DNA from: Solirubrobacterales bacterium
Lineage (GTDB): Bacteria > Actinomycetota > Thermoleophilia > Solirubrobacterales > Solirubrobacteraceae
Reading direction: 5' to 3'
Length of the DNA stretch: 64,000 nucleotides
NCBI GenBank assembly: GCA_947474595.1
Contig: CANJIV010000007.1
Location: 1-64,000 of the forward strand
Shown here piece by piece: positions 1 through 64,000 of this stretch; within the stretch, counting starts at the first letter, position 1; every line of letters starts with the position of its first letter. The notes under the pieces are model-generated. The model ran no database searches. It was given only the letters and a program-made list of their open reading frames with translations, and was not told where the DNA came from. The position numbers were made by a program, and so were the translations under genes.

Positions 1-430
1 CCAAAGTTGACTTAACAACCCAGCGCGACTTCTTGGCCTTCGTATTGGATTCCAGCCGCAACTGATACTGCGCTCCATTCACAAGCCGCGTGGCCTTATA
101 CGAACGCGCCGAGGCCTTAAGCGCCTTCAAACCAAGCCACTTAGCTGACCACGCCGCAGTTGGCTTACCACCCTTCAAAACACGGCCACGCCAACTAACG
201 CGGTAACCAGCTGCACCCTTCACAGCAGACCACTTCAAGGTCAGAGCGCGATTGCCAGCGACAACTGACGCGCCAGAGGCAGCCGAATTAGCAAACACGG
301 CCGGCGCAGCAAACGGGGAGGAGAAGACCGATGAGGCTTCAGCGCGGCCAACAAAGCAGGTAGCTAGCGCAGCGATCAACGCTCCAGCCAACATAAACCG
401 CACTGCGCCAGAAGCCAAAACCTTAGTCAT
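1..430 (-). CDS. Secreted fibronectin-III-like protein (partial)
   Basis: Only the first 143 residues are visible; the gene starts at the ATG ending at 430 and runs off the left edge. Residues 1-32 look like a signal peptide: a basic start (MTKVLASGAVR), a hydrophobic core and an Ala-rich cleavage region. After an Ala/Ser-rich linker, the segment LTLKWSAVKGAAGYRVSW has the spacing of a fibronectin type III strand pair, followed by a YQLRLES strand. A TTGACA element lies at 463-468 on this strand and a GAGAAT hexamer sits 6 nt before the ATG, but the gap between them (20 nt) is longer than usual. It is probably an exported or surface protein; no ligand or enzyme activity can be read. Confidence 0.65.
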   Translation of the reverse strand, partial: MTKVLASGAVRFMLAGALIAALATCFVGRAEASSVFSSPFAAPAVFANSAASGASVVAGNRALTLKWSAVKGAAGYRVSWRGRVLKGGKPTAAWSAKWLGLKALKASARSYKATRLVNGAQYQLRLESNTKAKKSRWVVKSTL

Positions 431-712
431 CGCCTGATTCTCGCACTCAAAGAAGGTTGTTTTGTCAAGGGTCAGCGGGGGCGACGGATGTCTCGCGCCA
501 ACCGATGACTTGGAAGTATCTCTGAGCGGGAAGGTAGCAGTTGTTTGGGGTGTGATGGGGCGGTTGTCTTGGGAGCACACACGGAGGAGCCACAACCCTT
601 CGGCGACTAAAGGGGCTCCTGCCCACTCCCAGAGCCTCCGGCCAACAAGCGCCGTACCCTCAAGGGCGCTTTCCTGCATCTCGGATCAGAGAATCGTGGC
701 ACCCTTAAGCCT
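431..712. other. Divergent intergenic region, no gene seen
   Basis: These 282 bases separate two exported-protein genes read away from each other. I see no RNA gene, no coding frame with a convincing start, and no strong hairpin. Apart from the TTGACA element noted for the leftward gene, no promoter stands out for the rightward gene. Confidence 0.5.
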
Positions 713-1429
713 GTGCGCGCGTCACGTCTTTTGAGCTTGAAAGCAATCACAGCTATGGCAGCCGCCTCAGCCATCATGCTCGTGGCTGGCCCACCGCAAG
801 TCCAAGGGGCATCTACCGCCGTCGGGACACCGTCGCACGGCCGTCTCGTAGGCGGTGTGCTCTTCCCCGCTTTCAGCGAGTACTGGTACACGTGGAACTC
901 GCCCGGCTTCTACAGCCCTAACCCAGCCTGGCGTCGCTATGGAACCGACAGACTCGTTGCGATGCTCAAGCGCGTCCTAACTGCTTACTCGCTCGACCAT
1001 CCGGAGGCTGCAAGGCCCGGGGTCGAAGATATATCGCGCCAATACGGCGGCTGGTTTGGCGCAATCTACGGTGGACTAGGCCACACCTCTCACCAAAATG
1101 GGCTCGACGTAGACATCACCTACCCACGGCTTGACCTCTGCGAGTGCGCGCCTATTACGCCATCTGATGTTGACATCGTCCTCGCCCAAGATCTCCTTGA
1201 TCGTTTCGTCGCCGAAGGTGTTCAGTACGTCTTTACGGGGCCGTCGCTAAATCTTCATGGACCAAGCAGTGTGGTGATACCGCTGCCCTATCACGACGAC
1301 CACATGCACGTGCGGATCTACCCACCGCCACCCAAACGCAAGCCCGGCGGGCACCCAAGCCCCAAGCCCACGGCCCCATCATCCGGCGATGGCCGACCGC
1401 CCACCGGCGGACTCAAACCCCCAGCTTAG
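713..1429 (+). CDS. MepA-like LAS murein endopeptidase
   Basis: A GTG-started, 238-residue exported protein. Residues 1-33 form a signal peptide (MRASRLLSLK then a hydrophobic stretch ending near VQGAS). The catalytic signature of LAS metallopeptidases (MepA, VanX, Hedgehog fold) is intact: SHQNGLDVDI gives zinc ligands His127 and Asp134, and HDDHMHVRI gives the HxH pair at His197/His199. The C-terminus from about residue 204 is a Pro/Lys/Gly-rich low-complexity tail. By family it would cleave peptide cross-links in peptidoglycan outside the membrane; cross-link specificity (DD or LD) cannot be told. The stop overlaps the stop of the convergent VOC gene by four bases (TTAG). Confidence 0.8.
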   Translation: MRASRLLSLKAITAMAAASAIMLVAGPPQVQGASTAVGTPSHGRLVGGVLFPAFSEYWYTWNSPGFYSPNPAWRRYGTDRLVAMLKRVLTAYSLDHPEAARPGVEDISRQYGGWFGAIYGGLGHTSHQNGLDVDITYPRLDLCECAPITPSDVDIVLAQDLLDRFVAEGVQYVFTGPSLNLHGPSSVVIPLPYHDDHMHVRIYPPPPKRKPGGHPSPKPTAPSSGDGRPPTGGLKPPA

Positions 1430-1779
1430 GCCGGGGGCGCGTAGGCCATGATCTCTACGAGATTGCCTGCCGGATCACAGACGTAAGCTCTCGGGGAGCC
1501 CCAGTGTTGGGCCCGTGGCTCAACCTCATGGCCAGCGGCGCGCAAGGCGTCTACGGTGGCTTCGTAGGTCGCCACCACTACCGCAACGTGGCCACGCGAT
1601 GGGGCCGGCTCAACATCTACCCAAACTAGGTGTATCTGGTTTGAGCCGTTCTCAACGAAGGCGGCGCGATCGCCGATCGACGCTGGCGGGTCTACTCGGC
1701 TGAACCCCAGTAGCTCCCAGAAGGCGACCGTGACCTCTCCTCGATCGCGCTGGACGTCTAGAGAAACGTGATGGATCAT
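1426..1779 (-). CDS. VOC family (glyoxalase-like) protein
   Basis: A 117-residue single-domain vicinal-oxygen-chelate protein. It opens with MIHHVSLDV, the usual first beta strand of glyoxalase folds with a metal-ligand-type His, and ends with the typical CDPAGNLVEIM strand carrying the Glu ligand position. The reading frame stays open far upstream (to about 2250), but similarity begins only at this ATG and the upstream extension overlaps arfB, so I start here. The substrate is unknown; members include glyoxalases, dioxygenases and antibiotic-binding proteins. It is convergent with the LAS peptidase gene. Confidence 0.75.
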   Translation of the reverse strand: MIHHVSLDVQRDRGEVTVAFWELLGFSRVDPPASIGDRAAFVENGSNQIHLVWVDVEPAPSRGHVAVVVATYEATVDALRAAGHEVEPRAQHWGSPRAYVCDPAGNLVEIMAYAPPA

Positions 1780-1882
1780 CGGTCGTCGCAATCTGCAGGG
1801 TGGTCGCTCATTTCGCTCTCTCTTTCGGGCAGTCGTGTTGTCACCGTAGCGACCTGACATCCTCGACGGTGTGGAGGACCCG

Positions 1883-2284
1883 ATGCCAATCACGCGGACC
1901 GTCGCGATTCCGCTGGCCGAGATCGTTCTGCGCACGTCACGATCCTCGGGGCCTGGCGGCCAACACGCCAACGTGACGGACTCAAGAGTTGAGGCGATTT
2001 TCGATGTCGAGGCCTCCGCCACGCTCAGTGACGAACAGAAACATCGCGTCGTGGCGGCCCATGGCTCCCGCATCGTGGCGGTGGCCCAAGATGCCCGTAG
2101 CCAGATACGCAATCGAGAGCTAGCCCTCCAGCGCCTAGGCGAACGCCTGGCAGAGGCCCTCCATGTACCAACCACCAGGCGCCCGACGCGGCCCAGCCGC
2201 TCAGCTAAGCGCCGACGCCTTGACGCCAAGGGCCGCCACTCTGAGCGCAAACGTGGGCGCAGGCCTCCAAGCGACGCCGAGTAG
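1883..2284 (+). CDS. arfB: Peptidyl-tRNA hydrolase ArfB (ribosome rescue)
   Basis: A 133-residue release-factor-like protein. It carries the catalytic GGQ loop near its start (SSGPGGQHANVTDS), with the N-terminal strand and alpha helices of the RF domain 3 fold, and ends in a highly basic tail (RSAKRRRLDAKGRHSERKRG) of the kind ArfB inserts into the empty mRNA channel. By family it hydrolyses peptidyl-tRNA on ribosomes stalled without a stop codon. I chose ATG 1883 rather than GTG 1871, because GGAGG lies five bases before the ATG. Length matches the family (about 130-140 residues). Confidence 0.88.
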   Translation: MPITRTVAIPLAEIVLRTSRSSGPGGQHANVTDSRVEAIFDVEASATLSDEQKHRVVAAHGSRIVAVAQDARSQIRNRELALQRLGERLAEALHVPTTRRPTRPSRSAKRRRLDAKGRHSERKRGRRPPSDAE

Positions 2285-2301
2285 GCCTAAAGGGCCTCGG
2301 C

Positions 2302-2967
2302 CTACCGCTGGCCGTGGGACGACGGTGAAGCTGCCTTGACGATCGTAACCGCCAAAGTGACCGACGGGCGCGGCCCGCGAACGTAAGTAGCCCGAGTGTC
2401 GAACTGGAGCCTCCAACGTCCAGCCTCCGGAGTGAAGCCATCAAAGACCTCGCGATTGGCTACCTCAAGCCTTCCACAGACCCCAGCGCTCTCTCCTAGG
2501 CGCAGCGTACGACGCAACTTGCCCGAAGGGCTTACATAGTGCAGGAAGAGTGTCTTATTGGGACCAAAGCCGTTGCCAGAGAAAGTCACGCGCTGCCTGA
2601 GGCTAGTCACGGCTGGCTCGTAGTCGGCCCATATCGCGGTGGCGAAGATGCGCCTTGTCGCAGTGCGACGGCCGTCAGTCAAACGGATCTCAAAGGAACG
2701 CTGTCCACTAGCGCGACTGATGCGCGGAAGCTTCACGATGCCCGATATATCTCCCGTCGTGGTCGTTATCCCGCGACTAGCAACCCTGCCGTTTAGCAGC
2801 AACTTAAAGGCCACCTTGGGCCGATACCCGCTGCCCACTACTTCTAGCGTGCTGGCCGAGTTCCAACAGCCCTTCTCGACGCTGACGGTCGGCGCAGCGA
2901 CGGCGACGGCCGGGGCTCCTAAGAGAGCGGCGCTGATACCGATCGTGATGAATGAAGAGAGGCCCAC
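2302..2967 (-). CDS. Secreted protein, beta-sandwich repeats
   Basis: A 221-residue exported protein of unknown function. Residues 1-25 are a signal peptide (MGLSSFITIG, hydrophobic core, VAVAA cleavage site). The mature part has two similar segments, each beginning with a phrase like VVGSGYRPKVAFKLLL and TFSGNGFGPNKTLFLHY, the S/GxGFxPN pattern of IPT/TIG-type immunoglobulin-like sandwiches. Two Cys (near WNSAS and VCGRLE) could form a disulfide. The GTG start is supported by a -10 box seven bases upstream. I do not recognise a named family. Confidence 0.65.
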   Translation of the reverse strand: MGLSSFITIGISAALLGAPAVAVAAPTVSVEKGCWNSASTLEVVGSGYRPKVAFKLLLNGRVASRGITTTTGDISGIVKLPRISRASGQRSFEIRLTDGRRTATRRIFATAIWADYEPAVTSLRQRVTFSGNGFGPNKTLFLHYVSPSGKLRRTLRLGESAGVCGRLEVANREVFDGFTPEAGRWRLQFDTRATYVRGPRPSVTLAVTIVKAASPSSHGQR

Positions 2968-2974
2968 AGGTGGC

Positions 2975-2980
2975 AGGCTA
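2975..2980 (-). promoter_or_regulatory. -10 box of the secreted sandwich gene
   Basis: TAGCCT, 7 nt before the GTG at 2967, with no Shine-Dalgarno sequence between; fits a leaderless mRNA and fixes the GTG start. Confidence 0.5.
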
Positions 2981-3039
2981 ACGGGCGACCGCCTCGTTCT
3001 GCGCCGCCAAGGCTCGCGCGAAGCACGAGATCGGCCGCG

Positions 3040-3327
3040 TTACTCCGATAACCCCATTCGAGCCAAGGCCTGATGGATCTCTACTACGCGACACTTGACT
3101 GGGTCGTCGTCTTTGCGGTCGTGGACGAGATCCCAAGTCTTATCAGCCACGTCGCGGGCAGTGAGCGGCGTCGCGCTCTCGTAGAGAACATCGACGAGGC
3201 GCAGCTCGAACTCCGCGATCTGAGCCTCGGGCTCACCTGCGGCGAGCTTGGGCAGAGCCTCGGTTGTGTTCTCGCGCCACATGCCGGTTGCGACGAGGAG
3301 GCGGTTGCGAAGGGCTACAGGATCCAT
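3040..3327 (-). CDS. Small hypothetical protein (95 aa)
   Basis: A 95-residue soluble, mostly helical, acidic protein without membrane segments. The middle (VLYESATPLTARDVADKTWDLVHDRKDDD) resembles a winged-helix or helix-turn-helix scaffold, but I cannot name a family. A TANNNT -10 box nine bases before the ATG supports the start. It is transcribed away from the membrane-anchored gene at 3561, from which it is separated by an inverted repeat. Confidence 0.55.
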   Translation of the reverse strand: MDPVALRNRLLVATGMWRENTTEALPKLAAGEPEAQIAEFELRLVDVLYESATPLTARDVADKTWDLVHDRKDDDPVKCRVVEIHQALARMGLSE

Positions 3328-3336
3328 CGGTGGCGC

Positions 3337-3342
3337 AGCGTA
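3337..3342 (-). promoter_or_regulatory. -10 box of the 95-aa hypothetical gene
   Basis: TACGCT, 9 nt before the ATG at 3327; no Shine-Dalgarno sequence. Confidence 0.4.
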
Positions 3343-3471
3343 TCGGGCCAGAGCACTTCGTGGGGTCTACCTACGCTCTGCGGACTAGAAACCATGCCTG
3401 ATTTGACTACCAAGCGGGCGTGTCATACCAAGGGCCACGGCTACCAAATCGCTTCTGAACGCAGGTCGGGA

Positions 3472-3538
3472 GTAGGGCGGCACCTAATGCGAGAAGAATC
3501 TCCATCGCAGAGAGAGTAGGTGGTTAGGTGCGCCCTAC
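3472..3538. repeat. Long inverted repeat, possible terminator
   Basis: The left arm GTAGGGCGGCACCTAA (3472-3487) and right arm TTAGGTGCGCCCTAC (3524-3538) are reverse complements except for one extra base, separated by 36 bases. It lies just after the stop of the leftward gene at 3561, so it could fold into a large terminator stem; there is no clear run of T. No second copy was noticed in the window. Confidence 0.6.
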
Positions 3539-3560
3539 TACATCGAGACCTCTGGGGCCG

Positions 3561-4175
3561 CTAGCCACCTGTCTTGGGCGGAGCCGGGCTGGTGCAGATC
3601 TCTTGGGGACTCTTGGGACACAGCTCATAGAGGGTTCCTAGCTCCATCAGGCGCCGTTGAGTGATGATCGTCGGTACTTCTGTCTGGTTGTTGTCGACTG
3701 CCTTGACGATATAGAGCGCACCGTCTTCCCAGTCGGTGAAATTGCCTAGTGCCTCACTTGCTCCGGCCTTTGTTCCCGTCACATTCCCTTCCTTACTCCC
3801 CGCCTCAAAGCCCACCTTCTCTCCAGCCGCGCTCCCCTGCTTGGTGCCTTCCTTCTTGCCCGCAGCAAAACCTATGGTCCGACCGTGGCTCTCCCCAGCC
3901 GAGTAACCGTCGTCATAGATGGCCTTGTAGCCAGGGGTACCTTTTGCGTACTCGGCGCGAATCTCTTCTTGTCCGGTAGCGACACCACGGTCGCTAGCAC
4001 CCCCCGCATCGGCAGCGGAGTGACCGATGAAGTAGCCGCCGACGCCAACTGCTAGCGCTAGTAGCACTGCCCCCAGGGCGAGCATCGCCGTACTCGGTCC
4101 CTGCGTCGGAGATGGCTGTCCACCGCCAGTCGCAGTGGTCGGGATCTTTGTGGTGCCGGCGTCGGACTCATCCAT
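3561..4175 (-). CDS. Membrane-anchored glycine-zipper protein
   Basis: A 204-residue protein with a Thr/Pro/Gly-rich cytoplasmic N-terminus (about residues 1-28), one membrane segment (about 29-50, AMLALGAVLLALAVGVGGYF) and an outside part. Residues about 85-140 show glycine every four residues (GYSAGESHGRTIGFAAGKK, then GTKQG, GEKVG, GSKEG), a pattern that makes a glycine-zipper-like helix. The C-terminus (YIVKAVDNNQTEVPTII and two late Cys) looks globular. The start has a Shine-Dalgarno sequence (AGGAG) upstream. Function unknown. Confidence 0.65.
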   Translation of the reverse strand: MDESDAGTTKIPTTATGGGQPSPTQGPSTAMLALGAVLLALAVGVGGYFIGHSAADAGGASDRGVATGQEEIRAEYAKGTPGYKAIYDDGYSAGESHGRTIGFAAGKKEGTKQGSAAGEKVGFEAGSKEGNVTGTKAGASEALGNFTDWEDGALYIVKAVDNNQTEVPTIITQRRLMELGTLYELCPKSPQEICTSPAPPKTGG

Positions 4176-4216
4176 TTTTTAAACTCCTATTGCTGGTGGG
4201 CTAGTTACCGGTAATC

Positions 4217-4684
4217 CTAAGGCCAACCGTCGGGCATTGGAAACTGTTCGTCGCCAAGCGATAGGAGCATCGGCTCGCCGCGCCGTGCCGCAATAACCAG
4301 CGGCACATCGTCGTCGTCTGTCTCAAAGACCACAGTCGCGACGCTGCTTGCCTCAAAGAGCTCGGCCAGATTATGCACAGCGATTGCCATAGCTGCCACC
4401 GCCCCCAGGGGAGCGGCAAGCTCTCCGGCCTCGACGTCAACAATCAACGCTGGCAACCGAGAGACCGGGGCTAGGTCAAATCCTAAGACCGCGGGCTCAC
4501 CGATCGCGGCCTCTGTCACCTGCTCTCCCTCTGTCACCTCTACCCCACCGCCAGCGGTGTGATCGACGATCACAGGCTCTTTTTCATCTCCTCGATCAAG
4601 CAACACGACGGCACGAAGAGCGCCGGATTGGGAGATGAATGCGCGCAAAATGGAGGCGGCTAGATCGATTTGTTCGTCTTGCAT
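4217..4684 (-). CDS. Hypothetical acidic protein (155 aa)
   Basis: A 155-residue soluble acidic protein with alternating strands and helices (SGALRAVVLLDRGDEKEPVIV, then a helix AAPLGAVAAMAIAVHNLAELF, then strands VATVVFETDDDDVPLVIAARRG). This order is reminiscent of roadblock/LC7 or profilin-like folds, but I cannot confirm a family. TAGAAC, a near match to a -10 box, lies six bases before the ATG. It is divergent from the EamA transporter gene. Confidence 0.55.
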   Translation of the reverse strand: MQDEQIDLAASILRAFISQSGALRAVVLLDRGDEKEPVIVDHTAGGGVEVTEGEQVTEAAIGEPAVLGFDLAPVSRLPALIVDVEAGELAAPLGAVAAMAIAVHNLAELFEASSVATVVFETDDDDVPLVIAARRGEPMLLSLGDEQFPMPDGWP

Positions 4685-4720
4685 TCTTAGGTTCTAGCAG
4701 TCCTTGGCCAGCGCACCATC

Positions 4721-4726
4721 TATCCT
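4721..4726 (+). promoter_or_regulatory. -10 box of the EamA transporter gene
   Basis: TATCCT, 7 nt before ATG 4734; it decides this start over the in-frame TTG at 4704, which lies upstream of the box. Confidence 0.5.
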
Positions 4727-4733
4727 GCCCGCG

Positions 4734-5615
4734 ATGCCATTCTCAGTTCAGATCGGTCTGCTGTTTGCCGTGGCCACTGCCTTCGCCTCGATCGTCGGCT
4801 TTTTCTACAAGCAACGAGGGGCGGTCCAGTCACCGGCTATCACGCTGCGCGCACCGTGGAGTAGCACCGTCGGTCTGTTCAAATCACGGTGGTGGCTACT
4901 TGGAATCGCGATCGCGCTCGGCTCATGGTTTCTACATGTAGCGGCCTTGGCGCTGGCGCCAATATCGATCGTTCAGGCGACGATCGCCGGCGGCCTTGTA
5001 CTTCTGACCGTCATTGCAGACCGCCTCTTTGGCTTTAACGTCAGCAAGCGCGAGTGGATCGGGGTGGCGATCACCGCCGCCGGGCTGTCCTTCTTAGCCG
5101 CCACGATGGGCTCTACGGGCCACGAAGCACACGCCGACTACGACACGGCCACGCTGATCGCCTACGGCGGCGCTGCCCTGCTGCTCGGTTCGGTCGCAGC
5201 CGTGGTGGCCGGACGTTGGAGCCGTCCAGGGATAGTGCTGGCCGTCTCTGCTGGGCTGTTATGGGGGGCATCAGATGTATCGATCAAGGCCCTCAGCGCA
5301 AATGTCGGTGACGGAGTTATCGACGCGGCCCTCCAGCCTCTGTCGCTAGTGGTCTTGATCGCTTCGCTCGTCGGCCTGCTCGTCTCCGCTCGCAGCCTCC
5401 AGATCGGCGAGGCAGTGGCGGTGATCGCCGTGACCTCAGCGACAGCCAACGTGGTGACGATCGCTTCAGGCTCAATCGTCTTCATGGAACCGATGCCAGA
5501 TAACCCGATCGCTTTTGCGGTGCGCATCTTGGCCTTTGCGATGGTAGTAATTGCGGCCGCGCTAACTCCAGCACCAGTCAGGGCGATCGAGACGATTGAG
5601 GGCTTAGAAGTCTGA
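4734..5615 (+). CDS. EamA/DMT family membrane transporter
   Basis: A 293-residue integral membrane protein with about ten hydrophobic segments arranged as two EamA-like halves. The first half holds WWLLGIAIALGSWFLHVAALALAPISIVQATIAGG and the second LLWGASDVSIKALS and IAVTSATANVVTIASGSIVFMEPMP, as in drug/metabolite transporters. By family it moves a small metabolite across the inner membrane; substrate unknown. The shift of the start to ATG 4734 leaves the first membrane segment (VQIGLLFAVATAFASIVGFF) at the very N-terminus, as expected. Confidence 0.8.
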   Translation: MPFSVQIGLLFAVATAFASIVGFFYKQRGAVQSPAITLRAPWSSTVGLFKSRWWLLGIAIALGSWFLHVAALALAPISIVQATIAGGLVLLTVIADRLFGFNVSKREWIGVAITAAGLSFLAATMGSTGHEAHADYDTATLIAYGGAALLLGSVAAVVAGRWSRPGIVLAVSAGLLWGASDVSIKALSANVGDGVIDAALQPLSLVVLIASLVGLLVSARSLQIGEAVAVIAVTSATANVVTIASGSIVFMEPMPDNPIAFAVRILAFAMVVIAAALTPAPVRAIETIEGLEV

Positions 5616-5634
5616 CCGGTAAGGCCTACGTGCT

Positions 5635-5916
5635 TCACGCGCCCTCAGGGCGCTGGTACTTGTCCTTCCACTCTTGATGCGCCATTCCATAGACGATCTC
5701 GCGTGCGGCTGCGTCTGAGATCTCTACTCCACGCTCCTGGGCGGCCTCTCGATACCAGCGCGCGAGGCAGTTACGACAGAACCCCGAGAGGTTCATCAAG
5801 TCGAGGTTGGCAACGTCGGTGCGATCTTGGAGGTGTGCGACTAGCCGGCGAAAGGCGGCCGCCTCTACTTCTGTCACAGAGGAGCCTTGGTCCTGCTCTG
5901 GTTGAGTGGGACTCAC
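5635..5916 (-). CDS. DUF1244 family protein
   Basis: A 93-residue protein with the DUF1244 core: FRRLVAHLQDRTDVANLDLMNLSGFCRNCLARWY, including the CxxC pair of FCRNC. The C-terminus (EIVYGMAHQEWKDKYQ) also fits. No biochemical role is established for the family that I know of. The GTG start at 5916 overlaps the stop of the upstream gene as GTGA, which argues for translational coupling and against the longer start at 5931. In my knowledge this family is mainly proteobacterial and cyanobacterial, so its presence here is notable. Confidence 0.8.
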   Translation of the reverse strand: MSPTQPEQDQGSSVTEVEAAAFRRLVAHLQDRTDVANLDLMNLSGFCRNCLARWYREAAQERGVEISDAAAREIVYGMAHQEWKDKYQRPEGA

Positions 5917-6350
5917 GCCACAGCCTCCCAAACTGCCGATAGGCGCGGACCCTCTGGACGGCGGTCTATCTCGGCAAAGATCGCTCCGCTAAGGCCGTCG
6001 CTGTGGCCGACAATCACGCGCATTACTTCCCGCGCCTGAGGGTGATCTGGAGAGCCGTCGGGAGAGGAGTACCAGCGAGCGGCGATCGCAAATGCGTCGG
6101 CCTCATAGCGCCCAAGCAAGGAGGCTGCCACACGACCCATACCGTCGGGATTGCCCAACTGCTCGGCGACCTCATCAAGCAACACCGGAACTAGGCCACT
6201 CTCTGTACGCACAACTCCAAATGGAGTGATCTCGGCGGCTGGATCGTCGAGCTCCTCTAGGCGGCTGACGGCCAACCCGCGAGCAAGCTCCATTACATCG
6301 CGCAGTGCCTCCTGGACCTCGGCTGGGGCTGCTGGTTCAATCTCTTCCAT
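5913..6350 (-). CDS. Hypothetical protein coupled to DUF1244
   Basis: A 145-residue acidic soluble protein, helical in the first half (VQEALRDVMELARGLAVSRLEEL) followed by ITPFGVVRTESGLVPVLL, and a second alpha/beta half (ADAFAIAARWYSSPD, VMRVIVGHSDGLSGAIFAEI). I do not recognise the family. It is the first gene of a two-gene unit, as its TGA stop overlaps the GTG of the DUF1244 gene. It may be leaderless. Confidence 0.6.
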   Translation of the reverse strand: MEEIEPAAPAEVQEALRDVMELARGLAVSRLEELDDPAAEITPFGVVRTESGLVPVLLDEVAEQLGNPDGMGRVAASLLGRYEADAFAIAARWYSSPDGSPDHPQAREVMRVIVGHSDGLSGAIFAEIDRRPEGPRLSAVWEAVA

Positions 6351-6359
6351 GATCGTCAG

Positions 6360-6365
6360 AGATTA
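6360..6365 (-). promoter_or_regulatory. -10 box of the hypothetical/DUF1244 unit
   Basis: TAATCT, 9 nt before the ATG at 6350; no Shine-Dalgarno sequence between. Confidence 0.45.
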
Positions 6366-6383
6366 GCCTAGGCGAGCATAGAG

Positions 6384-7529
6384 TTAGCCGCGCGAAGAGC
6401 CTTGGGCAAGAATCTCAGCCACGATCGCGAGCGCTACTTCGGCGCGTTCGCGCAACGAGGAGCGCAGCACGAACTCGCCAGGAGTATGAGCGCCCCCGCC
6501 GCGTGGTCCTAGTCCGTCGACCGTTAGCCCCACCGCGGTAGCCAGATGGCTAGCGTCGCTGGCACCCCCTCGTCCGACACCGATAATCGTGCGGCCCAGC
6601 CGCTGCGAAGCTGCGGCCAATACCGGCGCGGTCGCCTCACGGGTATCCATCCCTGGCCAGCGACGCATTAGCTCGGCTTGCAACGTCACGCCATCTATCT
6701 CGGTCGGTATATCCGCGAGAACCGGATCGAAAGCCTCGAGGCTGTCGGCGCGTAGGTCACACATCAACTCTCCCTCGGCCGGGACGACGTTCACCGCACC
6801 CCCCGACCGCATCACTGTCGGCACCACGGTCAGTCGCTGATCGCCATCGGGTCTGTGGTGAGCGGCCACGCCAACCGCTACCCGTGCCAGTGCCAGGAGG
6901 GCATTGGCGCCTCGATCAGGAGCAGATCCAGAGTGCGCCGAGACCCCCGTCGCTTTTACACGAACCGTCCCCGCGGCCTTGCGGTGGACAACGACGCCCT
7001 CTTCGCCATCGCTCCCGCGCTCACCAGCCTCGAAGCAGAGACACGCGTCATAGTCGGCAAAGCGCTCGACGTGAGCGAATGGCTCAGAGCGCCACTCTTC
7101 ATCACAGACCAGCAGCAGCGCGGCTGTATGAAATAGCTGTGGCTCTTGGGCAAGCACCCGTAAGACTCCAAGCGCCAAAACGTCTCCGCCCTTCATATCA
7201 ACAGTGCCAGAGCCGCCGAGGCGGGGTCCGTCAAAGGTCATCGGCCTATGGCCACCGTGAGCAACGACTGTGTCGATGTGCCCAAGCAGCAGAAGCTTGC
7301 CCTTCCCCTCCCCTGTCACAGTTGCCAACAGGTCGGGCGCAAAAGCTGGAGTTGAGCACGGGATACGTTCGCTTTGGGCCTCTTCGGGTAGAAAGGCTCG
7401 TACTACTGCGATCGCTTCTTCAGCGCCTCGCACGTCACTAGACGGGGAGGAGACGGCGACAAGCGCTTCGAGCTCTCGCTCCGTTCTCGCTGAGATTTGA
7501 TCGGCGCCAGCCGTTATCCAAGGGTCCAT
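6384..7529 (-). CDS. M20 family metallopeptidase
   Basis: A 381-residue cytoplasmic enzyme of the ArgE/DapE/carboxypeptidase G2 family. Visible di-zinc ligands: His in LLLLGHIDTV, the bridging Asp in SGTVDMKGG, the Glu pair in VCDEEWRS, an acidic position in CLCFEAGER, and a C-terminal His in GGAHTPGE. The lid domain lies between about residues 190 and 300 (SAHSGSAPDRGANALLAL). It would hydrolyse an amide or peptide bond; the substrate is not predictable. A TAGGAT hexamer lies 11 bases before the ATG. Confidence 0.85.
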   Translation of the reverse strand: MDPWITAGADQISARTERELEALVAVSSPSSDVRGAEEAIAVVRAFLPEEAQSERIPCSTPAFAPDLLATVTGEGKGKLLLLGHIDTVVAHGGHRPMTFDGPRLGGSGTVDMKGGDVLALGVLRVLAQEPQLFHTAALLLVCDEEWRSEPFAHVERFADYDACLCFEAGERGSDGEEGVVVHRKAAGTVRVKATGVSAHSGSAPDRGANALLALARVAVGVAAHHRPDGDQRLTVVPTVMRSGGAVNVVPAEGELMCDLRADSLEAFDPVLADIPTEIDGVTLQAELMRRWPGMDTREATAPVLAAASQRLGRTIIGVGRGGASDASHLATAVGLTVDGLGPRGGGAHTPGEFVLRSSLRERAEVALAIVAEILAQGSSRG

Positions 7530-7600
7530 CTTTACCTACGATCCTAGCGGCCGGTGCGAACCGGGCGCGTGCCAAAGACCAACACTCTAAGAAGCGGCGC

Positions 7601-8191
7601 TCAAGCCAGTGATCCCGTCTCGTTCCAGTGCTTGAGGGCTGGCTGGCCGTGCTCATATCCCAGTACACAGATCGCCGCGGTTCCCAGCAGTAAGGTCGAT
7701 GCCTGGTGTGCCTCAAGCCCTGCCCAACGAGCACCGACGACACGAAGCACGTGCCCGTGGGCGACGAAGAGCCACCTCCCTCCGATGTCGCGTGCGCGTT
7801 CAATTAGGGGGTCGACACGGGCTCCAACTTCAGCTGCACTCTCACCTCCCGGGCAGCCATCGCGAAACAGCCACCACTGCGGTTGCGTCTTGTGGATCTC
7901 GGCCGTGGTAATTCCCTCATATTCGCCGTAGTTCCACTCGGTCAGCTCGTCTGCTATCTGCGCGCCGTCGCCAAAGCCCGCCAGCTCGCAGGTCTTGCGA
8001 GCGCGCTTAAGGGGGCTTGTTAGGACGTGGTCAAACTCCATTCCCGCTAACCGCTTGCCCGCATGACGCGCTTCATCAAGTCCATTCTCGGTGAGATCAA
8101 TATCGCTTACTCCAGTGTGGCGACCGTTTAGTGACCATTCGGTTTCACCGTGGCGCAGCAGAACGACCTCTTGCCCTGTGTTGGCAGTCAC
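7601..8191 (-). CDS. Histidine phosphatase (PGM-like)
   Basis: A 196-residue histidine phosphatase superfamily enzyme. The RHG motif with catalytic His is at LLRHGETEWS, followed by NGRHTGVSDIDLTENG, the second Arg in TSPLKRARKTCEL, the acidic residue in WNYGEYEGITTAEI, and the second His in LFVAHGHVLRV. By family it forms a phosphohistidine and removes phosphate from a small metabolite; the branch-specific substrate is unclear. The GTG at 8191 overlaps the stop of the upstream reductase gene as GTGA, so I use it rather than the ATG at 8221. Confidence 0.85.
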   Translation of the reverse strand: MTANTGQEVVLLRHGETEWSLNGRHTGVSDIDLTENGLDEARHAGKRLAGMEFDHVLTSPLKRARKTCELAGFGDGAQIADELTEWNYGEYEGITTAEIHKTQPQWWLFRDGCPGGESAAEVGARVDPLIERARDIGGRWLFVAHGHVLRVVGARWAGLEAHQASTLLLGTAAICVLGYEHGQPALKHWNETGSLA

Positions 8192-9285
8192 GCTTGGCGC
8201 TCGAGTCCAGCCACGCGGCACCCTTCGACGATCTCATCTAAGCCGAAGGCCTCCACCGGACCGAGCGCTCCTGTGCCGTCAAGCCCTCTCGTCGCCGCCT
8301 GCTGAGCGCCCCAAGCGAGGATTCCAGCGGTGAAGTCATAGCCGTTGACGCCGCTCATCGTGACTTGGGCGAGTTCGATGCCAGCGCCGTCGTAGGCAGC
8401 GGCGATTATCAACGCTCCCCCGCGCGCTCGCGAGGCCGCGTCAGGGCCTCCGGTCGAGCCCTTAACCACTTTGGCCGCAAGCGCACCCAAGCCAGCTCGC
8501 ACGCCGGGGATGCTCGTCAGCACGGAGCTGCCAGCCGAGACGACCTGAAGCGGGCGTGTCAGCGGCCCAAACCAGCCTAGGTATGTGTTGACTTCGCGCA
8601 GGTTGGGCGCCAACCGCGGCAGAGTGAAATGTTCAGATGAACCCACCGAAGCCGCCGGGCTCAGCGTCGAGCCGACGCGGAAGCTACGCACCCGTGCAGC
8701 GCCACGCTCAGTGTGAAGCTCGCCGTCGCGAAAAACAAACCCTGGCTCTCCCATCACTCCCGCTAACGACGCCCGCGTCCCGCCGCTCATGCTGCCTGTG
8801 CCGGTGTTGAAATATCCCAAGTCAACTCGGACGGCCGACGCGCCAGCTTCGCGTAGGGCGAGCGCTCCCGCCACGTTGCCCGGGACCCAGTCGTAACCGA
8901 ATGCAGTCACTAAGCCCACGCCTGCCTTTTTGGCGCGCGGTCCGTAGCGCTCAAAGACGTCGCGAATAAACGGCGGCTCACCTGTTGAGTCGATGTAGGA
9001 GGCGCCCGCATCGATCGCTGCCGAGACCGCTGGCTCTCCCCAGCGCGCAAACGGTCCGACCGTCGAAACCAAGACATCGCCCGCTTCGACTAAGTCGCGG
9101 ACCGTCATCGGCTCGCCGACGTCTGCCACGGCAGTCTGTAGTCCGCCGAGGCTATCGGCAAGCCGTCTGAGGCGCTCGCCATTGCGTCCGGCGAGTACCG
9201 GAGTAGCACCTGCGGCCACCAACGCCCGAGCGGTTAACTCGCCGGTGTAGCCAGTGGCGCCGAAGACAACGATGCGGCCGGTCAT
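8188..9285 (-). CDS. Saccharopine-dehydrogenase-like reductase
   Basis: A 365-residue protein that starts with a Rossmann motif (IVVFGATGYTGELTARALV) and continues with the RNGERLRRLADSLGG and DVLVSTVGPFARWGEPAVSAAIDAGASYID segments typical of the saccharopine dehydrogenase NADP domain and the mycobacterial trans-acting enoyl reductases. Those proteins reduce acyl intermediates in lipid synthesis, so a lipid or ketone reduction is possible but not shown. It forms a two-gene unit with the histidine phosphatase (GTGA overlap). Confidence 0.78.
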   Translation of the reverse strand: MTGRIVVFGATGYTGELTARALVAAGATPVLAGRNGERLRRLADSLGGLQTAVADVGEPMTVRDLVEAGDVLVSTVGPFARWGEPAVSAAIDAGASYIDSTGEPPFIRDVFERYGPRAKKAGVGLVTAFGYDWVPGNVAGALALREAGASAVRVDLGYFNTGTGSMSGGTRASLAGVMGEPGFVFRDGELHTERGAARVRSFRVGSTLSPAASVGSSEHFTLPRLAPNLREVNTYLGWFGPLTRPLQVVSAGSSVLTSIPGVRAGLGALAAKVVKGSTGGPDAASRARGGALIIAAAYDGAGIELAQVTMSGVNGYDFTAGILAWGAQQAATRGLDGTGALGPVEAFGLDEIVEGCRVAGLERQA

Positions 9286-9291
9286 CGCATA

Positions 9292-9297
9292 AACCTA
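9292..9297 (-). promoter_or_regulatory. -10 box of the reductase/phosphatase unit
   Basis: TAGGTT, 6 nt before the ATG at 9285; no Shine-Dalgarno sequence. Confidence 0.5.
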
Positions 9298-9388
9298 CCC
9301 TGCGAGGAGAGTTAGCGCCGAGCCACCGTCGCGCAGATCGAAATCGCGCGACGGTGAAACGCAGAAACCTACGACGATGATCGCGCGG

Positions 9389-9838
9389 TTAGGCGACGGC
9401 CGGATCAGAGCCGACTTGAGGCGAGGGAGACCCCCCGGCCTGCGCCGTCAGCGTCTTGTTCATATCCGACTGCATGAGATATTGGGCGATTGGCGTAACG
9501 AAGATATAGATCAGCCAGACCAGTGCGGCGTCAACGCCAGGGGCGACCCCGAACGTGCGGGAGGACTTGTTAATGCGCTGGCAGGTCCGGTAAGTGGAGA
9601 CGAAGGGCGGAATAATTAAAAACCAGCCGAGCGTAACTGCCAGCAGCGAAGTCCCGGGGCTCTCACCGAGCTCGGAAGTGTTCTGTGCCCTACCCATCGC
9701 GGCCATCTCTTTGTTGATCTTGTAGTACCAGACAAGGGCGTAGATGCCGAACGTAATTATCGTTAGCCCGATCACTCCCAGCGGATTACGGATCTTCCCC
9801 TGAGCCTCCGTACCGACGATCTGAACTTGCTCGGCCAT
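9389..9838 (-). CDS. DUF4234 membrane protein
   Basis: A 149-residue membrane protein with the DUF4234 pattern: a short leader, then IRNPLGVIGLTIITFGIYALVWYYKINKEM (first membrane segment followed by the conserved WYYKxNxE), a second hydrophobic segment LLAVTLGWFLIIPPFVSTYRTCQRI and a third VDAALVWLIYIFVTPIAQYLMQS. Function unknown in the family. A good Shine-Dalgarno sequence (AAGGGGG) lies about nine bases before the ATG, so this gene has a normal leader. Confidence 0.8.
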   Translation of the reverse strand: MAEQVQIVGTEAQGKIRNPLGVIGLTIITFGIYALVWYYKINKEMAAMGRAQNTSELGESPGTSLLAVTLGWFLIIPPFVSTYRTCQRINKSSRTFGVAPGVDAALVWLIYIFVTPIAQYLMQSDMNKTLTAQAGGSPSPQVGSDPAVA

Positions 9839-9945
9839 TAGAAATACCCCCTTGTTGATCTGCGTAGGTTTAACCTGCTAGGCAATCTATAGCCAGCCCC
9901 GGCAGAAAGCTAGAGGATTACCCGCGCCTGGCGATGGGAACGTAC

Positions 9946-11445
9946 TCAGACCGGAGTGCCGATCGCCTGGCGAAACCTAAAGAAGAAATCTGGGTCATAG
10001 GTATTCTTGATCTCGACGAGGCGGTCGTAGTTAGAGCCGTAGTAAGCGTGACGCCAGTTAGTTAAGTTGGGGTCGATGTAGTTCTGGTAGGCGTACCCCG
10101 AGGCGTGTGGGGCCATCGCTGCGTAGAGATCCTTCATCCAAGCCAGACTCTGCGGTGCCGACTCGTTGCCAGACCAGTAGGCAAAGTACTGAGCCGAGAA
10201 CTGCTGGTCGCGGTGGACGAAGGCGGTCGCCTCGGGCTTTACGCGGTTGATCGCTCCACCGTAGGCGTCAAAGATAACTCCACCGGTTCCAGTGCTTTGA
10301 TTCTGGCGGATATTGATCCAGTGCTCAAGCGACGACCGTCCGGCAGAAGAGATCGGCTGGGCGAAGTAGTCGGACTTCGCCGCGAAGGTCTCCGGCAAGA
10401 ACGCCCGACACTTACGCAGGCTCTCACCGCCGCCACATCCAGCGAAGTGCAGAGACATTTGGTAGTAGGAGCCGCTGCCAGTACTGATTGAGGCTCCTGC
10501 TCGGGCGAGCGGAGCTAGTACCCGGCGTAGCTGGCTTTCAGAGCCCAGATACTCACCGTAGGCCCCGACCTGGGGACCATCGCTGCCACCTGTTGATAGC
10601 GAAATCAGCGAATAGAGTTCGTCGGGGGCGCTGGGGCCGAAAGACTGCCAAGCGCTTAAAGCCTCGCTAGCTTGGTCCCACGACCAATCGGCATTGAAGA
10701 AGGCGGCGCGAGTGACCGGGTGCACACGGAATGTAAAGCTAGTGACGACTCCAAAATTACCTCCCCCACCCCCCCTACATGCCCAGAAGAGATCTGAGTG
10801 TTGAGTTGGAGTGCAGACACGGTAGGTGCCGTCGGCGGTAATGATCGAGAGGGAGAGAATGTTGTCGGAGGTTGTCCCCCACTTGCGCGCAGCCAAACCG
10901 ATGCCGCCACCTTGGGCTAATCCACCGATGCCAACAGTTGGGCAGGATCCTCCAGGGATCGTCAACCCTTGGTTGTTAAGCCGATAGTAGATGTCGATCA
11001 GGCGAGCGCCGGCGCCGATCACAACCGTACGAGCGCCGCGGTTTACAGTAATCGCTGACATCGGCGTCAGGTCGACCACTAACGCGCCCGTGGCAGTCGA
11101 ATACCCAGCGTAGCTGTGACCACCAGAGCGAGCGATAACCCGCACGCCGTACTTCTGACCCCAAAGCACAGCGGCCTTGACGTCTGCGCTGTTGCGAGCG
11201 TAGAGGATTGCGATCGGCTCGGAGCCGTTGTAGCGAGCGTTGTAGACGAGCTTGGCTCGCCTGTATCCGACTCCTCCCGAGACGATCAGCTTGCCTTTAA
11301 CTTCGCGCGCTAGCGCACGGAGCTTGGCGTCAGCGGCGTGGCCTGTGGACCCAGCAGCAACGGTCTCCCAGCCCGGCAGGGCTGCGGCAGCGACAGCCAA
11401 GCCGCCGGCGCGCGCAAGGAAGGTTCGTCGATTGGCGTCAAGCAT
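9946..11445 (-). CDS. Tat-exported bicovalent FAD oxidase (BBE type)
   Basis: A 499-residue flavoprotein. The N-terminus has a Tat signal (NRRTFLARAGGLAVAAAAL), so it is folded with FAD and then exported. The FAD_binding_4 domain shows both covalent attachment sites of berberine-bridge-type oxidases: His in RSGGHSYAG (8-alpha-histidyl) and Cys in GGSCPTVGIGG (6-S-cysteinyl). The C-terminal BBE segment is intact (YQNYIDPNLTNWRHAYYG, then FFFRFRQAI). Relatives oxidise sugars, alkaloids or polyketides and make hydrogen peroxide; substrate unknown. I start at ATG 11445, which has a -10 box eight bases upstream. Confidence 0.85.
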   Translation of the reverse strand: MLDANRRTFLARAGGLAVAAAALPGWETVAAGSTGHAADAKLRALAREVKGKLIVSGGVGYRRAKLVYNARYNGSEPIAILYARNSADVKAAVLWGQKYGVRVIARSGGHSYAGYSTATGALVVDLTPMSAITVNRGARTVVIGAGARLIDIYYRLNNQGLTIPGGSCPTVGIGGLAQGGGIGLAARKWGTTSDNILSLSIITADGTYRVCTPTQHSDLFWACRGGGGGNFGVVTSFTFRVHPVTRAAFFNADWSWDQASEALSAWQSFGPSAPDELYSLISLSTGGSDGPQVGAYGEYLGSESQLRRVLAPLARAGASISTGSGSYYQMSLHFAGCGGGESLRKCRAFLPETFAAKSDYFAQPISSAGRSSLEHWINIRQNQSTGTGGVIFDAYGGAINRVKPEATAFVHRDQQFSAQYFAYWSGNESAPQSLAWMKDLYAAMAPHASGYAYQNYIDPNLTNWRHAYYGSNYDRLVEIKNTYDPDFFFRFRQAIGTPV

Positions 11446-11453
11446 CGCTACGA

Positions 11454-11459
11454 AGCCTA
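11454..11459 (-). promoter_or_regulatory. -10 box of the FAD oxidase gene
   Basis: TAGGCT, 8 nt before the ATG at 11445. The longer ATG at 11466 would lie upstream of the predicted transcript start. Confidence 0.45.
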
Positions 11460-11485
11460 CCCGCAACAGTGCAGGCCTGTGCCGG

Positions 11486-11491
11486 TAACCT
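11486..11491 (+). promoter_or_regulatory. -10 box of the small 2-TM protein gene
   Basis: TAACCT, 8 nt before ATG 11500. Confidence 0.45.
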
Positions 11492-11499
11492 CAAAAGAT

Positions 11500-11670
11500 A
11501 TGTCTGAGCGCGCCAATGCGATCTTCCCGTTTGCAATCGCAGTTGTGCTTCCTCCAGCTGGGCTCCTGCTCGGGCTGTTGGCCCTAACCCAAGAAGACCG
11601 CGCAGTAGCCCTGCGGCTAATCGTGGTTTCGCTGCTAGCCGCTCTTGTCTGGCTGGCCTTACTAGTCTGA
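11500..11670 (+). CDS. Small two-helix membrane protein (56 aa)
   Basis: A 56-residue protein with two hydrophobic helices, FPFAIAVVLPPAGLLLGLLALT and LRLIVVSLLAALVWLALLV, joined by the short polar turn QEDRAVA. It has the size and layout of the many small actinobacterial inner-membrane proteins of unknown role. A frame stays open upstream to 11338, but it would overlap the divergent oxidase gene and its promoter, so I use the ATG with a -10 box at the right distance. Confidence 0.65.
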   Translation: MSERANAIFPFAIAVVLPPAGLLLGLLALTQEDRAVALRLIVVSLLAALVWLALLV

Positions 11671-11697
11671 GCCAGCGGGCTGACTCCCCCGCTGGCT
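11670..11697 (+). terminator. Hairpin 1 of an interlocked terminator pair
   Basis: AGCCAGCGGG pairs with CCCGCTGGCT (10 bp, 8-nt loop) at the end of the small membrane protein gene. No T-run follows. It shares bases with the hairpin at 11682-11707, so only one of the two can form at a time. Confidence 0.65.
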
Positions 11698-11707
11698 AGG
11701 GGGAGTC
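11682..11707 (-). terminator. Hairpin 2 of an interlocked terminator pair
   Basis: GACTCCCCC pairs with GGGGGAGTC (9 bp, 8-nt loop), lying just after the stop of the leftward glutaredoxin-like gene. RNA polymerase coming from that gene would transcribe this hairpin first. Confidence 0.65.
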
Positions 11708-11711
11708 GCGC

Positions 11712-11975
11712 CTAAGAAGCAGCGCCCTCTCGTACCTGAGCGGCCATGACATCTGACTCAGCACGAATTACGGTGCCGTCTTCGAGCTCAATCACCGGCA
11801 GTAGGTGCTGGCCACTGAGCTCGATCAAACTCTTGCGCTGCCCGCGAAATGGCGCCCAATACTTGACGATCTCGTAGTCGACACCCTGCTCATCGAGCGC
11901 CTTTTGAACCTTCCAGCAGGCGTCGTGGTCGGTGTGAAGAAAAGTAAACGGACAACGGTGAAGCTTGACGGCCAT
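11712..11975 (-). CDS. Glutaredoxin/GST-N-like thioredoxin-fold protein
   Basis: An 87-residue protein with a single thioredoxin fold. The first loop is LHRCPFTFLHTDHDACWKVQ: a Cys at position 8 with no CxxC partner, followed by the helix of a GST N-terminal domain. The cis-Pro motif is in HLLPVIELEDGTVIRAESD, the usual glutathione or thiol-binding turn. It may be a thiol-disulfide or dehalogenase-like protein; actinobacteria use mycothiol, so glutathione itself is unlikely. A strong Shine-Dalgarno sequence (AAGGAG) sits before the ATG. Confidence 0.75.
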   Translation of the reverse strand: MAVKLHRCPFTFLHTDHDACWKVQKALDEQGVDYEIVKYWAPFRGQRKSLIELSGQHLLPVIELEDGTVIRAESDVMAAQVREGAAS

Positions 11976-12063
11976 GAGGTCTCCTTTTGTTCGACTCTAC
12001 GCAGCCTACCGACACCGAGCTAGTGACGGAATGGCGATTATTTTGATCGTTAGGATTACGGCC

Positions 12064-12126
12064 ATGCGAGCCGACGCGACCGATTACTACCTTATGCCAA
12101 GGGCCCGGTGGCGCGAGGCCTCTTAA
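12064..12126 (+). CDS. Possible leader ORF (20 aa)
   Basis: A TAGGAT hexamer (12051-12056) lies seven bases before this ATG, the spacing seen at many leaderless starts here. The ORF encodes MRADATDYYLMPRARWREAS and ends inside the next gene in another frame, so terminating ribosomes could restart at GTG 12108. It is short enough to arise by chance. Confidence 0.3.
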   Translation: MRADATDYYLMPRARWREAS

Positions 12127-13106
12127 CCACCGTTTTAGTGATCGCGCTCGCTGGCGTCGCGATCGGCGTGGGTGTGGTCGTAGCTGGCTCCGGCCGCATT
12201 TCAGCGCCCACTGGCTCCAGCGCGTCGATCGCTGTCGCCACGACGCAGCTGCCTACTACGTCACCAAGCACGCTAGACACGCCCGCGATCTGCGGTCCGG
12301 TCTCACTCAAACGGTTGGGTGAGATCAACTATCAGGAGGCAACGGAGCTATCAGGGCTGGTGGTGAGCTCTACTCAACCCGGCTTGCTGTGGACTCACAA
12401 CGACTCTGGCGACCGTGCCCGCGTGATAGCGGTGCGAACCGATGGCAGCTTCGTTGGCTCTTTTGACATCCCAGGGGCAGAGTCCCTCGATGCCGAAGAT
12501 ATCGCCATAGGCCCCGGCCCCGACGGCGGCTCCCTGCTCTATCTCGCCGATATTGGCGATAACGACAGCGAGCGCTCCACGGTCGTGATCTGGCGCCTGG
12601 CGGAGCCGACGATCGCCTCCGCTGAGGACCAAGTTACGCCGCCACCAACCCGCATCGAGCTGCGCTACCCCGATGGTCCTCATAACGCCGAAACACTCTT
12701 AGTCGATCCGCGTAGTGGAGATCTTGCGGTGGTGACCAAGAGCCTAGATGGGCGATCTTCGGTCTACGTTGTGCGCCCTTCGGATTTGGCAGAGGGGGCG
12801 ATTGCGACGATGGAGCGTGTAGCGCGCATCGACCTCGGCTTCGGTGAGCTTGCAACCGGCGGCGATGTGAGTGGCTCGGGCTCGGTCATAGTCGTGCGGA
12901 CATACGGCAGCGTATTTGCCTGGAAGCGAAAGGCCCGTGAGTCAATCGCTGCCGCGATGCGCCGGCCACCCTGTCGCGGCGTTGCCAAACTCGGCGGCGA
13001 GGGTCAGGGTGAGGCAATCGCGCTTACCGGCGACGGGCTCGGCTTCTATACGGTGGCCGAAGGAAGGAACCCTCCGATCAGGCTTTATTCGGCGAAGCGG
13101 CGCTAG
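12108..13106 (+). CDS. Secreted/anchored propeller-like protein
   Basis: A 332-residue protein with an N-terminal signal anchor (LLTTVLVIALAGVAIGVGVVVAG), a Ser/Thr/Pro linker to about residue 60, and a globular domain. It contains ATELSGLVVSSTQPGLLWTHNDSGDRARV, SLDAEDIAIGPGPDGGSLLYLADIGDND and later blade-like repeats, typical of a beta-propeller conserved in actinobacteria but without a known activity. The GTG start has AAGGG close upstream. A possible 20-codon leader overlaps the start. Convergent with the next gene, with stops overlapping as CTAG. Confidence 0.7.
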   Translation: MARGLLTTVLVIALAGVAIGVGVVVAGSGRISAPTGSSASIAVATTQLPTTSPSTLDTPAICGPVSLKRLGEINYQEATELSGLVVSSTQPGLLWTHNDSGDRARVIAVRTDGSFVGSFDIPGAESLDAEDIAIGPGPDGGSLLYLADIGDNDSERSTVVIWRLAEPTIASAEDQVTPPPTRIELRYPDGPHNAETLLVDPRSGDLAVVTKSLDGRSSVYVVRPSDLAEGAIATMERVARIDLGFGELATGGDVSGSGSVIVVRTYGSVFAWKRKARESIAAAMRRPPCRGVAKLGGEGQGEAIALTGDGLGFYTVAEGRNPPIRLYSAKRR

Positions 13107-13753
13107 CCGCCTAGGCCACCCAAGATCGAGAAGCGATCGCCGCCGCCCGTCTGCCACACCGCGGCACCGCTTGCTTGAGCGTGAACCACGGCACCAGCTG
13201 GAGCCTCGGCGCTAATACGTTGTGCGAGCGCGTTAGCACCGTCCTCGGTAGCGGCGCCCACAAGCAGAAACTTCCAGCGCCTCACGGCGTCAATGCCCTC
13301 GGCGTGGAGCAGATCAGCAAAGGCGACCGTTTCGCGGTGAGATGGCAACTCGACCCGTACCTCCCACTCGGCAAACCCCGATGCCGCGGAGGCCTCGGCC
13401 TCATCGGCCTCATGGCGCTCGTGTTCAGCAGCCACCTCCTCCGGGGTCTGTGGCAGTGCGGCGCCGGGCTCCTCCCAGCGGTCCTCGATTGGATGCCAGC
13501 GGTGAACCTGTGTAGTCGCCTTTAACTGCTTGGCTGGAAGAAGTTCGACTATCGCCGCTTGGGCTTGATTAGCGCTCTGCTCGGTATCGGTGTAAACGAA
13601 CATCGTCAACCCGTCCACGCTGGCGACAACGCGGTCGCCCAGCCGTTGAGAAACCTCGCTAGCGAGCTTGGTTTCGCGCAGGTGCTCGCCGAGCCGATGA
13701 AGCAGGCCCTCGTCCTCAAAGGTGACAGTAATACGCCAGTCGTCGTTGGCCAT
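13103..13753 (-). CDS. Hypothetical two-domain protein (216 aa)
   Basis: A 216-residue soluble protein with two similar alpha/beta halves. The first (about 5-80) begins DDWRITVTFEDEGLLHRLGEHL and the second (about 120-200) begins FAEWEVRVELPSHRETVAFADLLHAEG; both have beta-alpha-beta layouts like ACT or ferredoxin-like folds. The halves are joined by an acidic Glu/Ala-rich linker. The C-terminus is Gly-rich. I know of similar actinobacterial proteins but no function. It may be leaderless. Confidence 0.6.
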   Translation of the reverse strand: MANDDWRITVTFEDEGLLHRLGEHLRETKLASEVSQRLGDRVVASVDGLTMFVYTDTEQSANQAQAAIVELLPAKQLKATTQVHRWHPIEDRWEEPGAALPQTPEEVAAEHERHEADEAEASAASGFAEWEVRVELPSHRETVAFADLLHAEGIDAVRRWKFLLVGAATEDGANALAQRISAEAPAGAVVHAQASGAAVWQTGGGDRFSILGGLGG

Positions 13754-13762
13754 AGTTACCGC

Positions 13763-13768
13763 AGGCTA
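13763..13768 (-). promoter_or_regulatory. -10 box of the two-domain hypothetical gene
   Basis: TAGCCT, 9 nt before the ATG at 13753. Confidence 0.4.
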
Positions 13769-13868
13769 TCGCGCGGCCGGTCTTGACGTTAGCCCGGCGG
13801 CCCTCAAACGCCTTCGACGATCGCGTCAACTGGCCTATCGATAGCTCTCACCCGTCAGAATCTCTACC

Positions 13869-15404
13869 GTGGCCGATCTTCAAGTGGGTTCTGAGTTTGC
13901 TGGCTGCCGCATTGAAGCGGTGGCCGGACGTGGAGGTATGGGCGTCATCTACCGGGCCACCGATCTCAGCCTCGGGCGCCCCGTCGCGGTAAAGCTGATC
14001 GCTGCCGAGTACGCAGCCAATCGGGAGTTTCGCGAACGCTTCTCGCGCGAGGCACGTCTGACAGCAGCTATCGACCACCCCAACGTAATACCCGTCTACG
14101 CCGCAGGCGAAGAAGACGACCGCCTTTACCTAGTCATGCGCTACGTCTCGGGCACCGACCTCCACCACCTACTCGCCACGGCTGGACGCCTTGAGCCAAC
14201 TCGCGCAGCGGCGATCATCACTCAGGTTGCAGCAGGCCTCGATGCGGCCCATGCCGCTGGACTCGTTCACCGTGATGTCAAGCCAGCGAATGTCCTGATC
14301 ACAGGCGAGGCCGGCTCCGAGCACGTCTATCTAAGCGACTTCGGAATCACCCGTCTTGAGGACTCTGAGACCCACATCACAGACAGCGGCGAGTGGGTTG
14401 GCACCGTTGACTACATGGCACCCGAACACCTCGAAGCCCATCGCACAGATGCTCGCTCTGACGTCTACTCACTAGGCGGAGTGCTCTACACCGCCCTCAC
14501 GGGAGCGCCTCCGTTTCGGCGTGGCTCTACGGCCGCAACAATCCTCGCCCACCTCAAAGATCAGCCACCGTTGCCCTCTCTGACGACAGGAGTTCCCGCG
14601 GCCTTCGACGCTGTCGTAGCTCGCGGCATGGCTAAGTCACCAGCAGATCGCTTTGCGTCGGCTGGAGACCTCGCGATCGCGGCACTGGCTGCCGCGGGAA
14701 CCCTCGACGATCTCAGCGCTACAGAGAAGGAGAAAAGCGTCGCTCGTGGTGACGCTGCCCCTCCGAGCGACCGATCGCCAACCGGCGACGGCGGCGCCAC
14801 AGTAGTGATCCAAAGCCAGAAACCACGCGATGCTGGACGCCAAGCGCGAACTCGCGTCGCCGCGTCGCCTCGCCCGCAAGCAGCCACAGCCGTCGCCGAC
14901 CAGCCCCAGCCTCCAAAGCGACCAAACTCGCGTCCCTCGCTCAAGCGTCCTTTCATAACGGCGATCGTTGCGGTATCTGTGGTCGTGGCCGTGATCGTGA
15001 TCGTGTTCGCCGGAAGCTCTACCCAAAACTCATCCCCAAAGCCACTCTCTGCTGGCGACGTTCGCGACGTTGCCAGCGCCTTCGCAGCTGCCTACGGATC
15101 CGAGAACGCAACCGCATTAGAGAGCCTGCTGACCACCAACGTGCAGCGGATTGCTCCGCGCGACTCACAGCGCGGGAGACCGGCCGTCCTTGCCGCCTAC
15201 CGCTCCCAATTTGCCGAAAGCAAGATCAAGCAGTACCGCCTGATCGACCTGCGCTCGGTCGGTGGAGAGGCCGGGCGGGCAACCGCCAGCTATGAGGTGA
15301 CCCTCGATGCCAAGCCGCCGATCACTGGCGACGTCATGCTTGGCATCGTGCGCCAAGGCGGGGAGCCGCGAATCTCACTGATCGCTGCAGAGCCGACCGA
15401 CTAA
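13869..15404 (+). CDS. Membrane Ser/Thr protein kinase
   Basis: A 511-residue Pkn-type kinase. The kinase domain (about 12-270) is complete: glycine loop GRGGMG at 20-25, Lys42 in VAVKLI, catalytic HRDVKPAN at 134-141, DFG at 157-159 and the APE-type MAPEH motif. A Pro/Arg-rich juxtamembrane linker leads to one membrane helix (about 360-382, ITAIVAVSVVVAVIVIVFAG). The outside domain lacks PASTA repeats and instead resembles an NTF2/SnoaL fold (DVRDVASAFAAAYGSENATA). It likely senses an envelope signal. GTG start; CAGAAT lies seven bases before it. Confidence 0.85.
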   Translation: MADLQVGSEFAGCRIEAVAGRGGMGVIYRATDLSLGRPVAVKLIAAEYAANREFRERFSREARLTAAIDHPNVIPVYAAGEEDDRLYLVMRYVSGTDLHHLLATAGRLEPTRAAAIITQVAAGLDAAHAAGLVHRDVKPANVLITGEAGSEHVYLSDFGITRLEDSETHITDSGEWVGTVDYMAPEHLEAHRTDARSDVYSLGGVLYTALTGAPPFRRGSTAATILAHLKDQPPLPSLTTGVPAAFDAVVARGMAKSPADRFASAGDLAIAALAAAGTLDDLSATEKEKSVARGDAAPPSDRSPTGDGGATVVIQSQKPRDAGRQARTRVAASPRPQAATAVADQPQPPKRPNSRPSLKRPFITAIVAVSVVVAVIVIVFAGSSTQNSSPKPLSAGDVRDVASAFAAAYGSENATALESLLTTNVQRIAPRDSQRGRPAVLAAYRSQFAESKIKQYRLIDLRSVGGEAGRATASYEVTLDAKPPITGDVMLGIVRQGGEPRISLIAAEPTD

Positions 15405-15415
15405 CGTCTTAGTCG
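15398..15415. terminator. Convergent hairpin between kinase and PASTA genes
   Basis: CGACTAA pairs with TTAGTCG (7 bp, loop CGTC). The kinase stop codon TAA is inside the stem, and the stop of the leftward lipoprotein gene lies directly beside it. No T-run. Confidence 0.45.
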
Positions 15416-15416
15416 C

Positions 15417-15980
15417 TCAGCAGATCTTTGCGATTAGCACCACGACCGAGGTGCCTTTCTCAACCTTGCTCCCAGCCGCAGGATCACTCTCACAGGCTTT
15501 CGTCGCTACCGGTAAGAGGTCATCAAAGATCCCGCTGGAGTCCTTGATTGTCGCCACAAGACCGACGGCCACAAGGCGCCGACGTGCATCTTCAGGAGAG
15601 TCGCCGCTGAGATTGGGGATCTCGACTAGGTCCTGTCGTGTGACTCTGATCGCGGTCATTGCAGGTGAACGGTCGGGCGCCGTAGCAATGACATCGACCA
15701 CGTTAGTGCCAACCTTAAGCGGAACCCGAGCGCTAAATCCTCCCGCTCCAACCCTAGCCCGACGACCAAGAACTGTGACGCTAGCCTCAGGCGGGCGCAC
15801 GCGGCCACTGATCTCTACTGAATCGGTCGCGACCACCGCCTTATCCCGCGGAGAGCTAATGGTCAGAATCGCTTGAGGAGCAGAGTCCTTCCCAGCGTCG
15901 CTAGCGCAGCCAGCTATCCCCGCCGAAGCGACGGCAGCTATGACGAGCAGAGGAGAGATATACGGTCGGCGGTGGCGCAT
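15417..15980 (-). CDS. PASTA-domain lipoprotein
   Basis: A 187-residue lipoprotein. The signal peptide ends in a lipobox (GIAGC), so Cys25 should be lipidated and the protein held on the outer face of the membrane. Residues about 35-110 look like a bacterial Ig-like domain (ISSPRDKAVVATDSVEISG). Residues about 118-187 form one PASTA domain (VEIPNLSGDSPEDARRRL, KVEKGTSVVVLI). PASTA domains bind muropeptides or beta-lactams in other proteins. It converges on a kinase that itself lacks PASTA repeats. Confidence 0.78.
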   Translation of the reverse strand: MRHRRPYISPLLVIAAVASAGIAGCASDAGKDSAPQAILTISSPRDKAVVATDSVEISGRVRPPEASVTVLGRRARVGAGGFSARVPLKVGTNVVDVIATAPDRSPAMTAIRVTRQDLVEIPNLSGDSPEDARRRLVAVGLVATIKDSSGIFDDLLPVATKACESDPAAGSKVEKGTSVVVLIAKIC

Positions 15981-16104
15981 AAGATTGTTCGTGCAGCTTA
16001 GATGCGCGGCTAACTGACCGGCGCCAGCGCCTGGCCCGCGTAGTCTGACCTAGGGTAATCTGGCGGCTTCAATACCACCAACTTTTTAAGGGAGAGTGCC
16101 CGCT

Positions 16105-16407
16105 GTGAAAACCGTTATCGAATTTACGATGCACGCCAATCCTGGTCACTACGACGAGCTACAAGAGACCTACTCGCAGTGGGCCGAGGGGATGCAGAAG
16201 ACTCACGCCGGGCTCCACCAGGTGCTGATCGTTGGTGACCCAGCGAGCGGGCTGGTTCGTGGAATCGGCATCTTCGATACCCCTGCCGAAGCAGAAGGCC
16301 TCAACAGTGAAGAGACCTTTGCCGACTTCAACACAAAGGCCGCACCGTTGATGGCTGGTAGCCCTGAGCGTGTCGAGTTGCAGCTAGTTCACACTTTCAC
16401 TCGCTAA
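16105..16407 (+). CDS. ABM-like dimeric alpha/beta barrel protein
   Basis: A 100-residue protein of the dimeric alpha/beta-barrel type: MKTVIEFTMHANPGHYDELQ (strand and helix), HAGLHQVLIVGD, GLVRGIGIFDTPAEAEGL (second strand-helix unit). This layout is shared by antibiotic-biosynthesis monooxygenase-like and stress-response proteins; no cofactor site is obvious. I place the start at GTG 16105, ten bases after GGGAG, because the GTG at 16096 is too close to that Shine-Dalgarno sequence. A TAATCT element upstream (near 16055) may be the -10 box of a leadered mRNA. Confidence 0.65.
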   Translation: MKTVIEFTMHANPGHYDELQETYSQWAEGMQKTHAGLHQVLIVGDPASGLVRGIGIFDTPAEAEGLNSEETFADFNTKAAPLMAGSPERVELQLVHTFTR

Positions 16408-16421
16408 AGCCGATGCTGATC

Positions 16422-16457
16422 GCTGGACGTCGCGGCTCTGCTCCGCTGGCGTCCAGC
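16422..16457. terminator. Stem-loop between convergent genes
   Basis: GCTGGACG (16422-16429) pairs with CGTCCAGC (16450-16457), and an inner GCGG/CCGC extends the stem. It lies 15 bases after the stop of the rightward gene. No T-run follows. Confidence 0.45.
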
Positions 16458-16587
16458 CGTCCGGCCCTAGTGGTTCTCTGGCGTCATGACAGACAGCCTG
16501 ATGGTTATGGCGATATCGAGAACATGGGATCGCTAACGTCCCTACCGTCGCTTGGTCAAGCTCGCTCGCCCTTCGCCCACTCCGGCA

Positions 16588-18105
16588 CTACTCACCATCA
16601 CGCAGGGCGATAATGCCACCAAAGCTGCCGAGATAGGCCGTTCCATCTGGGCCCAACGTGATCCCTGCGTAGTTGTTGTTAAAGCCAAAGCCGGTGCCGG
16701 CGAGGCGCTTATAGACGGTCTTGCCGGTGCGGAAGTCCAGCGTCGTCCAGAACCAAGGCTGAGCACCGTTGGGGTCACGATCACGGGTGTAGGTGTAGAT
16801 CAAGCCATTTTTGGTTGAGAGCTTAGGCACGACACTCGGCGCGCGCTCCTTTGTGTTGGTCCACACAACCCTGCAAGCAGTAGAGGTCCGATCGACATCA
16901 ATGCGCGCAAATCCAGGGACCGATATTACGTCGCCACCGCCAGCTGCCAGTGGATCGGAGTAGCCGTAGTTATTCTCAACAATCAGCGAGCGGCCAGCGC
17001 TAATCAGCGAGTTCTCCGTAGCGCTAGCGCCACGCGTGAACACTGGAACCTCACAGAGCGTGCGCCGCTGACCCTTCTCCAGCTTGATCGCGCGGCGGTA
17101 GACAACGACGTTCATTGGATCGGCGTTGTCTGTGATCGCGACGAGACCGTTATCCATCAGCGTTGGCGTCGTGCCCGTGCCGGCATCAACTTGACCTGGC
17201 TTCTTGATGCCAGAGTTGCCATAGCGGACACTCCAAGTAGCCCTCGGCTTACCCGTTGGATCGATGCCGAAGCGATACATCCGCTTATCAGAAGCGATGT
17301 AGACGCCATCGCGATCGATCGCGAAGGAGTTTTCGATCTCCTCGCCTAAGACGATGCTCTTGATCGCCCCCGTCTTAGTGTTGAGGATCCCGACTCGTCC
17401 AAGCTTCTTCGTGACGAACCAGAGGCGGCCTTGAAAGTCCAACAGCGCCGAACTCACACGCTCTTGCGAAGTTAAGACTCTGGTCAGGTCGTAGTCGCGC
17501 TTCTGGATAAAGCCACTGCCGTCGGCGGTTTGCGCGAACACCAAAAGGTGACTCGTCGCAGTCGAACTCCAGACCTGGTCTTTTTGGTCAAGGAAGAAGT
17601 AGCCACCACCGGTGAAATTCTGAAAGGTCGGAGTACCGACCGGCGGCGCTAGGGCTGGGAGATCGGTCGAGGCGATGACGCCAAGAGTCTTGGGATCGAT
17701 TAGGCGCAGCTTCGGAGTCTGGGCCGTGGATGGACAGATAGTGATCAGACGTCCGCGCTTATCGAAGGCGATAGAGCCACACAACGAGGGACCGATCTGG
17801 TTCGAGAGCGTCACTGATGCGCGCCCTAGCGGACCACTAATTTGGTAGGCATCGGTCATCCAACTGTCGTTGTGTAGATTGCTGCGACCGTTGGCAGCGA
17901 AGAAGGGGTTCTGCGGCACGATCGTCGGATCTGACACCACGTGCGCAGTTGCTGGCGCTCCCTGCACAGCTTGAAGTGAAGTGGGCACCCCGCTAGGGAT
18001 AGGCGTCGCAGCAGCAGCCCGCGCGCTGGCCACGCTGGGAGCGACTGCGCACAGCGAGAGTCCGCATGTAACGACGGCGATAGAACCTCTCAAAAGCAAC
18101 GACAT
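16588..18105 (-). CDS. Secreted beta-propeller-like protein
   Basis: A 505-residue exported protein. The signal peptide covers about residues 1-30 (MSLLLRGSIAVVTCGLSLC through an ASARA cleavage site). The mature chain has repeated WD/YVTN-like blades, for instance GSIAFDKRGRLITICPS, SSALLDFQGRLWFVTKK, ENSFAIDRDGVYIAS and AGITLGPDGTAYLGSFGG. It resembles secreted quinoprotein-like or sugar-binding propellers without clear catalytic residues. AAGGGG seven bases before ATG 18105 fixes this start; the longer frame to 18144 has no such signal. Function unknown. Confidence 0.72.
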   Translation of the reverse strand: MSLLLRGSIAVVTCGLSLCAVAPSVASARAAAATPIPSGVPTSLQAVQGAPATAHVVSDPTIVPQNPFFAANGRSNLHNDSWMTDAYQISGPLGRASVTLSNQIGPSLCGSIAFDKRGRLITICPSTAQTPKLRLIDPKTLGVIASTDLPALAPPVGTPTFQNFTGGGYFFLDQKDQVWSSTATSHLLVFAQTADGSGFIQKRDYDLTRVLTSQERVSSALLDFQGRLWFVTKKLGRVGILNTKTGAIKSIVLGEEIENSFAIDRDGVYIASDKRMYRFGIDPTGKPRATWSVRYGNSGIKKPGQVDAGTGTTPTLMDNGLVAITDNADPMNVVVYRRAIKLEKGQRRTLCEVPVFTRGASATENSLISAGRSLIVENNYGYSDPLAAGGGDVISVPGFARIDVDRTSTACRVVWTNTKERAPSVVPKLSTKNGLIYTYTRDRDPNGAQPWFWTTLDFRTGKTVYKRLAGTGFGFNNNYAGITLGPDGTAYLGSFGGIIALRDGE

Positions 18106-18245
18106 AGACAAACCCCTTCGTCTAAGCGGAACCTGAAGCGACACCTACCTAACTCAACGTAGCAGCGCAGGCCAAGCAGTGGCGTAAGTACGGTAACGAC
18201 TTATGCCCTCGAGGCTCCAAAGCCAACTACGAGGTCGACCGGCGA

Positions 18246-18251
18246 TACTCT
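18246..18251 (+). promoter_or_regulatory. -10 box of the GNAT gene
   Basis: TACTCT, 7 nt before GTG 18259; no Shine-Dalgarno sequence. Confidence 0.5.
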
Positions 18252-18258
18252 GATCGCG

Positions 18259-19302
18259 GTGAAACCTGCAAAAGAAGATGATGAATTCGTGATCCGGGCG
18301 ATGACGGCCGAAGATGCCGTTGGCGTAGCTGAGCTTGTCCACAGCTGCTACGGCGACGGCTACCCACACGATGAGATCTACGATCCGGCCAAATTCTTTG
18401 CCGGCCAAGAGCGAGGCGACCACATCAGTACGGTTGCGGCCACGCCTGACGGCACGATCGCCGGCCACTGGGCCTTCGTCTTCCACACCCCGATCATCGC
18501 CGAGAGCGCGATGACAATGACTAGGCTTGAGTACCGTGGCCATGGGATCGCCGCGCACCTCTCCGCAGATCTTTACGCCAAGTTATTAGAGCGCGGTGTC
18601 AAGTGGATCATGGGGGAACCAGTCCTAATCCACACCGCAACACAAGAGTTTGCGCTCGAGATTGGAGATGGAATGGGCGCCATCACCGGCATGCGCCTTA
18701 AATGTCTGCACCATGCGGAGGCCGCTGGCTTTACGGAGGTCTTTGAGCACGGCCGAGTCTCGCTGGCGATGGCCTTTGGCCCGATCGCGACGATGCGTGT
18801 GCACGAGCTTTGGATTGCGCCTGAATACGAAGAACTACTAGGGATCGTTCTCGAGGCTACCGAGTGGCCAAGGTTGGTTCGTAGCGATCCCCCGACCACG
18901 GTCGATCTACCCGAGACGACCGTGCTCACTTTTGAATTTGATCTAAGTCACTTAGCGGCAAAAATTGAAATCAAGACGATCGGGGCCGACCTACTAGCAG
19001 CGGTCCGCGTCGAGCGCGATCGTGCCCGCTCTCAAGGCGCCCTCTTCATAGAGTTAAGGCTTCCGCTCGGCCAGCCACAGTCGGCCAAGGATGGCCTGCT
19101 TGATCTTGGCTTCTCATTCGCAGCACTGATGCCCGAGATGTACCCCGACTGCGATCTTCTGGTGCTGCAGTGGCTTGACGATCCACACGTTGAGCGCAGC
19201 ACCTGGCAGCTGCTTAACTCCCACATTGAGAAGTTAGCCGACGCGATCGTCGCTCAAGCTCAGGTCGCCTTCGAGCGCCCCGGTTCTCACGAAGCCCTCT
19301 AA
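18259..19302 (+). CDS. GNAT-family acetyltransferase
   Basis: A 347-residue protein with an N-terminal GNAT domain (about 10-170): FVIRAMTAEDAVGVAELVHSC opens the fold, GTIAGHWAFVF is the central strand and EYRGHGIAAHL is the acetyl-CoA pyrophosphate loop (R-x-x-G-x-A variant). The second half (about 190-347) is an alpha/beta region of unknown type containing LFIELRLPLGQPQSAKDGL. GNATs with a similar long C-terminus occur near anti-sigma or RsbW-like ATPases in actinobacteria, but no such gene is adjacent. Substrate unknown. GTG start, apparently leaderless. Confidence 0.72.
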   Translation: MKPAKEDDEFVIRAMTAEDAVGVAELVHSCYGDGYPHDEIYDPAKFFAGQERGDHISTVAATPDGTIAGHWAFVFHTPIIAESAMTMTRLEYRGHGIAAHLSADLYAKLLERGVKWIMGEPVLIHTATQEFALEIGDGMGAITGMRLKCLHHAEAAGFTEVFEHGRVSLAMAFGPIATMRVHELWIAPEYEELLGIVLEATEWPRLVRSDPPTTVDLPETTVLTFEFDLSHLAAKIEIKTIGADLLAAVRVERDRARSQGALFIELRLPLGQPQSAKDGLLDLGFSFAALMPEMYPDCDLLVLQWLDDPHVERSTWQLLNSHIEKLADAIVAQAQVAFERPGSHEAL

Positions 19303-19428
19303 GGAATGAGCCTGATCAAGGGCTCGGTCAGCGTGGCCGTCGACGTTGTGCACCCCACAGGTAGCCTTTGTCGACGACTCGGCGCGATCTGAGGATCGAG
19401 CCAGCGCGGACCGCGGCGACCGCAGCGG

Positions 19429-20250
19429 TCAGCCGCCGGTAACGTCACGGCGCAGGAAGACGAGGTAGGCCCCGCCTAGACATGGCAGCCCATAGGCGGC
19501 GCAAACCCAGGCCGCGCGTATTATCGGCGACCAGTCGATCGGATCGCGTAGGAGCCCCTGCCAGGCGTCGAACTGCGACGGCAAGAGATAAGGACGCAAG
19601 CTCTCAAGGCCCGGCAGGATCGTAATTAGCTGGAGAATTAAGGCGACCATTAACGTCCCAACTACGGCCGCCGCGCTGTTGCGCGTGATCGTCGAGAGCA
19701 GCAGCCCGATCGAGGCGACCGCTAGTAGCGGGATCAAATAGACGCCGAGGCTAGCGACCACGAGCAGAAGCCCTTCGCCGACCGACACGCGGGTCCCCGA
19801 CAGCGTCGTGAGCGGGTTAAACCCGGAAGCAATGCCACCAGCTACGACCGCCACGGTGCCCATCAGAGCGAGCGCAAGAGTTGTGTAAGTGGCCGTAGCG
19901 AGTGCCTTGGCGGCGAAAATCTGTCCACGATCTACTGAGCGAGTCAGGATCGTCTTTAGGGTTCCGTTGTGATCCTCGGCGGCGAAGATATCGCCGGCCA
20001 CCAGCGCAGTGACCAGCGGAAAGAGCCAGATCGAGCCGAAGATCAGCATCACCAGTGGAATTGCTAATCCAGAGTCACGCACGTAACGGCCGAAGGCGAC
20101 GTCGTTGGGCTGGCCAGCGTGCAGGCTAAGCGCCACGACGAATATCAACGGCATCAACACAGCAATCCCCAACCCGAGATAGGTGCGCTTCTGGGCGATC
20201 AACTTGCGTATCTCCCAGCGGTATACCGATGGGATTCCGGCCGTGGTCAT
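19429..20250 (-). CDS. ABC-2 type transporter permease
   Basis: A 273-residue integral membrane protein with six hydrophobic segments, beginning with YRWEIRKLIAQKRTYLGLGIAVLMPLIFVVAL. The second segment is followed by AAEDHNGTLKTILTRSVDRGQIFAAK, the amphipathic coupling region shared by ABC-2 permeases. Its ATG overlaps the stop of the ATPase gene (ATGA), so the two are made together. The exported substrate is unknown. Confidence 0.83.
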   Translation of the reverse strand: MTTAGIPSVYRWEIRKLIAQKRTYLGLGIAVLMPLIFVVALSLHAGQPNDVAFGRYVRDSGLAIPLVMLIFGSIWLFPLVTALVAGDIFAAEDHNGTLKTILTRSVDRGQIFAAKALATATYTTLALALMGTVAVVAGGIASGFNPLTTLSGTRVSVGEGLLLVVASLGVYLIPLLAVASIGLLLSTITRNSAAAVVGTLMVALILQLITILPGLESLRPYLLPSQFDAWQGLLRDPIDWSPIIRAAWVCAAYGLPCLGGAYLVFLRRDVTGG

Positions 20251-21194
20251 GACGCCACCTGCGCCGGGGTCGGATCTCCCTCGGTCATGCGGAAGAAGAG
20301 GTCTTCGAGTGTCGCGTTCTGGGGCGCGAGGGCGAGAATCTCAAGCCCCGCCTCTACGAGGGCGACGCTGAGGCGGCCCGCGACGGGCTCAGGTGCTCGA
20401 AAGCGCAGCTCGCCTCCCACGGCAACGAGCTGGGTGACTCCAACTTGAGCAAGGCAGACCGTATAGGCCCACTCGTCATTGCTGGTCCGCAGCCGATAGG
20501 CACTGTCGTCGGTCGCCTGACTACGCAGATCGGCCATCGCGCCCTCAAAAACAATCTGCCCCGAGCGGATGATCGCGACGCGATCGCAGAGCTCTTCGAC
20601 CTCTCCCATCAGGTGGCTGGAGAGCAACACGGTCATTCCGCCGTCGGCAAGACGTCGCACGAGCGTACGCATGTCGCGCATCCCGGCTGGGTCTAGTCCC
20701 GTGGTTGGCTCGTCAAGAAGCAACAGGCGCGGGTCGCGGATCAACGCACCGGCGATCCCTAAGCGCTGGCGCATGCCGTGTGAGTAGCCACCGACGCGGT
20801 CCTTGGCACGATCGCTGAGATCGACGGTATCGAGTGCCTCATCGATGCGGCCCTTAGCGCCGCCACCGTCAAGACCAGCCAGCAGCTCAAGGTTCTTGCG
20901 GCCGCTCATATAGGGATAGAACCGCGGAGATTCGACGAACCCAGCGACGCCTTGGAGCGCCTTTGCTCCGTCGAGCATCGGATCACGCCCGAACAGCCGT
21001 GCGGAACCGCCGCTTGGCCGAATCAAACCGAGCAGCATCCGCAAGGAGGTGGTCTTGCCCGCGCCGTTAGGACCGAGGTAGCCATAGACGTCGCCTGCCT
21101 CAACAGTGAGATCAACGCCGTTGACAGCAGCTATATCGCCGTAGTGCTTGACGAGGCCGCGCGCCTCGACGGGGCGCGCGCCCAACTCATTCAT
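20247..21194 (-). CDS. ABC transporter ATP-binding protein
   Basis: A 315-residue ATPase with Walker A (LGPNGAGKTTSLRML), the signature (GYSHGMRQRLGIAG), Walker B (LLLLDEPTTGLDP) and switch His (LLSSHLMGEVEEL). The C-terminal extension (about 220-315) is typical of CcmA-like exporters that pair with ABC-2 permeases. It starts five bases after the LolA-like gene stop and overlaps the permease gene, so the three form one operon. Confidence 0.88.
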   Translation of the reverse strand: MNELGARPVEARGLVKHYGDIAAVNGVDLTVEAGDVYGYLGPNGAGKTTSLRMLLGLIRPSGGSARLFGRDPMLDGAKALQGVAGFVESPRFYPYMSGRKNLELLAGLDGGGAKGRIDEALDTVDLSDRAKDRVGGYSHGMRQRLGIAGALIRDPRLLLLDEPTTGLDPAGMRDMRTLVRRLADGGMTVLLSSHLMGEVEELCDRVAIIRSGQIVFEGAMADLRSQATDDSAYRLRTSNDEWAYTVCLAQVGVTQLVAVGGELRFRAPEPVAGRLSVALVEAGLEILALAPQNATLEDLFFRMTEGDPTPAQVAS

Positions 21195-21199
21195 CCCTA

Positions 21200-22396
21200 C
21201 TACCGCAGATCCCGCGCGGCGGCTTCGGCAGCCGCAGGCAACATTGAGCCGATCACCGTGTAGGAGACGCCATCGCGCTCGAATGTCAAGACGGTCCCCA
21301 GAGCAGTAGCCAACTCTTGACCGCTAGCACCATTGATTGAAACGCTTGGGAGTGCGAACCCACCCTCCCTGTCACCCTTGTCGCTCTTGGCGGCAATGGG
21401 ATTCTTGGCACCGACGGGAGTTTGCATGACGATGATCCCGTTGAGATCATCGCCGTAGGTCACAATCGCCCCGGGCTTGCCATCGGCCCCAACGAGGCGA
21501 ACCTCGGACCGCGCAAGACCGCCAATCGTCGCCGGCGCAACGAGCTTAAAGTCGAGCTTGGACTGCACCGCCTCTAACCCTGTGACGCTCTTGTCTTGCG
21601 AGCCAGCGTTTTTGTCCTTACTCGGCTGATCGATCGTGACGACCTTCGCATCTTGGGGATAGGTGACGTCAAAGACAGATTGCGATACGGAGCCAAAGGA
21701 GATCTCAGTGGCTGTGATTTCAAGCACTGGATTTTTGCGGCCCTTGGCATAGATGGCGCCACGCAGGGGGATGCCTCGTGCAGCATCCCAGGCGATCTGA
21801 GCACCACCGAAAAGCCCGGCGGCTCGCTTGGGTGAGATCTTCACGGTGTACGCAGGCTCACCGCCAACATTGCTGGGAATCGCGCCAGAGAGATTGGCGT
21901 CTTTGGCGACCTCAGCGAGCTTGGACTCAATCTGGGCCAGCGTTATTGGACCCTTCTGATCCTTGCCCTCCTCATCGACGTGCGGCTTGAGCTTCATCAC
22001 GTAGGCCGTATTTGAACCACTGTCATAGACCCAAGCCGTCTTGTCATCCATAAAGAGCTGAGCGTCTTGACCCGAGCTTGACTGCAGCTCGAGGCGCACC
22101 TTGCCATCGGCGCTGGCCCAGAAGCGACCCTTGGCTCCTGTGAGCATTGGATTGGCGCCACTTAGCCCCGAGGAGTCGATTAAGTTGTTGGTGAACGCGA
22201 TCCGCGCGCTGACCCCGGCGACTTCGGGAGCGTTAAGCCCATCGTTGAGAGCCTGAGCCAGCGGCTTAGCTGGTGGCTTGGGGCCATCAGAACCCAGCGC
22301 GGCCATGGCAACCGCGGCTCCCGCGCCCAGCGCAACCAGTGCCGCAGCGAGCAGTGCGGACAGGCGGGTTAGAGATAGGCGGCGAAAGCGATTCAT
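21200..22396 (-). CDS. LolA-like exported lipid-carrier protein
   Basis: A 398-residue exported protein; the first 33 residues are a signal peptide (RRLSLTRLSALLAAALVALGAGAAVAMA). The mature part has the curved-sheet features of LolA/LppX-type folds: KGRFWASADGKVRLELQSSSG, QLFMDDKTAWVYDSGSN, and EITATEISFGSVSQSVFDVTYP. Such proteins carry lipid or lipoprotein cargo at the cell surface. As first gene of an operon with an ABC ATPase and permease, it may receive the exported substrate. TAGGAG eight bases before ATG 22396 sets the start. Confidence 0.75.
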   Translation of the reverse strand: MNRFRRLSLTRLSALLAAALVALGAGAAVAMAALGSDGPKPPAKPLAQALNDGLNAPEVAGVSARIAFTNNLIDSSGLSGANPMLTGAKGRFWASADGKVRLELQSSSGQDAQLFMDDKTAWVYDSGSNTAYVMKLKPHVDEEGKDQKGPITLAQIESKLAEVAKDANLSGAIPSNVGGEPAYTVKISPKRAAGLFGGAQIAWDAARGIPLRGAIYAKGRKNPVLEITATEISFGSVSQSVFDVTYPQDAKVVTIDQPSKDKNAGSQDKSVTGLEAVQSKLDFKLVAPATIGGLARSEVRLVGADGKPGAIVTYGDDLNGIIVMQTPVGAKNPIAAKSDKGDREGGFALPSVSINGASGQELATALGTVLTFERDGVSYTVIGSMLPAAAEAAARDLR

Positions 22397-22601
22397 CTGA
22401 GAGCTCCTAAAGAGGTTACGAACATAGAGTACCAATGGCTCTTAAGGGGTTTATGAGAATCCAGCCCTGCAAGGATTCTTAGAGGAGGAGACCGTCACGG
22501 CGGTGACACAACTTCCCAGATGCACCGATCGCTCGGTTGACATCCTTTGGCTGTGATCACCGCCGTCCGGATCTCGGCTTAGGCCGCGTACGTAAGAGGT
22601 C

Positions 22602-22805
22602 TTATACGACCTGAACGTTTACTGCGCGCGGGCCCTTGTCGCTGGCCTCAGTCTCGAATGAGACCTTGGCACCTTCGGCGAGGGTACGGAACCCTTCGCT
22701 CTGGATGCTGCTGTGATGGACAAACAGATCCTTAGATCCGTCGTCAGGGGTAATGAAACCAAACCCCTTCTCGTCCTTGAACCACTTCACTGTTCCGGTT
22801 GCCAT
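22602..22805 (-). CDS. Cold-shock protein
   Basis: A 67-residue CSD protein with both RNA-binding motifs: RNP1 as KGFGFITP and RNP2 as LFVHHSSI. It starts [16 protein letters not shown] like the CspA family and ends [10 protein letters not shown]. It binds single-stranded RNA/DNA and melts RNA structure. The frame extends upstream to 22871, but GGAGG seven bases before ATG 22805 and the conserved start make this the real one. A promoter and a roughly 95-nt leader with a hairpin lie upstream. Confidence 0.93.
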
Positions 22806-22867
22806 TTGGCTACCTCCAACTAGTTGTACTTGGAACGCGGAGGATGCTTGGCAACGACTGGGCGAGT

Positions 22868-22884
22868 GCACAGCACCGCTGTGC
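22868..22884 (-). promoter_or_regulatory. Hairpin in the cold-shock mRNA leader
   Basis: GCACAGC pairs with GCTGTGC (7 bp, 3-nt loop). It lies inside the predicted 5' untranslated leader of the cold-shock gene, about 63 bases before its ATG. It might be a temperature-sensitive or stability element. Confidence 0.4.
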
Positions 22885-22906
22885 CGAAAAACCGAACGAC
22901 TCCACG

Positions 22907-22936
22907 ATTACGCGCCAAACCGTAGCAGGATGTCAA
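22907..22936 (-). promoter_or_regulatory. Promoter of the cold-shock gene
   Basis: A perfect -35 TTGACA (22931-22936) and -10 CGTAAT (22907-22912) are 18 bases apart. Transcription should begin near 22900, giving a leader of about 95 nt. Confidence 0.6.
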
Positions 22937-22991
22937 GTTCGCGGCGCACTTTGCGACAAAATTGGCGCAATACCCCGCTCACCGGACCGCC

Positions 22992-24533
22992 TCAACGTCT
23001 GTGATCACCGGCTATCGCGGGCCCCATGGTGCCGCGATCGTTGGCCCCAAAAACATAGTCGAGCGGATCAAAGTGCCTGGTTAACGCTCGGAAGCGCCAA
23101 GTGAAGCCGGGCCACAAGGTGGTGTTGGAACCCTTGGCGTCGAGATACCAACTGTCGCAGCCACCTGAGGTCCACACGGTCCCCACCATCTGCTCTTGGA
23201 CGCCGCGATTGAACTCCTCCTGTGCACGGCTGCGAACCTCAAAGGTCGCGATCTCTTGACTAGCCATGAAGCGCAGGCACTCCATTATGTAGGCGACCTG
23301 AGACTCAATCATGAAGACGATCGAGTTGTGACCAAGCCCCGTATTAGGCCCGACGAGTAAGAAGAGGTTGGGAAACCCAGCAACGGTGGTGCCACGGTAG
23401 GCCTGCGGACTGCCCTGCCAGAGGTCACCGAGCAGAGCCCCGTCGCGTCCGCGCAGATACTTAGCAGCAGCCATCTCGCTGACCTTAAATCCAGTCCCGA
23501 AGATGATCGTGTCGACCTCGCGCTCGACTCCGTCTTGGGTGACTATCGACCTGGGCCTGATCTCACCGATAGCGTCTACAACAAGCTCGACGTTGGGCTG
23601 GGTGAGTGCCGGGTAGTAGTCGTTAGAGATCAGTACGCGCTTGCAACCGAAGGTGTAGTCGGGAGTCAGCTTGCGGTTGAGCTCGACGTCTTTTATCTGC
23701 GCCTCACGAAACCGGGTCGCCGCCTTCATCGGCCAAGCCATCAGCCGTGGATGTATGAAAGCCATCACGGTGAGTTCTCGTCCTAAGTAGATTGCGCCGC
23801 GCATCAGACGTTGGAGGGCTGGCAGCCGACGATAGAGGCGCCGTTGCAAGGCGCTAATGGGCCGATCGTGGCGGGCCATGATCCATGGAGCTGTGCGCTG
23901 GAAGAGGTGCAGCTTGGCTACCGTGGGTTGGATCTGAGGCACAAACTGGATCGCCGACGCTCCGGTCCCAATCACCGCCACCCGCTCGCCTCCAAGATCG
24001 TGATCGTGGTCCCATGCTCCTGAGTGAAAGACGCTGCCTTCAAAGCAGTCTAAGCCGGGCAGATCCGGGATTGATGGCTCGCTGAGAGGTCCCGTTCCCG
24101 AGACTAGGAGGTCGGCCGTATAGACGCCGCGTGACGTCTCAATGCGCCAGCGCGAGTGCTCTTGCTCCCACGCAGCCTCTAGAAGATCGTGGCCGAAGCG
24201 CACCTTCTCGGTGATCCCAAAGTGACTGGCACAGTCACGTAAGTACTCCCAAATCTCTGGTTGGGGCGAGAAGGTCTGGCTCCAGTTTGGATTGGGATAA
24301 AAAGAGAAGGAGTAAAGATGGGATGGGACGTCGCAGGCGCATCCTGGATATGAGTTGTCGCGCCATGTTCCGCCGAGGTCATCCGCGCGTTCGAAGATTA
24401 AGAACTCCTCTATCTGCTCCCGGCGCAACGCAGCCGCCATCGCAATGCCAGAGAACCCAGCGCCGATAATGGCTATCCGCAGATGTGGCGGGCAATCCTC
24501 TGCGGGAGAGCTTATGCCGCTGAGATCAGCCAC
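22992..24533 (-). CDS. Baeyer-Villiger-type flavin monooxygenase
   Basis: A 513-residue class B flavoprotein monooxygenase. FAD-binding GxGxxG is at AIIGAGFSGIAMAAAL, followed by the GGTWRDNSYPGCACDVPSHLYSFSF block. The Baeyer-Villiger fingerprint FxGxxxHxxxW is intact (FEGSVFHSGAWDH), followed by the NADPH-binding VAVIGTGASAIQFVPQI. It would insert oxygen next to a ketone or oxidise a sulfide or amine using NADPH; substrate unknown. The GTG start overlaps the MerR gene stop by eight bases, so both are co-transcribed. Confidence 0.88.
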   Translation of the reverse strand: MADLSGISSPAEDCPPHLRIAIIGAGFSGIAMAAALRREQIEEFLIFERADDLGGTWRDNSYPGCACDVPSHLYSFSFYPNPNWSQTFSPQPEIWEYLRDCASHFGITEKVRFGHDLLEAAWEQEHSRWRIETSRGVYTADLLVSGTGPLSEPSIPDLPGLDCFEGSVFHSGAWDHDHDLGGERVAVIGTGASAIQFVPQIQPTVAKLHLFQRTAPWIMARHDRPISALQRRLYRRLPALQRLMRGAIYLGRELTVMAFIHPRLMAWPMKAATRFREAQIKDVELNRKLTPDYTFGCKRVLISNDYYPALTQPNVELVVDAIGEIRPRSIVTQDGVEREVDTIIFGTGFKVSEMAAAKYLRGRDGALLGDLWQGSPQAYRGTTVAGFPNLFLLVGPNTGLGHNSIVFMIESQVAYIMECLRFMASQEIATFEVRSRAQEEFNRGVQEQMVGTVWTSGGCDSWYLDAKGSNTTLWPGFTWRFRALTRHFDPLDYVFGANDRGTMGPAIAGDHRR

Positions 24534-25269
24534 GGGCGCGCTTCTCCAGCTCGCGCCCGAAGGCCTCTTCGACGGCGTGAGTTAAGCGCTGATGGAAGAT
24601 CGCAACGAATGTCTCTGTCATCAGTGGCCGTAGACGGTCGAGTGCCTCTCGCACCTGCGGCCACTGCGCCTCTGGCTGTCCAGCAGCATCGAATGGCCTC
24701 CAAACCTGGCTCATAAACAGCCCAACGAAGGTAGAGCTCGCGCCGTCAGCGTTTTTTGTGATCCTCTCAAGGATCTCTAGTGCCTTCTCCACCGGCACGC
24801 CCAGAGCGACTATCGCCTCGCCAGCCTTTAGCACCGTGGGACTGGGGATCTCATAGCTATCACCGCCCACTGCGACGATCAAACCAAGCCGCTCGGCACG
24901 GGCCAGCAGCTTTGCGTGGATCTTGAGATCGATCCCATATCGCTCGGCGAGTTCACCGGCTTCGATGACCTCTGGACGCTCATCCTCGAACGGGGCGAGC
25001 AAGGCCCGCGTAAATCCCAGCGCGTCCTCGCCAGAACCCTCCAGACTCTGCGCCATATGCTTAATCGCAGCGAGGTTGTAGCCGTTGGCTTGAAGCTCTT
25101 GGATCAAGCGCAGGCGCGCAACATGCTCTGAGCCGTAGTACCCAGTGCGAGCTCGAACCTCTGGCGCAGGCAACAGCCCGCGCGACTGGTGGGCGCGTAC
25201 GTTGCGCACGGTCATGCCGGTCTCGCGCGCCAGTTCATCGATCGTCATCGAGCCAGTAGGTGCGGTCAC
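24526..25269 (-). CDS. MerR-family transcriptional regulator
   Basis: A 247-residue regulator. The N-terminal winged helix is complete: MTIDELARETGMTVRNVRAHQSRGLLPAPEVRARTGYYGSEHVARLRLIQEL. The remaining 170 residues form a helical effector domain without the Cys set of metal-sensing MerR proteins, so an organic ligand or redox signal is more likely. It probably controls itself and the monooxygenase gene it overlaps. GTG start with a -10 box seven bases upstream; an inverted repeat lies at that promoter. Confidence 0.85.
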   Translation of the reverse strand: MTAPTGSMTIDELARETGMTVRNVRAHQSRGLLPAPEVRARTGYYGSEHVARLRLIQELQANGYNLAAIKHMAQSLEGSGEDALGFTRALLAPFEDERPEVIEAGELAERYGIDLKIHAKLLARAERLGLIVAVGGDSYEIPSPTVLKAGEAIVALGVPVEKALEILERITKNADGASSTFVGLFMSQVWRPFDAAGQPEAQWPQVREALDRLRPLMTETFVAIFHQRLTHAVEEAFGRELEKRARG

Positions 25270-25276
25270 GATCCGT

Positions 25277-25282
25277 ACATTA
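25277..25282 (-). promoter_or_regulatory. -10 box of the merR/monooxygenase unit
   Basis: TAATGT, 7 nt before the GTG at 25269. Confidence 0.45.
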
Positions 25283-25296
25283 CACTGCTCTGTGTA
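25281..25296. promoter_or_regulatory. Putative MerR operator
   Basis: The inverted repeat TACAC-N6-GTGTA overlaps the leftward -10 box by two bases and fills its -35/-10 spacer, where MerR proteins usually bind. It also lies 14 bases upstream of the rightward -10 box, so one bound dimer could affect both directions. Confidence 0.45.
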
Positions 25297-25309
25297 TCGT
25301 CATTCGATG

Positions 25310-25315
25310 TAAAGT
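25310..25315 (+). promoter_or_regulatory. -10 box upstream of the smORF/HlyIII unit
   Basis: TAAAGT, 6 nt before GTG 25322. Confidence 0.4.
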
Positions 25316-25321
25316 AGAGCT

Positions 25322-25423
25322 GTGAAATCGCCTTCTCTAGTCAAGCGCATAGGGCTCCCCAGCGATCTGTTGGCCTGCCATCGAGTCCAGCAACCCTCAC
25401 CACTGGCGAGCGCGGCGGCGTGA
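25322..25423 (+). CDS. Possible leader small protein (33 aa)
   Basis: A GTG-started ORF encoding a 33-residue peptide (starts MKSPSLVKRIGLP, ends PSPLASAAA). It starts six bases after a -10 box, and its TGA stop overlaps the GTG of the HlyIII gene as GTGA, the coupling arrangement used repeatedly by real genes here. No domain can be seen. It may be a regulatory leader whose translation loads ribosomes onto the HlyIII gene, or the true transcript may begin elsewhere. Confidence 0.4.
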   Translation: MKSPSLVKRIGLPSDLLACHRVQQPSPLASAAA

Positions 25424-26124
25424 ACTCACCGCTCGACACTCGCGCCCTGGCTGCCCGTGCGGAAGCTGTCTTTAGCGAGGAGATCCACCCGCGCTTGCGC
25501 GGCGTCTCTCACGCATATGCGTTCTGGTTCGCGCTAGGCGCTGCAATTTTGCTGGTGGTCTTTGCCCCTTCGACCACAGCGCGTGTGGCGGCCGTAATCT
25601 ACGGCGTTGGACTCTGCGCGCTGTTTGCCTGCAGCGCTCTCTATCACCGCTGGCGCTGGGATCCGCGCTGGCGGCCGCTGCTGCGGCGCATAGACCACTC
25701 GACGATCTTCGTCTTTATCGCCGCCAGCTACACACCGATCGCACTCTTGATCCTCTCGGGCAGCACGCGGTGGATCGTCTTGGGTCTCGTGTGGGCAGGG
25801 GCGATCGGTGGAGTGATCCTCAGCGTCGCGTGGATCTCGGCGCCACGGATTCTGTTCGTCCTCACCTACGTGGCGCTCGGCTGGGTCGCGATCATCGCGA
25901 TCCCTCAGCTAATGGCCGACCTGCCGATCGCGCCCTTGGTTCTACTGACAATCGGCGGGCTGTTGTACTCGATCGGCGCGACGGTATATGCGACCAAGAG
26001 GCCCAGCCCTTGGCCTCGCACGTTCGGCTTCCACGAGGTCTTTCACGCCTTCGTGATCGCCGCGGTAATTGTGCACTTCGTAGCGATCGCAGGCTGGGTT
26101 ATTCCGGCCGGCGGCCTCGGCTAA
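25420..26124 (+). CDS. Hemolysin III / PAQR-family membrane protein
   Basis: A 234-residue seven-helix protein of the HlyIII/PAQR (adiponectin receptor-like) family. Landmarks: RLRGVSHAYAFWFALGAA at the first helix, FACSALYHRWRWDPRWRPLLRRIDHSTIFVFIAASYTP with the conserved SxxxH and D-H pair, and GFHEVFHAFVIAAVIVHF with the last His pair. These His/Asp/Ser residues form the family's putative zinc site and hydrolase centre. The bacterial role is unsettled (membrane fluidity, lipid hydrolysis). GTG start in a GTGA overlap with a short ORF; convergent stop overlap with plsC-like gene. Confidence 0.88.
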   Translation: MNSPLDTRALAARAEAVFSEEIHPRLRGVSHAYAFWFALGAAILLVVFAPSTTARVAAVIYGVGLCALFACSALYHRWRWDPRWRPLLRRIDHSTIFVFIAASYTPIALLILSGSTRWIVLGLVWAGAIGGVILSVAWISAPRILFVLTYVALGWVAIIAIPQLMADLPIAPLVLLTIGGLLYSIGATVYATKRPSPWPRTFGFHEVFHAFVIAAVIVHFVAIAGWVIPAGGLG

Positions 26125-27245
26125 GGCGCCGACTCGAGTTCAAGCGTCGCGGCCTCAGGGCCCTGAGCAGAGTCTTCTGCCTTCTGCTCACCGATCCAAT
26201 CATCGAGCGCCTGCCAGCAGCTATAGAGCCAGGCGATGCGTTCGTCTTTGGTGGTTGGAATTTCGCTGCGCGGATAGCGCCAAAACTTGACCTTGATCGT
26301 CTTGGCGACCAAGCCGCCACGCCAGATGTCGGAGACGTACTCAAAGCCGTCGAGGCCGAAGTGGCCTAGAACTACTACATCGGCTTCATCGGCACCGTCG
26401 AGTAGGGCCAGTGGGCCGCCAAGTCGGGGCGGCAAGAGATGCTTGAGTCGGTTGGCATAAGGCGACACGGCCGGATCACTCTCGGCGATCTTGGCCTGCG
26501 CGCGAGCAAGCTTCGCCGGCGTATAGCGGGTGCCCTCAGGCCAGATCAACACTCCTTCACTGGTCCCCAGATGTGGCGTGAGTGCACGTATGCGCTCAAT
26601 CTCGCCGGCCGAATCATCTGAGCCTCGACGGACGAAGTAGCAGGGCGTCCAGCCGACTCCGAGATCGAGTGTCGGTACCGACTGCAACTCGCGCTTAAGT
26701 ATGTAACGCAGCGCAATCCCATGAGGACCGCTGACCAGAGCAGCTGGAAATGTGTTGTCAATTAGGCTCGCGTGGCGCACCAGAACAATCATCGGACCTG
26801 GCTCGACGAGGTCGTCGCCTTCGATTTCAAACTTCAGCCCAAACAAGGTGCGCAAGCCAGCCAGATGGCCACCAGCCCACATCACCTGCAACCTGGCTAC
26901 GCGTCGGCGGCGAGTTGAAGAGTCTTTTGAGAATGGGCCGCCGCCGAGCACCCAAACGCCAAATAGAGCCAGCAATCCGCGCATCTCGCCAAGGAGAAAC
27001 CACCAGCCGAAGGCCAGCAAACGGACCCCGACCCACGGCTTGCGCCTACGCAACCAGAGCGTTAGATCTACAGCCGCCGCGCCGACAAAGAAGACCGGGA
27101 ACAGCACGGTCATGATGACAAACGCGACCACCTCCATCCCGATCGACTTCACGCGTCGCCAGAAGATCGCCGGGAGTGATTGGGTAGGTGCGCTGAGCGC
27201 GACCATCGCTGCATCCGGGTTGATATCTGAAGCCTTAGCACGCAT
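26121..27245 (-). CDS. PlsC-like lysophospholipid acyltransferase
   Basis: A 374-residue membrane enzyme with N-terminal hydrophobic segments (about 30-110) and an acyltransferase domain. The catalytic HX4D motif appears as HASLIDN and the acyl-acceptor motif as WPEGTRY (usual FPEGTR); a third motif is PCYFVRR. By family it acylates position 2 of lysophosphatidate or a related glycerolipid on the cytoplasmic face. Longer than the smallest PlsC proteins because of the N-terminal membrane part. Apparently leaderless. Confidence 0.82.
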   Translation of the reverse strand: MRAKASDINPDAAMVALSAPTQSLPAIFWRRVKSIGMEVVAFVIMTVLFPVFFVGAAAVDLTLWLRRRKPWVGVRLLAFGWWFLLGEMRGLLALFGVWVLGGGPFSKDSSTRRRRVARLQVMWAGGHLAGLRTLFGLKFEIEGDDLVEPGPMIVLVRHASLIDNTFPAALVSGPHGIALRYILKRELQSVPTLDLGVGWTPCYFVRRGSDDSAGEIERIRALTPHLGTSEGVLIWPEGTRYTPAKLARAQAKIAESDPAVSPYANRLKHLLPPRLGGPLALLDGADEADVVVLGHFGLDGFEYVSDIWRGGLVAKTIKVKFWRYPRSEIPTTKDERIAWLYSCWQALDDWIGEQKAEDSAQGPEAATLELESAP

Positions 27246-27254
27246 CGGCCAGAG

Positions 27255-27260
27255 ACGGTA
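27255..27260 (-). promoter_or_regulatory. -10 box of the plsC-like gene
   Basis: TACCGT, 9 nt before the ATG at 27245. Confidence 0.4.
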
Positions 27261-27385
27261 GCTGACCGTCGCCTAGATAGACGAGCTGCCCTAGGCCCTT
27301 AGAGCCACCACCTCCCTGACTGCATATCACTAGCCTTCGCTAATGGCCATCGCAAGATCCAACAACACCGCCGACGACAAAGGGG

Positions 27386-27405
27386 TGGCGCTATGAGGAG
27401 CGCCA
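27386..27405 (+). promoter_or_regulatory. Hairpin over the S4-gene leader ORF start
   Basis: TGGCGCT pairs with AGCGCCA (7 bp), with the loop ATGAGG holding the start codon of the short leader ORF. It could limit ribosome access to that start. Confidence 0.4.
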
Positions 27406-27443
27406 TCTGCTGTCGGGCTGCTCTGTGGGCAAGGTTTCGCTGA
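27393..27443 (+). CDS. Possible coupled leader ORF (16 aa)
   Basis: ATG 27393 is preceded seven bases upstream by AAAGGGG, a better Shine-Dalgarno sequence than the S4 gene has. The ORF encodes MRSAICCRAALWARFR and ends in TGATG, sharing one base with the S4 start, the classic layout for translational coupling. Its start sits in a hairpin loop. Two adjacent Cys and four Arg are notable; no function can be stated. Confidence 0.4.
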   Translation: MRSAICCRAALWARFR

Positions 27444-27676
27444 TGGCCCACGACGTGCCTATACGCGGGGAGTCGATCCGCCTAGGACAGCTGCTCAAGC
27501 TAGTCGGAGCCGTCGAAGGTGGTGGCGACGTAAAGGCCTTCTTGGCCAATCGCAACGTCCTCGTAAACGGTGAGTCCGAACAGCGTCGCGGCCGTCAGCT
27601 GCGCCACGGGGACCGCATCGAGATAGACGCCCACCAACTAGTAGTCGTCTCACAGCCAGCCCCAGACCCCGCCTGA
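27443..27676 (+). CDS. S4-domain RNA-binding protein (YbcJ/YaaA type)
   Basis: A 77-residue protein consisting of one S4 domain: IRLGQLLKLVGAVEGGGDVKAFLANRNVLVNGESEQRRGRQLRHGDRI, the form found in YbcJ/YaaA small RNA-binding proteins. It should bind structured RNA, perhaps on the ribosome. I choose ATG 27443 over GTG 27425, because the family starts a few residues before the S4 core and because a leader ORF ends in TGATG exactly there. Convergent with the GMC oxidoreductase gene. Confidence 0.78.
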   Translation: MAHDVPIRGESIRLGQLLKLVGAVEGGGDVKAFLANRNVLVNGESEQRRGRQLRHGDRIEIDAHQLVVVSQPAPDPA

Positions 27677-27692
27677 TTCCAGGGCCGCTGCG

Positions 27693-29282
27693 CTAGGCGA
27701 GTCCGGCGACGCGTCCGCGGATCAGGTCCGCGCCGCGCTCGGCGACCATCACCGTAGGCGCATGTGTGTTGCCCCCTGGAATCACCGGCATGATCGAAGC
27801 GTCGACCACACGTAGGCCTTCGATACCGCGCACGCGAAGCTGTGGATCAACCACAGCGAGATCGTCGTTACCCATCCGACAGGTGCCCACCGGGTGGTAG
27901 ATCAGCTCCACGCGCCGTCGCAAGTCCGCCTCAATCTCTAAATCGCTCTCAACCCCGGGGCCGGGAAAGATCTCTTGCCCGCATGCACTTGCCAGTGGAC
28001 CAGCGGTGGAGATTTCACGTGCCAACTTGACCCCAGCTACCAAGGATGCGACATCTTCGGGCGCCGACAGTGAGTTGGTGATAATCCTAGGCTTAGCTGA
28101 AGGATCCGAGGAGGCTAGGCTCACGCAACCACGACTAAGCGGAGTCAAAAGCGCCGGACCGAACGTCATCGCGTGCCCGTCGTAGCTCTTGAAGCCGTTA
28201 TCAACAAAGTAGGCCGGAGCGAAGTGAAACTGGATGTCGGCTGCTTTGAGCTCAGGGCGAGTGCGGACGAAGGCAAAGGCTTCAGCTACCGAAGATGTGA
28301 GTGGTCCGCTACGACGCAGCAGCCACTCGGCTAGCGCCTTGGGCTTCTCGCCATCAGTCAATGAACCTCCGACTAGGGAGTCCCAGACGCAGACGACATA
28401 TGGATGGTCTTGAAGGTTGTGACCAACTCCGGGGAGATCGCAAGCGACAGGCACACCGACCTCGCTCAGATGGTCGGCTGGGCCGATTCCCGACAGCATC
28501 AGCAGCTGTGGCGAACCGATCGCACCTGCGGCGAGGATGACCTCGCGACCGGCGCGAATCAGATGCTGGCGGCCCTTGGAGTCGCGGTAGCGAACACCGT
28601 CAGCTCGGCCGCCATCTAGCTCGACAGCTAAGACATGAGCGCCGGTCACAACCGTCAGGTTGGTCCGCTTGCTGGCTGGCCGCAGATAGGCGTCGGCAGC
28701 GCTCCAGCGACGGCCGTTCTTCTGCGTGACTTGCACCATGGATGCACCGTCCTGCTCGGAGCCGTTGTAGTCATCGACCAACGGAATGCCAGAGGCCTGA
28801 GCGGCGACCAAGAAGCGTGCGGTCATGGGATTTGGCGAGCGGGCATCGGCGACGTTGAGTGGCCCGCCGACTGCGTGGTGTTCGCTAGCGCCGCGCTCAC
28901 TGTTCTCGGCTTTGAGGAAGTAGGGCCTTACGTCCCGCCAGCCCCAACCAGAACAACCCTGACTCTCCCAGAGGTCGTAGTCCAGCGGTCGGCCGCGGAC
29001 GTAGAGCATCGCATTCATTGAGCTTGATCCGCCGAGGCCTTTGCCGCGCGGGATATAGAGCGAGCGCCCGTCGCAGTGCGGCTCTGGATCGGTTGAAAAG
29101 TCCCAGTCCAACTTGGTTTTGAACTGCTTGGGGAAAGCAGCTGGGATCTTGATATTTGGACTGCGATCCTTGGCTCCAGCCTCAAGCAGAGTCACGTTCA
29201 CCGACGGGTCTTCGGTGAGGCGGTTGGCGAGCACGCAGCCAGCCGAACCGGCCCCGACGATCACATAGTCAGCAGTAGGCAT
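27693..29282 (-). CDS. GMC-family FAD oxidoreductase
   Basis: A 529-residue choline-dehydrogenase/alcohol-oxidase-like flavoprotein. The Rossmann motif is at the start (YVIVGAGSAGCVLANRLTEDP), followed by the GMC signature 1 (IPRGKGLGGSSSMNAMLYVRG), signature 2 (GAIGSPQLLMLSGIGP) and the catalytic C-terminal region (IYHPVGTCRMG and GGNTHAPTVMVAERGADLI, with the active His and Asn/His pair). It oxidises an alcohol or aldehyde; the substrate is unknown. The start at ATG 29282 places the Rossmann strand at residue 4, as usual. Confidence 0.87.
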   Translation of the reverse strand: MPTADYVIVGAGSAGCVLANRLTEDPSVNVTLLEAGAKDRSPNIKIPAAFPKQFKTKLDWDFSTDPEPHCDGRSLYIPRGKGLGGSSSMNAMLYVRGRPLDYDLWESQGCSGWGWRDVRPYFLKAENSERGASEHHAVGGPLNVADARSPNPMTARFLVAAQASGIPLVDDYNGSEQDGASMVQVTQKNGRRWSAADAYLRPASKRTNLTVVTGAHVLAVELDGGRADGVRYRDSKGRQHLIRAGREVILAAGAIGSPQLLMLSGIGPADHLSEVGVPVACDLPGVGHNLQDHPYVVCVWDSLVGGSLTDGEKPKALAEWLLRRSGPLTSSVAEAFAFVRTRPELKAADIQFHFAPAYFVDNGFKSYDGHAMTFGPALLTPLSRGCVSLASSDPSAKPRIITNSLSAPEDVASLVAGVKLAREISTAGPLASACGQEIFPGPGVESDLEIEADLRRRVELIYHPVGTCRMGNDDLAVVDPQLRVRGIEGLRVVDASIMPVIPGGNTHAPTVMVAERGADLIRGRVAGLA

Positions 29283-29405
29283 TGCGCCATCGTGACCGAT
29301 CACAGCCGAACCTGCCTACACCCCCAGCTTGCGCCCGTTATTGCGGCTCGCATTCCGAGCGCCTTGAAGTAAAGTCTGATCGGCAATCGCGACCTACACA
29401 ATTTT

Positions 29406-29411
29406 GATAAT
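29406..29411 (+). promoter_or_regulatory. Possible -10 box before the SHOCT gene
   Basis: GATAAT within an AT-rich stretch (29399-29414) that contrasts with the GC-rich surroundings, about 43 bases before ATG 29454. No clear -35 box. Confidence 0.35.
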
Positions 29412-29453
29412 TAACGGCTGCCAAAGAGCTACGAACGAGAGGAAGCAACGACG

Positions 29454-29732
29454 ATGATGCGCCGACGACGTCCACTAATGCGAACCGCGATGATCGGCGG
29501 AGGTGCCTATGCGATGGGCAAGCACCGCCAAGCCGGTCAGACCGAGGCCGCTAACGCCGAACAAGACCAAGACCAGCGGATCTCCCAGCTTGAGCAGCAA
29601 CAAGCCCCACCGGCTGCAGCTAGCGGCGGCGACATGGTCTCTCAGCTCAAAGAGCTCTCGGCGCTCAAGGATGCCGGCGCGTTAACTGACGCTGAGTTCG
29701 AGGCCGCAAAGCAGAAGCTCCTCGCGGGCTGA
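29454..29732 (+). CDS. SHOCT-domain protein
   Basis: A 92-residue protein. The N-terminus is basic (MMRRRRPLMRTAMIGGGAYAMG) and may touch the membrane or nucleic acid; a Gln-rich middle follows. The last 30 residues form a SHOCT domain (QLKELSALKDAGALTDAEF, then EAAKQKLLAG), a short helical oligomerisation module. GAGAGGAAG lies upstream as a Shine-Dalgarno sequence. It sits 52 bases before the DUF6325-like gene in the same direction, a pairing I have seen in other actinobacteria. Confidence 0.8.
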   Translation: MMRRRRPLMRTAMIGGGAYAMGKHRQAGQTEAANAEQDQDQRISQLEQQQAPPAAASGGDMVSQLKELSALKDAGALTDAEFEAAKQKLLAG

Positions 29733-29784
29733 GCACCACCCCCTAACCAGTCCTTACTAACCAGAGAGAGAGTTGATTTTTAGA

Positions 29785-30225
29785 ATGGGACCCGTGCAGA
29801 TAATTGTTGTCGCCTACGGCCCCGATGCCGAGTTTCACGGCGACGCGCTGGCCGAGCTTCAGCGCCTAGCCGACGCCGACGTGGTGCGCCTCTTGGACCT
29901 GCTGATCGTGACTAAAGGCGAAGATGGCAGCGTGACGATCGTTGAGATCGAGGAGGGCAACGATTTCGGCCTCCACGTGAGCGCGCTGATCGGGATCGGG
30001 CCTGAGGGCGACGACGGCAGTGAGCCACCGGCCGCAGACCTAGATCCTGAGCAGATGTGGGTAGTAACTGACGAGATCCCACCCGGCACCGCCGCGATCG
30101 CCCTGATCGAGCACCGCTGGGCGATCGGGCTCCAGAACGCCGTCGCAGGTTCAGGCGGAATGATGGTCGCCAACGAGTGGGTCCATCCGCTCGACCTCGA
30201 AGTGATCGGCATGACCGGAGAGTAG
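29785..30225 (+). CDS. DUF6325-like protein
   Basis: A 146-residue protein starting MGPVQIIVVAYGPDAEFHGDALAELQRLADADVVRLLDLLIVTK, with the strand-helix-strand core of the DUF6325/DUF1269-like family (GDAL..EL..L...VVRLLDLL). The second half has DEIPPGTAAIALIEHRWAIGLQNAV, also typical. Function unknown. I use ATG 29785 rather than the TTG 12 bases upstream, since the family starts MGPVQ. Probably co-transcribed with the SHOCT gene. Confidence 0.75.
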   Translation: MGPVQIIVVAYGPDAEFHGDALAELQRLADADVVRLLDLLIVTKGEDGSVTIVEIEEGNDFGLHVSALIGIGPEGDDGSEPPAADLDPEQMWVVTDEIPPGTAAIALIEHRWAIGLQNAVAGSGGMMVANEWVHPLDLEVIGMTGE

Positions 30226-30232
30226 AAAGAGG

Positions 30233-30258
30233 ATGGCGCCGGGCTAAGCCGGCGCCAT
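30233..30258. terminator. Strong hairpin between convergent genes
   Basis: ATGGCGCCGG pairs perfectly with CCGGCGCCAT (10 bp, 6-nt loop GCTAAG) between the DUF6325 and SDR gene ends. There is no T-run on either side; it probably ends transcripts from both directions. Confidence 0.6.
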
Positions 30259-30295
30259 ACCCGGGCTCACGCCGACCCCGACCCTGCCAACCGCT

Positions 30296-31135
30296 TTACT
30301 CCACTTCGTCGACGTAAAGATCCGGCGCTAGATCGGCATCGGCACCGCCGTATGAGTAGGCCGACAGATCCGAAATTCCCTCTTGGGCCAATACGTCCTC
30401 ACAGAGATAGAAGTTGCCTGTCGTCTCACGGCTGGGACGAGTGAGGATCGCGTGAGCCGCGTCAGAGACCACCTCAGGCTTGCGTGAGCGCGCCATCGCG
30501 GCATCGCCGCCGAGCAGATTGCGCACGGCTGCCGTGGCGACCAGCGTTCGCGGCCACAGTGAGTTAAAGGCGATCCCATCGTCACGAAACTCCTCAGCCA
30601 TGCCGAGCGTGCACATGCTCATGCCGTACTTGGCAATTGTGTAAGCGACGTGTCCTTTGAACCATTTTGGATCGAGCGAGAGTGGCGGCGACAGCGTCAA
30701 CACGTGAGGGTTGTCGGCTTTCTTTAGATGAGGGATGCAGGCTTGACTAACGACAAAGGTCCCGCGTGTGTCGATGTCCTGCATCAGGTCGTAGCGCTTC
30801 ATCTCTAATGCTTCGGTACCCGAGAGATTGATCGCACTTGCGTTATTGATGCAGATATCGATAGCGCCAAACCGCTCCACCGTTGCGGCTACGGCATCGG
30901 CCACCTGCTCCTCGTGGCGGATATCGCCGACGATCGGCAACGCCTGACCGCCTGCGCTAACGATCTCCTCAGCGGCCGTAAAAACCGTGCCTTCTAGCTT
31001 GGGGTGAGGCTCGCCCGTCTTGGCGATCAGCGCAACGTTGGCGCCATCGCGCGCAGCGCGCAGCGCAATCGCCAAGCCGATCCCGCGACTGCCGCCAGAG
31101 ATGAAAAGGGTCTTACCGTTTAGTGAAGGTGACAT
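30296..31135 (-). CDS. SDR oxidoreductase (HSDL2-like)
   Basis: A 279-residue short-chain dehydrogenase. Cofactor motif ISGGSRGIGLAIALRAARDGANVALIAKT, the NNAS motif in ICINNASAINL, and catalytic YTIAK with Ser in LTLSPPLSL. The phrase TGEPHPKLEGTVFTAAEEI is characteristic of the HSDL2-type branch; human HSDL2 carries an extra sterol-carrier domain that is absent here. Likely NADP(H)-dependent reduction of a lipid-like ketone or alcohol. Shine-Dalgarno AGAGGAG precedes the ATG. It lies 100 bases downstream of the dehalogenase-like gene, same direction. Confidence 0.85.
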   Translation of the reverse strand: MSPSLNGKTLFISGGSRGIGLAIALRAARDGANVALIAKTGEPHPKLEGTVFTAAEEIVSAGGQALPIVGDIRHEEQVADAVAATVERFGAIDICINNASAINLSGTEALEMKRYDLMQDIDTRGTFVVSQACIPHLKKADNPHVLTLSPPLSLDPKWFKGHVAYTIAKYGMSMCTLGMAEEFRDDGIAFNSLWPRTLVATAAVRNLLGGDAAMARSRKPEVVSDAAHAILTRPSRETTGNFYLCEDVLAQEGISDLSAYSYGGADADLAPDLYVDEVE

Positions 31136-31235
31136 CGATGCTCCTCTTGTGGATCAGATCAGGTGGTTCGACACGACACAGACGCAGTCCGGCGATCTAA
31201 ACACAGGCACGGTGATTACCGCAGCAACCCCCACT

Positions 31236-32120
31236 CTAAGCGCCCGGACTACCGAAGGCTAAGAGCATCGCCTCGACGATCTGCGGGCCCCTGTCCTCCT
31301 GAAGGAAGTGCGCCGCGCCCTCGATACAGACCTGCTGGGAAACTGTCGGCAGTTGGGCGATGAACTGCTCCCCAGAGGCGGGGTAAGGGAAGACCGGATC
31401 GGAGTCTGAGAAAGCGACCAAGGCCGGCTTGTCCCAGGTGCTCAGCGCCTCGCCCACCGCGCGCATCTCGGCCGCACCGACATCCTCAGCGCTCATCGGA
31501 ACCAGCAATGGAAACGTCTGGGCGCCAGCCTTGCTGGCTTGATTAGGAAAGGGCGCCTCGTAGGCAGCGATTACTTCGGGACTGAGATCAGTGGCCGTCG
31601 CTCCTTGCAGAATCCTCCCGATTGGAAGGTCTGGCGTGCGCTCGACGAAGTCGCGCCAAGCCTGAAATCCCCTACTGACGCGCCCGCTAAAGAGGCCGGT
31701 ATTCATCACCACCAGTCGTCCCACCTGATCGGAGTGCTCAACCGCCCAGCGCAGGCCAATCGGGCCGCCCCAATCCTGAACTACGACCGTCACATCTTCG
31801 AGATCGATCTGGTCGAGGTGAGCGGTGACCGTCTCGACATGGCGTTCGTATGAGTACCAGGCGTGATCGGTCGGCTTATCCGAACGACCGAAGCCGACGA
31901 GGTCGGGGCAGACGACCCTGTGGCCAGCGCGGACGAGGTCGTCGAGCATGTGTCGGTAGAGGTAGCTCCAACTCGGCTCGCCATGGAAGCAGAGCACTGG
32001 CTGGCCCTCTCCTTCGTCGAGATGGTGCAGTCGCAGATCGCCGACCTCGACGTAGTTGGGGGCGTAGTCATAGCCGGAAAGGTTTGAGAACCGTTCGTCT
32101 GGCGTGCGAAAGATGTCCAT
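31236..32120 (-). CDS. Haloalkane dehalogenase-like hydrolase (HLD-I)
   Basis: A 294-residue alpha/beta hydrolase close in sequence pattern to DhlA (HLD subfamily I). Asp116 is the nucleophile in VVVQDWGGPIG, with halide-binding Trp117 next to it; Trp155 in the cap (GFQAWRDFV) fits the second halide ligand; Asp241 (FSDSDPVF) and His271 (GAAHFLQED) complete the triad; HGEPSWSYLYR is the oxyanion loop. It should hydrolyse haloalkanes or related compounds in the cytoplasm. GAGGAGAGG upstream of the ATG is the Shine-Dalgarno sequence. Natural substrate unknown. Confidence 0.82.
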   Translation of the reverse strand: MDIFRTPDERFSNLSGYDYAPNYVEVGDLRLHHLDEGEGQPVLCFHGEPSWSYLYRHMLDDLVRAGHRVVCPDLVGFGRSDKPTDHAWYSYERHVETVTAHLDQIDLEDVTVVVQDWGGPIGLRWAVEHSDQVGRLVVMNTGLFSGRVSRGFQAWRDFVERTPDLPIGRILQGATATDLSPEVIAAYEAPFPNQASKAGAQTFPLLVPMSAEDVGAAEMRAVGEALSTWDKPALVAFSDSDPVFPYPASGEQFIAQLPTVSQQVCIEGAAHFLQEDRGPQIVEAMLLAFGSPGA

Positions 32121-32295
32121 TAGACCTGCCTCTCCTCAGTGATTAATAGCTGCGACCTAGGTCTGGGCAAAGTCTTTACGGCTCGCCCCAGGACGTCCAA
32201 TCGCCGTACGCGGCGCTTACTCGACCAGGTCATCTCATGCACGACCGTTGACGCAGCTATGCGTGATCGAATCCACCGATCGACCCTACCAACAC

Positions 32296-32325
32296 TTGAC
32301 ACCGTGCGACCCGCTTTCGTAGCCT
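32296..32325 (+). promoter_or_regulatory. Promoter of the secreted protein gene at 32392
   Basis: A perfect -35 TTGACA (32296-32301) and -10 TAGCCT (32320-32325), 18 bases apart, predicting a leader of about 60 nt before ATG 32392. Confidence 0.6.
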
Positions 32326-32391
32326 GTCTTTGTACGAGACAACCGGCGTAGTTCGTGGGTTGCTTTGGATAATCTACGCAGGATCCTTGAC

Positions 32392-33117
32392 ATGATCAGA
32401 TCTGCCAGCCGAAGCGCCGTTTGTTTGATCGTTGCTTGCGCTCTCAGCACGGCAATGGCGACCGCGGTGGCAACGGCGGCCAGCCCCAAGCCAACTGCCC
32501 GCAGCGGCCTCTATGACACGCGCTACTGCGAGATCCTTGTCGTCAAGGGAGTGCTGCCTAAGGTGACGGTCGCCGTCTGGAACACGATTGGCCTTAACTC
32601 CTGCCCCGCCGCTGCCTGGAATGCCTTTAACGCCCAGACCCTGACCACCCAGCTACACGCCGCAGGGGTCTTACTCAACGGGCCGCGCCACTGGGTCATC
32701 GATGCCGCAGCCGACAGTCGAGTTGGGGCGATAACAACCTTTGGCGTGATGAAGATGCGAGAGGTCGCAAACTTACGTATCGCTACCGCTGCTCAGCTGA
32801 TTCAGACTCCCTATAAGACGCTCGTGGTTGACCGAACCAACAGTTGGAGCTGGGATCGCGGCCGGACCGTCTATGAACTCTTAAGCCCCAGTGGCGCCGT
32901 CTACGTTATGCAGTCCTTCTCCCAGATAGTCGACCCGACCGTGCGCATCGGCGATCTGCGTCGGCTCGGTTCGAGGCTCAAACTTCCCGCTGGATGGAGC
33001 TACCGCAGCCGCAAAGTAGCCAAGGGGCTCACCCTCCAAAGCTTCGGCCGCGCGACGATCGTCCAAGACGACCTACAGAACACCTACCAGCTACTACCAG
33101 CCGCGCTGATCGGCTAA
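32392..33117 (+). CDS. Secreted protein of unknown function
   Basis: A 241-residue exported protein. The signal peptide is about residues 1-30 (MIRSASRSAVCLIVACALSTAMATAVATAAS). Two regions stand out: YDTRYCEILVVKGVLPKVTVAVWNTIGLNSCP, with a Cys pair probably bridged, and RNGRTVYELLS-like strands. The chain is rich in beta strands and contains no catalytic motif I recognise. AGGA eight bases before ATG 32392 sets the start; the TTG 27 bases upstream lacks this. Confidence 0.65.
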   Translation: MIRSASRSAVCLIVACALSTAMATAVATAASPKPTARSGLYDTRYCEILVVKGVLPKVTVAVWNTIGLNSCPAAAWNAFNAQTLTTQLHAAGVLLNGPRHWVIDAAADSRVGAITTFGVMKMREVANLRIATAAQLIQTPYKTLVVDRTNSWSWDRGRTVYELLSPSGAVYVMQSFSQIVDPTVRIGDLRRLGSRLKLPAGWSYRSRKVAKGLTLQSFGRATIVQDDLQNTYQLLPAALIG

Positions 33118-33132
33118 ACGCCGCGACTTAGA

Positions 33133-33561
33133 TCAGCCAAGGTCTGCAGCATCAGTGCAGAAGCCCTGTGCTCGCCCATCGAGGCAGACCAGTCCGCGCA
33201 GCGTCACGCCATCGGCGTCGACGACGACTAGCCGCCGAGTTCCTGCCTGGCGCAAGAGCTCAACCGCCGCCGACACCGTTGCCTCTGGCTCAATCGTGGG
33301 AAGGTTGGCTGCAAGGTGACTGTCGGCGCGCTCACTGCCGTCGACTAAGGGGTCTAGAGATTCACGGTCGATCGCGCCGACTAGGGCGCCACTGTCGACT
33401 AGCAGCGCGGTGCGCACGCGCGGGTTTTCAAAGAGGCGACGCAAGTCCGCGACGGTCGCCTCGGCTGGCAGCGTCTTGGGCCGCTTGACCATAACGTCGC
33501 CGACGAGGCGCTTGAGACCATCGTCGAGTTCGACTCGGGGGGAGGTACATGGATCGTCCAT
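33133..33561 (-). CDS. CBS-domain pair protein
   Basis: A 142-residue protein made of two CBS motifs. CBS1 spans VGDVMVKRPKTLPAEATVADLRRLF with LLVDSGALVGAIDR, and CBS2 spans LPTIEPEATVSAAVELLRQAGTRRLVVVDADGVTLRGLV. Such stand-alone pairs bind adenine nucleotides or S-adenosyl compounds and signal energy state to a partner, which is not identifiable. A -10 box eight bases before ATG 33561 supports this start over a frame open to 33660. Confidence 0.82.
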   Translation of the reverse strand: MDDPCTSPRVELDDGLKRLVGDVMVKRPKTLPAEATVADLRRLFENPRVRTALLVDSGALVGAIDRESLDPLVDGSERADSHLAANLPTIEPEATVSAAVELLRQAGTRRLVVVDADGVTLRGLVCLDGRAQGFCTDAADLG

Positions 33562-33569
33562 CGCGATGA

Positions 33570-33575
33570 ATCCTA
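33570..33575 (-). promoter_or_regulatory. -10 box of the CBS gene
   Basis: TAGGAT, 8 nt before the ATG at 33561. Confidence 0.45.
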
Positions 33576-33682
33576 ACGGCCTAAAGGCACTCTTCCCAAC
33601 CTCGTATGCGACCGGTATCCAACCTGAACCATGCCTTGCAGCGCTGGCGCAGCAACCCAATCACACCAATACTCAAACAAAG

Positions 33683-34537
33683 ATGTCTCAACACCCTTCT
33701 CGTAATGGCCGCACCCGGGCACTCGCCGTTCTCTGCACGGCTCTGATCGCGGGCGTAGTCGCCTTAGGAGTCTCGATGGCCACGGCGAGCGCTGGCTCCA
33801 GCCAGGAATCGGCTAGCGCAGCCGCTGCCAAGCAAGCTGCGATCGTCGCCAAGCGCACTCGCGCGCGCCAAGAGGCTCAACGGCAGGCCAAGATTCGTAG
33901 TGATGCGGCGCTAGCCAGAGAGGAGGCTGCCGCCAGGGCCCAACAGGCTCGTGTCAGCGCCTTCAACCTCGAACCTGGCGATCAGGGAACCCGCGTCGGG
34001 GCTCTGCAAGAGCGCCTAATCGAACTCAAGATGCTGCGCCGCGACCAAGCAGACGGCAACTACAACGACGCCACGGTCGCCGCGGTGATGGCTTTTCAGA
34101 AGTCAGCCGACCTTGACCGCGACGGGATCAGCGGCCCCAAGACCCTCGACGCTGTAAACGGCGCAACCGTCAAGGAGCCAACGCCATTTACCAAACAGAA
34201 GGCCGACCACGTCGAAATCTCAATCTCCAAGCAGCTCGCCCAGATCGTTAAAGGCGGCAAGGTCATCCGCGTAATCTCGATCTCCAGCGGTAAGGATGGC
34301 CTCGATACCCCCACGGGAACCTTCGCCGTCTACTCAAAGAACTCACGCGCTTACTCAAAGATCTACCACTCCCCGATGCCGATGGCCTCATTCTTCTCTG
34401 GCGACTTCGCAATGCATCAGTCGGACTCAGTTCCGGGCTATCGCGCATCACACGGCTGCGTCCGTATCCCCGCAGCCTTTGCCGACGAGCTCTTCGCGTT
34501 CACCACAATCGGTATGCCGGTTGTGGTCGTGGCTTGA
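33683..34537 (+). CDS. L,D-transpeptidase (YkuD) with PG-binding domain
   Basis: A 284-residue exported enzyme. Order: signal peptide or anchor (about 10-37), Ala/Arg/Lys/Glu-rich coiled coil (about 45-90), peptidoglycan-binding-1 domain (about 97-160, GDQGTRVGALQERLIELKML), and a YkuD domain (about 175-284). Catalytic residues are present: His245 and SHGCVRI with Cys259. It would form 3-3 cross-links in peptidoglycan or attach proteins to it, and would be inhibited by carbapenems in known relatives. The frame is open upstream to 33410, but that part is antisense to the CBS gene. Confidence 0.88.
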   Translation: MSQHPSRNGRTRALAVLCTALIAGVVALGVSMATASAGSSQESASAAAAKQAAIVAKRTRARQEAQRQAKIRSDAALAREEAAARAQQARVSAFNLEPGDQGTRVGALQERLIELKMLRRDQADGNYNDATVAAVMAFQKSADLDRDGISGPKTLDAVNGATVKEPTPFTKQKADHVEISISKQLAQIVKGGKVIRVISISSGKDGLDTPTGTFAVYSKNSRAYSKIYHSPMPMASFFSGDFAMHQSDSVPGYRASHGCVRIPAAFADELFAFTTIGMPVVVVA

Positions 34538-34602
34538 GCACTGAGACCTAGACAAGGCCGGGGCTGGTTTAGATCGATGCCCAACTAAGGTCTCCAGCGC
34601 GC

Positions 34603-34608
34603 TAGCGT
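34603..34608 (+). promoter_or_regulatory. -10 box of the amine oxidase gene
   Basis: TAGCGT, 7 nt before ATG 34616; the TTG at 34610 would be too close to it. Confidence 0.5.
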
Positions 34609-34615
34609 CTTGCAT

Positions 34616-35980
34616 ATGAGCTCATCCCAGATCCATGATGTCGACGTAGTCGTCGTCGGTGGCGGCTTCAGCGGCCTAGCCGCAGCACGAGCGCTAGAGG
34701 CTGCCGGGCTGGACGTAGTTGTCCTAGAAGCAAACGACAGAGTTGGCGGGCGCGTCGACTACGAGTTACCGCGCGAAGGGCTCACGCTCGACCTCGGCGG
34801 GACATGGGCAGGGCCAACCCAAATTCGCCTCGCTGCGCTGGCGCGTGAGTTCGGCGTGGCAAAAATCCCTCAACATGCAGAGGGCTACAACTTAATCGAA
34901 CTCGATGGCCGCATCCGTCGCTATCGCTCCACGATCCCTCGGATCGGAATCACTGCGTTGCTCGATACCGCCCGCATGCAGTTCGCAATTGAGCGCGCGG
35001 CGCGGCGTGTCTCTTCGCTGGCACCATGGGATGCCAAGGACGCTGCGCGATTAGATTCGATCACGGTCGAACAGTGGCTGGCCTCACGCCACCACGGCCG
35101 TCGCGCCCAGACGATGCTGGCGATCGCCGGCAAGACGATCTGGGGTGCCGAACCGCGTGAACTCTCGCTCCTCTTCGCGCTCTCTTACATAAACGGCGCA
35201 GGCGGACTCTCCGCGCTGCTCGATACCGAAGGCGGCGCCCAGCACGAACGTTTCGATGGCGGCGCGCACCAGATCGCAGCCCGGATCGCATCCGATCTAG
35301 GGGCCCGTGTCGTCTTAGGAGCCGCGGTGGAGAAGATCGCAACTGATCCAGACGGCGTGACGGTCAAAGCTGGCTCGGTAACCGCACGGGCCGCCCGGGT
35401 GATCGTCGCACTGGCTCCGCCGTTGTGCGCCGCAATCGAATTCAACCCGCCGCTATCAACAGCACGTAGCACCCTCCAGCAAGCGTGGAAAATGGGAGCA
35501 CTGACGAAGTGCTTTGCAATCTACGACGAGCCGTTTTGGCGAGCCGACAACTTAAGCGGAGAAGCGCTCAGCGACCGTTCGCCAGCAAGCCTAACCTTTG
35601 ACCTCTCCCCACCCGACGGATCGTGTGGAGTGCTGTTGGGATTCGTCGGCGGCGACGACGCGCGTGCCCATGCAGCTATCAGCGAGAGTGACGGCCGCGC
35701 AGCCGTACTCGCCGGGTTCGCACGTCTCTACGGCCCACGCGCGCTCTCTCCCGAAGGCTGGACTCAGCGCGCATGGGCTCAAGAGAGATGGAGTGGTGGT
35801 GGTCCAGTAGCGATCGCGCCGCCGGGTGCAATCAGCGCCGGAGGTAGTGCCCTAAGCGAGCCTAGCGGGGCGATTTTGTGGGCTGGAACTGAAACCTCAG
35901 ACCGCTGGGCTGGCTACATCGAGGGTGCCATAGTAGCCGGCGAAAGAGCGGCTGGCCAAGCCTTGGCGCTGGCCGCTTAG
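34616..35980 (+). CDS. Flavin monoamine oxidase-family protein
   Basis: A 454-residue FAD enzyme. The dinucleotide motif is VVVVGGGFSGLAAARALEAAGLDVVVLEANDRVGGR, followed by the LDLGGTWAGPTQ segment and, at the C-terminus, ILWAGTETSDRWAGYIEGAIVAGERAA, which closes the FAD site. This matches monoamine/polyamine oxidases and related flavin dehydrogenases. The substrate amine is unknown. No signal peptide, so cytoplasmic. Convergent with the M20 dipeptidase; stops overlap by TTAG. Confidence 0.85.
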   Translation: MSSSQIHDVDVVVVGGGFSGLAAARALEAAGLDVVVLEANDRVGGRVDYELPREGLTLDLGGTWAGPTQIRLAALAREFGVAKIPQHAEGYNLIELDGRIRRYRSTIPRIGITALLDTARMQFAIERAARRVSSLAPWDAKDAARLDSITVEQWLASRHHGRRAQTMLAIAGKTIWGAEPRELSLLFALSYINGAGGLSALLDTEGGAQHERFDGGAHQIAARIASDLGARVVLGAAVEKIATDPDGVTVKAGSVTARAARVIVALAPPLCAAIEFNPPLSTARSTLQQAWKMGALTKCFAIYDEPFWRADNLSGEALSDRSPASLTFDLSPPDGSCGVLLGFVGGDDARAHAAISESDGRAAVLAGFARLYGPRALSPEGWTQRAWAQERWSGGGPVAIAPPGAISAGGSALSEPSGAILWAGTETSDRWAGYIEGAIVAGERAAGQALALAA

Positions 35981-37341
35981 CGAGCTGATTTCGAGGCCGC
36001 AAAGAGCTTCAAGAACAGCGCCTGAGTCAGCGCAAAGTTCTCAATCTCAGAGGGATCGACGCTCTCGTTAGGAGCATGGATCTGCGACTTCGGCTCCTCT
36101 ACGCCGTAGAGCATGATCTCGGCTTCAGGGAACGTTTCGGTCAAGACGCTGCAGAGCGGGATTGACGCTCCCACGCCAGTGGTTGTCATCTCCCGCCCAA
36201 AGGCCTCGCCCATCGCGGCCTTCATTGCATCGAAGGCCGGACCGTCTAGCGAGCCCATAAACGGCTCGCCGCCTGCGACGTCAGTGATCGTGGCCTTGAG
36301 CCCCCACGGAACGCGGCTGCGCATGTGTTCGATTAGCTTCTCTCGTGAATCAGCGACGTTTAGCCCGGGCTGAATCCGAAGGCTGACGCGTGCGCTAACC
36401 GAGGTGTAGATCGACGCAGCCGACTCGGCGATCTTAGGGACGTCGATCCCTAAGACGGTGACCGACGGTCGAACCCAAAGCATCTCGGCAACGCTGCCGT
36501 CACCGACGATCTCGACGCCGTCGAGAATCTGTGCGTCGGCGCGAAACTGTTGGTCCTCATAGTCAGCTCCGCTCCAGCGCTCACTGTTGTCAATCCCATC
36601 TACCGTCGTGTTGCCTGCTGCGTCGTGAAGCGATGCCAGCACCTCGATCAGCCCGATTAACGGATCAGGAGCGGCTCCGCCAAACATCCCCGAGTGCAGG
36701 ACACTGGCGAGCGCTTCGAGTTTGAGATCGACCAAGATCATGCCCCGCAGCGAAGTCGAGAGGGTCGGCACACCCACGGCACAGTTGCCCGAGTCAGCGA
36801 TACAGATCGCGTCTGCTCGCAGCAGATCGGGGTTGTCGACGACGAATGCGTCTAGGCCGCCAGTTCCCTGCTCCTCAGAGCCTTCGCTGATGACCTTGAT
36901 AGTGCAAGGCCAGCTGCCATCGACCTGCTGGAGTGCGCGGAGCGTCGTGAGGTGCATCACGATATTGCCCTTACAGTCAGCGCTGCCGCGGCCATACCAG
37001 CGGCCGTCCTTTTCGGTCAGCTCCCAAGCAGGCGTCTGCCAGTCGTCGCTACTAAGCGCCGGCTGAACGTCGTAGTGGCAGTAGAGCAAAACCGTCGGGG
37101 ACCCCTGCGGCCCGTGGGCGATCCCGTAGACAGCCTTGCTGCCATCGATCGTCTCAGAGGCAGTGACGTCCTGGAGACCAACTTCAGTGAAAGCGTCGAC
37201 GACCCATTGCGCCGCCTTAGCGCACTCCTGGGGCGGCTCAACATCCGGGTTGGCAACCGAGCGAAAAGCGACAAGCTCGCCAAGATCGCTCTTGGCCCTA
37301 CCCATCAGTGAGGAGACAGCGCTGCGAAGTTCATCTGACAT
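35977..37341 (-). CDS. M20 family dipeptidase
   Basis: A 454-residue metallopeptidase of the carnosinase/PepV branch. Zinc ligands: His in LLYCHYDVQPA, Asp in GRGSADCKGN, the Glu pair in ISEGSEEQGTGG, Asp in ICIADSGNCAVG, and a C-terminal His in SQIHAPNESV. The lid domain lies at about 210-340. It should hydrolyse dipeptides or N-acyl amino acids in the cytoplasm. AAGGAG nine bases before ATG 37341 sets the start. The second M20 gene of the window (6384-7529) belongs to a different branch. Confidence 0.87.
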   Translation of the reverse strand: MSDELRSAVSSLMGRAKSDLGELVAFRSVANPDVEPPQECAKAAQWVVDAFTEVGLQDVTASETIDGSKAVYGIAHGPQGSPTVLLYCHYDVQPALSSDDWQTPAWELTEKDGRWYGRGSADCKGNIVMHLTTLRALQQVDGSWPCTIKVISEGSEEQGTGGLDAFVVDNPDLLRADAICIADSGNCAVGVPTLSTSLRGMILVDLKLEALASVLHSGMFGGAAPDPLIGLIEVLASLHDAAGNTTVDGIDNSERWSGADYEDQQFRADAQILDGVEIVGDGSVAEMLWVRPSVTVLGIDVPKIAESAASIYTSVSARVSLRIQPGLNVADSREKLIEHMRSRVPWGLKATITDVAGGEPFMGSLDGPAFDAMKAAMGEAFGREMTTTGVGASIPLCSVLTETFPEAEIMLYGVEEPKSQIHAPNESVDPSEIENFALTQALFLKLFAASKSAR

Positions 37342-37446
37342 GTAGAGGTGCTCCTTGGCAGTCGGGCAAAGAAACAATCGTCGCACCTGTCACGAAATCA
37401 AGGGCTGTGGTGAGTGGGCCGGTGCTTTGGGGCAAGCTCCCGACAA

Positions 37447-37473
37447 CAAAGAAGGCCCTGCCAAGCAGGGCCT
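37447..37473 (-). terminator. Terminator of tRNA-fMet
   Basis: AGGCCCTGC (37465-37473 read on this strand) pairs with GCAGGGCCT (37453-37461), 9 bp with a 3-nt loop, followed by TCTTTG. It starts seven bases after the tRNA 3' end. The T-run is short but present. Confidence 0.75.
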
Positions 37474-37479
37474 AAAAAG

Positions 37480-37553
<74 letters not shown>

Positions 37554-37640
37554 ACGCAGTGACATTGTTAGCAGAACACCCCGCTAGGGATCGTTTTAAC
37601 CACATCCACCTCGGTTTTAGATCAGACTCTCACCCTGTCT

Positions 37641-38597
37641 ATGGCCCGCGTCTTTGTCACCCGAGATCTTCCTGGCAGCGGATTGGCGCGACTGCGCGCA
37701 GTCCATGAGGTCGACCTCTGGGCCGGCGCCGACGCTCCCCCGCCCGACGTCCTGCGCCAGCGCACATCCCAAGCAGACGGACTGCTGTGCATCTTGACCA
37801 ACGCAATCGACGCAGACCTAATTGCCGCCTGCCCCAAGCTCAAGGTGATCTCAAACGTAGCGGTCGGCGTCAACAACATCGACCTCAAAGCGGCCGGCGC
37901 AAGGCGCATCCCCGTCGGTTACACGCCAGACGTGCTGACGGCAGCGACAGCCGACCTCACCTTCGCCCTCATCCTCGCGATAGCCCGTCGACTGCCAGAG
38001 GCGATCACTGCAGTACGCGACGGGTCGTGGCTGGCCTGGGATCCGACGTTCATGCTTGGACGTGACGTCGCTGGTAGCACGCTTGGAATCATCGGCCTGG
38101 GACGGATCGGCCAAGCTGTCAAGCAACGCGCCAAAGGCTTCGACATGACGGTCATCGATTCAGGCCGACCGGGCGTACTTCCAACCCCCGACTCAGTGGC
38201 GCTAGACGAGCTTCTCCAAAGGTCAGACTTCGTCTCGATTCACTGCCCTTTGACCGCCGACAGCCACCACCTGATCGGGCTCGATCAACTACGCCTAATG
38301 AAGCCCACCGCCTATCTGATCAACACTGCCCGCGGGCCGATTATCAGCCAACCTGCGCTGATCACTGCGCTTAGCGAAGGCTTGATCGCCGGTGCTGCAC
38401 TCGACGTCACAGACCCCGAGCCGCTGGCGACCGACGACCCCCTCCTCGATGCCCCAAATCTGATCGTCTTGCCCCACATCGGCTCGGCTACTCACGCCAC
38501 CCGCGAAGCGATGGTTGACCTCGCAGTCGACAACCTGATCGCCGGCCTAGCTGGCGAACCGCTGCCCCATCAGTACGCGCCGTCGCCCCACGCCTAA
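37641..38597 (+). CDS. D-2-hydroxyacid dehydrogenase (glyoxylate reductase-like)
   Basis: A 318-residue NAD(P)-dependent dehydrogenase. The substrate domain opens MARVFVTRDLPGSGLARLRAVHEVDLW; NAD binding is at GSTLGIIGLGRIGQAVKQRAKGF; catalytic Arg is in LINTARGPIIS, Glu in DVTDPEPLATDD and His in VLPHIGSATHATRE. The pattern SNVAVGVNNIDLKAAGARRIPVGYTPDVLTAATADLTFALIL matches glyoxylate/hydroxypyruvate reductases (GyaR/GRHPR). It probably interconverts glyoxylate with glycolate or hydroxypyruvate with glycerate. It starts 87 bases after the divergent tRNA gene. Confidence 0.88.
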   Translation: MARVFVTRDLPGSGLARLRAVHEVDLWAGADAPPPDVLRQRTSQADGLLCILTNAIDADLIAACPKLKVISNVAVGVNNIDLKAAGARRIPVGYTPDVLTAATADLTFALILAIARRLPEAITAVRDGSWLAWDPTFMLGRDVAGSTLGIIGLGRIGQAVKQRAKGFDMTVIDSGRPGVLPTPDSVALDELLQRSDFVSIHCPLTADSHHLIGLDQLRLMKPTAYLINTARGPIISQPALITALSEGLIAGAALDVTDPEPLATDDPLLDAPNLIVLPHIGSATHATREAMVDLAVDNLIAGLAGEPLPHQYAPSPHA

Positions 38598-38608
38598 GCC
38601 ACCACAGC

Positions 38609-38614
38609 TACCAT
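38609..38614 (+). promoter_or_regulatory. -10 box of ppx
   Basis: TACCAT, 9 nt before ATG 38624. Confidence 0.4.
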
Positions 38615-38623
38615 CGCATCGCG

Positions 38624-39544
38624 ATGCGCGTTGCGGCTATCGACATTGGAACCAACACCACTCGCCTGCTTGTCGCCGACGTAGTTGACGGGCGCGTCAA
38701 GGAGATCGACCGCCGCAGCGAGATCACCAAGCTGGGGGAAGGAGTCGATGCAAGCGGGAGCCTCGCCGAAGCTGCGATGAACCGCGTACGCGCGACGATG
38801 GACTCCTATGCCAGCGCAATCTCGCAGTGCGAGACAACAACCGGCGTGCTCACCAGCGCTACCCGTGACGCCGCCAACGGCGCCGAGTTCGTCGAGGAGA
38901 TTCGCAGTCGCTATGGCGTAGATGCTCGCGTGATTGACGGCGACACCGAAGCACGACTGACATTCCTTGGCGCGACCAGCGACCGGGCGCCCTCCAGCAC
39001 ACCACTCTTAGTGATCGACATCGGAGGCGGTTCGACGGAGTTCGTGATCGGTAACGGCGACACGGTCTCCTTCCACGTCTCCACTCAGGCTGGCGTGGTG
39101 CGCCAAACCGAGCGCCATCTCCACCACGATCCACCGACCGTGTCCGAACTCACAGCCTTCTCCCAAGAGGTGCGAGCGATCATTGAAGCCGGCGTACCAA
39201 GCGACGTGCTCGGACTCGGTGCGGCTGGCGTCGCAGTCGCTGGAACCGCTACGCAGTGTGCAGCGGTAGCGCAGTCCTTAGTCCCATACGACCCGGCCAG
39301 AGTGCACGGCTACAACCTTTCGTTGATCACCTGCCAGAAGCTGTTCGATCAGCTATCGGCAATGCCACTGGCCCAACGCGCCGCCGTTGCGGGGATGCAC
39401 CCCAAACGAGCACTGACAATCGTTGCTGGAATCGTGATCTTGATCGAGGCGATGCGGGCCTTCGGGTTGGAGTCCGTAGAGGTCTCTGAACACGACATCC
39501 TCTATGGCGCCGCGATCGCTGCGGCTAGCCAAGCCACTGCATAG
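38624..39544 (+). CDS. ppx: Exopolyphosphatase Ppx/GppA
   Basis: A 306-residue actin-fold phosphatase in the short, two-lobed form common in actinobacteria. Motifs: phosphate 1 loop AAIDIGTNTTRLLVADV, the second loop LLVIDIGGGSTEFVIG, and EVSEHDILYGAAIA at the end. It removes terminal phosphate from polyphosphate, or pppGpp in GppA-type members; the two cannot be separated here. The gene follows the 2-hydroxyacid dehydrogenase by 26 bases but seems to have its own start site. Confidence 0.87.
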   Translation: MRVAAIDIGTNTTRLLVADVVDGRVKEIDRRSEITKLGEGVDASGSLAEAAMNRVRATMDSYASAISQCETTTGVLTSATRDAANGAEFVEEIRSRYGVDARVIDGDTEARLTFLGATSDRAPSSTPLLVIDIGGGSTEFVIGNGDTVSFHVSTQAGVVRQTERHLHHDPPTVSELTAFSQEVRAIIEAGVPSDVLGLGAAGVAVAGTATQCAAVAQSLVPYDPARVHGYNLSLITCQKLFDQLSAMPLAQRAAVAGMHPKRALTIVAGIVILIEAMRAFGLESVEVSEHDILYGAAIAAASQATA

Positions 39545-39566
39545 CGGCGATCGGCCAAAACCGCCC

Positions 39567-41222
39567 TCAGGCGAGGTTTGACCGCCGCGGATAGGCGACC
39601 TCGGGATCGGTCAGCACGTTAACTAAAGAGGGCAATCCAGCGGCCAAGCAACGCTCCAACGCTGGGCGCAGCTGATCCGGTTTGGAGACGAGTTCGCCGT
39701 GACAGCCCAAGGCCTCAACGACCTTGTCATAGCGAGTCTCAGGGCGCAGTTTGGCCACGACCGAGTAGCCGTAGATCGCCATCATTGGGTGGTGTTCGAG
39801 CGCCCAAATGCCGTTGTTGCCCATCACGCCGACGACGTTGACCCCATGGCGCGCCAGCGTGTCGTACTCCATCCCCGAAAAGCCAAAAGCACCATCGCCA
39901 AGCAGCAGCACGACCTGCCTGTCTGGGTGAGCGAGCTTGGCCGCTAGGGCGTAACCAGGGCCGGCACCGAGGCAGCCGTAGGGGCCAGGATCTAGCCAAC
40001 AGCCCGGCTCATAAGAGTCCACGACGCGTCCCGCATAAGAGACGAAGTCGCCGCCGTCACCGATGATGATCGCGTTGCGATCGAGCATTCCGGCGAGCTC
40101 TTTATAGACGCGCAGCGGATGCAGCGGCGAGCGGTCATCGGCCATCTCGGCCTGCTCGCCGGCCCGCTTCTCATTCTCCTGAAGGCGTAGCTCTGCGACC
40201 CAATCGGCGCTGGCCTGGACACCGGTCGCGGCCGACTGACGCAAGGCATCTAGCGTCGCTGGAAGCGCGCCGTAGAGCTCAACTGAAACCGCGCGCGGAT
40301 GATCGCGTTGAGGTTCGGCGACGTCGATAACGACGATCTCTGTCTGCTCGCCGATCGACGCTCCAAAGCCAAGGCGAAAGTCCATTGGCACGCCGATAAC
40401 TAATGCCACATCCGCGCCCTTCAGCGCCACCGAACGGGTCCTTGAAAAGGCCAGCTCGTGATCGGCCGCCACGCAGCCACGAGCGAGGCCATTTAGGAAG
40501 ACCGGAATCCCCAGCTCTTCGGCTAGGGCCTGGAGAGCCACCTCTCCCCGACCCCAGTAAAGGTTGGTGCCAGCCATGATCACTGGCCGCTCTGCCGTCT
40601 TGAGCAGTGCCGCTGCGCGTTCGATTGCGTCACCGTTAGCGCCCGGACCCTCCCACGGCCGTGGCAGTGGTTTGGCCGCATGGCTCTCTTGGGCCTCCAT
40701 GAAGACGACGTCTAGAGGAAAGTCGATAAAGGTCGGGCCGGTGTGTGGAGTAACGGCAGCCGCGAGCGCGTCGTCGATCATCGAGGGGATCTCGGCGGTC
40801 TCCATCGGAGTGGCGGCGAACTTGGTCAGCGGCGCCACAAACGGAACGTGGTCGATCTCCTGCAGCGACCCTTGACCCCAGCGCATCTGCGGCGCGCGAC
40901 CACCGATCACAAACATCGGCGAGTTGTTCATCTGCGCGGCTCCCAGTGGACTCATCCCGTTAGTCACTCCAGGACCTGCCGTCAGGGCAGCAACGCCGGG
41001 CTCCCTAGTCACCTTTGCCCAGCCCTCTGCAGCGAAAGCCGCCGTCGCCTCGTGGCGTGTGTCGATTAGCTCGATGCCCTCTTCGCGACAGCCATCGTAG
41101 ATCGAGAAGAGATGCCCGCCGGAGAGAGTGAAGAGCTTGCTGACGCCGTGAGCCTTTAGACGTCGCGCTACGAGCCGTCCGCCGTGATAGCTCTTGATCT
41201 CTGAATCCGGTTCGGTGGTCAT
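39567..41222 (-). CDS. Acetolactate-synthase-like ThDP enzyme
   Basis: A 551-residue thiamine-diphosphate enzyme with the three ALS-type domains. The catalytic Glu is in [36 protein letters not shown], and the ThDP/Mg motif is [30 protein letters not shown]. It resembles the IlvG/IlvX-type catalytic subunit without a regulatory small subunit nearby, so its true reaction (acetolactate, oxalyl-CoA, benzoylformate or similar) is open. Its -10 box contains the stop codon of the upstream truncated DUF167 gene. Confidence 0.83.
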
Positions 41223-41228
41223 CGCAGC

Positions 41229-41234
41229 AATCTA
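41229..41234 (-). promoter_or_regulatory. -10 box of the ALS-like gene
   Basis: TAGATT, 6 nt before the ATG at 41222; its first three bases are also the TAG stop of the DUF167 ORF. Confidence 0.5.
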
Positions 41235-41426
41235 TCCGTTTGAGGGGGTAGTAAGCCAAGAACCATCGCCAGCCGCCCTGGCAATCAGCCGATAGACCGA
41301 CACGTTGGCCTTGCCGTCTACTGGCGGGGCGCTGACACCCACCAATAGCGCCCCCGCACGGGTCCCGGCGAGCTCGTCACGCCTAGCCCGAGGTATCACT
41401 CTGACTGAAAGATTTACCCCCGCCAC
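41232..41426 (-). CDS. Truncated DUF167 (YggU-like) protein
   Basis: A 64-residue protein with the N-terminal half of DUF167: VNLSVRVIPRARRDELAG and the diagnostic VSAPPVDGKAN. Full-length relatives have about 75-100 residues and continue with a helix and a VSG...SR.K.V motif; here the chain turns into RLIARAAGDGSWLTTPSNG and stops. The lost end has been replaced by the promoter of the ALS-like gene. It may be a remnant or a short but working form. GTG start with a -10 box six bases upstream. Confidence 0.65.
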   Translation of the reverse strand: MAGVNLSVRVIPRARRDELAGTRAGALLVGVSAPPVDGKANVSVYRLIARAAGDGSWLTTPSNG

Positions 41427-41432
41427 GCCCCA

Positions 41433-41438
41433 AACCTA
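41433..41438 (-). promoter_or_regulatory. -10 box of the DUF167 gene
   Basis: TAGGTT, 6 nt before the GTG at 41426; overlaps the rightward TAGCGT by two bases. Confidence 0.45.
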
Positions 41439-41442
41439 GCGT
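41437..41442 (+). promoter_or_regulatory. Possible -10 box of typA
   Basis: TAGCGT, overlapping the leftward -10 box of the DUF167 gene, 23 nt before ATG 41466. The two promoters cannot be opened independently at the same time. Confidence 0.35.
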
Positions 41443-41465
41443 CTCCGTAAGCTCAAGTGCCACCA

Positions 41466-43343
41466 ATGACACAGCACACACCCCACAACCCCAACCTCAC
41501 AGCCACCCGCGACGACCTGCGCAACATCGCCATCGTCGCTCACGTCGACCACGGCAAAACGACTCTCGTCGACGCCATGCTCTGGCAATCAGGCGCCTTC
41601 CGCGAAGGCCAAGACGTCAACGAGCGAGTAATGGACTCGATGGATCTCGAGCGTGAAAAGGGAATCACGATCCTCGCCAAGAACACGGCCGTTCGCCACG
41701 GAAACACCAAACTCAACATCATCGATACGCCCGGACACGCGGACTTCGGCGGAGAGGTCGAGCGTGGCCTAACGATGGTCGACGGCGTCCTACTTCTCGT
41801 CGACGCAAGCGAGGGCCCGCTGCCACAAACTCGCTTCGTACTGCGCAAGGCGCTCGAATCGCGGCTTCCAGTCATCCTCGCGATCAACAAAGTCGACCGC
41901 CCTGACGCCCGCATCTCCGAGGTAGTCGATGAGGTCTATGAGCTCTTCCTAGATCTCGAGGCCGATGAAGAGCAGATCGAATTTCCGATCGTCTACACCA
42001 ATGCCAAGGCTGGCTGGGCGTCGATGCAAGAGGGCGTCGAAGGCACCGACCTCCAGCCGCTCTTAGATCTCCTAGTAGAGCGGATCCCGCCACCACGCTA
42101 CGACCCCGACCACCCGCTTCAAGCGCTTGTCACCAACCTTGACGCCTCTCCTTACGTCGGACGCCTAGCGCTCTGCCGCATCCGCCACGGAGAGATCAAA
42201 CGCGGCCAAGAGGTCGCCTGGTGTCGCGCCAACGGAGAGATCGAACGCCTTCGACTCACAGAGCTCTACGTCACCGAGGCACTCGACCGCGTCGAGGCTG
42301 AGGGAGCTGGGCCCGGCGACATCATCGCCATCGCCGGAATACCGGACGTCACGATCGGGGAGACAATCGCCGACCCTACCGACCCACGCGTGCTGCCCGT
42401 AACCCACGTAGACGAGCCGTCACTAGCAGTCACGATCGGCATCAACACCTCGCCACTGGCGGGCCGAGACGGCAAGAAGGTGACTGCTCGCCAAGTCAAA
42501 AATCGCCTTGACGCAGAGCTGATTGGAAACGTCTCAATCCGCGTTAAGCCGACCGAGCGCCCCGACACTTGGGAGGTCCAAGGCCGCGGCGAGCTGCAGC
42601 TTGCGATTCTCGTTGAGATCATGCGCCGCGAAGGGTTCGAGCTGACCGTCGGCCAGCCCCAAGTCCTAACCCGCGAGATCGACGGCAAGCTCCACGAACC
42701 CGTCGAACGCCTAGCCATCGACATCCCCGAAGACTATGTAGGGGTCGTCACGCAGTTCCTGGCTCTGCGAAAGGGTCGCCTTGAGCAGATGATCAACCAT
42801 GGCACCGGCTGGGTACGCATGGAGTACCTCGTCCCGGCTCGAGGCCTGATCGGGTTTCGCACGGAGTTCCTCACAGAGACCCGGGGCACTGGCATGCTCC
42901 ACCACGTTTTTGACCGCTGGGAGCCATGGTATGGCGAGCTGCGAACCCGTCCGACTGGCAGCCTCGTCTCTGACCGCTCCGGCGCAACCGCATCCTTTGC
43001 CCTCTTCAACCTACAAGAGCGCGGGACACTCTTTATTGGGCCTGGTGTCGACGTCTATGAAGGGATGATCGTCGGAGAAAACTCTCGCTCAGAGGATCTT
43101 GACGTCAACGCCACCAAGGAGAAGAAGCTCACCAACATGCGTACCTCTAGCGCCGATGAGATGGTGCGCCTCGTACCCCATCGCCAGCTCTCGCTCGATC
43201 AAGCGCTTGAGTTTCTACGCGAGGATGAGTGCGTCGAGGTGACCCCAGACGCCGTACGCCTGCGCAAGGTCGCGTTGAACGCCAACGACCGCGTCAAGAT
43301 CTCCCGAGCACGCGCCGCAGCACGCCGCGAAACCGACAGCTAG
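41466..43343 (+). CDS. typA: GTPase TypA/BipA
   Basis: A 625-residue translational GTPase. G1 is [13 protein letters not shown]2 EREKGITI, G3 [14 protein letters not shown] and G4 [11 protein letters not shown]; the C-terminal domains include [20 protein letters not shown] and the BipA-specific [18 protein letters not shown]. It binds ribosomes like EF-G and helps large-subunit assembly and stress adaptation. GTG 41457 is an in-frame alternative start nine bases upstream; neither has a clear Shine-Dalgarno sequence. Confidence 0.93.
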
Positions 43344-43349
43344 CTCGGC

Positions 43350-44294
43350 TTAAACCAGCCCTCGCCGGCGCAACCCAAATCCCATCGCTGCGGCGAGGAG
43401 CACCAGACCCAGCGCGGCAGCGCCAACGGTCACTTCGCGCTGCTCAGGTTTAGTTCCCACCTGTCGTCCAAGCTGCTCATAGACACGTGAGAGTTCGCCG
43501 GCATCGGCGACATTAAAGGACTGCCCGCCTGATGCGACAGCGATCTGGCGCATCGTCTCAGGGTCTGGAGGGACGGCGATAGTCTCGCCATAGGGGCCAG
43601 CGGTGATTGTCCCGTCTGCAGTTCCCAAAGCAACCGTGTAGATCGGAATCTTCTGAGCCCCTGCCTTACGGGCCACAGGAACTGGGTCACGACCAGCGGT
43701 CGCCGTTCCATCCGAGAGCAAGACGATCGCAGCGGGCGGGCGATCCTTGGCCGAGCCGCGTTTCTTGAGTGTCCCAAGCGCCGCCTCAAGCGCGTCGCCG
43801 GTGGCCGTACCGCCGTTAGCTCTCATCGAGTCCAACGTTGCGCGCACCGCCTCGTGGTCAGTAGTCGGTCGCAGAACCGTGTGCGGAGTGGTTGAGAAGC
43901 CAACCATTCCAACACGAAGCGAGTCCGGCACGCCGTCTAAGAAGTTATCGCCGGCACGCTTTACTGCAGCCAGTCGACTGGGCGCAACGTCTGTGGCCTG
44001 CATCGACCCTGAAGCATCGGTCACTAGCACGACTGAGGCTTCCTCTATCGGTACGTCAAACATCGCCTGAGGTCGAGCTAGGGCGACAGCTAAGGCAGCG
44101 ACCGATAGCGCCAATAGAACGGCGGGAATACGCCTACGCCAAGCCGGAGCGGCCTTAGCCGCTATCGCCAACGTAGCCGTGGCAGGGAAGCGCACAACAA
44201 AACGTCGCCGTCGCCGAGTGGCTGTGACCTGGGCGATCACGCCAAGCGGAATCAACAAGACCAGTGCAAGAAATGCGGGGGCAGCAAAGTTCAT
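43350..44294 (-). CDS. BatA-like VWA membrane protein (copy 1)
   Basis: A 314-residue protein with two N-terminal membrane segments (about 4-20 and 50-68), a von Willebrand factor A domain (about 80-270) and a last membrane segment (about 285-305). The MIDAS metal site is intact: DASGSM, a Thr in GGTATGDAL and the LLSDGT strand. This is the BatA layout: a membrane VWA protein working with a MoxR ATPase and a DUF58 protein. ATGA overlap with the DUF58 gene. It is paralogous to the gene at 48409-49356. Confidence 0.85.
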   Translation of the reverse strand: MNFAAPAFLALVLLIPLGVIAQVTATRRRRRFVVRFPATATLAIAAKAAPAWRRRIPAVLLALSVAALAVALARPQAMFDVPIEEASVVLVTDASGSMQATDVAPSRLAAVKRAGDNFLDGVPDSLRVGMVGFSTTPHTVLRPTTDHEAVRATLDSMRANGGTATGDALEAALGTLKKRGSAKDRPPAAIVLLSDGTATAGRDPVPVARKAGAQKIPIYTVALGTADGTITAGPYGETIAVPPDPETMRQIAVASGGQSFNVADAGELSRVYEQLGRQVGTKPEQREVTVGAAALGLVLLAAAMGFGLRRRGLV

Positions 44295-45193
44295 CGCAGG
44301 CCAGCCACTAGTTCGCGCAGCCAATCACGGTCGGTGCGCAGGCGCACATGGCGTACGCCAGCGCGACGCAGCGCATCAGAGACAGCGCTTCGGCGCTGTC
44401 TCTCTGCGGCAGCGAACGCCGTGCGCACTGCCGCAGAGCCGCAGTCAGCTTCGACTTGACGGCCGCTTTCAGGATCGACAAAGACGAGCATCCCAGCGTC
44501 AGGAAGCTCCTCCTCGCGGGGATCACCGATCTCTACCCCGAGGACGCGATGACGAGCTGCCAACGCATGCAGTGGGCGTTCTAGGTCGTCTTCCCTGAAA
44601 TCACTCACGACGGCTACGAGGCCTGGCTGCACAGCCATTTTGCGAACTCGCTCGGCCGCCCCAAGAAGTGCCCTTGGGTCCGCATGACCATCTCCACAGA
44701 CGCCCTCATCGAGCAGATGGCCAACCGCGCCAAGCGCTTGGCGCCCGCCGGTTGGTGGCATCAGTCGCGGATCATCTGAACCACAGGTGAGAACACCGAT
44801 ACGGCCGCCACGCCTGATCGCCAGCCGGCTGATCGTGCGCACAACGCCCTCGGCGACATCTGATTTCAGGCGTCCTTTAGTGCCAAATGCCATAGACGGT
44901 GAAAGGTCTAAAATCACCCAAGTCGTCAGTGCTCGCTCGGGTACGTGTTGGCGAACATGTAGCTCTCCCGTGCGCGCACTAGCGGCGGGGTCAATCTGAC
45001 GCACGTCATCACCCACGGCGTAGGGCCTTAGTTGGGCAAGCTCGGTCCCGGCGCCGACTCCGATTGCGCGGTGATCGCCTGGCAGGGCACCGGCGCTGCG
45101 CTTGATGAAGGCGAGGTCCAGCGCCGCCACGGTAGCGCTGGGCATCGGCCCGGGACCCTGCCGCCCTGCGGGGGGCTTGAGCCCTGGGCTCAT
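44291..45193 (-). CDS. DUF58 domain protein
   Basis: A 300-residue cytoplasmic protein of the DUF58 (YeaD2-like) family, containing AGTELAQLRPYAVGDDVRQIDPAASARTGELHVRQH, the family's ID motif, followed by a degenerate VWA-like part (WVILDLSPSMAFG...). It is the middle gene of moxR-DUF58-VWA, joined to both neighbours by ATGA overlaps. Such sets act as chaperone-like machines for envelope proteins or cofactor insertion; the client is unknown. Confidence 0.87.
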   Translation of the reverse strand: MSPGLKPPAGRQGPGPMPSATVAALDLAFIKRSAGALPGDHRAIGVGAGTELAQLRPYAVGDDVRQIDPAASARTGELHVRQHVPERALTTWVILDLSPSMAFGTKGRLKSDVAEGVVRTISRLAIRRGGRIGVLTCGSDDPRLMPPTGGRQALGAVGHLLDEGVCGDGHADPRALLGAAERVRKMAVQPGLVAVVSDFREDDLERPLHALAARHRVLGVEIGDPREEELPDAGMLVFVDPESGRQVEADCGSAAVRTAFAAAERQRRSAVSDALRRAGVRHVRLRTDRDWLRELVAGLR

Positions 45194-46209
45194 GCAGCCA
45201 CCTGAGACGCAGTCGGAGATTGAACCGCCGCCAGCACACGCGCCACAACGTCGTCAGCGCGCAGCCCGTCGGCATGAGCCTCATAGGAGAGGACGAGTCG
45301 ATGACGCAACACGTCTGGAGCAAGGTCGGCGATGTCGGCGATCGTTACGTACGGCCGCCCACGCAGTACGGCGAGAGCCTGCCCGGCCTGAACTAGGCCG
45401 ATCGGCGCACGTGGACTCGCACCAACCTCGATCAGATCACTGAGATCTTCGAGGCCGTAGCGCTCAGGGCGCCGCGTTGCGTCTGCAAGGCTCACAGCGT
45501 AGGAGATCACTTGCCGATCAGCGAAGGTCTCGCGGACGCCATCGCGGAAGCGCTCAAGGTCCTCAATCTCCATCACCTGACGCAAGGTCGGCGGCGGCTG
45601 GACCGAGCGAGAGACGACCTCAGCCTCGTCCCCGGGTGATGGGTAGTCAACGATGACCTTAAAGAGGAAGCGATCGACTTGGGCCTCGGGGAGCGGGTAA
45701 GTCCCCTCTGACTCGATCGGGTTCTGTGTCGCGAGAACCAGAAATGGCCGCGGAACCTGATGGGTCTGACCGCCAAGCGTGACCTGGCGCTCCTGCATCA
45801 CCTCTAACAACGCAGATTGGACCTTGGCGGGGGCGCGATTGATCTCGTCGGCGAGCAGCAGGTTGCCAAAGACTGGGCCTAGCTCGGTGTCAAAGGCTCC
45901 CGTATCTGGGCGCCAGATACGTGTACCGACAAGATCGGCTGGTACCAAATCCGGAGTGAACTGGACGCGGCGAAAGCTGCCACCGAGCACGTGGGCGAGA
46001 GTCTTGACTGTCAGGGTCTTAGCGAGGCCGGGAACACCTTCCAACAGAGCGTGGCCGCCCGCCAGGAGAGCCACGAGCACGCGCTCGAGCATCGCGTCTT
46101 GGCCAACAATCACACGTTTTGCCTCGTAAAGCACTTCTTCGAGCGCTCGCGCGGCCTCGGCGGAGACGGATTGGTCAGAGGGCTCGGGACGGTCGGTAAA
46201 CAGGGTCAT
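45190..46209 (-). CDS. MoxR-family AAA+ ATPase
   Basis: A 339-residue AAA+ ATPase. Walker A is GGHALLEGVPGLAKTLTVKTL, Walker B LLLADEINRAPAKVQSALLEVMQERQVTLGG, and sensor 1 is in FLVLATQNPIESEGTYPLPEAQVDRFLFK, all typical of MoxR. The C-terminal lid (about 240-330) is present. It should power remodelling of a partner recognised by the VWA proteins. AGGAG about seven bases before the ATG is the Shine-Dalgarno sequence. First gene of the operon and divergent from the two-component system. Confidence 0.92.
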   Translation of the reverse strand: MTLFTDRPEPSDQSVSAEAARALEEVLYEAKRVIVGQDAMLERVLVALLAGGHALLEGVPGLAKTLTVKTLAHVLGGSFRRVQFTPDLVPADLVGTRIWRPDTGAFDTELGPVFGNLLLADEINRAPAKVQSALLEVMQERQVTLGGQTHQVPRPFLVLATQNPIESEGTYPLPEAQVDRFLFKVIVDYPSPGDEAEVVSRSVQPPPTLRQVMEIEDLERFRDGVRETFADRQVISYAVSLADATRRPERYGLEDLSDLIEVGASPRAPIGLVQAGQALAVLRGRPYVTIADIADLAPDVLRHRLVLSYEAHADGLRADDVVARVLAAVQSPTASQVAA

Positions 46210-46283
46210 TAAGAAACTCCTCGTCGGGGGATGGTTTTAAGTTAGAGATTGCGGTGTCATGACCCCATAAGGAGCCGGAGCGA

Positions 46284-46289
46284 TACCGT
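46284..46289 (+). promoter_or_regulatory. -10 box of the two-component system
   Basis: TACCGT, 6 nt before GTG 46296. Confidence 0.5.
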
Positions 46290-46295
46290 TAAGCG

Positions 46296-46976
46296 GTGCG
46301 CATCCTGATCGCCGAGGACGAACCTCACATCGCCGACGCCGTCGCGCGCGGTCTGCGTCGCCAGGGAATGGCCGTGGACATCGCCGAAGATGGTGCGGCG
46401 GCGCTCTACAAAGCAAGAGTCTTCGACTACGACGTCGTCATCCTTGATCGAGATCTGCCCAAGATGCACGGCGATGAAGTCTGCCGCGCAATCAACCGCG
46501 AACGGCCCGAAGTCAAAGTCTTGATGCTCACCGCCTCCACCGGCGTAGATGAGCTAGTTGAAGGTCTCGCACTCGGCGCCGACGACTACCTAGGCAAGCC
46601 GTTCCGCTTCGCTGAGCTGGTCGCCCGCATCGACGCCCTGGGTCGAAGGACCGAGCGGGCAAGGCCGGCGGCTATGCGGTGGGATGATCTTGAAGTCGAC
46701 ACCGCCCGCCACACTGCTACTCGAGCCGACAGTGAACTTAACCTGACCCCAAAAGAGTTCGGCGTGCTGCGTGAACTTGTTGCTGCAGCAGGGGATGTCG
46801 TAAGCCCCGAAGACCTACTGGAACGCGTATGGGACGAGAACACCGACCCCTTCACCAACACCGTGCGGATGACGGTGATGACACTACGGCGCAAGCTAGG
46901 CGATCCGCCGATGCTGGCGACCGTCCAAGGCGCGGGTTATCGGATGACCTCAGAGACGGGCTCGGAGTCAGGCTGA
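46296..46976 (+). CDS. OmpR-family response regulator
   Basis: A 226-residue response regulator. Receiver domain (1-115): acidic pocket IAEDEPHIAD, phosphorylated Asp51 in VVILDRDLPKMHG, Thr in MLTAST and Lys in YLGKPFRFAELVARI. The winged-helix DNA-binding domain (about 128-222) includes LTPKEFGVLRELVAAAG and TVRMTVMTLRRKLG. It would bind direct-repeat promoters when phosphorylated by the kinase encoded next. Its stop overlaps the kinase start as CTGA. Located next to envelope-stress genes. Confidence 0.92.
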   Translation: MRILIAEDEPHIADAVARGLRRQGMAVDIAEDGAAALYKARVFDYDVVILDRDLPKMHGDEVCRAINRERPEVKVLMLTASTGVDELVEGLALGADDYLGKPFRFAELVARIDALGRRTERARPAAMRWDDLEVDTARHTATRADSELNLTPKEFGVLRELVAAAGDVVSPEDLLERVWDENTDPFTNTVRMTVMTLRRKLGDPPMLATVQGAGYRMTSETGSESG

Positions 46977-48022
46977 CTGTCCGCACGCGCCTTACGGCGC
47001 TCTATGTAGCGGTATTCGTCTTGGCGACAGCTGCAGTGCTGATCGTCAGCTATCTGTTAGTCGACGACCAACTTCATCGCACGCTGCCAGCAGTCAGCGC
47101 CGACGCCACCCTCGACGATCTCGCCGGGCAGTACGCGATCGCCACTGCCGGATTTATCTTGGTGGCAGTAGCGGTGGGTTGGATGGCTGCTGGTAGGGTC
47201 CTCGCGCCGCTCAAGACGATCACCGCTACAGCCAGACGCGTGACTCACGATCAGCTCGGTGAGCGCATAGACCTCGGCGGACCCCACGACGAACTTCGCG
47301 AGTTGGCCGACACAGTCGACGAGATGCTCGATCGCCTTGAGGATTCTATGGAGGCCCAGCGAAGGTTTGTGGCTAACGCAAGCCACGAGCTACGCAGCCC
47401 TCTGACCGTGATTAGGGCCGAAGCCGAGGTCACTCTCAGTGATCCAGATGCTGAAATCGCCGACCTGCGGCGCATGGGAACATCCGTGCTGGAAGCCACC
47501 GACCGCACCGAAGCACTTCTGGACGGCCTGATGGTTCTCGCTCGCAGCCAGCGGGGACTCGTGCGTCGATCACCAGTTGACCTCGCAATTAGCGCAAGCC
47601 GAGCCGTGGCCGATGTAACGGCCAGTGGCCTAGGGCGCAACCTCCGCCTCGACGTGCAAGCCGAGCACGCCTCCGTACTAGGCGACGAGGCCCTGCTCGG
47701 TCGCTTAGTCGCCAACCTAGTTATCAATGCCGCTCGCTACAACGAGCCCAACGGATGGGTACAAGTCCGAACCGGCAACCTTGATGGTGGCGCTTTTGTG
47801 CGGGTTATCAATACCGGTCCGCAGATTCCGCCAGCCTCACTTCAGCGCCTTACCGAGCCATTCGAACGCCTCGGCCGACGCCACGGCGACGGTGGAAGCG
47901 GCCTAGGCCTATCGATCGTTAGAGCAGTCAGCGATGCTCACGATGCGACCTTACGTCTGCTTGCTCGCGATGGAGGCGGGCTTGACGTAACCGTCTCATT
48001 TCCAGCCGTCAGGCCAGCCTAG
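46973..48022 (+). CDS. Sensor histidine kinase (CTG start)
   Basis: A 349-residue kinase: membrane segment 1 (about 8-28), a short outside loop of about 35 residues, membrane segment 2 (about 58-75), HAMP (about 76-130), HisKA with ASHELRSPL (phosphorylated His), and HATPase with NLVINAARYNEPNGW and GGSGLGLSIV. No ATG, GTG or TTG exists in frame between the regulator's last part and the first membrane segment. CTG 46973 fits: it overlaps the regulator stop as CTGA and has GGAG five bases upstream. The short sensor loop suggests sensing within or near the membrane. Confidence 0.85.
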   Translation: MTVRTRLTALYVAVFVLATAAVLIVSYLLVDDQLHRTLPAVSADATLDDLAGQYAIATAGFILVAVAVGWMAAGRVLAPLKTITATARRVTHDQLGERIDLGGPHDELRELADTVDEMLDRLEDSMEAQRRFVANASHELRSPLTVIRAEAEVTLSDPDAEIADLRRMGTSVLEATDRTEALLDGLMVLARSQRGLVRRSPVDLAISASRAVADVTASGLGRNLRLDVQAEHASVLGDEALLGRLVANLVINAARYNEPNGWVQVRTGNLDGGAFVRVINTGPQIPPASLQRLTEPFERLGRRHGDGGSGLGLSIVRAVSDAHDATLRLLARDGGGLDVTVSFPAVRPA

Positions 48023-48042
48023 ATGCAGCCCAGCGGCTGTAC

Positions 48043-48342
48043 TTAGATGGCTGGATAGTACTCAGGCGTAGGGTCCGGCCCACGCTGAGTTAGGCCACCC
48101 GCGGGCTGCCAATCTGGGCACTCCGTGGTGATGATGATGATCGTAGTCGTCGTAGTCACTGTCGTGGTCTCGGGGAGTGCCTTGATCAGACTCACGCGAC
48201 TCATAGTGGGTCCGGCGACACGGCTAGAGGCCTCAAGGCGAGATCCGATGTTCGCCACTCCCGACACCGCGGTAGCGATCACCACCAAGCCCGCAAGCAG
48301 TAGAGAAAGAAATCCAAGTTGTTTAATTGTTGGCAGGCTCAT
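48043..48342 (-). CDS. Small membrane protein with Thr/Ile-rich stretch
   Basis: A 99-residue protein with one N-terminal membrane helix (LGFLSLLLAGLVVIATAVSGVA), an outside segment, a striking run of Thr, Val and Ile (TTTVTTTTTIIIITTE) and a Pro-rich end with one Cys. The opposite strand is also open because of this run, but the -10 box eight bases before this ATG favours the leftward reading. It follows the HtrA-VWA pair in the same direction. Function unknown. Confidence 0.5.
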   Translation of the reverse strand: MSLPTIKQLGFLSLLLAGLVVIATAVSGVANIGSRLEASSRVAGPTMSRVSLIKALPETTTVTTTTTIIIITTECPDWQPAGGLTQRGPDPTPEYYPAI

Positions 48343-48350
48343 CTGATCTA

Positions 48351-48356
48351 AAGGTA
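48351..48356 (-). promoter_or_regulatory. -10 box of the Thr/Ile-rich gene
   Basis: TACCTT, 8 nt before the ATG at 48342. Confidence 0.4.
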
Positions 48357-48408
48357 AGCCGAGCTTAATTAAGGGTTGATAAAGGCTGTGCCTCTCGGCT
48401 TTCCAGCG

Positions 48409-49356
48409 TCAAAGCATCCGGCCAAACCAACGCAACCCAGCGCCTGCCCCGAGCAGTAGTAGCAGTAGCGCACCTCCGGCAGCAGCAGCGGTAACTTCTC
48501 TTTCCTGCGGGCGCTGACTCAGCTGCGAGCCGAGCTTCGAATAGACCGCGTCGAGCTCGCCGGCACTCTGCACGGCGAACGACTCGCCTCCCGTTGCCTT
48601 GGCGATCTGCTTAAGCGACTCAGGATCGGGTGGGACCGGCGTGGTCCTAACCTTGCCGTTGGGTAGGCGAGTTTTCACCGTCCCTGTTGGAGTGCCTAAG
48701 GCGACGGTGTAGATCCGGATTCCAGCCTTGGCGGCACGCTCGACGGCAGAGGTTGGGTCGCCTCCCGATTTTCCATCCGAGAGCATGATCATCGCCGTCG
48801 GCGGCGCCTTGCCGCCTCCGGGAGGCTTCGCTGCGGTGCGTGCTAGATCGATCGCTGGGCCAGCGAGCGTGGTCTTGTCTGGGCGTAGCGCCGCCAGCGC
48901 GTCACTCACGGCGCTGCGGTCGGTCGTAGGGGTTTGAATCAATCGCGGAGTGTCATTAAAAGCAACCGCTCCCACTTTGACCTGGCGCGGGACTTTAGCC
49001 AGAAAGCGGTCGGCGGCCTTACGAGCAGCATCCATCCTTGTCGGGAAAACATCGGTTGAGCGCATCGACCCAGAGTCATCAGTTACCAGCATCACCGTGG
49101 CCTGCTCGACTCCGACGGCGAGGGTCGCTTGAGGCCGGGCAAGCGCGACTATCAGGGCCGCCAGCGCAAGGCCGTAAAAGACAACCGGGACATGGCGGCG
49201 CCAGCCTGGCCGCTTCGGCGCAACCGACGGAAGTAGCGCGGCTTGGCTAAACGCCTCGCGACCACGCCTGCCCCGCACCTCGGCCCGCGCGTACAGTAGC
49301 GCCGCGAGCGGGATCAAAAGCAGGCCAAGCAGCAGTGCGGGCTGTTGAAAGCTCAC
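48409..49356 (-). CDS. BatA-like VWA membrane protein (copy 2)
   Basis: A 315-residue paralogue of the VWA protein at 43350-44294, with the same plan: two N-terminal membrane segments, a VWA domain with the metal site DDSGSM and MLSDGK, and a C-terminal membrane helix. Shared phrases include ALARPQA, IYTVALGTPTGTV, VPPDPESLKQIAKATGGESF and REVTAAAAG. Here it follows an HtrA protease (one-base TAGTG overlap) rather than MoxR, so it may deliver or tether proteins for the protease, or borrow the nearby MoxR. Confidence 0.85.
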   Translation of the reverse strand: MSFQQPALLLGLLLIPLAALLYARAEVRGRRGREAFSQAALLPSVAPKRPGWRRHVPVVFYGLALAALIVALARPQATLAVGVEQATVMLVTDDSGSMRSTDVFPTRMDAARKAADRFLAKVPRQVKVGAVAFNDTPRLIQTPTTDRSAVSDALAALRPDKTTLAGPAIDLARTAAKPPGGGKAPPTAMIMLSDGKSGGDPTSAVERAAKAGIRIYTVALGTPTGTVKTRLPNGKVRTTPVPPDPESLKQIAKATGGESFAVQSAGELDAVYSKLGSQLSQRPQEREVTAAAAGGALLLLLLGAGAGLRWFGRML

Positions 49357-50513
49357 TAAGGAGTGCCCTGTGGCCGTGTGCCTAGCTCGACCGAGAGGCT
49401 CTTGCGCTGACCGTCGCGCGCAATCTCTAGCTCCACGCGGTCGCCTGGTTTGGCGGTCGAGATAATGGCGATCAAGGCGTCAGGGTCACCAATCTGGCGG
49501 CCGTCAATCGCAACGATCACGTCTTGACTCCGAAGGCCGGCGCGGGCCGCTGGCCCATCCGCCGTCACCGTCTGAATAAGCGCCCCTGGGCCGCTGGGGG
49601 ACGGAGAGCTCGATGCCCCTAGGAATGCACGGTCAATCTTTTGACCATCCTTAAGGAGCGGCACGATCGATCGCACGGTGTTCGCTGGGATCGCGAATCC
49701 TATCCCAAGGTTCCCTTGCGATCCTGCGGTCGCAATCTGTGAGTTCACGCCGATAACGCGGCCGCGGGCATCGAATAGAGGGCCGCCGGAGTTGCCCGAA
49801 TTGATCGGAGCGTCGGTTTGGATGACTTTGTCGATGCTGAAGCCATTGGGAGCCTGTATGTGGCGCCCGATACCTGAAACGATTCCCGACGTCGCTGTCC
49901 GTGCAAGGCTCAGCGGATAGCCGATCGCTACCGCAAGATCTCCGACCTTAACTTTGTCAGAGTCGGCTAGACCTAGTGGTTTGAGTGCCGGAGATCTAGC
50001 AGGATCGACGTGAAGTACGGCGAGATCAGACGAGAGGTCACGCCCAACCACCTTGGCATCAACGGTTGAGTTGCTGTCATCGAACAGCACCTTGACGGTA
50101 GTGGCGTCGCCGACCACGTGAGCGTTAGTAACGATCGTCCCATCGGCATCTACGACAAATCCGGTTCCCGACCCAACGTCGGTGCGTACCTGGACGACGC
50201 CGGAGCTGACGGCGCTATAGATCGCATTGACTTGAGAGGAGCCGACGCCACCCGCGGCAGCGATTGGAAGTGCTTGGATAGTTGAAGTCGCCTGATTGTC
50301 TTCGGCGATCAGCAGACCCGCTCCTGCTCCACCGAGCAATAAGCAGGCGCCTATGGCTACAAACCAGCGGCGACGCACGCCTTGGCGTGGCGGTGGCGCG
50401 AAGGCCGCGGCTGGTGGCTCGACACGGGGTGGTGCGATCTGGTCGGGCTCGAGCCAACGATGATCTGCATCACCTTCGGAGCGGCCAAACCATAGGGGTG
50501 GTTGCTTGGGCAT
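49356..50513 (-). CDS. HtrA/DegP-type membrane serine protease
   Basis: A 385-residue protease: cytoplasmic Pro-rich part (about 1-45), one membrane helix (about 46-68, FVAIGACLLLGGAGAGLLIA), trypsin-like domain and a PDZ domain (about 295-380, SQDVIVAIDGRQIGDPDAL). The triad is intact: His in VTNAHVV, Asp in DLSSDLAVLHV and Ser in NSGNSGGPL. It should degrade misfolded exported proteins. ATG 50513 is preferred; GTG 50522 is the in-frame alternative. Next to a two-component system, as with MprAB-PepD and CssRS-HtrA. Confidence 0.88.
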   Translation of the reverse strand: MPKQPPLWFGRSEGDADHRWLEPDQIAPPRVEPPAAAFAPPPRQGVRRRWFVAIGACLLLGGAGAGLLIAEDNQATSTIQALPIAAAGGVGSSQVNAIYSAVSSGVVQVRTDVGSGTGFVVDADGTIVTNAHVVGDATTVKVLFDDSNSTVDAKVVGRDLSSDLAVLHVDPARSPALKPLGLADSDKVKVGDLAVAIGYPLSLARTATSGIVSGIGRHIQAPNGFSIDKVIQTDAPINSGNSGGPLFDARGRVIGVNSQIATAGSQGNLGIGFAIPANTVRSIVPLLKDGQKIDRAFLGASSSPSPSGPGALIQTVTADGPAARAGLRSQDVIVAIDGRQIGDPDALIAIISTAKPGDRVELEIARDGQRKSLSVELGTRPQGTP

Positions 50514-50787
50514 AGACGGCACCGTGACAGGTACGGCGTCAGCTGAGCATAAGAAAAGATTAGTTGTCGTAGGACCGCATCGAATAAGGTTATTAAGTGT
50601 TTGCAGTGTGGACGCAATAACTTACCGATCCACCCCACGACACCCAAACGCAACCAATGCCCCGCTCAACTCTCTACATAATTGCCGTCGCTTGTGTCAT
50701 GGCGCTCGCCGGACTAGCAGCTGCTGGTCAAGCGAGAATCGCCACGATTGCCCCAGCGATAAACAGTGGCCTTATCGATTCATCCCA
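50514..50787. other. Intergenic region upstream of htrA
   Basis: No supported gene. It contains an AT-rich patch (about 50545-50610) that probably holds the promoter of the leftward htrA gene (TATGCT on the minus strand near 50545) and space downstream of the tRNA-Leu gene. No clear tRNA terminator was found. Confidence 0.4.
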
Positions 50788-50871
50788 TGCCCGGGGTGGG
50801 GATCGAACCCACACGTCCCGAAGGACAGCCGGTTTTAAGCCGACCGCGGTTGCCAATTACGCCACCCGGGC
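50788..50871 (-). tRNA. tRNA-Leu (TAA)
   Basis: 84 nt, class II with a long variable arm (TGTCCTTCGGGACG). Acceptor GCCCGGG/CCCGGGC with discriminator A, anticodon stem GTCGG/CCGGC, loop CTTAAAA giving anticodon TAA, and T arm GTGGG-TTCGATC-CCCAC. No CCA is encoded. It reads the UUA codon, which is rare in GC-rich actinobacteria and sometimes used as a developmental switch. A -10 box TAAACT lies 12 bases before the 5' end. Confidence 0.95.
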
Positions 50872-50883
50872 TAGGACGCGCCC

Positions 50884-50889
50884 AGTTTA
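50884..50889 (-). promoter_or_regulatory. -10 box of tRNA-Leu
   Basis: TAAACT, 12 nt before the tRNA 5' end. Confidence 0.5.
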
Positions 50890-51009
50890 GCCCGACGCGG
50901 CCGCGCTCCGATCTGTCAGTGTTTAGGGTCGAACACGTCTCCCTAACAATTGCTTAACCGCAACTTCTGTGGTGCTGCGGTGTCAGACTCATTAGCGAAG
51001 CCTTTGCAA

Positions 51010-52518
51010 ATGGAAGTCTCCTCCCTTAAATCCCCCGTCTTACCTGCCCTCAACGGGCTCTCTCCGCTACTCCGGTTGGCTCCAGACGACCGCCTTATTG
51101 CGATGATCCGCCGCGGCAACCAAGGTGCTTTCGAGGCTCTGGTCAATCGCTACCAATCCCGACTGCTCTCTTTTTGCCGCCACATGCTGCGTTCTCAAGA
51201 AGATGCTGAGGACGTACTACAGGAGGTCTTTGCATCCGCCTACAGCGCTATCAACGCCGACGAGCGACCGATCAACGTGCGTCCATGGCTATACCGCATC
51301 GCCCGCAACCGCTCCCTCAACCATCTCCGCCGGGTCCAATCGATTGGGGTCGACTCGATGGACATCCACCTCGCAGACCACGGCGCCTCGACCGCAGACA
51401 AAGTTCACAAGCGCGAAGAGTTCCGTCTTCTACTCGCAGATGTCCAGACACTCGCCGAGACTCAACGCACCGCCCTCCTCTTGCGTGAGATCGACGCACT
51501 CTCCTACGACCAGATCGCCGAGGTTATGGAGACTACGGTCCCAAGCGTTAAGTCGCTGCTGGTGCGTGCACGAATTGGCCTAGCCGAAGCATCCGAGGCA
51601 CGCGGCCTCGACTGCGACGCCGTTCGCCTTGAGCTTGCAGAAGTCGCTGAAGGTCTAATGAAAATCACTGCGCCCGTCCGACGTCATCTAAAAGACTGCG
51701 ATCGCTGCTCAGGGTTTCAGGGGCAACTCAAAGCCAACAACAAAGCCTTGGCGATGGTCTTTCCGTTTGGGGCATTTCTGCTCGTTAAGAAATTCCTACT
51801 CACCCATTTCGCCACGAGCGTTAGTGCCGGCAGCGGCGGGGCTGCCACCACGACTGGTGCGGCGGCTGGCGCTGGCGGCATTGCGGCTGGCGGAACTGCT
51901 GTGGCAGGTGGTACTGGGGCGGGCATCTTCTCCGCCGGCATCGCGACCGTAGCCACTAAGACGGCCGCAACACTTGCCGCCGCAGCGATCGTGACCGGCG
52001 GTGCTGCCGAGGTACGTCACCTTGCAGTCAACCAGTCGGCGCATCAGGCAGTAACTGTAATTGCCTCTGCGACACCAGCCGTCGCACCGGTTAAGGCCAA
52101 GCCCGTCGCCCTCAAGCCCAAAAAACCAGTCGTTGTGACGGTCGCCGCGGCGCCAGTTCCCGCAGCGATTCTCTCCATGCCGGTAACCGTTGCCCCCGCG
52201 GCGGAGCCCGTTGCCCTTGCGCCGAGCACCGCCGAAGTTCCCACCGTGCCGCCAGCCACTGCTCCTGAAGTAACCGAGACAGTCACCGAGACAACCGTCT
52301 TGCCTACGGATGTCACCGCGGAGATTACTGCGACAACTACTACTACCGCGACGGAGCCCGTCGCTTCTGGCGAGCTCGTCAACGACACGCCTAGCGAGCT
52401 CGTCGCCGACACGCCTAGCGAGACGATCTCAGATCCGCCAGTGGCCACCGAACCTCCCGCGGGTGAAGATTTGACACCAGTAGAAGGCGCCTCGGCACCC
52501 GTAGATCCAGCCGCCTAG
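51010..52518 (+). CDS. ECF sigma fused to anti-sigma-like zinc finger
   Basis: A 502-residue protein. Sigma region 2 (about 25-95: FEALVNRYQSRLLSFCRHML, DAEDVLQEVF, RPWLYRIARN) and region 4 (about 130-190: LREIDALSYDQIAEVMETTVPSVKSLLVRAR) are complete. Then comes a zf-HC2-like zinc site: a Cys in GLDCDAV and HLKDCDRC, the H-x3-C-x2-C of anti-sigma factors. A hydrophobic, Gly/Ala-rich part (about 250-350) may enter the membrane, followed by a long Pro/Thr/Val tail with an 8-residue repeat (ELVNDTPS, ELVADTPS). The start is uncertain; the frame is open to 50950. Confidence 0.8.
   Translation: MEVSSLKSPVLPALNGLSPLLRLAPDDRLIAMIRRGNQGAFEALVNRYQSRLLSFCRHMLRSQEDAEDVLQEVFASAYSAINADERPINVRPWLYRIARNRSLNHLRRVQSIGVDSMDIHLADHGASTADKVHKREEFRLLLADVQTLAETQRTALLLREIDALSYDQIAEVMETTVPSVKSLLVRARIGLAEASEARGLDCDAVRLELAEVAEGLMKITAPVRRHLKDCDRCSGFQGQLKANNKALAMVFPFGAFLLVKKFLLTHFATSVSAGSGGAATTTGAAAGAGGIAAGGTAVAGGTGAGIFSAGIATVATKTAATLAAAAIVTGGAAEVRHLAVNQSAHQAVTVIASATPAVAPVKAKPVALKPKKPVVVTVAAAPVPAAILSMPVTVAPAAEPVALAPSTAEVPTVPPATAPEVTETVTETTVLPTDVTAEITATTTTTATEPVASGELVNDTPSELVADTPSETISDPPVATEPPAGEDLTPVEGASAPVDPAA
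52372..52419 (+). repeat. In-frame 24-bp tandem repeat
   Basis: Two 24-base units differing at two positions encode ELVNDTPS and ELVADTPS in the tail of the sigma-fusion protein; a third, degraded unit (ETISDPP) follows. Confidence 0.7.
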
Positions 52519-52535
52519 TCGCCGAGTTGCGGCTC

Positions 52536-52814
52536 TCACTCCACGCCAGTTGAAAAGATGGCCTCGAGGTCGTGCCTAGAGAAGGCCTCGAATGCGACAA
52601 GCGTCTGAGTCTTTTCCACTCCAGAAAGTTGTCCGATTGTCATCGTGATCACGTCGGCCAGCTTCTCGTGGCGTGGCACCCGCACGATCGCCACGAAGTC
52701 CCAGTCGCCAGTCACCGAATAAGCCTCGGCCACTCCCTCAACGTCAGCCAACCTCTGGCCGAGCGAAACCATCGCAGTACGGTCGGCTTGGATCAGCACG
52801 ATCGCCGTAGTCAT
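52536..52814 (-). CDS. Stand-alone Lrp/AsnC ligand-binding domain
   Basis: A 92-residue protein that is only the RAM effector domain of Lrp/AsnC regulators: TAIVLIQADRTAMVSLGQRLADVEGVAEAYSVTGDWDFVAIVRV, with the conserved GDWD motif. It lacks the DNA-binding helix-turn-helix, so it may bind amino acids and join other Lrp proteins. It overlaps the metallo-beta-lactamase-fold gene by ATGA and is co-transcribed with it. Confidence 0.85.
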   Translation of the reverse strand: MTTAIVLIQADRTAMVSLGQRLADVEGVAEAYSVTGDWDFVAIVRVPRHEKLADVITMTIGQLSGVEKTQTLVAFEAFSRHDLEAIFSTGVE

Positions 52815-53485
52815 CGGCTATATGTCTCGCCTGGGTCGAGCACGACGACCTCTGATGCCGTATCCGCTTCGACGTCGGACTTAAAGGCCATTACGTCGGT
52901 CTCGATCGGCGGAAAGGTGTTGTAGTGGCAGGGAATAACCGTCGCTGCTCCAATAAGGCCAGCGGCGACAGCTGCGTCGTGGCGGTCCATTGTGTAGTGG
53001 CCACCGATACAGATCAACGCGACATCAATTGGCGTGCGGCGTCCGACTAGGGCCATGTCCGAGAACAGCGCAGTGTCGCCTAGGTGATAGACCGTGACCC
53101 CCCCGATCGTGATCAGAAGGCCAGATGGAGTGTTGACGGTGCCCTTGGCCGTTGTCGAGGTATGCCAAGCTGGCACGAGCTTAACTGTCCCCCAGTCGTA
53201 AGTGACGGTGCCGCCAAGATTAGGGTCGTGGAACTCAATACCCTCTTCGCCTAGCTCACGGGCCACCTCGGTCATCGATGTGACCGGCGCACCCGTGCGC
53301 TTCGATATCGCTACCGCATCGCCGACGTGATCTTCGTGGCCATGGGTGATCAGAATATCGGTGGCCTCTAGCTCATCAGCCGTCACTGCTGCCTTTGGAT
53401 TGCCGGTAAGGAATGGGTCAACCAAGACAACGGTCTTCCCGTCTGTGATCTCAAAGGCACTGTGGCCCAGATAGCGGATCTGCAT
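52811..53485 (-). CDS. UPF0173 metal-dependent hydrolase
   Basis: A 224-residue metallo-beta-lactamase-fold hydrolase of the UPF0173 type. Metal ligands: HGHEDH motif (ILITHGHEDHVGDA), His in PAWHTST, Asp in HLGDTALF and His in VIPCHYNTFP. The opening MQIRYLGHSAFEI is characteristic. Substrate not established for the family. Its ATG lies two bases after the stop of the upstream gene, and GAGGAG in that gene's end serves as Shine-Dalgarno sequence. Confidence 0.9.
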   Translation of the reverse strand: MQIRYLGHSAFEITDGKTVVLVDPFLTGNPKAAVTADELEATDILITHGHEDHVGDAVAISKRTGAPVTSMTEVARELGEEGIEFHDPNLGGTVTYDWGTVKLVPAWHTSTTAKGTVNTPSGLLITIGGVTVYHLGDTALFSDMALVGRRTPIDVALICIGGHYTMDRHDAAVAAGLIGAATVIPCHYNTFPPIETDVMAFKSDVEADTASEVVVLDPGETYSR

Positions 53486-53487
53486 CT

Positions 53488-53832
53488 CTACTTCTCCTCT
53501 TTGATGGTGTGTAAGTCTCTGGCCAACGCGAAGCCAACGGCAACGCCGACGAGCATGCTCATCCGTGTCTCTTCGGCGACCAGCGTACCTACGGCGACAA
53601 GGCGTGTGTCGATGTCGGCGTGGCCGGCTGCCTTAAGTAGTTCGGCCTCGTGGGCCGCACCGAACCAGCCGCCACTATTAAGCGCGGAGTTCAAGATCCG
53701 CTGCAGCTGAGGCGCTGCTCGGGCGACAAGATCCTCGGCCAGCTGAAGTCGTGCTGGGTCGTCGAGGCCAGCCACAGCAGCGTCAAGCTGCTCGTCGGTA
53801 TACACGTCTTGCGGCGCAGGTGAGTCGGGCAT
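53488..53832 (-). CDS. Conserved hypothetical protein (114 aa)
   Basis: A 114-residue, mostly helical protein. The N-terminal half is acidic (VYTDEQLDAAVAGLDDPARLQLAEDLV), the middle has LNSALNSGGWFGAAHEAELLKAAG, and the end MSMLVGVAVGFALARDLHTI could be a short membrane-touching helix. It heads a three-gene unit with UPF0173 and Lrp-domain genes and seems leaderless. No family recognised. Confidence 0.6.
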   Translation of the reverse strand: MPDSPAPQDVYTDEQLDAAVAGLDDPARLQLAEDLVARAAPQLQRILNSALNSGGWFGAAHEAELLKAAGHADIDTRLVAVGTLVAEETRMSMLVGVAVGFALARDLHTIKEEK

Positions 53833-53838
53833 TGGTGG

Positions 53839-53844
53839 ATCATA
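53839..53844 (-). promoter_or_regulatory. -10 box of the UPF0173 operon
   Basis: TATGAT, 6 nt before the ATG at 53832; close to the TATAAT consensus. Confidence 0.55.
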
Positions 53845-53895
53845 CGGCTGTGGACGTCCTAGCCCGCATTACTTTTTAGCTATTTAGCTACCTAA

Positions 53896-54666
53896 TCAAC
53901 CGCCAACGCGGCGACCCTGGCGTTTGGCAAGGGCCAATCCGAGCAGTAGGCCCGCCGCGGCCCCTCCCAGCGCCGCTAGCCAACTTGCCTCGGGTGCGGC
54001 AAGAGGCATGACAGCGACTACAGCGGCGACTATGGCGGCTCCGAGCAAGTCAGAGTCACTCTCCTGGTTGCGATAAAGCAACCGCAGGTCTGGGACTGCC
54101 CACGCTGCTAGTAGTGCGAGCGCCATCCCGTTGCCACCAGCAGACAACTCAGCTGGCCCGACAAAAGCGGCAAGCGCCATACCGGCCACCGCTCCAGCTA
54201 GTGCAACCGCGACCACCGCTGCCGAGCCGCTGCGTCGCTCGATTAGCCAACCGAAGATCGCCACCGTACCAAGTGCAGCAAGCTGGTAACCAGCGCTGTC
54301 GTAGGCAAATGGCGCGCTCACCAGTCGCCACCACTGGCCGTTGGGAGGTCCGAGGATGACAATTTCGGAAAACCCAACCGCACCCGATTTCCAGGCAATC
54401 GAAACCAAGATCGCGGCGAGGATCAGCGTGAAGGTCGCGTAGGGAAGCGCGTCGGGGCGGATGCCTGGTAGTTCACCTCTTCGCAACGGCCCAAGCGAGG
54501 TTCGCCGCGCGCGCTTGGGTTTGGGTGGCGTGATCTGGCCCTCGCGGTCAAGCTTTGGAGCGCGCTTGCGTAGCCGCTTGCCGCAGTAGGGACACTCTGT
54601 GACGTACGGGCTGGCTTGAGAGCCGCAGTTCTTACATACGACGAAGAGATCTGGCCCGCTTGACAT
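53896..54666 (-). CDS. Rhomboid-fold pseudoprotease with zinc ribbon
   Basis: A 256-residue membrane protein. Residues 11-28 form a zinc ribbon (CKNC...CPYC), a basic linker follows, and six hydrophobic segments run from about 77 to 250 in a rhomboid layout, including the WWRLVSAPF motif of loop 1 and LGGAAAGLLLGLAL of the last helix. The catalytic residues are missing: the GxSG serine is Asn179 (AGGNGM), the helix-6 histidine is Ala232 (LAALGG) and the HxxxN of helix 2 is absent. It should bind or guide membrane proteins rather than cut them. Apparently leaderless. Confidence 0.75.
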   Translation of the reverse strand: MSSGPDLFVVCKNCGSQASPYVTECPYCGKRLRKRAPKLDREGQITPPKPKRARRTSLGPLRRGELPGIRPDALPYATFTLILAAILVSIAWKSGAVGFSEIVILGPPNGQWWRLVSAPFAYDSAGYQLAALGTVAIFGWLIERRSGSAAVVAVALAGAVAGMALAAFVGPAELSAGGNGMALALLAAWAVPDLRLLYRNQESDSDLLGAAIVAAVVAVMPLAAPEASWLAALGGAAAGLLLGLALAKRQGRRVGG

Positions 54667-54674
54667 TGTCTGCG

Positions 54675-54680
54675 ATTCTA
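54675..54680 (-). promoter_or_regulatory. -10 box of the rhomboid-fold gene
   Basis: TAGAAT, 8 nt before the ATG at 54666. Confidence 0.5.
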
Positions 54681-54764
54681 CGGATGGCGCAAGCCTGAGA
54701 GTGCTAGCCCCAAGAATCGTGGCTAATCTGGTGCCGAGAATGTCGCACTAGCCTCAAATCGGGG

Positions 54765-54770
54765 TATATT
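54765..54770 (+). promoter_or_regulatory. Probable -10 box of the aldolase gene
   Basis: TATATT, 38 nt before TTG 54808; the -35 region (GTCGCA at 17 nt) is weak. Predicts a leader of about 30 nt with a strong ribosome site. Confidence 0.45.
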
Positions 54771-54795
54771 GCCGGTCAACGTAACTCTCGACCTC

Positions 54796-54801
54796 CGGAG
54801 G
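54796..54801 (+). promoter_or_regulatory. Shine-Dalgarno site fixing a TTG start
   Basis: CGGAGG lies six bases before TTG 54808. It selects this TTG over an in-frame TTG at 54769, which has no ribosome site and lies over the -10 box. Confidence 0.65.
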
Positions 54802-54807
54802 AATCCC

Positions 54808-55893
54808 TTGGCCAGCGCCGAGCTCACCACAAGCCGCTTAGAAGAACTCCTCGGCGACGATGCCGCGTCACTGCTCAATCACAAGTGCACGACGCTGCCG
54901 GCCGATCAGCTTCATCTCCCAGGACCCGATTTTATTGATCGCGTCTGGCTAGATTCCGACCGCAACTCGTCGACAGTTCGCGCCATGAACTGGATGGCCA
55001 ACAGTGGCCGTCTAGCCGGCACCGGCTACTGCAGCATCCTGCCTGTCGATCAAGGTATTGAGCACAGCGCTGGAGCGAGCTTCGCGCCCAACCCGATCTA
55101 CTTTGACCCGGCCAACATCGTCGAATTGGCGATCGAAGGCGGCTGCAACGCCGTCGCCTCAACTGTCGGCGTTCTCGGTGCAGTCAGCCGCCGTTACGCA
55201 CACAAGATTCCCTTCATCGTCAAGCTCAACCACAACGAGCTGATGACCTACCCCAATGGAGCCGACCAGATCATGTTCGCCAGCGTGCAGCGCGCTTGGG
55301 ACATGGGAGCGGTAGCCGTCGGGGCAACTATCTACTTCGGCAGCGAAGAGAGTGACCGCCAGATCGTCGAAGTGGCCGCCGCCTTCGAAGAGGCCCATCG
55401 CTTGGGGATGTTCACGGTCCTCTGGTGCTATCTGCGCAACCCGGCCTTCAAGGCGGACAAGGACTACCACGTCGCTGCTGACCTGACCGGGCAGGCCAAC
55501 CACCTCGGCGTCACGATCCAAGCCGACATCATCAAGCAGAAGCTGCCAGAGAACAATGGTGGCTTCCTGGCTCTCAACAAGGATGGCGCGTCTTACGGGA
55601 AGTTCAGCCCACTGATGTACGACGAGCTCAGCACAGACCACCCGGTCGACCTCTGCCGATATCAAGTAATTAACTGCTATCTCGGTCGCAGCGGACTGAT
55701 CAATAGCGGCGGCGCCTCCTCTGGCGCGACCGATCTCGCCGAGGCCGTGCGTACTGCGGTCATCAACAAGCGGGCGGGCGGGACCGGGTTGATTAGTGGC
55801 CGCAAGGCCTTCCAGCGGCCGATGGCTGAAGGGATCGAGCTGCTCAATGCGATCCAAGATGTCTACAAATCGTCAGATGTGACTGTCGCCTAA
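54808..55893 (+). CDS. fbaB: Class I fructose-bisphosphate aldolase (FbaB type)
   Basis: A 361-residue DeoC/FbaB-family aldolase, about the length of E. coli FbaB. It contains [50 protein letters not shown], with the phosphate and Schiff-base regions of the fold (a Lys in PFIVKLNHN), and [10 protein letters not shown] near the C-terminus for phosphate binding. It would cleave fructose 1,6-bisphosphate to triose phosphates, in glycolysis or gluconeogenesis. TTG start set by a strong Shine-Dalgarno sequence. Confidence 0.85.
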
Positions 55894-55995
55894 GGCGGCG
55901 GGCGTAGGGTCAGGTTGAGGTCGTACTGGTTTGAGCGTCAAATGACGCGCCAGCTGCAACGTGCGGGCGCAAGACCTACTCCGCCATAGGGCCTT

Positions 55996-56027
55996 TTGAC
56001 AACAAGCAACCGACCTGGCTGTAGCGT
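55996..56027 (+). promoter_or_regulatory. Promoter of the thermonuclease gene
   Basis: -35 TTGACA at 55996-56001 and -10 TAGCGT at 56022-56027, 20 bases apart (TGTAGC at 18 is an alternative). The -10 lies 8 nt before ATG 56036, so the mRNA is probably leaderless. Confidence 0.5.
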
Positions 56028-56035
56028 CTTGGGTC

Positions 56036-56569
56036 ATGAAGTGGACAGCGGCATCTCTTTGGATCATCGCCTTTGCCGTGCTTGCCATCTTGGGCACTGT
56101 TGGAATTAAGGCCCTGGCCGGTGGTGATGGTCGCGGCTCTGGGTTCAGCACTGCCCCTGGAAGCAGCTTGCTGACGAAGGTCACTCGTGTCGTAGACGGC
56201 GACACGATTGTGGTCGAGATCGGCGGTTCAGAAGAGAAGGTTCGCTATATCGGGATCGATACGCCCGAAACCAAGAAGCCCAACACACCGGTGCAGTGCT
56301 TCGGGAAGGCCGCCAGCCGTGAAAACGAGCGGCTAGTGGCAGACAAACCCGTCCGATTGGTCTTTGATGCCGAGCCGAGGGACCGATACGGCCGCCTTCT
56401 TGCCTATGTCTATCGATCAAGCGATGACCTCTTTGTCAACTCAGAACTCGTCCGCATGGGCTTTGCAAAAGAGCTCACATTCCCCCCAAACGTCCGATTT
56501 AAAGATCTCTTCTCTAGGCTCGTAAATGCTGCAAAGAGCAGCGGTATTGGCCTTTGGGGTCAGTGTTGA
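56036..56569 (+). CDS. Membrane-anchored thermonuclease (SNase-like)
   Basis: A 177-residue staphylococcal-nuclease-fold protein. A signal anchor covers about residues 5-30, followed by a Gly/Ser linker. The active site has VVDGDTIVVEI, RYIGIDTPETKKP (Arg and Asp ligands) and PRDRYGRLLAYVYRSSDDLFVNSELVRMG, the second Arg. It should cut DNA and RNA outside the membrane using calcium. Followed by a small membrane protein gene with a gap of only four bases. Confidence 0.87.
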   Translation: MKWTAASLWIIAFAVLAILGTVGIKALAGGDGRGSGFSTAPGSSLLTKVTRVVDGDTIVVEIGGSEEKVRYIGIDTPETKKPNTPVQCFGKAASRENERLVADKPVRLVFDAEPRDRYGRLLAYVYRSSDDLFVNSELVRMGFAKELTFPPNVRFKDLFSRLVNAAKSSGIGLWGQC

Positions 56570-56573
56570 GCAG

Positions 56574-56885
56574 ATGTCAAGCGGTCGACTAGCGGCCGAT
56601 CAAACCCCTTCCGCTCCTCAAGCGCTGATAGAGTCAGTCCAGCTTATGCGTATGCGTCAGAGCATCGCTCAGCTTGAAAGGGCGTTTGTCGAAGAGGTCG
56701 CGCTTGACCGGACGCGCCGTGAAAAGCTCAGTGAAACCGCCGAAAAGCGGACAAGACGTCGGGCGATCCACAAGACCCACCAAAACGGATCGCTGCGTTT
56801 TGTCGCGCTCATATTCGCCATCATCGCGACTGCAGTGATAGTCACGATCACGATGTTCGAAGTGCTCTTTCTCGTCTTAGGCTAA
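56574..56885 (+). CDS. Small tail-anchored membrane protein
   Basis: A 103-residue protein. Residues about 15-80 are charged and helical, with a likely coiled coil (QSIAQLERAFVEEVALDRTRREKLSE), and the last 26 are one membrane helix (FVALIFAIIATAVIVTITMFEVLFLV), so it is tail-anchored. It starts four bases after the nuclease stop; the frame is open slightly upstream, inside the nuclease gene, but this ATG is the first after the stop. Function unknown, perhaps linked to the nuclease. Confidence 0.6.
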   Translation: MSSGRLAADQTPSAPQALIESVQLMRMRQSIAQLERAFVEEVALDRTRREKLSETAEKRTRRRAIHKTHQNGSLRFVALIFAIIATAVIVTITMFEVLFLVLG

Positions 56886-56940
56886 ATAGCCGCTATCCGG
56901 GTAGCGCTGCTGAGCGGCGGCGGCGGTGGCACGCAGGTGG

Positions 56941-57183
56941 CTAGCTACGGCGAATGTTGATCTTGCCTAGAGCTTCCTCGACGTCTGCCCTAACCTTGGC
57001 ATTCGGGGGCTCCAGCATCTGTTCGTCATCGATCTCGTGTGGCGCCTCGGTTCGCACCACGGAGATCTCAAGGGGTGCTGAGATCCCGATCCGGACTTGG
57101 CCGCCAGCTATAGAGAGCACGGTGATTTCAACGTCATCGCCGATTTTTATGCTCTGCTTGGATTTTCGTGTCAGGACGAGCAT
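56941..57183 (-). CDS. csrA: Carbon storage regulator CsrA
   Basis: An 80-residue CsrA/RsmA protein. It begins [46 protein letters not shown], carrying Leu4 and the VxR motif (Arg44) that contact GGA in RNA. The C-terminal helix is extended by about 18 residues ([23 protein letters not shown]) beyond the usual 61. CsrA blocks or stabilises mRNAs at their ribosome sites. It is usually next to flagellar genes and fliW in Gram-positives; none are here. Divergent from a coiled-coil gene. Confidence 0.9.
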
Positions 57184-57340
57184 TAGCTTTGCAGCCTTCC
57201 GGCGACTTAAAATAAGCAGCGACTCTGGCCAGAAGGCTAAAGACGGCTGCGGCGGCAACGCTGCGGCATGGCGAGCAAAGGCCCTCGGCGGGGGTCGCGA
57301 TGGGTTGATTGAGGGCTTTCCGCTAGGCTCCCGCGCGCTT

Positions 57341-57949
57341 ATGACACGACGATCGCTGCGACCGCAGCTCAACCAAATTCGCTCCTGGGTCCGAGAGGGC
57401 CGCACGGATGCATGGATCGCCCACAAGCTGGATGCGACCGTTCAACAGATCGCAGCTTTTAAGATCGAGAACGAGCTCGCCCCTCCCGGCGTGGACGACA
57501 ACGGATCAACTATCGACCCCGGAGACGAGATTGATCTCCGGGCTGAAGACGACGCCCTAGTGGCTGTCGAACTTGAGAAGGCCGAAGCCGAGAAAGCCGA
57601 AGCCGACAAACTCGAAGCTGAGCGCGTAGAAGCTGAACGCCTAGAAGCTGAGCGCGTAGAAGCTGAGCGCGCACAGGCCGCCGAAGAAAACGACGAAGAT
57701 GAGGATGACAAGCCCAAGCGCCGCCGTGGTGGGCGCGGAGGACGTGGGCGCCGCAAGGCTGGTCCGCGTGCCTTTGAGGGCACCTTTGACCACGGCGAGG
57801 AGGGTTATGGCCTCTGGCTAGACCCAGACGTCGCCGAGGATCCCATCTACGCAGAGCATTGGGCAGGTCACCGACAGGTGGAAGTCACGGTCGAAGAGGA
57901 TCAGATCGTGATTCGCCGTGCCGGCGGAACGGTTGACGAGACAAGTTAG
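57341..57949 (+). CDS. Conserved protein with coiled coil and RG-rich region
   Basis: A 202-residue protein. Residues 1-50 form a small helical, helix-turn-helix-like domain ([35 protein letters not shown]). Residues about 80-115 are a Glu/Ala-rich coiled coil built from a five-residue repeat ([10 protein letters not shown]). A Lys/Arg/Gly-rich patch ([18 protein letters not shown]) suitable for RNA binding follows, and the C-terminal 55 residues are a beta-rich module ([28 protein letters not shown]). TAGGCT lies 11 bases before the ATG. No function known; it could bind RNA. Confidence 0.65.
57614..57673 (+). repeat. 15-bp tandem repeat in a coiled coil
   Basis: Four units of GAAGCTGAGCGCGTA (units 2 and 4 differ by one to three bases) encode EAERV/L/A repeats. 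The low divergence between units suggests recent expansion or ongoing slippage. Confidence 0.75.
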
Positions 57950-58263
57950 ATTCGTCGGCCGCCCGCATAATCGGCCGCTTCGCGTGCGTAGCGGCCGAAA
58001 GCGACCTCAGCGACCGTCGCCGTGTCCCAGGCTCGTGGATCCTCGGGAGCGGTGGCGATCGCTAGGTCTAAGCACCAATCGGTGCGTTCGCGCGTGTAAA
58101 GCGCCGCTAGCTCATCGACGCTAAAAGCTCCACCGAGTCGGCGGCGTAGCTCACTGATAACCGCGTCAATGACGCGCTCTAGGGCTGGAAGGTCGGCCGG
58201 ATCGGCTCGAGCCAGACGCCGTCGCCCCTCTTCCCACTCATAAAAGACGTTCTCGATTGTCAT
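57946..58263 (-). CDS. Conserved hypothetical protein (105 aa)
   Basis: A 105-residue helical, acidic protein: ENVFYEWEEGRRRLARADPADLPALERVIDAVISELRRRLGG, then FSVDELAALYTRERTDWCLDLAIATAPEDPRAWDTATVAEVAFGRYAREAADYAGG. One Cys. I recall similar proteins near ftsB and eno in related actinobacteria, but no function. Apparently leaderless; its stop overlaps that of the convergent coiled-coil gene by TTAG. Confidence 0.62.
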   Translation of the reverse strand: MTIENVFYEWEEGRRRLARADPADLPALERVIDAVISELRRRLGGAFSVDELAALYTRERTDWCLDLAIATAPEDPRAWDTATVAEVAFGRYAREAADYAGGRRI

Positions 58264-58272
58264 CGACGCGCC

Positions 58273-58278
58273 ACGCTA
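58273..58278 (-). promoter_or_regulatory. -10 box of the 105-aa gene
   Basis: TAGCGT, 9 nt before the ATG at 58263. Confidence 0.4.
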
Positions 58279-58329
58279 GCAGCGTTGAGCACGACGCCCC
58301 CACAAAGAGTCAGGCGCCGCCCTGCGCGC

Positions 58330-58698
58330 TTAATTCGAGGGAGAGGCAGTTGCGTAAGCGCGCTCGCCTGGGCGCACCATCCCAAGAGCCCTCGCTCCAC
58401 CCTCAAGCGTGGCGGAATTTGTCAGCTCTGCACGCTTTTTGAGCAACAGCTTGTGGTCGGCCTCAAGCCTTGCCACCTCTGCCTTGCGCTTACCCGACTC
58501 ATCCAGAGTAGACCAGTAAGAACGCAGCGGGCTGATGTAGGTGAGAACGATTACAGCTATTACGACGAGCAAGGCGATCCTTCCTAGTCGATCCCAGCGA
58601 ACTGCGCCGCTGGACCTAGGGCCTGTCGAGCTGCCGGACTTAGAACGCCCGGCAGGGCGCCTTGGAGCTGCTCGGGATGCCGATCGGGCCGATGCCAT
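58330..58698 (-). CDS. Septum formation initiator (FtsB/DivIC)
   Basis: A 122-residue bitopic membrane protein: basic cytoplasmic N-terminus (about 1-38), one membrane helix (about 40-58, IALLVVIAVIVLTYISPL), and an outside coiled coil (SGKRKAEVARLEADHKLLLKKRAELTN) ending in the LGMVRPGE motif of DivIC/FtsB. It joins FtsL and FtsQ at the division site. The frame is open to 58746; ATG 58698 is preferred. A 22-bp palindrome lies over the probable promoter. Confidence 0.87.
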   Translation of the reverse strand: MASARSASRAAPRRPAGRSKSGSSTGPRSSGAVRWDRLGRIALLVVIAVIVLTYISPLRSYWSTLDESGKRKAEVARLEADHKLLLKKRAELTNSATLEGGARALGMVRPGERAYATASPSN

Positions 58699-58738
58699 AC
58701 GTGCTTGAACCCTTCGTTCGACGGCCGTTCTCTCCTTC

Positions 58739-58760
58739 CTGCGCAAGATATCTTGCGCAG
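58739..58760. promoter_or_regulatory. 22-bp perfect palindrome at the ftsB promoter
   Basis: Half-site CTGCGCAAGAT followed by its exact reverse complement. It spans TATCTT (58745-58750 on the minus strand), a possible -10 box 46 bases before ATG 58698. It could be an operator for a dimeric repressor; as RNA it would form a 9-bp stem with a 4-nt loop. Confidence 0.6.
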
Positions 58761-58780
58761 CGCCTGCTAGCGCGAGAGAA

Positions 58781-60858
<2,078 letters not shown>

Positions 60859-60865
60859 GCCCTCA

Positions 60866-60871
60866 AGAGTA
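60866..60871 (-). promoter_or_regulatory. -10 box of mazG-eno
   Basis: TACTCT, 7 nt before the ATG at 60858. Confidence 0.45.
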
Positions 60872-60884
60872 GATGGAGAGAGGC

Positions 60885-62045
60885 TTACCGCGGCGTCGTG
60901 GTAGCTGTCGGAGCTGTCGACTTGCTCTTCTTAGGCTTCGGTGCGTTGTTGCAGCTCTCCACGATGTAACCGGTGCGACACTCTGTTACGGCCTTCCACT
61001 TCTTCTGGAAGCTCTTAACGAATGTGTCCAAAGCCTTCTGCTCGTTTTGAGATTTGAGAAGCTGCTTGATTGAAGGAGTCGCCTCGGCCAGAGTCTGTTG
61101 CGTCATTGGGGTGACCTTCTCGACCTTGAAGACGTAGTAACCGAACGAAGTCTTGACAGGGCCAGTTATGACCCCTTCTTGCGCAGCAAAGGCAGCTTCA
61201 TCTAGGGCCTTCTCCTGCTGACCCTTCTGAACGCCATCGAGCTTGCCCCCAGAGTTCTTGGTGGCGTCGTCGATAGAGAACTCTTTCGCGACCGACGCGA
61301 AGCTTTGACCGGCCTCGAGGGCTGCCTTGGCCGCATTAGCTTGAGCTTCAGTCTTAGTCTGGATGATCAGAAGATCGCGCTGCTCGGCCTGGGCGAATTG
61401 AGACTTGTTCTTTTCGTAGTAAGCCGAGATTTGTGCGGGCGTCGCCGTCCCCTTGCCCTTGATGATCTTTGTGCGGATCTTGTTCGATAGGGCATCGATC
61501 TTGACACGCAACAGAAGGTCCTTCTCGGTCATGCCTGAGCTCTTGAGGAACTTCTGGTAGTCGGCTTCCTTAGGAAACGACTGCTTCTTTTGTGTTGTGA
61601 ACTGCTTCAAGACCTCTTTGTCGGTGATTGTGACGCCGAGCTCTTTGGCCTGTGCCTCAATCCACTCAGACGAGATTAGGAATGACATCACCTGATTCTT
61701 ATAGTTCTCGTACTCGGCCTTGCAGGCCGTCTTGTACTTAGCAGCGTTCGGCTTAGGCTGACCAACGGCCGTTGGAGGAGCAGCCTTCTGCTTGGCAGCG
61801 ATACAGACCTTATAGTCGGGAGCGTCGGGGACGGTGATTTTAGTGGTCTTTGCATTCTGGGCTTGGGCCTGTACGGCCTGAGCTGCAACTACCATCCACC
61901 GGTCGAAATCGGCCTTGGAGATCGTGCTGTCCTTGACGCGGGCCACAGCGTTGCCGGGAATGCTGTCTCCACCGCAGGCAGAGAGGGCAACGGAGGCAAG
62001 AAAAATGGCGCCTAGCGCCGGAACGATGCGGGATATGCTTGTCAT
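60885..62045 (-). CDS. PrsA/SurA-like peptidyl-prolyl isomerase lipoprotein
   Basis: A 386-residue lipoprotein foldase. The signal ends in a lipobox (VALSACGG), so Cys24 is lipidated. The helical SurA_N-like chaperone part covers about 35-220, and one parvulin domain about 222-325 (QRDLLIIQTKTEAQANAAKAAL, SFASVAKEFSIDDATKNSGGKLDGVQKG, FGYYVFKVEKVTPMT). It helps fold exported proteins at the outer face of the membrane. It lies between mfd and mazG on the same strand, with its own -10 box. Confidence 0.88.
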   Translation of the reverse strand: MTSISRIVPALGAIFLASVALSACGGDSIPGNAVARVKDSTISKADFDRWMVVAAQAVQAQAQNAKTTKITVPDAPDYKVCIAAKQKAAPPTAVGQPKPNAAKYKTACKAEYENYKNQVMSFLISSEWIEAQAKELGVTITDKEVLKQFTTQKKQSFPKEADYQKFLKSSGMTEKDLLLRVKIDALSNKIRTKIIKGKGTATPAQISAYYEKNKSQFAQAEQRDLLIIQTKTEAQANAAKAALEAGQSFASVAKEFSIDDATKNSGGKLDGVQKGQQEKALDEAAFAAQEGVITGPVKTSFGYYVFKVEKVTPMTQQTLAEATPSIKQLLKSQNEQKALDTFVKSFQKKWKAVTECRTGYIVESCNNAPKPKKSKSTAPTATTTPR

Positions 62046-62054
62046 CTGAAAACG

Positions 62055-62060
62055 ATTCTA
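62055..62060 (-). promoter_or_regulatory. -10 box of the parvulin lipoprotein gene
   Basis: TAGAAT, 9 nt before the ATG at 62045. Confidence 0.5.
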
Positions 62061-62093
62061 CAGAACGGCCGCTGGGTTTGCGCCAGAGCCGAT

Positions 62094-64000
62094 CTAAGCG
62101 GCTTCGCGCTTAACGGCTAGGAGCACATCGGCGGCGCGCACGACCGCGGGGAACCGTTGCGCTGGGTCGTCAGGGACCCGCATCGACAGCTGCGAGCGCC
62201 CGGACTCATAGAGCGCCCCTGGTATCTCCTCCCTGATCCGCTTAGCGCCAACCGAAGTTAGCTCCACAGGCGTGACCGCCAAGCGGCCGCCCTTGAACGT
62301 CACCGTACGGGCGCCGGCCTCACCCAGCTTAATCCGTGCGATCTGTAGATCTAAGAGATTTGTGACTGCAATTGGTGGCGGTCCAAAGCGGTCATTTAAC
62401 TCTTCGCGTAGGAGTTGGAGATCTGCCACCTCGCGGGCGCCGGCGACTCGGCGGTGGACATCAATTTTGGCCTCTTCATAGGGAATGTAATCGGCCGGCA
62501 CATAGGCGTCAACGTTGACGTCGAGGCGTACGGGCTCGGGTAGTTCCTCATCCTCTTGCCCCTCCTGCTCTGCGCCTAGTCGAGCGACCTCCTCGTCGAG
62601 CATGCGCAGGTAAAGCTCAAATCCCAACGCCGCCACGTGCCCGGACTGTTCGTCGCCGAGCAGGTTGCCAGCGCCGCGGATTTCAAGATCGCGCAGCGCA
62701 ATCTTCACGCCGGCGCCGAGTTCGGTGTAGTCAGAGAGCGCCGTCAGCCGCGTCGCCGCGTCGGGTGTTAGTGCTGCTGCGGAGGGGTAGAGCATGTAGC
62801 TATAAGCGCGCTCGCGACTGCGTCCGACGCGCCCACGGATCTGGTAGAGCTGAGCAAGGCCAAAGACGTCAGCGCGCTCAACTATCAGTGTGTTTGCCTG
62901 AGGAATATCTATCCCGGACTCAATGATGCTCGTGCAGACCAAGACGTCCGCTTCGCCTCGTAAGAAAGTCAACATCCGCTCTTCGAGCTCTTTTTCGTCG
63001 AGCTGACCGTGAGCGACGATGAATGTGTGATCGGGACAGAGGCCGCGAAGGCGAGCCGCCGTCTCGTCAATTGTGTCGACGCGGTTGTGGAGAAAGAACG
63101 CCTGGCCTTTGCGATCGCGCTCGCGCTCAAGCGCCTGCTTGACCAAAGCCTCGTCGTATTCGCCGACGTAGGTGCGCACAGGACGTCGGCCGAGTGGCGG
63201 AGTCTCAATTAAGGAGAAGTCGCGGATCCCGGCGAGCGAGATCTGCAAAGTGCGAGGGATTGGTGTTGCAGACATCGCTATTACGTCGACCCGGAGCTTG
63301 AGCTGGCGCAAGAGGTCCTTCTGCTTGACGCCGAAGCGCTGCTCTTCGTCGACGATCAACAGTCCAAGGTCTTTGGGACGGACGTCGCTGGAAAGTAGGC
63401 GGTGGGTGCCGATCAGGACATCTACTTTGCCCGCAGCAAAGTCGGCGATCGCGGCCTTCTGTTGCTTGGCTGAGCGGAAGCGCGAAATATGATCGACCGT
63501 GAACGGCCAGTCGCGGAAGCGCTCGGAGAACGTGCCAAAGTGTTGCTGGGCAAGGATCGTAGTTGGAACAAGAATCATTACCTGCTTGCCGTCTGCGCAG
63601 GCCTTAAACGCTGCCCTCAGGGCGACCTCCGTCTTGCCGTAGCCAACGTCACCGCAGATCAGGCGATCCATCGGACGAGGCGCCTCCATGTCAGCCTTGA
63701 CGTGTTCTATGGCGTCTCGCTGATCGGGGGTCTCGGTGTGAGGAAAGCGACCCTCGAAGTCACGCTGCCACTCGCCATCAGGCTCGAAGGCGTAGCCGAC
63801 GCGACGTTTGCGCTCGGCGTAGAGGTTGAGCAACTCACCGGCCAGCTCCTGCGCAGCGCGGCGCGCACGGCTCTTGATCTGCTCCCAGCGCGCGCCGCCG
63901 AGCTTGCTCAGCGGCGGATCATCGCCGGACCCTCCGACATAGCGGGAGATCTTCGACAGTTGATCAGAGGGGACGAATACCCGATCGTCGCCTTGATACT
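62094..64000 (-). CDS. mfd: Transcription-repair coupling factor Mfd (partial)
   Basis: About 635 C-terminal residues are visible; the start lies beyond the right edge. From the edge inward: the CarD-like RNA-polymerase-interacting end (VFVPSDQLSKISRYVGG), then the RecG-like helicase with Walker A (LICGDVGYGKTEVALRAAF), DEEQ box (IVDEEQRFGVKQKDL), TATPIPRTLQISL, and motif VI (QIRGRVGRSRERAYSYML), followed by the TRCF C-terminal domain (from about 62,500 down). Mfd removes stalled RNA polymerase at DNA lesions and recruits UvrA. The frame stays open from the last visible ATG at 63833 to the window edge. Confidence 0.95.
   Translation of the reverse strand, partial: YQGDDRVFVPSDQLSKISRYVGGSGDDPPLSKLGGARWEQIKSRARRAAQELAGELLNLYAERKRRVGYAFEPDGEWQRDFEGRFPHTETPDQRDAIEHVKADMEAPRPMDRLICGDVGYGKTEVALRAAFKACADGKQVMILVPTTILAQQHFGTFSERFRDWPFTVDHISRFRSAKQQKAAIADFAAGKVDVLIGTHRLLSSDVRPKDLGLLIVDEEQRFGVKQKDLLRQLKLRVDVIAMSATPIPRTLQISLAGIRDFSLIETPPLGRRPVRTYVGEYDEALVKQALERERDRKGQAFFLHNRVDTIDETAARLRGLCPDHTFIVAHGQLDEKELEERMLTFLRGEADVLVCTSIIESGIDIPQANTLIVERADVFGLAQLYQIRGRVGRSRERAYSYMLYPSAAALTPDAATRLTALSDYTELGAGVKIALRDLEIRGAGNLLGDEQSGHVAALGFELYLRMLDEEVARLGAEQEGQEDEELPEPVRLDVNVDAYVPADYIPYEEAKIDVHRRVAGAREVADLQLLREELNDRFGPPPIAVTNLLDLQIARIKLGEAGARTVTFKGGRLAVTPVELTSVGAKRIREEIPGALYESGRSQLSMRVPDDPAQRFPAVVRAADVLLAVKREAA

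What the first reader, a model, noticed from the sequence alone, without database searches (positions are those of the whole stretch)
51010..52518. ECF sigma factor fused to an anti-sigma zinc finger and a long exported-type tail
One chain holds complete sigma regions 2 and 4, then an H-x3-C-x2-C zinc site like zf-HC2 anti-sigma factors, then a hydrophobic Gly/Ala-rich part and a 150-residue Pro/Thr/Val tail with repeats. A sigma factor and its inhibitor in one membrane-linked protein would act as a self-contained sensor, perhaps released by proteolysis. No separate anti-sigma gene is adjacent.
Basis: partly seen in the sequence, partly recalled or inferred. Interest (0 to 1): 0.62.

Follow-up and report, generated by a model that had tools for sequence, protein, structure and literature searches.

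The report
Sigma factor fused to its inhibitor
This actinobacterium has a transcription switch (an ECF sigma factor) that carries an inhibitor-like zinc domain on the same chain; the arrangement resembles the known ECF52 type, but here it is kept across a whole bacterial order and has its own conserved promoter, a motif that may also control genes for secreted proteins.

Summary
Window 51010-52518 (+) encodes a 502-aa protein: ECF sigma regions 2 and 4, a zinc-type anti-sigma (ZAS) domain, two weakly hydrophobic segments and a variable Ala/Pro/Thr tail. In 44 aligned orthologues C-x23-H-x3-C-x2-C is invariant, and profile comparison links the domain to free ZAS anti-sigma factors. 39 of 41 genomes searched in the order have a strong match. 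The membrane claim is only plausible: the segment next to the zinc site is probably anti-sigma helix 4, and the second is far less hydrophobic than true membrane helices, though ECF52-like proteins share the layout. One orthologue (L026) ends just after the zinc site. New here: a conserved ECF-type promoter, GCAACTT-N13-GTGTY, about 50 bases before the start in most orthologues, implying self-activation. Across 232 genomes this motif also precedes signal-peptide genes more often than a reversed control (31/91 against 5/47, p = 0.004; 0.06 in the strictest version), which is suggestive only. Sigma/anti-sigma fusions are already described (ECF48, ECF52, ECF53). This is an order-wide variant that fails one ECF52 feature (no NPCBM domain). 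In-cis inhibition, membrane anchoring and proteolytic release remain inferred.

The parts
50960..50984 (+). conserved ECF-type promoter GCAACTT-N13-GTGTC (-35 50960-50966, -10 50980-50984)
   Evidence: dyad CAAC/AACT...GTGT in 15 of 44 orthologue upstream regions against at most 7 for any dyad in shuffles; 27/44 orthologues match at least 10/11 positions against 0.1% of shuffled sequences
51010..52518 (+). sigma/anti-sigma fusion gene, 502 aa
51139..51339 (+). sigma region 2
   Evidence: Pfam PF04542 E 3.9e-18; same place
51442..51573 (+). sigma region 4
   Evidence: Pfam PF08281 E 1.9e-12
51613..51708 (+). ZAS anti-sigma domain core, C202 to C233 with H226-x3-C230-x2-C233
   Evidence: invariant in 44/44; hhalign 97.3% to a free ZAS anti-sigma profile, shuffled-column control at most 4.4%; AF2 pLDDT about 90 here
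51745..51807 (+). hydrophobic segment 1 (aa 246-266), probably anti-sigma helix 4 rather than a membrane helix
   Evidence: dG +0.40; AF2 helix 254-266, low confidence; Pro in the same place in other fusions
51808..51954 (+). Gly/Ala-rich linker
   Evidence: sequence; low conservation and occupancy in orthologues
51955..52014 (+). hydrophobic segment 2 (aa 316-335), possible weak membrane helix
   Evidence: more conserved than its surroundings; dG about +2 in the family; AF2 helix 318-342, low confidence
52036..52515 (+). variable Ala/Pro/Thr/Val-rich tail
   Evidence: 69-236 aa long and of low identity in orthologues, absent in L026
52367..52414 (+). 24-nt direct repeat, two copies, in the tail

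Best explanation
It is a self-regulated ECF sigma factor with a zinc-type class I anti-sigma domain fused to the end of region 4, a member of a Solirubrobacterales family of such fusions. At rest the ZAS domain most likely folds back on sigma 2/4 and keeps the sigma off RNA polymerase. A signal received through the C-terminal part (probably anchored at or across the membrane), or at the zinc site itself, opens or cuts the inhibitor. The freed sigma then transcribes its own gene from GCAACTT-N13-GTGTY and, probably, genes for exported proteins. Shown by sequence: the fusion, its conservation, the homology of the ZAS domain, a conserved ECF-type promoter in front of the gene. Supported statistically but weakly: the secreted-protein targets. 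Inferred: that this sigma reads that promoter, in-cis inhibition, membrane anchoring, the signal and the release step.
For: Sigma domains; invariant zinc site 44/44; ZAS homology by profile with a shuffled control, and the free-ZAS profile's match to the solved anti-sigma factors RslA, RsiW and ChrR; strong match in 39 of 41 genomes; no adjacent anti-sigma gene and no free zf-HC2 anti-sigma found by Pfam in the own genome. Conserved ECF-type promoter; 24 of 115 distinct perfect sites in 232 genomes are the sigma gene's own promoter. Non-self sites precede signal-peptide genes in 31/91 against 5/47 control sites (p 0.004; 0.009 without the sites that suggested the idea), 20 sequence families including lipase, subtilase, sulfatase, GH5. 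Layout shared with ECF52-like proteins ending in NPCBM and paralogues ending in SH3_3; M50 site-2-type protease genes are in the genome.
Against: Membrane insertion scores are marginal. The tail is variable, and L026 lacks everything beyond the zinc site. Foldseek of the ZAS model found no solved anti-sigma, and the family's own ZAS profile found none in the PDB directly. The promoter motif could also serve paralogous sigma factors. The signal-peptide score is a home-made rule, sites in related genomes are not independent (p 0.06 when held-out and counted once per gene family), and the motif was derived from these same upstream regions. The zf-HC2 model misses the window gene itself, so it could miss free anti-sigma genes too.
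Confidence: 0.6

Rival explanations
1. The protein is soluble: the ZAS domain acts in cis as a cytoplasmic redox or metal sensor, segment 1 is helix 4, and the Gly/Ala part and tail are a disordered appendage that is not exported.
For: Hydrophobic segments score +0.4 to +2; segment 1 is predicted as a fourth helix of the ZAS fold; L026, if correctly assembled, does without hydrophobic part and tail; soluble class I anti-sigma factors are mostly zinc-binding (PMC7406223).
Against: Segment 2 is clearly more conserved than its surroundings; ECF52-like proteins of the same layout score -0.3 and -0.7 there and end in NPCBM, and paralogues end in SH3_3; about half of membrane-bound class I anti-sigma factors bind zinc as well (PMC7406223).
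Confidence: 0.28
2. The ZAS-like domain no longer inhibits; it is a structural or partner-docking part and the sigma is controlled only through its own transcription.
For: Zinc sites can be structural, as in RsiW (PMC7406223); the self promoter is conserved.
Against: All four zinc ligands are invariant; unrestrained self-activation would lock the switch on (inference).
Confidence: 0.1

Closest known systems
ECF52 sigma factors (SCO4117 of Streptomyces coelicolor; PMC5826349, PMC8999054)
   Same: sigma regions 2 and 4, ZAS zinc finger, hydrophobic region, Gly/Ala-rich linker and Pro-rich tail on one chain; ZAS plus following helix align at 97.5% with a mixed profile of ECF52-like and EFGP-type members; autoregulation was also proposed for SCO4117
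   Different: no NPCBM/carbohydrate-binding domain; sigma domain on a separate branch, although a joint clade is not rejected (p-AU 0.38); weaker membrane segment; different order. L094/L095 are taken as ECF52-like from their domains; SCO4117 itself was not compared
ECF48 and ECF53 groups
   Same: described as C-terminal fusions with a ZAS and one or two membrane helices (PMC8999054)
   Different: no sequence of these groups was compared here
IutY (ECF243) of Pseudomonas putida
   Same: sigma fused to anti-sigma, released by proteolysis (PMC8999054)
   Different: iron-starvation cell-surface signalling; not compared by sequence here
Free ZAS anti-sigma factors (ChrR, RslA, RsiW)
   Same: H-x3-C-x2-C helical domain
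   Different: a separate protein there, fused to the sigma here

Membership tests
ECF sigma factors (sigma-70 family) | regions 2 and 4 present | tested here: met
   Pfam r2 3.9e-18 and r4_2 1.9e-12; TIGR02937 79.5 bits over cut-off 42.9
Class I / ZAS anti-sigma domain | H-x3-C-x2-C with an upstream fourth ligand | tested here: met
   44/44 orthologues
Class I / ZAS anti-sigma domain | sequence homology to free ZAS anti-sigma factors | tested here: met
   hhalign 97.3%, E 1.9e-11; shuffled control at most 4.4%
Class I / ZAS anti-sigma domain | three-helix bundle plus helix 4 matching solved structures | tested here: inconclusive
   AF2 gives H1-H3 well and a weak H4; Foldseek finds no solved match
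Class I / ZAS anti-sigma domain | binds and inhibits the sigma | not testable with these tools
   needs binding and transcription assays
ECF52 | zinc finger after the sigma domain | tested here: met
ECF52 | transmembrane region | tested here: inconclusive
   dG +0.4 and about +2; ECF52-like proteins -0.3 and -0.7
ECF52 | proline-rich C-terminal extension | tested here: met
   tail 17% Pro, 20% Ala, 17% Thr
ECF52 | C-terminal carbohydrate-binding (NPCBM) domain | tested here: not met
   no Pfam match after region 4; present in L094 and L095
ECF52 | sigma domain groups with ECF52 | tested here: inconclusive
   not grouped in the tree; joint clade not rejected, p-AU 0.38

The most novel reading that the evidence does not exclude
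A one-protein export monitor: the sigma's own tail is threaded through the export machinery or wall, its state controls the fused inhibitor, and the freed sigma raises its own level and a set of secreted enzymes, across the order Solirubrobacterales.
Probability: 0.1. Interest if true: 0.7.

Novelty: new variant of a known kind. Interest (0 to 1): 0.42.

Why it matters
A sigma factor and its inhibitor on one chain, kept in nearly every examined genome of a poorly studied order, down to genomes of 1.7-2.1 Mb, is a simple switch to study. The conserved promoter motif predicts targets (the gene itself, perhaps secreted enzymes) that can be tested directly. L026, which lacks tail and hydrophobic part, is a natural test of what those parts do.

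Tried and rejected
HtrA-type protease next door (49356-50522) as partner: not found beside any other orthologue in the loci examined. Rhomboid-like neighbour (53896-54666) as the releasing protease: the catalytic Gly-x-Ser-Gly reads Gly-Gly-Asn-Gly and is also changed in the relatives. ZAS fold search against the PDB: nothing significant. Direct PDB profile search with the family's ZAS: no anti-sigma. AU tests on whether the fusions arose once: none rejected, so undecided. Search for a described Thermoleophilia ECF group: none in the papers held; the ECF reclassification paper is not held, so a numbered group may already exist. First extraction of orthologues ignored strand and was redone.

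Full report
Observation. The protein at 51010-52518 is as described: ECF sigma regions 2 and 4, then a zinc site, hydrophobic Gly/Ala-rich stretches and an Ala/Pro/Thr/Val tail. The neighbours are tRNA-Leu on the minus strand at 50788-50871, an HtrA-type trypsin/PDZ protein and a VWA protein upstream, and AsnC-type, metallo-beta-lactamase and rhomboid-like proteins downstream. None is an anti-sigma gene.

Conservation. All 41 genomes tried (own plus relatives of the order) gave a match. For 39 the best E-value is below 1e-95; G008 and G032 have only weaker matches and may lack a true orthologue or be incomplete. In 44 aligned orthologues C202, H226, C230 and C233 never vary; sigma and ZAS regions are well conserved, linker and tail are not. 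Pfam zf-HC2 is not called on the window protein and only weakly on 9 of 18 relatives. A profile of the family's ZAS region aligns with free ZAS anti-sigma sequences at 97.3% probability, E 1.9e-11, against at most 4.4% for shuffled columns. That free-ZAS profile in turn finds RslA, DdvA, RsiW and ChrR among solved structures (the names RslA for 3hug_B and its role are from general knowledge).

Structure and membrane. AlphaFold2 on a shallow alignment gives the sigma regions and the ZAS core with pLDDT about 90, and low confidence beyond residue 250. The ZAS alone is predicted as three helices plus a weaker fourth covering hydrophobic segment 1; PMC7406223 states that helix 4 of class I anti-sigma domains binds sigma 2. 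An insertion-energy estimate of the Hessa type, with parameters from memory, gives +0.4 for segment 1 of the window protein and about +2 for segment 2 in the family, where membrane proteins of the same window give -1.2 to -3.5 and cytosolic ones about +2.3. ECF52-like proteins from 8-Mb genomes give -0.3 and -0.7 for the corresponding last segment. Membrane anchoring is possible, not shown. L026, from a Solirubrobacterales MAG with the same downstream neighbours, ends shortly after the zinc site; a misassembly cannot be excluded.

Family. A tree of sigma domains puts the orthologues and 12 paralogous fusions in one supported group of 28 without free ECF sigmas (97/91). ECF52-like L094/L095 and a second fusion type (L090, L092, L093, L106, L126, L162) lie elsewhere, but common origin is not rejected (p-AU 0.19 to 0.38). 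The three types share a Pro at the start of the segment after the zinc finger, not seen in three free anti-sigmas (a small control). Of the sigma region 2 genes of three relatives, 4, 3 and 2 are followed by a ZAS motif on the same chain; the own genome has two such genes, the window gene and L075.

Promoter. The upstream regions share GCAACTT-N13-GTGTY about 50 bases before the start. The dyad occurs in 15 of 44 regions against at most 7 for any dyad in shuffles, and 27 of 44 match at least 10 of 11 positions against 0.1% of shuffled sequences; the second figure uses a motif taken from the same sequences. The AAC-type -35 is typical of ECF promoters (general knowledge), so self-activation is the natural reading, but no tool here shows that this sigma reads it.

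Targets. In 41 genomes the perfect pattern occurs only 22 times. In 232 genomes of the order it occurs about 120 times against 48 for the reversed control. Of 115 distinct sites, 24 are the sigma gene's own promoter; of the 91 others, 31 have a signal-peptide gene starting within 170 bases, against 5 of 47 control sites (Fisher p 0.0037). The idea arose from 14 sites of the smaller search. Without those the figures are 25/77 against 5/47, p 0.009; counted once per gene family p is 0.015, and with both restrictions 0.058. The 31 fall into 20 sequence families; Pfam names secretory lipase, GH5 cellulase, sulfatase, subtilase, tannase-like, SpoIID, GH2 and arylsulfotransferase among them. The scoring rule is simple and paralogous sigmas may share the motif, so this is suggestive.

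Prior knowledge. ECF48, ECF52 and ECF53 of Actinobacteria are described as sigma factors fused to a ZAS, one or two membrane helices and a long extension, expected to be released by proteolysis; SCO4117 is the characterised ECF52 member (PMC8999054, PMC5826349). The window protein fits that plan but lacks the NPCBM domain.

Verdict. A genuine sigma/anti-sigma fusion of the ECF52 kind, in an order-wide family of its own, with good evidence for a conserved promoter of its own and suggestive evidence for secreted targets.

Noticed in passing
G000:C4:28655-29887 (L075, L164), outside the window: A second sigma-ZAS fusion in the same genome, of a different sigma branch. It and L090, L092, L093, L106, L162 end in the conserved C-terminus EFGP (L102 in EFGF), unlike the window protein; this may be a recognition tag.
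   Followed up: partly
L026:7986-8753: Orthologue that stops shortly after the zinc site, with no hydrophobic part or tail, next to the same AsnC-MBL-u114-rhomboid block.
   Followed up: partly
window 53896-54666: Rhomboid-like protein with a zinc-ribbon start and no catalytic serine (GGNG), also changed in relatives; it looks like a pseudoprotease.
   Followed up: partly
G000:C10:12786-12810 and G000:C1:342522-342546: The only other perfect promoter matches in the own genome (the second with a 14-base spacer) lie upstream of a secreted GH5 cellulase and of another protein with a signal-peptide-like start.
   Followed up: partly
L220, L240 (family f3 genomes): Two f3 sites of the motif precede the same kind of gene (product containing MALRNGLLIHGPTHWAAAVRDGD), a possible lineage-specific target not scored as secreted.
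   Followed up: no
L101, L105: Paralogous fusions of the same order end in an SH3_3 domain, which suggests different sensor ends on one sigma-ZAS body.
   Followed up: partly

What the first reader, a model, noticed from the sequence alone, without database searches (positions are those of the whole stretch)
53896..54666. Rhomboid fold with all catalytic residues replaced, plus an N-terminal zinc ribbon
The GxSG serine is Asn179 (AGGNGM), the catalytic His is Ala232 (LAALGGAAAG) and the loop/helix-2 HxxxN is gone, while WWR in loop 1 and the GxxxG of the last helix remain. This is the pattern of inactive rhomboids (iRhom, derlin), which bind and route clients. A bacterial pseudo-rhomboid with a treble-Cys ribbon is little described.
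Basis: partly seen in the sequence, partly recalled or inferred. Interest (0 to 1): 0.55.

Follow-up and report, generated by a model that had tools for sequence, protein, structure and literature searches.

The report
Dead rhomboid with cytosolic zinc ribbon
This soil-bacterium gene encodes a membrane protein built like a rhomboid protease but without its cutting residues; close relatives in the same bacterial order share the loss and keep a zinc-binding head on the cell's inside, so it probably binds or hands over other proteins rather than cutting them.

Summary
ORF 53896-54666 (-) encodes a 256-aa protein with a Pfam Rhomboid domain (54 bits, cut-off 22.6) and an AlphaFold model that matches GlpG (Z 20.4 over 172 residues). 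Ser is Asn179, the catalytic His is Ala232, HxxxN is YxxxA. One correction: the N-terminal ribbon has four cysteines, not three.

The loss is not local. Orthologues occur in 74 of 76 same-order genomes searched. Among 83 non-redundant members none has the His and two have the Ser, so none has the dyad. All 39 other rhomboids used as controls, and 20 more from the phylum, keep Ser, His and HxxxN. Asn and Ala themselves are not fixed (60 and 19 of 83). The family is one clade. Its most conserved part is the zinc ribbon, and constraint has moved away from the outward active-site half.

Best reading: an order-specific bacterial pseudo-rhomboid, a non-catalytic membrane adaptor with a cytosolic zinc ribbon. 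The closest functional precedent is the protease-independent FtsH-adaptor role of Bacillus YqgP. Clients and partners are inferred, not shown. A new small protein family (p114) usually follows it.

The parts
53896..54666 (-). Pseudo-rhomboid gene, 256 aa
   Evidence: ORF; Pfam Rhomboid 54 bits; structure model mean pLDDT 82.9, pTM 0.70; GlpG match
54556..54645 (-). N-terminal four-Cys zinc ribbon and its basic tail (residues 8-37; C11, C14, C25, C28, then RLRKRAP)
   Evidence: Pfam Zn_Ribbon_1 22.1 bits, under the cut-off of 25; four Cys in 82 of 83 members, and mean column entropy 0.53 bits against 2.06 for residues 76-250
54445..54555 (-). Basic, poorly conserved linker (residues 38-74)
   Evidence: mean entropy 2.26; low pLDDT
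53902..54441 (-). Six-helix rhomboid core (residues 76-255)
   Evidence: helices 76-93, 125-146, 148-169, 179-198, 207-223, 229-255; Z 20.4 to GlpG 4qo0
54274..54288 (-). Former HxxxN site: Y127xxxA131
   Evidence: His127 and Asn131 in 39 of 39 control rhomboids; in the family Tyr127 60 of 83 and Asn131 0 of 83
54130..54132 (-). Former catalytic Ser: Asn179
   Evidence: Ser in 39 of 39 controls; Asn 60 of 83, Ser 2 of 83 in the family
53971..53973 (-). Former catalytic His: Ala232
   Evidence: His in 39 of 39 controls; His 0 of 83, Gly 44, Ala 19 in the family
53488..53832 (-). p114: small all-helical protein of an undescribed family, next gene downstream; candidate partner
   Evidence: downstream on the same strand within 3 kb in 37 of 42 non-redundant loci with 2.5 kb or more of flank; no Pfam hit at E 0.1; helical model pLDDT 88.5; no PDB match at E 0.001
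52811..53485 (-). Metallo-beta-lactamase-fold hydrolase, same strand downstream
   Evidence: Pfam Lactamase_B_3 78.4 bits; same strand downstream in 32 of the same 42 loci
52536..52814 (-). Stand-alone Lrp/AsnC ligand-binding domain, end of the same-strand run
   Evidence: Pfam AsnC_trans_reg 57.6 bits

Best explanation
It is a bacterial pseudo-rhomboid: the rhomboid fold is kept, the Ser-His dyad and oxyanion residues are gone across the family, and a four-Cys zinc ribbon with a basic tail sits on the cytosolic side. Most likely it works as a membrane adaptor. The rhomboid core recognises transmembrane helices of client proteins without cutting them, and the cytosolic ribbon (perhaps with p114) engages a soluble partner, for example a degradation machine such as FtsH. 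Shown here: fold, loss of the dyad, family-wide retention, zinc-ribbon constraint, shift of constraint away from the outward half. Inferred: zinc binding, cytosolic orientation (basic N-terminus, GlpG topology), client binding, partner. The specific FtsH hand-off I put at about 0.2.
For: Rhomboid fold. No dyad in 83 of 83 non-redundant members, while 39 of 39 controls and 20 of 20 further phylum rhomboids keep it. Retained in 74 of 76 same-order genomes (union; G020 and G022 lack it), usually beside ordinary rhomboids (58 of 61 relatives show 2 or more Rhomboid places on whole-genome counts that include this one, G020 and G022 showing 1; place rows were cut off). Structural residues of the fold stay: E143 82 of 82, G147 82 of 82, G177 81 of 82, G235 81 of 82, G239 82 of 82 in the core alignment, where controls have them too. 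Ribbon entropy 0.53 against 2.06. Constraint on the outward half falls relative to controls, also with the five catalytic columns removed (p 5e-6 for all 39 controls, 1.2e-6 for the 27 non-GlpG-like ones; columns treated as independent). Precedent: Bacillus YqgP acts as an FtsH substrate adaptor independently of its protease activity, and its cytosolic N-terminal domain, which binds Mn/Zn, is needed (PMC7231995, passages). The own genome has two M41/FtsH-type proteases, which is common and so weak.
Against: No client, partner or phenotype is known. The ribbon is conserved far better than the membrane part, which fits a mere anchor just as well. FtsH is near-universal in bacteria, so its presence says little. 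The N179/Y127 pair is not a demonstrably co-evolving site (independent-pairs test not significant; only 4 pairs on starred branches). G020 and G022 do without the gene. Ribbon score is below Pfam's cut-off.
Confidence: 0.5

Rival explanations
1. The rhomboid core is only a membrane anchor. The working part is the cytosolic zinc ribbon with its basic RLRKRAPK tail, which binds RNA, ribosome, DNA or a soluble protein at the membrane.
For: Ribbon is by far the most conserved stretch (0.53 bits against 2.06) and survives in divergent members whose former active-site residues drift (L093-L097, L164, L165). Constraint inside the core leans to the inner half.
Against: An anchor does not need the rhomboid-specific residues E143, G147, G177, G235, G239, which stay almost invariant. 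Family-specific W113, W189, D206, R145 are also kept. Ribbon alone finds no convincing relative in the own genome (next best E 0.011 with a stop inside) or in PDB (best E 0.13, bL32).
Confidence: 0.27
2. iRhom-like regulator of the active rhomboids of the same cell: it competes for their substrates or forms mixed complexes with them.
For: Same-order genomes also code for rhomboids with full catalytic motifs. iRhoms inhibit rhomboid signalling in flies (PMC3149277, abstract in the listing).
Against: No genomic link between this gene and an active rhomboid: the neighbourhood holds p114, a metallo-hydrolase, AsnC-like, aldolase, nuclease. The own-genome active rhomboid lies on another contig.
Confidence: 0.1
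3. A cryptic enzyme: Asn179 and Tyr127 form a new catalytic or ligand site in the old cleft.
For: Asn179 (60 of 83) and Tyr127 (60 of 83) are the majority residues.
Against: Neither is invariant; loss of Asn179 takes about 8 changes on the tree, of Tyr127 about 9. No family-wide acidic, His, Cys or Ser residue in the outward half; the near-invariant charged residues E143, R145, D206 sit near inner helix ends in the GlpG-like topology.
Confidence: 0.04
4. A decaying remnant without function.
For: Catalytic residues lost.
Against: Present in 74 of 76 same-order genomes, 35-57% identity with intact frames and strict ribbon conservation.
Confidence: 0.01

Closest known systems
Bacillus subtilis YqgP (rhomboid protease and FtsH adaptor)
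   Same: Bacterial rhomboid fold; a metal-binding cytosolic N-terminal domain is reported; a protease-independent adaptor role is reported (PMC7231995, abstract and passages)
   Different: YqgP keeps its catalytic Ser and cuts MgtE. Here the dyad is absent in every member; the N-terminal domain is a short four-Cys ribbon. I did not compare the N-terminal domains by structure.
Active actinobacterial rhomboids with an N-terminal zinc-finger-like stretch (own genome L001; controls in the class and phylum)
   Same: Same fold, cytosolic Cys-rich N-terminus, same cell
   Different: They keep GASG, HxxG and HxxxN. Their N-terminus resembles B-box zinc fingers (L001, 18.1 bits, under the cut-off of 24.1), not this ribbon. 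A B-box finger is also listed for mycobacterial rhomboids (PMC2989971, passage).
iRhoms (RHBDF1/2)
   Same: Rhomboid fold without catalytic residues; conserved cytosolic N-terminus; iRhom1 chain 9xy4 matches the model at Z 17.3 over 181 residues
   Different: Animal proteins with a large iRhom homology domain in loop 1; no zinc ribbon of this kind. GlpG is a better match (Z 20.4).
Derlins
   Same: Rhomboid fold without catalysis; membrane protein quality control; Derlin-1 chain 7czb at Z 11.6 over 163 residues
   Different: Eukaryotic, no zinc ribbon, clearly weaker structural match.
Rhombosortase (TIGR03902)
   Same: Partial hit, 27.1 bits
   Different: Far under the curated cut-off of 84; catalytic residues absent.

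Membership tests
Rhomboid superfamily (PF01694 fold) | Score above Pfam's curated cut-off | tested here: met
   54 bits against 22.6; 22 of 22 members of A1 hit at E 0.01 or better
Rhomboid superfamily (PF01694 fold) | Six-helix GlpG-like fold | tested here: met
   Z 20.4, 172 residues, 2.7 A
Active rhomboid protease | Ser in GxSG and His in the last helix | tested here: not met
   Asn179 and Ala232; dyad in 0 of 83 members against 39 of 39 controls
Active rhomboid protease | HxxxN in helix 2 | tested here: not met
   YxxxA; Asn131 in 0 of 83 members
Rhombosortase | NCBIfam TIGR03902 score over 84 | tested here: not met
   27.1 bits
Rhomboid pseudoprotease (descriptive class) | Rhomboid fold with catalytic residues lost across orthologues | tested here: met
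Rhomboid pseudoprotease (descriptive class) | Binds clients without cutting them | not testable with these tools
   needs experiment
iRhom | iRhom homology domain in loop 1 | tested here: not met
   loop 1 here is about 30 residues (94-124 in the model); the domain itself is known to me from the literature
Derlin | Membership by sequence (DER1 family) | tested here: inconclusive
   no DER1 hit listed up to E 1; structural match weaker than GlpG
YqgP-like FtsH adaptor | Physical and functional link to FtsH | not testable with these tools
   two M41 proteases in the genome show only that it is possible
Zinc ribbon | Four Cys in CxxC...CxxC kept across orthologues | tested here: met
   82 of 83 (the exception L055 lacks the ribbon in the stretch read)
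Zinc ribbon (PF13240 Zn_Ribbon_1) | Score over Pfam's cut-off of 25 | tested here: not met
   22.1 bits

The most novel reading that the evidence does not exclude
An ancient bacterial counterpart of Derlin/iRhom: a dedicated, permanently inactive rhomboid, kept throughout one bacterial order, that with p114 forms a zinc-ribbon-controlled membrane quality-control adaptor feeding membrane proteins to a soluble or AAA+ machine. It would be a pseudo-rhomboid branch specialised in bacteria independently of eukaryotes.
Probability: 0.25. Interest if true: 0.8.

Novelty: new variant of a known kind. Interest (0 to 1): 0.52.

Why it matters
Rhomboid pseudoproteases are well studied in eukaryotes. For bacteria the papers I could search report a protease with an extra adaptor role (YqgP), not a permanently dead family (open-licence PMC library only). 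A family that has lost the dyad order-wide and kept the fold would separate the binding role of the rhomboid fold from its cutting role. It would also allow a direct test of the proposal in PMC7231995 that adaptor function came first and made pseudoproteases frequent.

Tried and rejected
Local mutation or sequencing error: rejected, since orthologues share the loss. Wrong fold: rejected. Reading Asn/Ala as fixed replacements: rejected, they vary. Ser retained by two members (L009, L027) as a sign of the ancestral state: not supported, they are sisters nested in the family, and they lack His too. Co-evolving N179/Y127 site: raw counts associate (48 both, 12 neither, 11 and 10 mixed, of 81 rows), but tree-aware pairs give no support. 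Ribbon relatives in the own genome and PDB: none convincing. p114 structural relatives: none at E 0.001. Rows dropped: first column counts (53 rows) held duplicate species and are superseded by the 83 non-redundant rows (97% identity), out of 126 family ORFs; L052 (frame runs off after residue about 223) was left out of the core alignment, L052 and L055 out; the tree used 43 of the 82 core rows (23 hand-picked unusual ones plus every third of the rest) and all 39 controls; its stem to the family is long (1.85), so the sister group is unsure. The 126 ORFs and 41 other rhomboids (39 distinct) come from whatever loci had been fetched, not from a random draw; control loci L129-L158 were those the tool ranked best for the Pfam model, which favours active-looking ones. 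Outside the order I read 7 loci of the class search (L085-L091) and 21 of the phylum search (L163, L174-L193), not all: 45 of 146 out-of-order genomes and 77 of 287 had some match. A dead rhomboid elsewhere is therefore not excluded. Count of paralogues per genome rests on the summary rows; its place list was cut off. Signature-protein paper PMC6544083 (passages) lists unnamed Thermoleophilia-specific proteins of unknown function, some of similar length to the two proteins here; I could not match accessions, so overlap is open.

Full report
Observation. The ORF at 53896-54666 on the minus strand is 256 codons. Pfam gives Rhomboid over residues 110-248 at 54 bits (cut-off 22.6) and a zinc ribbon at 22.1 bits (cut-off 25) over residues 11-32. 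The catalytic Ser position is Asn179, the His position Ala232, and the HxxxN positions Tyr127 and Ala131. Loop 1 keeps WWR and the last helix keeps G235, G239, G243. The ribbon has four cysteines, not three.

Fold. AlphaFold2 on a 22-row alignment (A1) gives mean pLDDT 82.9, pTM 0.70 and six helices in rhomboid order. Foldseek's best PDB matches are GlpG structures (best E 3.6e-5); the second aligner gives Z 20.4 over 172 residues for GlpG, 17.3 for iRhom1 and 11.6 for Derlin-1. The fold is shared by all of these, so this shows rhomboid and not which function.

Is the loss family-wide? Yes. Orthologues are found in 59 of 61 relatives, and in all 53 same-order genomes of a 199-genome class draw (the 53 are counted from its rows, and unmatched rows begin with other orders). 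Together that is 74 of 76 different genomes; G020 and G022 have none even with the profile. The named loci are Solirubrobacterales/Thermoleophilia records. From all fetched loci I took 126 family ORFs, 83 after removing those 97% alike or more. At position 179: Asn 60, Ala 3, Gly 3, His 3, Ser 2, Ile 2, Tyr 2, Gln 2, Pro 2, Leu 2, Val 1, Asp 1. At 232: no His (Gly 44, Ala 19, Leu 5, Thr 5, Ile 3, others). Position 131: no Asn. The dyad is present in 0 of 83. One member (L031) has a His within a few residues of 232 but not in the column, and its 179 is Asn.

Controls. All 39 distinct other rhomboids in the fetched loci carry Ser, His and HxxxN in the matching columns. Twenty rhomboids from outside the order, taken from the phylum search, also carry all three motifs. 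The controls were mostly tool-ranked best hits, which favours active ones.

Origin. In a tree of 43 family and 39 control rows the family is one side of a branch with full support. The two Ser-bearing members are sisters inside it. The stem is long, so I do not name the sister group.

Where is the constraint? Mean column entropy is 0.53 bits for the ribbon with its tail (8-37), 2.26 for the linker and 2.06 for the membrane part. Splitting the core into inner and outer halves by the GlpG topology (my assignment), controls are tighter outside (1.61) than inside (2.04); the family is the reverse (2.05 and 1.83 at equal sample size). The difference remains without the five catalytic columns (p 5e-6) and with only the 27 controls outside the GlpG-like group (p 1.2e-6; columns treated as independent). 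Residues of the fold (E143, G147, G177, G235, G239) stay. New family-specific residues are W113, R145, W189, D206 and G243.

Neighbourhood. Downstream on the same strand lie p114 (53488-53832), a metallo-beta-lactamase-fold hydrolase and a stand-alone AsnC ligand-binding domain; upstream and divergent are an aldolase and a nuclease. Of 83 members, 42 had at least 2.5 kb of downstream DNA; p114 follows on the same strand within 3 kb in 37, immediately in 27, and the hydrolase in 32. p114 is order-specific in its own search: 28 of 33 same-order genomes, with two weak matches (E 7e-4 and 9e-4) among 116 others. It has no Pfam hit, a helical model with pLDDT 88.5, and no PDB match at E 0.001. Gene order suggests an operon; transcription was not tested.

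Mechanism. Shown: fold, no dyad, long retention, ribbon constraint, shift of constraint. Inferred: the protein binds rather than cuts, its ribbon faces the cytosol and binds zinc, and it passes membrane clients to a partner. The published precedent is YqgP, which presents MgtE to FtsH without needing its own protease activity and whose N-terminal domain is needed (PMC7231995, passages read). The own genome has two M41 proteases, weak support only. The strongest rival is that the core merely anchors a working ribbon. The near-invariant rhomboid residues speak against a mere anchor but do not exclude it.

Literature. Five searches of the open-licence PMC library listed no description of a sequence-inactive bacterial rhomboid family or of this ribbon architecture. 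I read passages of PMC12615303, PMC7231995, PMC6544083 and PMC2989971. Subscription papers were not searchable, so this is not proof that none exists.

Verdict. A real, order-wide bacterial pseudo-rhomboid with a cytosolic zinc ribbon: a new variant of a known kind, with an adaptor role as the most likely but untested function.

Noticed in passing
53488-53832 (-): p114: small helical protein, no Pfam family, largely restricted to the same order and usually next to the pseudo-rhomboid. In G039 it lies on another contig than the rhomboid, so it is kept even when unlinked.
   Followed up: partly
50950-52518 (+): ECF-type sigma factor with a long C-terminal extension holding an HxxxCxxC-like stretch (RRHLKDCDRC), a hydrophobic segment and an Ala/Pro/Thr-rich tail; it looks like a sigma factor fused to an anti-sigma-like membrane part. 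Relatives lie nearby on the opposite strand in several loci.
   Followed up: no
L093-L097, L164, L165, L098, L115: Divergent family members keep the ribbon while the former active-site residues drift.
   Followed up: partly
G020 and G022: Two same-family genomes lack the gene and show a single Rhomboid match each; G020 is 92% complete.
   Followed up: partly
54769-55893 (+): DeoC/LacD-type aldolase starts about 100 bases from the pseudo-rhomboid start, divergent; in some same-order relatives only a weak (about 30% identical) match lies there.
   Followed up: no
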